NCBI GenBank assembly: GCA_024710445.1 | Contig: JANJUT010000085.1 | Coordinates: 1 to 11,763 of the forward strand | Length of the DNA stretch: 11,763 nucleotides | Direction of reading: 5' to 3' | DNA from: Thiobacillus sp. | Lineage (GTDB): Bacteria; Pseudomonadota; Gammaproteobacteria; Burkholderiales; Thiobacillaceae | Shown: positions 1 to 11,763 of the stretch, one piece after another | Layout of the letters: each line of letters starts with the position of its first letter | Numbering within the stretch: the stretch's first letter is position 1 | The notes under the pieces: model-generated | Databases searched by the model: none | The model's input: the letters and a program-made list of their open reading frames with translations, nothing else | What the model was told of the DNA's origin: nothing | Program-made: the position numbers and the translations under genes

Positions 1-134
1 GCGGCCCTTGCTTTCATCCGGTACGGTTTGCAGACCGAGCTTGTCCTTGAGCTCGGGGATGCCGTTTGGCCAGGGGGGGGCGTGCACACGCGGGTTTCAA
101 GCGCTTGGGCGATGCTGATACGACTGGAATTCAC
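1..134 (-). CDS. Possible 5' end of an unrecognised gene, partial, perhaps frameshifted
   Basis: The minus strand downstream of the GGDEF-EAL gene holds coding-like sequence running off the left edge. A GTG at 134-132 overlaps the TGA stop of the upstream gene (GTGA), a typical coupling arrangement, and reads MNSSRISIAQALETRV. After a run of eight C on the coding strand (G at 73-80) the better coding frame is shifted: it reads GIPELKDKLGLQTVPDESK with a GC-rich third position. One extra C in the run would join both parts. Alternatively a separate gene starts at GTG 87-85, which has no visible ribosome site. The plus strand is also open here (1-138), so coding direction is not certain. No family recognised. 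Confidence 0.3.
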   Translation of the reverse strand, partial: MNSSRISIAQALETRVCTPPPGQTASPSSRTSSVCKPYRMKARA

Positions 135-2410
135 TTGACTTCGATTGCGCCAACATTCATCACAAGCTGCTCGAATTCATCCGGCGGCACCGCACGACTG
201 AACAGGAAACCCTGATAACCATGGCAGCCCAGCTGCTCAAGCAGTTCCAGCTGTTCTTGCGTTTCGACGCCTTCGGCAATCACGTCCAGCCGGAGGTTGC
301 GCGCCATGCCGATGATCGTCTGGGCAAGCACCGCGTCGCTGTTGTTGGTGGTGATGTCCATGACGAATGATCGATCAATCTTGAGCTGGTCGAGCGGTAA
401 GCGCCGCAGATAGGACAGCGAGGAATAGCCGGTGCCAAAATCATCCAGGGAAAAACTGATGCCGACGGCTTTCAGCAGCCGCATTTTGTCGGTCACTTCG
501 TCGATGCCTTCGACCAATGCGCTTTCGGTCAATTCAAACTTGAGCCGGCCAGGATCGGCGCCACTGGTTTGTAATTGCAGGATGACATCCTCGACAAAGT
601 CCACCTGCATGAACTGGCGGGCGCTGACGTTGACCGCCAGTCGAAGCTGACTGGCGACCGGGTGATCTTCCCAGGCCTTGATCTGGGCACAGGCAGCCTG
701 CAGGACCCAGCGGCCGATGGGGATAATCAGGCCGCACTCTTCCGCGAACGGAATGAACGCCGCGGGCGATATCTCGCCCCGTTGGTGATGTTTCCAGCGC
801 AGCAAGGCCTCGGCGCCCAGAATGTTGCCGGCAAAATCCACCTGTGGCTGATAGTGAAGCGCGAAATGCTGCTGGCTGATGGCTTCGCGCAGATCGGCTT
901 CCATGTCCGCCCGGGCATCCTGCGCGGCCTGCATGGCCGGATCAAAGAATCGTAACCGGGCCCGCCCCGCATCCTTGGCGCGGTATAGCGCAACGTCGGC
1001 GTGCTTGAGCAGTTCGTCGATGTTTTCATCCTGACCCTTGAATATCGTCGCACCAATGCTGGAGGTGCAGTAGTACGGTTTTCCCTTCAACTGGTAGGAC
1101 CGGTTGATGGCACGGAGTATTTTCTCGGCGGTGGATTCCACCTGGGAGGCCGCGGCCGGTCCGCCCTTGCCCAGGTCTTCGAGCAGGACCACGAACTCGT
1201 CGCCGCCCAGCCGCGCCACCGTATCTTCGGCACGCACGCAGGCCAACAGGCTTTCCGCCACTTCGACCAGCAACTGATCGCCCTCGTCGTGGCCCCGGGT
1301 ATCGTTGAGATTCTTGAAGTTGTCGATGTCGATGAACAGCACCGCACCATGGTGGCCATGGCGCTGACTGGCCGCTGTCGCCTGTGCGAGCCGGTCGAGC
1401 AGCAGGCGGCGGTTGGGCAGGTTCGTCACCGGATCGTAATAGGCGAGGCGGTTGATCTTTTCCTGGGCTTCCTTGCGTTCCGTAATGTCGCTGAAGGTGC
1501 CGACGTAATAGGCGACTTCGCCGGACGGGTCGGGCACGGCGGTGATGGTCAGGTGTTTCGGGTAGATCTCGCCATTCTTGCGACGGTCAAACAGCTCGCC
1601 CGACCATCGTCCCAGCGTGTTCAGGGTTGTCCACATCCCGGTATAAAACGCCTGGTCCTGGAGCCCCGAACTGAGCAGTTCGGGTGTCTGGCCGATGACT
1701 TCGTCGGCCGCATAGCCGGTGATCTCACAGAATGCACGATTCACCCGGAGGATGCGGGAGTGGCGGTCGGTGATGAGTATGGCCTCGTGGGTTTCGAAGG
1801 CGACGGCAGCGATAGACTGGGCCTGTTCGTGCTTGATGCGCTCGGTAATGTCGAGATTGGCGGAGCGCACGCCCAGGATCTTGCCCTGTGCATCACGCAC
1901 GTCGGTGCACAGATGCTCGAGCCAGCGCAGTTCGCCGCTACGCGTGTGAATTCGGATCACGAGTTTTTCCGGTGTACCAAGGTGATCCATGTGATGCACA
2001 TGCTGGTGCCAGACGGCCTGGTCTTCGGCATGGATCAGGGTATTCATGAAGCTCGGCTGGGCATAGAAATCCTCTGCCGGGTAGCCGGTTATCTGCTCGC
2101 AGGAGGGCGAGACATAGTCGTAGCTGCCGTCGACGCGGCGAACATAGATGAATTCCTGGGCCATGTCCGCCACCGCGCGGAACATGCGCTGTCCCGCCAT
2201 CACCTCCTTGCGCAGGGCGACGAGGGTGGCGAGCAGCAGGCCGATGACCGTCCCAAGCAGCGTGGGTGCGATATAGAAATAACGCGGGACCTTGAGCTCG
2301 TACACGAAAATCATCTGCGTTGTTGCAAACGCCCACACCAGCGCGATCCCCAGAATGGTGAGGCGCAAATAGGTGATTCGGTGCCTGGAAACAAACCCAA
2401 GAATACTCAA
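131..2410 (-). CDS. Membrane-anchored PAS-PAS-GGDEF-EAL cyclic-di-GMP signalling protein
   Basis: The 759-residue protein should make and/or break down cyclic-di-GMP in response to an unknown signal. Two hydrophobic segments (about 15-33 and 46-66) anchor it in the inner membrane. Two PAS domains follow (about 76-195 and 200-315; both end in DITER). The GGDEF domain (about 320-490) has intact GGDEF at 402-406 and an RxxD inhibitory site at 393-396, five residues upstream. The EAL domain (about 505-750) has EALLRW at 534, NVSARQF, ELTES at 626, DDFGTGYSS at 656, KIDR at 677 and EGVET at 713, so both enzyme activities look intact. The start is TTG at 2410, chosen because a strong Shine-Dalgarno lies six bases upstream. 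It is divergent from nasA; a link to nitrate metabolism is only positional. Confidence 0.95.
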   Translation of the reverse strand: MSILGFVSRHRITYLRLTILGIALVWAFATTQMIFVYELKVPRYFYIAPTLLGTVIGLLLATLVALRKEVMAGQRMFRAVADMAQEFIYVRRVDGSYDYVSPSCEQITGYPAEDFYAQPSFMNTLIHAEDQAVWHQHVHHMDHLGTPEKLVIRIHTRSGELRWLEHLCTDVRDAQGKILGVRSANLDITERIKHEQAQSIAAVAFETHEAILITDRHSRILRVNRAFCEITGYAADEVIGQTPELLSSGLQDQAFYTGMWTTLNTLGRWSGELFDRRKNGEIYPKHLTITAVPDPSGEVAYYVGTFSDITERKEAQEKINRLAYYDPVTNLPNRRLLLDRLAQATAASQRHGHHGAVLFIDIDNFKNLNDTRGHDEGDQLLVEVAESLLACVRAEDTVARLGGDEFVVLLEDLGKGGPAAASQVESTAEKILRAINRSYQLKGKPYYCTSSIGATIFKGQDENIDELLKHADVALYRAKDAGRARLRFFDPAMQAAQDARADMEADLREAISQQHFALHYQPQVDFAGNILGAEALLRWKHHQRGEISPAAFIPFAEECGLIIPIGRWVLQAACAQIKAWEDHPVASQLRLAVNVSARQFMQVDFVEDVILQLQTSGADPGRLKFELTESALVEGIDEVTDKMRLLKAVGISFSLDDFGTGYSSLSYLRRLPLDQLKIDRSFVMDITTNNSDAVLAQTIIGMARNLRLDVIAEGVETQEQLELLEQLGCHGYQGFLFSRAVPPDEFEQLVMNVGAIEVK

Positions 2411-2415
2411 GCGGT

Positions 2416-2423
2416 GCCTCCCC
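2416..2423 (-). promoter_or_regulatory. Shine-Dalgarno deciding the TTG start of the GGDEF-EAL gene
   Basis: On the minus strand this reads GGGGAGGC, close to the ideal GGAGG, with the core about six bases before TTG at 2410-2408. It supports an unusual TTG initiation codon. Confidence 0.7.
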
Positions 2424-2681
2424 TATGGAGCCTTATCCAGACAGTTGACTGAGCAAACCGTGTCCCACAAGGGTATGCGGGGCGCGTACCTGAAGCCGTG
2501 CCACCAACAAACCCGCAGTTTGCATCTTAGGTCGCGGGGAAAACGATGGTGCGCATTGAAAAACAGTGGTTCTGACCACGAAGGCCGATATTTCGGCTGG
2601 GTCCGTCAATCGGGAGACCTGCCTGTAACGTGATATAGCGGCTGGCCAGCCACAGACTTAAATGCCCCCGATCTGACCGGG
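2424..2681. other. Divergent intergenic region, left part
   Basis: This is non-coding sequence between the GGDEF-EAL start and the nasA control elements. It contains two small symmetric sequences: GTGGTTCTGACCAC at 2566-2579 (5-bp arms, 4-bp spacer) and the perfect 12-bp palindrome GGCTGGCCAGCC at 2640-2651. Either could be an operator, but no regulator is indicated. No clear sigma-70 promoter for the minus-strand gene, no RNA gene and no convincing small ORF were seen. Confidence 0.4.
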
Positions 2682-2698
2682 TGCACCAATTTGCGGCA
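2682..2698 (+). promoter_or_regulatory. Candidate NtrC-binding dyad upstream of nasA
   Basis: The sequence is TGCACC-N5-GCGGCA. It matches the NtrC consensus TGCACC-N5-GGTGCA at 10 of 12 arm positions with the correct 5-bp spacer. Its centre (2690) lies about 130 bp upstream of the start site predicted from the sigma-54 promoter, a normal enhancer distance. Confidence 0.55.
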
Positions 2699-2710
2699 TC
2701 TCCTCCTGTT

Positions 2711-2727
2711 TGCGCACTGTGGGTGAG
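2711..2727 (+). promoter_or_regulatory. Second, weaker NtrC-like dyad upstream of nasA
   Basis: The sequence is TGCGCA-N5-GGTGAG, matching 8 of 12 arm positions of the NtrC consensus. Its centre lies 29 bp from the stronger site, about three helical turns, which would put both NtrC dimers on the same face. On its own it would be weak evidence. Overlapping inverted repeats (TGCGC at 2711 with GCGCA at 2727) leave room for another regulator. Confidence 0.35.
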
Positions 2728-2793
2728 CGCACACAGCCTTTTGTGCCAGACTGGATGACGCTAACTCTTTGGTTTTATTACGCTGCCGCGACC

Positions 2794-2809
2794 TGGCACA
2801 GACTCTGCT
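2794..2809 (+). promoter_or_regulatory. Sigma-54 (-24/-12) promoter of nasA
   Basis: TGGCAC-AGACT-CTGCT matches the sigma-54 consensus TGGCAC-N5-TTGCW at all but one position and has the obligatory GG-N10-GC spacing (GG at 2795, GC at 2807). The predicted transcription start is near 2820, giving a leader of about 14 bases that contains only the ribosome site. There is thus no room for a leader attenuator of the NasR/NasT type. Confidence 0.8.
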
Positions 2810-2833
2810 CGCAGACAGGGACAAGGAGTGGCC

Positions 2834-5515
2834 ATGTCTGTCGTTTCATCTGTCTGTTGTTTCTGCGGTACCGGGTGCGGGGTGCTGATTGAATCCGATG
2901 CCGGGCAAGTTACTGGCGTGAAGGGTGATCCTGCGCATCCAGCCAACCATGGCAAGCTGTGTACCAAGGGGGCGGCGCTGGCACTGTCTGCCCAGGCGGG
3001 GGGCCGCGTGCTTTCTCCTGAACTGCGTACCGGCAGGACATCGCCGCGCCAGCAAGTGGGCTGGGATGCGGCGCTTGATCACGTTGCCGGAAAGTTCGGC
3101 TCGATCATTCGCGAACATGGGCCGGATGCCGTCGCGTTCTATATCTCCGGCCAGCTCACCACCGAGGCGTATTACGTTTTCAACAAACTGGCCAAGGGAC
3201 TGATCGGCACCAATAACGTCGATACCAATTCGCGCCTGTGCATGTCGTCCGCGGTGGCAGCCTACAAAGCCACGCTGGGCGCCGATGCGCCACCCGGCTG
3301 CTACGAGGATATCGATCACGCCGGAACGATATTCATCGCCGGCTCGAACACCGCTTATGCCCATCCGATCGTGTTTCGCCGGATTGAGGCGGCACGCAAG
3401 GCCAACCCCCAACTCAGGCTGGTCGTGGTGGATCCGCGCCGTACCGACACGGCCAACGAGGCGGATCTGCATCTGGCCATTTTGCCGGGCACCGACGTGG
3501 CGCTGTTTCACGCCATGCTCAACGTGATGATGTGGGAAGAGCTGACCGATCGCGACAGCATCGCCGCGCACACCGAAAACTGGGCCGAACTGCGCGCGAT
3601 GGTGCGCGAGTACACGCCGGAAAAGGTCGCACCGATTTGTGGCGTGGCAGCGGCCGACATCGTGCAGGCCGCACGCTGGTTTGCGGCCGGTCCGACGCTG
3701 TCGCTGTATTGCCAGGGTTTGAACCAGTCCAGCTGCGGCGTCGACAAGAATGCCGCACTGATCAATCTGCATCTGGCCACCGGGCAGATCGGCAAGCCGG
3801 GCGCGGCGCCGCTGTCGCTGACCGGACAGCCCAATGCCATGGGCGGACGCGAGGTGGGCGGGCTGGCCAATCTGCTATCGGCGCATCGTGACCTTGCCAA
3901 TCCCGGGCATCGCGCTGAAGTCGCGCGTCTGTGGGGAGTGGATGCGGTTCCTGCCGCACCGGGCAAAACGGCGATTGAACTGTTCGAAGCGGTGAAGCGG
4001 GGCGAGATCAAGGCAATCTGGATTGCCGGCACCAATCCCGCACAGTCGATGCCTGACCAGGAACAGGTGCATGAAGCGCTGCAGACGGCGGAGTGCGTGG
4101 TGCTGCAGGAGGCATTTGCCAACACCGAGACGGCGCAGTATGCCGATGTGCTGCTGCCGGCTTGCGCCTGGGGCGAAACTGAAGGCACGGTGACCAACTC
4201 CGAACGCCGTATTTCGCGTGTGCGTGCTGCGGTGCCGCCCCCCGGCGAGGCACGGGCCGACTGGGAGATTGTCAGCGAATTTGCGCGGCGCCTGATGCCC
4301 GAGAAGGGCGCACGACTGTTTGCCTACGCCAGCCCGGAAGCCGTGTTCAACGAACATCGGGAAACCACGCGCGGGCGCGATCTCGATATCACCGGCCTGA
4401 GCTATGCGCTGCTGGAGCAGGCGCCGCGGCAATGGCCGTTTCCGGAAGGCGCGACCGCCGGCACGCCCCGCCTGTATGCGGACGGCCTCTATCCGACCGG
4501 CAGCGGGCGCGCGCGCTTTCATGCGGCGCCGTACCGCCCGGTGGCCGAGCCGATCGACGCGCGTTATCCCCTGCATCTGAACACCGGCCGGTTGCGCGAC
4601 CAGTGGCACGGCATGAGCCGGACCGGGCTGGTGGCCCGTCTGTATTCCCATGTCGAAGCGCCCTTGCTGTCGATGAACCGGCAGGACATGGATCGTCGTC
4701 AATTCAAGGATGGCGATCTGGTGCGGGTCAGAAGCCGGCGCGGCAGCCTCGTCATCAAAGTGCAGGCAAGCGGGGAACTGCGCGCAAGCCAGCTGTTTAT
4801 CCCCATGCATTGGGGGGGGCGATTCATGGCCGGGCATGGGGTGAATACCCTGACGCTCGACAGCGTTGATCCGGTTTCCCGGCAACCGGAACTCAAGCAT
4901 GCCGCCGTGCAGGTGGAAAAAGCCGTGCTGCCGTATCGGCGGACGATCATGCGGCGGGGCGAGGGTGCAAGCCTGCTGCAGTGTGCGCAGGCATTTATCG
5001 GGCAATTCGATTACGCCTCCATCAGTCTCGCCGGACGCGACAACACCGTGCTGGTATTCGAGACCGCGAGCGAAGGCCCGCTGCCCGAGTCGCTGGTGCA
5101 GTCGATGGACGCGGCATTCGGACTGGATGATCCGCTGCTGACCATGAACTACCAGGACGCGCGCCGGGGCATCTGGAAAAAAGTGCGCGTGGACGCAGGC
5201 GTGATTACCGGCGCCCGGCTTTCCGGCGAGACCGCCGCGCGCGACTGGATCAAGGGGTTGATTGCCGAAGGCGCTTCGGCCATGGAGGTGCGCAACTGGC
5301 TGCTGGCGCCGGTCGAACAGGCCCCGGAAGGCAAGGCCGGGCGCGGTCCGATCATATGCAATTGCCTGAATGTGGCCAGGGACGACATCGTCGCGGCTGT
5401 CGCGGCGGGCGCGGATCTGGCTGCGTTGCAGGCCAGTCTCAAGTGCGGCACCGAGTGCGGCTCGTGCGTGCCGGAACTGAAAAACCTGATCGCCAGCAAA
5501 CGGATGGCGGCATGA
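2834..5515 (+). CDS. nasA: Assimilatory nitrate reductase, catalytic subunit with C-terminal BFD [2Fe-2S] domain
   Basis: This cytoplasmic molybdenum enzyme reduces nitrate to nitrite for nitrogen assimilation. It has 893 residues, near the 866 of Klebsiella NasA. The N-terminal [4Fe-4S] motif is Cys8-x2-Cys11-x3-Cys15-x27-Cys43. The bis-MGD oxidoreductase body contains NTNSRLC, whose Cys136 is the expected molybdenum ligand. The dinucleotide-binding domain begins near 577 (NTGRLRDQWHGMSRTG). A BFD-like domain closes the protein (Cys842-x-Cys844 and CGTECGSC at 871-878), an extra electron-entry site typical of NasA. There is no Tat signal. The start is ATG 2834 because AAGGAG at 2823-2828 is well placed for it and would overlap the alternative GTG at 2828. 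No separate NasB-type electron-transfer subunit is encoded in the window. The symbol follows Klebsiella; Pseudomonas uses nasC. Confidence 0.95.
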   Translation: MSVVSSVCCFCGTGCGVLIESDAGQVTGVKGDPAHPANHGKLCTKGAALALSAQAGGRVLSPELRTGRTSPRQQVGWDAALDHVAGKFGSIIREHGPDAVAFYISGQLTTEAYYVFNKLAKGLIGTNNVDTNSRLCMSSAVAAYKATLGADAPPGCYEDIDHAGTIFIAGSNTAYAHPIVFRRIEAARKANPQLRLVVVDPRRTDTANEADLHLAILPGTDVALFHAMLNVMMWEELTDRDSIAAHTENWAELRAMVREYTPEKVAPICGVAAADIVQAARWFAAGPTLSLYCQGLNQSSCGVDKNAALINLHLATGQIGKPGAAPLSLTGQPNAMGGREVGGLANLLSAHRDLANPGHRAEVARLWGVDAVPAAPGKTAIELFEAVKRGEIKAIWIAGTNPAQSMPDQEQVHEALQTAECVVLQEAFANTETAQYADVLLPACAWGETEGTVTNSERRISRVRAAVPPPGEARADWEIVSEFARRLMPEKGARLFAYASPEAVFNEHRETTRGRDLDITGLSYALLEQAPRQWPFPEGATAGTPRLYADGLYPTGSGRARFHAAPYRPVAEPIDARYPLHLNTGRLRDQWHGMSRTGLVARLYSHVEAPLLSMNRQDMDRRQFKDGDLVRVRSRRGSLVIKVQASGELRASQLFIPMHWGGRFMAGHGVNTLTLDSVDPVSRQPELKHAAVQVEKAVLPYRRTIMRRGEGASLLQCAQAFIGQFDYASISLAGRDNTVLVFETASEGPLPESLVQSMDAAFGLDDPLLTMNYQDARRGIWKKVRVDAGVITGARLSGETAARDWIKGLIAEGASAMEVRNWLLAPVEQAPEGKAGRGPIICNCLNVARDDIVAAVAAGADLAALQASLKCGTECGSCVPELKNLIASKRMAA

Positions 5516-5528
5516 ATTCAAGAACCCA

Positions 5529-5645
5529 TTTCATCCGCGAAGGACGCGAAGGGGCACGAAGAAAAGGCTGTTCCTTTAGGGCCGCGTCGAGGTTTTCTCT
5601 TCTTGGGTTCTCTTCGCGTTTCTTCGCGTCCTTCGCGGATAAAAA
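5529..5645. repeat. Inverted-repeat (MITE-like) element between nasA and ybiB
   Basis: A perfect 19-bp arm, ATCCGCGAAGGACGCGAAG at 5533-5551, is repeated inverted at 5622-5640. Weaker complementarity extends inward (GAAGAAAAGG side against the TTTTCTCTTC side). The element fills nearly the whole gap between the nasA stop and the ybiB ATG. Arms built from CGCGAAGGACGCGAAG resemble a dispersed repeat found in many proteobacterial genomes (from memory, not searched). In RNA it could form a long stem that separates or processes the two messages. There is no U-tract, so it is not a typical terminator. Confidence 0.8.
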
Positions 5646-5648
5646 ACC

Positions 5649-6614
5649 ATGAGCTACGCCACGTTGATCCGTCAGATCGAGTCGGGCGAAAGCCTGGCCT
5701 ATGTCGAGGCGCGTGCGCTGGGCGCCGCCCTGCTCGATGGCGGGGTGCCGGAACTGGAAACCGCGGCTTTCCTGGTAGCGCTCAATCAGCGCGACCCCGG
5801 GCTGGATGGGTGGCTCGGCCTGCACATGGCGCTGGCCGAACGCCTGCCTGGTTTCAGCGCACCGACCGGCCCGTATCGCACGGTGGTATTGCCTGCCTAT
5901 CATGGTGTGCGGTCATGTCCGCACCTCACCCCGCTGGTGGCGCTGTTGCTGAAAAGTTTTGGTATCCCGGTTCTGATTCATGGGGTGCTCGAAGGCGGCA
6001 GTGGCGTCGCCGCGGCCTATGTGCTGCGCGAGCTGGGCATCATGCCGTGCAGCACGGCGGCGCAGGTCAATGCCGGCCTGCTCGATGACGGGCTGGCGTT
6101 TGCGCCGGTGGCGCTGCTGAATCCCGGCCTGGCTTCCCTGCTGGCCTTGCGTGCGCGGCTGGGCATCGATGGCTGGGTCACCCGGCTGGTGGCGCAGGCC
6201 GATGTGCTGGGCGAGCATTCGATGCGCGTGACGCCCGTGGCTGCGGAAGCGGAAATGGTGACGACGCAAGTCGTGCTCGAAGCCCTGGGCGGGCAGGCCT
6301 TGATGCTGCAGGGTTGCGAAGGCGAGGCCTTTGCCGATCCGCAACAGCGGCCGGATATGGTGCTGGTGCAGGACGGGCAATCGCAGCGTGTCTACGAAGC
6401 ACAGGCGCACACGCCGTCCCAGGTCAATTTGCCCTCTCTGGATGCCCGTGCAACCGGCACATGGATCGGCAATGTCATGCGCGATCACATGTTCTTGCCC
6501 TTGCCCATCCGCAATCAGCTGGCGGTGTGCCTGTATGCCGCCGGTTACACCGAAGATCTCAATCAGGCGCGTGCGATTACTGCGATCAACGGCTTTGGCC
6601 GGGCGGCCGCGTGA
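5649..6614 (+). CDS. ybiB: YbiB-like protein, TrpD2 / glycosyltransferase family 3 fold
   Basis: The 321-residue protein resembles anthranilate phosphoribosyltransferase in fold and matches E. coli YbiB (320 residues), reported as a nucleic-acid-binding TrpD2 protein. A helical N-terminal domain (about 1-70) is followed by the catalytic-type domain. The PRPP-binding glycine motif of true TrpD (GTGGD) is absent: the matching stretch reads LPAYHGVRS, and the later KHGNR is replaced by IHGVLEG. Tryptophan synthesis is therefore unlikely. Such genes recur in nas/nir clusters of beta- and gammaproteobacteria, which suggests a linked role that remains undefined. The start has no Shine-Dalgarno (the preceding bases are GATAAAAAACC) because the upstream repeat abuts it. 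It is probably transcribed from the nasA promoter. Confidence 0.85.
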   Translation: MSYATLIRQIESGESLAYVEARALGAALLDGGVPELETAAFLVALNQRDPGLDGWLGLHMALAERLPGFSAPTGPYRTVVLPAYHGVRSCPHLTPLVALLLKSFGIPVLIHGVLEGGSGVAAAYVLRELGIMPCSTAAQVNAGLLDDGLAFAPVALLNPGLASLLALRARLGIDGWVTRLVAQADVLGEHSMRVTPVAAEAEMVTTQVVLEALGGQALMLQGCEGEAFADPQQRPDMVLVQDGQSQRVYEAQAHTPSQVNLPSLDARATGTWIGNVMRDHMFLPLPIRNQLAVCLYAAGYTEDLNQARAITAINGFGRAAA

Positions 6615-6624
6615 ATTCGGTGCA
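6608..6624 (+). promoter_or_regulatory. NtrC half-site upstream of nirB
   Basis: A perfect right half-site, GGTGCA at 6619-6624, has a poor left arm (2 of 6 matches) that overlaps the end of ybiB. Its centre is 30 bp from the strong dyad at 6638-6654, the same spacing as the pair upstream of nasA. Confidence 0.35.
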
Positions 6625-6637
6625 CGCTATTCATGAC

Positions 6638-6654
6638 GGCACCCGGATGGTGCA
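6638..6654 (+). promoter_or_regulatory. NtrC-binding dyad upstream of nirB
   Basis: GGCACC-CGGAT-GGTGCA is a perfect GCACC-N5-GGTGC dyad, matching 11 of 12 arm positions of the NtrC consensus. It lies about 108 bp upstream of the start site predicted from the sigma-54 promoter, a typical enhancer position. Confidence 0.75.
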
Positions 6655-6684
6655 CGCATAACAGCCCTGCCATCACGCCAAACC

Positions 6685-6698
6685 TTAAAGCGCTTTAA
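6685..6698. promoter_or_regulatory. Perfect 14-bp palindrome in the nirB control region
   Basis: TTAAAGCGCTTTAA is fully symmetric with a central CG, the pattern of LacI/GalR-family operators. It lies between the NtrC dyad and the sigma-54 promoter, about 56-69 bp upstream of the predicted start site. No cognate regulator is in the window, and its role is inferred from symmetry and position only. Confidence 0.45.
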
Positions 6699-6711
6699 AA
6701 ACAACTTGATA
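6699..6711 (-). promoter_or_regulatory. Possible IHF-binding site
   Basis: The minus strand reads TATCAA-GTTG-TTT, one mismatch from the IHF consensus WATCAA-N4-TTR. Its position between enhancer and promoter fits the DNA-bending role IHF often plays at sigma-54 promoters. The consensus is degenerate, so chance matches are common. Confidence 0.35.
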
Positions 6712-6727
6712 CGTGCTCTCGAAAACC

Positions 6728-6743
6728 TGGCATAGCCGTTGCT
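6728..6743 (+). promoter_or_regulatory. Sigma-54 (-24/-12) promoter of nirB
   Basis: TGGCAT-AGCCG-TTGCT has the invariant GG-N10-GC (GG at 6729, GC at 6741) and matches TGGCAC-N5-TTGCW at all but one position. The predicted start is near 6754, leaving a leader of about 50 bases before the ATG at 6805. Confidence 0.82.
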
Positions 6744-6804
6744 ATGTACAGACTCAAGGTTTTTCTGGTCATCATTTTTAAGCATTTATGTTTGGAGTAG
6801 CGGG

Positions 6805-7500
6805 ATGGATATGAGTACCCCCATGGACAAGGGCCCCAGGATGAAGCTGGTGATGGTCGGCAATGGCATGGCCGGTGTGCGCACACTGGAAGAGCTGCTG
6901 AAGCTGGCCCCCGATATCTACGACATCACCGTGTTCGGCGCAGAGCCGCACCCCAACTACAACCGCATTCTGTTGTCGCCGGTGCTGGCGGGTGAGCAGA
7001 CGATGAACGATATCGTGCTGAACCCGCTCGACTGGTACAGCGACAACAAGATCACCCTGCACACGGGCAAGAAGGTGGTGAAGATCGACCGCCGCGCACG
7101 CGCGGTCGAAACCGAAGACGGCACACGCGCCGAATACGACCGCCTGCTGCTCGCCACCGGTTCCAATCCTTTCATGCTGCCGGTGCCGGGCGCCGACCTG
7201 CCGGGCGTGATCAGCTTTCGCGATATTGCCGATGTCGATGCCATGGTGCAGGCGTCCAGCCAGTACCGGCATGCGGTCGTCATCGGCGGCGGCCTGCTCG
7301 GCCTGGAAGCCGCCAATGGCCTGATGAAGCGCGGCATGGACGTGACCGTGGTGCATATCGGCCCGTGGCTGATGGAGCGCCAGCTCGACGAGCCCGCCGC
7401 GCGCCTGCTGCAGAAAAGCCTGGAAGAAAAAGGAATGAAGTTTCTGCTGCAAAAGCAGACGCCTGAACTGGTTTCAAGCCCCTCTCCCGCAAGGGGGTGA
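6805..7500 (+). CDS. nirB: NirB, N-terminal fragment (FAD/NAD-binding part), cut by in-frame TGA
   Basis: This is the first 231 codons of the large subunit of NAD(P)H nitrite reductase. The start is ATG 6805, with GGAG at 6794-6797 seven bases upstream. The FAD-binding motif VGNGMAG lies near the N terminus, ATGSNPFMLPVPG follows, and the NAD-binding VVIGGGLLGLEAA comes after that. Native-looking sequence ends at KQTPELV (codon 7471); the last codons (SSPSPARG) come from a repeat element that supplies TGA at 7498-7500. The remaining NirB sequence resumes in the same frame downstream. Without the 38 or so inserted codons the whole gene would encode about 813 residues, normal for the family. 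Alone, this fragment has the NADH site but lacks the last FAD strand and all iron-sulfur and siroheme domains. Confidence 0.85.
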   Translation: MDMSTPMDKGPRMKLVMVGNGMAGVRTLEELLKLAPDIYDITVFGAEPHPNYNRILLSPVLAGEQTMNDIVLNPLDWYSDNKITLHTGKKVVKIDRRARAVETEDGTRAEYDRLLLATGSNPFMLPVPGADLPGVISFRDIADVDAMVQASSQYRHAVVIGGGLLGLEAANGLMKRGMDVTVVHIGPWLMERQLDEPAARLLQKSLEEKGMKFLLQKQTPELVSSPSPARG

Positions 7501-7587
7501 GGGGTGGGGGAGAGGGAAAATGCGGCGAGCTGCGACGGAAAATCTCCCCCATCCCCAGCCCTTCCCCCGCATGCGGGAGAAGGGAGT
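7474..7587. repeat. Palindromic GC-rich element inserted in nirB
   Basis: About 114 bp interrupt native NirB sequence between codons for TPELV and VAGIRFKDG; the exact ends are estimated. The left half has arms CCCTCTCCC (7480-7488) and GGGAGAGGG (7508-7516). The right half (7543-7586) is a diverged inverted copy of the left, beginning TCTCCCCCATCCCC and containing the perfect palindrome CCCGCATGCGGG (7567-7578). The two halves flank a spacer of about 26 bp. This is the architecture of small palindromic or MITE-like repeats. The length is a multiple of three, so the frame is preserved apart from one TGA. No clear target-site duplication was seen. Confidence 0.8.
7491..7500 (+). promoter_or_regulatory. 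Element-borne Shine-Dalgarno for re-initiation in nirB
   Basis: AAGGGGGTGA differs at one base from the full anti-16S complement AAGGAGGTGA, and the G replacing A can still wobble-pair. It overlaps the TGA stop (7498-7500), and its core ends six bases before GTG at 7504. It lies inside the first hairpin of the repeat, so a ribosome finishing the first cistron would expose it. Confidence 0.5.
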
Positions 7588-9360
7588 CGCGTGGCCGGGA
7601 TCCGTTTCAAGGATGGCGATTCCATCCCTGCCGATCTGGTGGTGATGGCCGTCGGCATCCGCCCCAACACCGAGCTGGCTGAATCCGCCGGGCTGCATTG
7701 CAACCGTGGCGTGGTCGTCAACGACACCATGCAGACCTTCGATCCGCGCATCTATTCCGTCGGCGAATGCGCGGCACATCGCGGGATCGCCTACGGCCTG
7801 GTCGCGCCCTTGTTCGAACAGGCCAAGGTGTGCGCCAACCATCTGGCGCATTACGGCATCGGCCGTTACCAGGGCTCGGTGACCTCGACCAAGCTCAAGG
7901 TCACCGGCATCGACCTGTTCTCCGCCGGCGATTTCATCGGCGGAGAAGGCACCGAATCGATTCTCTATTCCGATCCTCTCGGCGGCGTTTACAAGAAGCT
8001 CGTCATCAAGGACGACAAGCTGGTCGGCGGCGTGATGTATGGCGACACCGTCGACGGTTCCTGGTATTTCTCGCTGCTGCGCGACGGCAAGAATGTCAGC
8101 GAGCTGCGTGACCACCTGATGTTCGGCCAGGATCATTGCGGCAACCTCGGCCACGGCGGCGTCAACAAGGCCGCCACCATGACCGACGACATGGAAGTGT
8201 GCGGCTGCAATGGTGTGTGCAAGGGCGACATCGTCAAGGCGATCCGCGAGAAGGGCCTGTTCACGCTGGAAGACGTGCGCAAGCACACCAAGGCTTCCGC
8301 TTCGTGCGGCTCGTGTACCGGCCTGGTCGAACAGATTCTGGCGGTCACCGTGGGCGGCGATTACTCGCCCGCCACCAAGGCCAGGTCGATGTGCGGCTGC
8401 ACCGACTACACCCATGAAGAAGTCCGTGCGGCGATCCGGCAGAACAAGCTGCTGACGATTCCCCAGGTGATGACCTTCATGGAATGGCGCACGCCCAACG
8501 GCTGTGCCAGCTGCCGTCCGGCGCTCAACTACTACCTGATCTCCACCTGGCCGGGCGAGGCCGAGGATGATCCGCAATCGCGTTTCATCAACGAGCGCGC
8601 CCACGCCAACATCCAGAAAGACGGCACCTATTCGGTGATCCCGCGCATGTGGGGCGGCAACACGACGCCGGCCGAGTTGCGTCGCATTGCCGATGTGGCC
8701 GACAAATACAAGGTGCCGGCGGTTCACGTCACCGGCGGACAGCGCATTGATTTGCTCGGCATCAAGAAGGAAGACCTGCCGAAGATCTGGGCCGATCTCG
8801 ACATGCCGTCCGGCCATGCCTACGGCAAGGCGCTGCGCACGGTGAAGACCTGCGTCGGATCGGAATGGTGCCGTTTCGGCACGCAGAACTCGACCCAGCT
8901 GGGCATCGATCTGGAAAAGGCGTTCTTCAAGATGTGGGCGCCGCACAAGGTCAAGCTGGCGGTGTCCGGCTGCCCGCGCAACTGCGCCGAAGTCGCGATC
9001 AAGGACATCGGCATCATCGGCGTCGATTCCGGCTGGGAAATCTATATCGGCGGCAACGGCGGCATCAAGACCGAGGTGGCGCAGTTCCTGGTCAAGGTGA
9101 AAACCGATCTGGAAGTGATGGAGTATTCGGGCGCCTTCCTGCAGCTGTACCGCGAAGAGGCACGTTATCTCGATCGCACCGTGCACTACATCGAACGTGT
9201 CGGCCTCGACTACGTGAAGAAGAAAATCCTCGACGATGCCGAAGGACGGCGTGCGCTGTATGAGCGCATGGTGTTCGCGCTGTCGGTCGAACGCGATCCA
9301 TGGGTCGAGCGCGCCAGGGAAGGCAAGCTCAAACATGAATTCGAAACTGTTGTGGTCTAA
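7504..9360 (+). CDS. nirB: NirB, C-terminal fragment (BFD domains and siroheme nitrite reductase)
   Basis: This part reduces nitrite to ammonium. From GTG 7504 it has 618 residues, the first 28 or so derived from the repeat. A second candidate start is GTG 7591, with AAGGGAG at 7580-7586, which would begin exactly where native sequence resumes (589 residues). The end of the FAD domain holds TFDPRIYSVGECA (about 78-90). Two BFD-like cysteine sets follow: CGC at 233-235 with CGSC at 268-271, and CGC at 297-299 with CASC at 334-337. The siroheme-[4Fe-4S] ligands are intact: Cys450-x5-Cys456 and Cys490-x3-Cys494. There is no further frameshift or stop over 1.8 kb, so decay is not visible. It is in the same frame as the upstream fragment. 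nirD starts 11 bases after its stop. Confidence 0.9.
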   Translation: MGERENAASCDGKSPPSPALPPHAGEGSRVAGIRFKDGDSIPADLVVMAVGIRPNTELAESAGLHCNRGVVVNDTMQTFDPRIYSVGECAAHRGIAYGLVAPLFEQAKVCANHLAHYGIGRYQGSVTSTKLKVTGIDLFSAGDFIGGEGTESILYSDPLGGVYKKLVIKDDKLVGGVMYGDTVDGSWYFSLLRDGKNVSELRDHLMFGQDHCGNLGHGGVNKAATMTDDMEVCGCNGVCKGDIVKAIREKGLFTLEDVRKHTKASASCGSCTGLVEQILAVTVGGDYSPATKARSMCGCTDYTHEEVRAAIRQNKLLTIPQVMTFMEWRTPNGCASCRPALNYYLISTWPGEAEDDPQSRFINERAHANIQKDGTYSVIPRMWGGNTTPAELRRIADVADKYKVPAVHVTGGQRIDLLGIKKEDLPKIWADLDMPSGHAYGKALRTVKTCVGSEWCRFGTQNSTQLGIDLEKAFFKMWAPHKVKLAVSGCPRNCAEVAIKDIGIIGVDSGWEIYIGGNGGIKTEVAQFLVKVKTDLEVMEYSGAFLQLYREEARYLDRTVHYIERVGLDYVKKKILDDAEGRRALYERMVFALSVERDPWVERAREGKLKHEFETVVV

Positions 9361-9371
9361 AGGAAAACGCC

Positions 9372-9719
9372 ATGAGCCAAACTGATCTGAACCCGTGGAC
9401 CGCTGTTGTCAGCGTCAGCGACATCCCCAAACTCGGCGCGCGCGTGGTGCGCTACGGCACGATCGACATCGCCGTGTTCCGCAATGCCGACGATGAAATC
9501 TTTGCGCTGGAGGATCGCTGCCCGCACAAGGGCGGGCAACTGTCGCAAGGCATCGTCCACGGTAAAAAAGTGACCTGCCCGATGCACGGCTGGAACATCG
9601 AGCTCGATAGCGGATGTGCGTCGGCGCCGGATAACGGCTGTGCGCGCGAATTCGCGGTCAAGGTCGAGGATGGGCGGGTGTGGCTGGACCTGGCCGCTGC
9701 CGAGGCCACTGCAGCCTGA
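9372..9719 (+). CDS. nirD: Nitrite reductase small subunit NirD, Rieske-type
   Basis: The 115-residue partner of NirB is needed for nitrite reduction to ammonium in the cytoplasm. It has a Rieske fold with Cys50-x-His52 and Cys69-x2-His72 (CPHKGG and CPMHGW), the full ligand set for a [2Fe-2S] cluster. E. coli NirD lacks the cluster, while many other bacterial NirDs keep these residues. The ATG at 9372 has AGGA at 9361-9364 seven bases upstream, and the gap to nirB is only 11 bases, so the two are co-transcribed. The length is normal for the family. Confidence 0.93.
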   Translation: MSQTDLNPWTAVVSVSDIPKLGARVVRYGTIDIAVFRNADDEIFALEDRCPHKGGQLSQGIVHGKKVTCPMHGWNIELDSGCASAPDNGCAREFAVKVEDGRVWLDLAAAEATAA

Positions 9720-9730
9720 ACGAATGACTG

Positions 9731-9773
9731 TCTCCGCCTGGTGCGGAGAACCAGGGGCAGGGCAGCCGCCCTG
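9731..9773 (+). other. Two tandem stem-loops between nirD and narK
   Basis: The first stem is TCTCCGC / GCGGAGA (9731-9749, 7 perfect pairs, loop CTGGT). The second is CAGGGC / GCCCTG (9758-9773, 6 perfect pairs, loop AGCC). They occupy about half of the 88-bp gap. No T-run follows, so an intrinsic terminator is unlikely. They may protect or process the mRNA and so adjust narK expression relative to nirBD. Confidence 0.55.
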
Positions 9774-9807
9774 ACTGACAACAAATAATTACTGAACGGA
9801 GTTTTTC

Positions 9808-11019
9808 ATGACACGCGACTTCTGGAAGTCGGGGCATACGCCTACGCTGCTGTCGGCATTTTTGTATTTCGATATCGCCTTCATGGTGTGGGTGATGCTG
9901 GGACCACTGGGCGTGCAGATCGCCGCCACGCTGGGCCTCACCGCCGCCCAAAAGGGCATGATGGTGGCCACGCCGGTTCTTGCCGGCGCACTGTTGCGCG
10001 TCCTCATGGGCGTGCTGGTCGATCACCTCAAGCCCAAGAAAGCCGGACTGATTGGTCAACTGGTGGTGATGACCGCGCTGGCCTGGGCCTGGCTGTTCGG
10101 CATACACAGTTACCGTGAAGTGCTCGTTCTTGGGGCAGCGCTCGGCTTTGCCGGTGCGGCCTTTGCTGTGGCCCTGCCGCTCGCCTCGCGCTGGTATCCG
10201 CCGCAGCACCAGGGCACCGCGCTGGGCATTGCGGGGGCGGGCAATTCCGGCACCGTGATCGCGGCCCTGTTCGCACCGGCACTGGCGGTGGCTTATGGCT
10301 GGGGCAACGTATTCGGCCTGGCATTGATCCCGGTGGGGACGGCGTTTCTGGTGTACCTGCTCTTCGCCAGGGATGCGCCCGACTGTCCGCCGCCCAAGTC
10401 CTTGCACCAGTACATGAACGTGCTGAAAGACCGTGATGCCTGGTGGTTCATGTTCTTCTATTTCGTCACCTTTGGCGGCTTCGTCGGACTGGCGTCCAGT
10501 CTCACCATCTACTTCAACGACCAGTACGGCATGCCGCCGGTCGAAGCGGGTTATTTCACTGCCGCATGCGTGTTTGCCGGTTCGCTGGTGCGTCCCATGG
10601 GCGGCATGCTGGCTGATCGCATCGGCGGCATCCGTGCCCTGCTGATCATGTATTTGCTGGCGGGTATTTTTCTCATCATCGTCAGCTTCGGTTCGCCCAA
10701 TGCGTATATCGCGCTTACCGGATTCATGCTGGCCATGAGCAGTCTCGGCGTGGGGAATGGCGCGGTGTTCCAGCTGGTGCCGCAGCGCTTCCGCAAGGAA
10801 ATCGGCGTGATGACCGGCATGGTCGGCATGGCCGGCGGTATCGGGGGTTTCTACCTCGCCGCCAGCCTGGGCTATATCAAGGGGCAAACCGGTGATTACC
10901 AGATCGGCCTGCTGATCTTTGCCGGCTTGTGCTTCGTGGCACTGACCGGACTCACCATGGTGAAGCAGCGCTGGCGCACGACCTGGGGTGCGGCGGCGAT
11001 GTCCGGCGCGCGGGTTTAG
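9808..11019 (+). CDS. narK: NarK/NasA-family MFS nitrate/nitrite transporter
   Basis: The 403-residue inner-membrane protein has about 12 hydrophobic segments and brings nitrate in for NasA, perhaps also exchanging nitrite. The nitrate-signature motifs are visible: GIAGAGNSG at 140-148 and GMVGMAGGIGG at 337-347. Arg64 (ALLRVLMG) and Arg262 (SLVRPMGG) match the two substrate-binding arginines of E. coli NarK (R89, R305). The cytosolic loop between the halves lies near 187-207. The ATG at 9808 has ACGGAG at 9796-9801 six bases upstream. It is downstream of nirBD and probably in the same operon. The Pseudomonas orthologue beside nirBD is called nasA; narK is used here to avoid confusion with the reductase. 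Confidence 0.9.
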   Translation: MTRDFWKSGHTPTLLSAFLYFDIAFMVWVMLGPLGVQIAATLGLTAAQKGMMVATPVLAGALLRVLMGVLVDHLKPKKAGLIGQLVVMTALAWAWLFGIHSYREVLVLGAALGFAGAAFAVALPLASRWYPPQHQGTALGIAGAGNSGTVIAALFAPALAVAYGWGNVFGLALIPVGTAFLVYLLFARDAPDCPPPKSLHQYMNVLKDRDAWWFMFFYFVTFGGFVGLASSLTIYFNDQYGMPPVEAGYFTAACVFAGSLVRPMGGMLADRIGGIRALLIMYLLAGIFLIIVSFGSPNAYIALTGFMLAMSSLGVGNGAVFQLVPQRFRKEIGVMTGMVGMAGGIGGFYLAASLGYIKGQTGDYQIGLLIFAGLCFVALTGLTMVKQRWRTTWGAAAMSGARV

Positions 11020-11022
11020 GAC

Positions 11023-11106
11023 GAGCGGAGAGCGGAGAGTCGAGAGTCGAGAGTCGGACGCTTCTATAATCTGCTCACCGCGCATCTCACTACTCTCGAC
11101 GCTAAG
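11023..11106. repeat. Heptamer tandem repeat with inverted arm between narK and the PP2C gene
   Basis: A period-7 array (GCGGAGA twice, then GTCGAGA twice, then GTCGG) covers 11025-11057. The unit GTCGAGAGT (11039-11047, again at 11046-11054) has a perfect inverted partner ACTCTCGAC at 11092-11100, giving a 9-bp stem with a loop of about 37-44 bases. Inside the loop is TATAAT at 11065-11070, a perfect -10 hexamer without a good -35. The element fills almost the entire 92-bp gap. The sequence type resembles a dispersed genomic repeat (from memory, not searched). Confidence 0.7.
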
Positions 11107-11111
11107 CACTC

Positions 11112-11763
11112 ATGCCCCTGATCCTCGAATTCGGCTACGCCACTGCCACCGGCCCGCGCGAGCGGAACGAGGACTATGGCGGCTTTGTCGAGCCGGCCGA
11201 CCCGCAGCTCGCGGCCGCCAAGGGCATGCTTGCCGTGATGGCCGATGGCGTGTCTGGCGGCAGTCATGGCCGCGAGGCGGCCGAATCCTCGGTGCGCAAT
11301 CTGCTTGCCGATTACTACGCCACCCCTGACACCTGGGAAATCCCCCATGCGCTGGGCACCGTGCTCACGGCGATCAATCGCTGGCTGCATGGCCAGATCG
11401 CCTCGCGCACCGACCCCGGCGGCATGGCCACCACGCTCACCGCGCTGGTGCTGCGCGGGCGTCGATATCACTACGCCCACGTAGGCGATAGCCGCCTGTA
11501 CCGGATGCGCGGCGAAACGCTGGATGCACTGACCACCGATCACGTCTGGGAAACGCCCGGCATGTCGCATGTGCTGAAGCGCGCGATGGGACTCGACACC
11601 CATGTGCTGCCCGATTTTGGCGAAGGCGACCTGGCCGGGGGCGATGTCTTCCTGCTGGCATGCGACGGGGTGTGGGAGCCGCTCGGCCAGCTGGAATTAC
11701 ACAAATTATTGAAACTGCATGATGCACCGCAACGCGTCGCCGAAGCATTGGTGGAGGCCGCCC
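11112..11763 (+). CDS. PP2C-family protein phosphatase, 5' part (perhaps fused to a Ser/Thr kinase), truncated by window end
   Basis: The first 217 codons, open to the right edge, encode a PP2C-type serine/threonine phosphatase domain. Visible motifs are RERNED (17-21), ADGVSGG (44-50, metal-binding Asp45; one residue longer than the usual DGxGG), GMATT (104-108), HVGDSRLYR (123-131), TTDH (141-144) and LLACDGVWE (181-189, metal-binding Asp185). The start is fixed: an in-frame TAA lies six bases before ATG 11112. There is no Shine-Dalgarno; the upstream repeat ends about 11 bases before the ATG. In Pseudomonas a Ser/Thr kinase gene sits between nirBD and the nitrate transporter, and bifunctional phosphatase/kinase proteins are common in nas clusters, so a kinase domain may follow beyond the window. 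That part is inference. Confidence 0.88.
   Translation, partial: MPLILEFGYATATGPRERNEDYGGFVEPADPQLAAAKGMLAVMADGVSGGSHGREAAESSVRNLLADYYATPDTWEIPHALGTVLTAINRWLHGQIASRTDPGGMATTLTALVLRGRRYHYAHVGDSRLYRMRGETLDALTTDHVWETPGMSHVLKRAMGLDTHVLPDFGEGDLAGGDVFLLACDGVWEPLGQLELHKLLKLHDAPQRVAEALVEAA

Follow-up and report, generated by a model that had tools for sequence, protein, structure and literature searches.

Results

A palindromic insert carrying a stop codon lies within nirB

The window, the whole stretch of Thiobacillus sp. DNA analysed here (11,763 nucleotides), corresponds to contig C4 of a draft genome (G000; 2.45 Mb in 292 contigs, 77% complete). On its forward strand lie an open frame for a large molybdopterin oxidoreductase resembling assimilatory nitrate reductases (2828..5515; the NCBIfam matches shown were all below their cut-offs), nirB (6805-9360), nirD (9372..9719) and a NarK-like transporter gene (9808..11019; TIGR00886, 288.6 bits, under the cut-off of 311.7). 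The original prediction had described the genes downstream of nirB as intact, and this holds: nirD scored over the TIGR02378 cut-off and the transporter frame is open. The space separating the nitrate reductase-like gene from a YbiB-like ORF starting at 5649 is taken up by another palindrome (5529-5644), whose 37-nt arms are 84% complementary.

The whole nirB frame holds one internal in-frame stop, TGA 7498-7500. The 5' part runs from the ATG to this stop (6805..7500, 231 aa) and encodes the first portion of the FAD/NAD-binding Pyr_redox region; the 3' part, counted from GTG 7504 (7504..9360, 618 aa), encodes the remaining Pyr_redox region, Rubredoxin_C, two BFD-like [2Fe-2S] domains and NIR_SIR domains. 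As had been predicted, both parts keep their motifs: the N part matched positions 1-211 and the C part positions 213-790 of the NCBIfam NirB model TIGR02374 (length 794), so that jointly they span nearly the entire model. Within Pyr_redox_2 (291 positions), the N part reaches profile position 208 and the C part begins at 216. A search for NIR_SIR_ferr (PF03460) gave no second match in the recovered, 77% complete G000 genome, and loss of NirB would therefore leave G000 without a recovered siroheme nitrite reductase.

At the break, a palindromic insert of 114 nt (7474..7587, forward strand) takes the place of a short variable NirB loop, with QTPELV before it and RVAGIRFKDG after it. About five loop codons found in relatives are missing, giving a net gain of ~99 nt; both lengths are multiples of three and the nirB frame is kept, confirming the predicted inverted-repeat insertion of ~114 bp that leaves both halves in one frame with a single TGA between them. 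The left arm (7479..7521, forward strand) and the right arm (7542..7584, forward strand) are each 43 nt long, separated by a spacer and 74% complementary, pairing at 32 of 43 positions, whereas 200 dinucleotide-shuffled versions of the 114 nt gave no more than 25, and the RNA fold of the insert has z = -3.48. The predicted minimum-energy mRNA fold pairs these long arms, not the small hairpin that, by reading, positions 7479-7504 alone could form. Across all six frames of the insert, the only stops are TGA 7498-7500 and one at the extreme end of a reverse frame. The window gave no Rfam match at gathering thresholds, and no target-site duplication was seen by eye at the insert ends, which are blurred by the replaced loop codons.

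Restart signals overlap and follow the stop codon

A Shine-Dalgarno-like stretch (7491..7500, forward strand) overlaps the TGA, and GTG 7504 follows three bases after it. This arrangement had been pointed out from the sequence, and its strength was substantiated by an anti-Shine-Dalgarno duplex energy of -16.4 kcal/mol, the best of 595 ATG, GTG and TTG triplets on the forward strand; the corresponding values are -9.5 kcal/mol for GTG 7591 and -7.5 kcal/mol for nirD. That second GTG (7591..7593, forward strand) had been placed exactly where native sequence resumes; the codon is present, but native nirB begins again at CGC 7588, one codon earlier. A functional split gene would have a start with a Shine-Dalgarno sequence directly after the stop, as GTG 7504 does. 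Most of the 7491-7500 stretch is base-paired in the mRNA fold predicted here, but a ribosome terminating at the TGA could melt this pairing; as a mechanism, a restart at GTG 7504 is plausible.

In the small hairpin, a local alternative fold, the TGA falls at a mismatch, and the same stem in the Thiobacillus-type locus L047 is fully paired (by reading). This is as expected for a later change or an error, an argument that depends on the local alternative since the minimum-energy fold pairs the long arms. Hairpin L131 of G000 holds a similar TGAGGG stretch, and such letters are thus natural to these repeats. The TGA was absent from the best 120 of 4443 short N-terminal matches, whose identity to the N part is at most 91%.

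Relatives carry inserts at the same loop in an open frame

A comparison of nirB among sister strains, which the original prediction had suggested as a check, found the stop in no relative examined, and the element is stop-free in P0118, L037 and L047. Most of 35 aligned Thiobacillus-type loci have a short loop like ELVxGESGRV. At this NirB position L037 and L047 have a half-length version of the window palindrome, which keeps the frame, lacks a stop and makes the loop 39 nt longer than empty ones; these loops recur in genomes G029 and G032 (L006, L013). Among the 23 genus loci read (L006-L028), two have this element, one a different 9-aa insert and one an N run, and 19 are empty. A near-full match to the C part occurred in 26 of 35 same-genus genomes, and all 26 are stop-free there, in frames of 731-1290 aa.

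Among the best 120 of 8000 scored protein matches, loops could be parsed by pattern in 108; three of these were classed with the window element (P0118, P0059 and P0099, the last a remnant) and 17 with the 9-aa insert. In P0118 (850 aa) the complete element, with a similar spacer peptide, is part of an uninterrupted NirB at the same loop and in the same frame; when the P0118 insert region was used as a query, P0118 alone was returned among 326 candidates. The closest protein among the best 120 of 8000, P0001 (98%), has the 9-aa insert at the loop instead of the window element. With so close a sister carrying a different insert, common descent of the window insert with those of L037 and L047 is not established.

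Seventeen proteins in dispersed parts of the tree, P0001 and P0005 among them, have the 9-aa insert (GGCSDSSPSGE-like). It ends similarly to the palindrome peptide and may be what a deletion left behind. Some 8 residues further downstream, L050, L052, P0041, P0066 and others contain another small insert (PDLSNVEGDG-like). In L067, from the T. denitrificans RG assembly, a 130-nt N run (3870-3999) crosses the loop, where another hairpin insert has perhaps broken the assembly.

A structure predicted for P0118 places the insert (residues 227-258), at pLDDT <50, as the link between strands 219-224 and 261-266. This model suggests that the insert occupies a beta-hairpin turn of the NAD-binding domain and that its peptide is disordered. 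Overall scores were low (mean pLDDT 56, pTM 0.48), with the region before the insert confident and much of the C-terminal half not, and only the N-terminal region was used. Foldseek matches were to ferredoxin- and persulfide-reductase folds, and the three PDB alignments shown are all interrupted around the NirB loop.

Similar palindromes lie in frame in other Thiobacillus genes

The hairpin pattern occurred at nine sites in G000, against zero for the reversed control. Three of the nine lie in frame in conserved genes (nirB, nadE and nadC); for the remaining six, reading was limited to the frames. The nadE palindrome sits in the NAD synthase domain (L128:936-2807, contig C162, reverse strand; 761 bits, cut-off 479), and at the insert the protein has 18 more residues than PDB 4f4h. 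In nadC (L003:702-1610, contig C13, reverse strand; 300 bits, cut-off 198) an apparent in-frame palindrome lies near the N terminus; the profile match begins past the insert, and the preceding residues are NadC-like by reading only.

Six other Thiobacillus genomes were searched with the same pattern, which was found in four and absent in G011 and G016, with 0-1 reversed-control hits per genome. Sixteen pattern sites from these genomes were fetched, and the frames at eight loci were run against Pfam. Six sites fell in five conserved genes, namely gmd, a TauD-like gene, gatB, sucB (two sites) and glcE; two further sites lay in frames encoding methylases, though not in the part that Pfam matched, and another frame was without any Pfam hit. 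The two sites in the sucB linker (L173 and L177, from one genome) are consecutive in-frame palindromes.

With the window element itself as the query (1e-8), matches were obtained in 11 of 56 genus genomes, G000 included, from up to 15 candidates per genome. Nine of the 14 matches listed outside the window are in frame inside genes, encoding two N6-methylases, Gmd, HrpA, an MmeI-type methylase, GlcE (two), pyruvate:ferredoxin oxidoreductase and HypD. The remaining five comprise L215, near the end of a phosphonate-binding protein frame, and L209, L210, L214 and L220, for which no known gene was assigned. Several genus copies match one half of the element only. By reading, the element stands at about the same site of gmd in L165 and L212, and likewise of glcE in L217 and L218, and these sites are possible further hotspots.

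The NirB loop is occupied by different palindromes across the order

We surveyed the loop more widely by searching a 211-aa NirB segment against 399 genomes of the order, of which 184 matched at 1e-30. The single-piece matches listed (to ~6e-83) were at most 27 nt longer than the query. A second search covered the 26 genomes with a best match weaker than ~1e-66, some of which matched only at contig ends; genomes between ~6e-83 and ~1e-66, and the loop of G196, lay outside this reading. In six of the 26 genomes the match was broken at residues 103-110 by an insert at the NirB loop with the frame open, in G417 as far as the contig end. Inverted repeats are present in five of the six inserts, those of G123 (L183), G164 (L180), G180 (L184), G366 (L182) and G417 (L181), and the insert of G239 is without a palindrome by reading.

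The G123 insert looks, by reading, like a GTAG-type REP dimer and resembles no other insert. The G366 insert is of an LPPLQGEG type common to the Gallionellaceae record L089 (83% over 104 nt), and the inserts of G164, G417 and G180 have only short C/G-rich tracts in common with others. L180 and L183 are tree sisters (99% SH-aLRT), yet carry different elements. From these sequence comparisons, the palindromes at the NirB loop would make up three clear types including that of the window, possibly six, with at least two and perhaps five elsewhere in the order. The insert of L180, ~67 aa in length, consists of tandem copies of a palindromic unit in an open frame.

A quick tree was built from 72 C-part sequences, with L136, L137, L138, L148, L150, L155, L181 and L186 skipped as short or unparsed. 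The six rows classed with the window element need six changes and the eleven palindrome rows need ten. The rows are thus scattered, and common descent of the inserts is not supported; many within-genus branches of this tree are weak, however, the assignment of P0099 depends on a short remnant, and recombination would give the same picture.

Among the best 120 of 4443 short N-terminal proteins, repeat-like loop peptides occur in P0129, P0130, P0132, P0160, P0172, P0176 and P0234. By reading, the frame is lost at the NirB loop in P0132 and P0176, and other broken alleles may therefore exist. The same list includes frame breaks without a palindrome (for example P0122 and P0152), so that database errors are also possible.

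Neither half of nirB shows clear decay

The original prediction had further proposed comparing substitution patterns in the two fragments. Median dN/dS values for the window were 0.132 in the N part and 0.098 in the C part, similar to the 0.140 and 0.101 obtained among 21 relatives (210 background pairs; 14 of the 35 Thiobacillus-type loci were excluded because the pattern missed their frame). No gene-inactivation signal was found in dN/dS of the window nirB against these 21 relatives; the relatives with DNA lie at dS ~0.4-0.7, and at this distance a recent stop would leave no dN/dS trace.

Relative to its 98% sister P0001, the window protein has 20 differences, of which, judged by majority residues, eight arose on the window side and 12 on the P0001 side. 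At columns that are at least 95% conserved, the window departs seven times (others: median 3, range 0-16), which is slightly high, as under relaxed constraint. Four of the 20 differences fall within ~12 residues either side of the insert, a span picked post hoc, hinting at a recombined tract in this sequence.

Discussion

Origin and consequence of the interrupted nirB

We consider it probable that a palindrome tolerated in the NirB loop was followed by a later in-frame TGA, resulting in a young inactivation of nirB. The element, its in-frame insertion and the tolerance of the loop are well supported, and a nonsense lesion with young inactivation is the most likely reading of the stop. A GC-rich palindromic element, mobile or recombining, would have entered an insertion-tolerant loop in frame, and in relatives it would be translated within the open NirB frame as a predicted-disordered peptide. 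The G000 copy would then have gained the in-frame TGA, most likely by a point change after insertion (or through a consensus error). With this TGA the main nirB product would become a 231-aa fragment, and the lesion would be too young for clear decay in either half. We infer that the element is mobile, that the stop arrived later and that the fragment is inactive. Introducing a stop is thus most likely not what the element normally does; the TGA would stem from a nonsense mutation after insertion or from a consensus error. The unusually strong Shine-Dalgarno sequence, the well-placed GTG 7504 and the lack of a second PF03460 match in the recovered genome are points against inactivation.

It is unlikely, if credible, that the stop was introduced in error, during assembly or consensus calling of a metagenome bin at a GC-rich hairpin, and that the true gene is an uninterrupted fusion as in P0118. 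Such an error would fit a draft genome of 292 contigs in which the TGA is nirB's sole lesion and lies at the small-hairpin mismatch, and T. denitrificans L067 has its 130-nt N run over the same loop. However, the other window genes checked are open, a similar TGAGGG occurs in hairpin L131, and single-base consensus errors are rare in short-read assemblies.

The original prediction had raised the idea that the element converted NirB into two proteins. For this, translation would terminate at TGA 7498-7500, the hairpin would be opened and reinitiation at GTG 7504 would yield a 618-aa part that forms a working NirB with the 231-aa part. The three-base gap, the duplex energy unmatched among 595 triplets, the position of the break at a hairpin turn and the lack of another recovered NIR_SIR_ferr match all speak for it, and, because both halves are conserved and reinitiation is plausible, a working split NirB is possible. 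Against it, relatives with the element (P0118, L037 and L047) are unsplit, the cut falls inside Pyr_redox_2, the Shine-Dalgarno stretch is mostly paired in the predicted fold and may be a by-product of G-rich arms, and the arrangement is absent from the best 120 of 8000 protein matches and the best 120 of 4443 N-part matches. We therefore regard a split enzyme as doubtful, and the notion of a repeat that splits a gene without killing it is better replaced by that of a repeat entering genes and carried within the open frame, a known kind similar to the Rickettsia palindromic elements. Frequent readthrough giving full-length NirB is very improbable: TGA is the leakiest stop codon and the frame is open past it, but basal readthrough is low and the TGA is followed by G with no special context seen. 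By sequence alone, a split gene, readthrough and fresh inactivation are inseparable.

Comparison with known palindromic elements

Coding palindromes have reportedly been described in Wolbachia. Rickettsia palindromic elements are ~100-150-nt palindromes that lie in frame in unrelated conserved genes and add peptide (PMC2229807, PMC10969869). The window insert shares their size of ~100-150 bp and their inverted repeats (114 nt, 32/43 pairs), and Thiobacillus palindromes of this type lie in frame in nadE, gatB, sucB, gmd, glcE, hypD and hrpA, as well as in a pyruvate:ferredoxin oxidoreductase gene and methylase genes. By analogy, and as predicted from the open frames, the Thiobacillus element would behave like them, the repeat being tolerated as extra peptide. 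The two differ in host group, and the likeness is drawn from descriptions of the Rickettsia elements, not from their sequence; in addition, one NirB loop has here been struck repeatedly by different element types, and one copy bears a stop.

REP singles and dimers are also found inside genes, and different REPs occupy about the same recB site in two Xanthomonas species (PMC3733652). GTAG/CGTC REPs are thus alike in occurring in genes, with recB as a precedent for a shared site, but by reading the window insert has neither tag at its ends. Fusion to ORFs is described for MITEs, small elements with inverted repeats of which ERIC and the Coxiella QMITEs are examples (PMC2229807, PMC5896051); at the nirB insert, whose ends are not sharply defined, no target-site duplication was visible by eye. 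No report of such NirB inserts or of Thiobacillus coding palindromes was listed in searches of the open-licence literature.

Implications

If the split were real, NirB would be a two-polypeptide enzyme in which a palindrome supplies the stop, the window's strongest Shine-Dalgarno sequence and the start at a hairpin turn marked as tolerant by the predicted structure and the insertion record, and in which the two coupled products reassemble; through such a hotspot loop, one gene could naturally become two. In annotation, the stop-bearing nirB would be recorded as a pseudogene or as two genes. In the papers cited here, in-frame coding palindromes come from Rickettsia and from REP- or MITE-rich genomes; in Thiobacillus they lie in core metabolic genes. 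Palindromes of at least three types have repeatedly come to occupy a single NirB hairpin in separate lineages, and the empty, half, whole, stop-bearing and perhaps frame-broken loops provide a natural series for studying how such DNA enters genes, target choice versus protein tolerance, and the cost to the enzyme.
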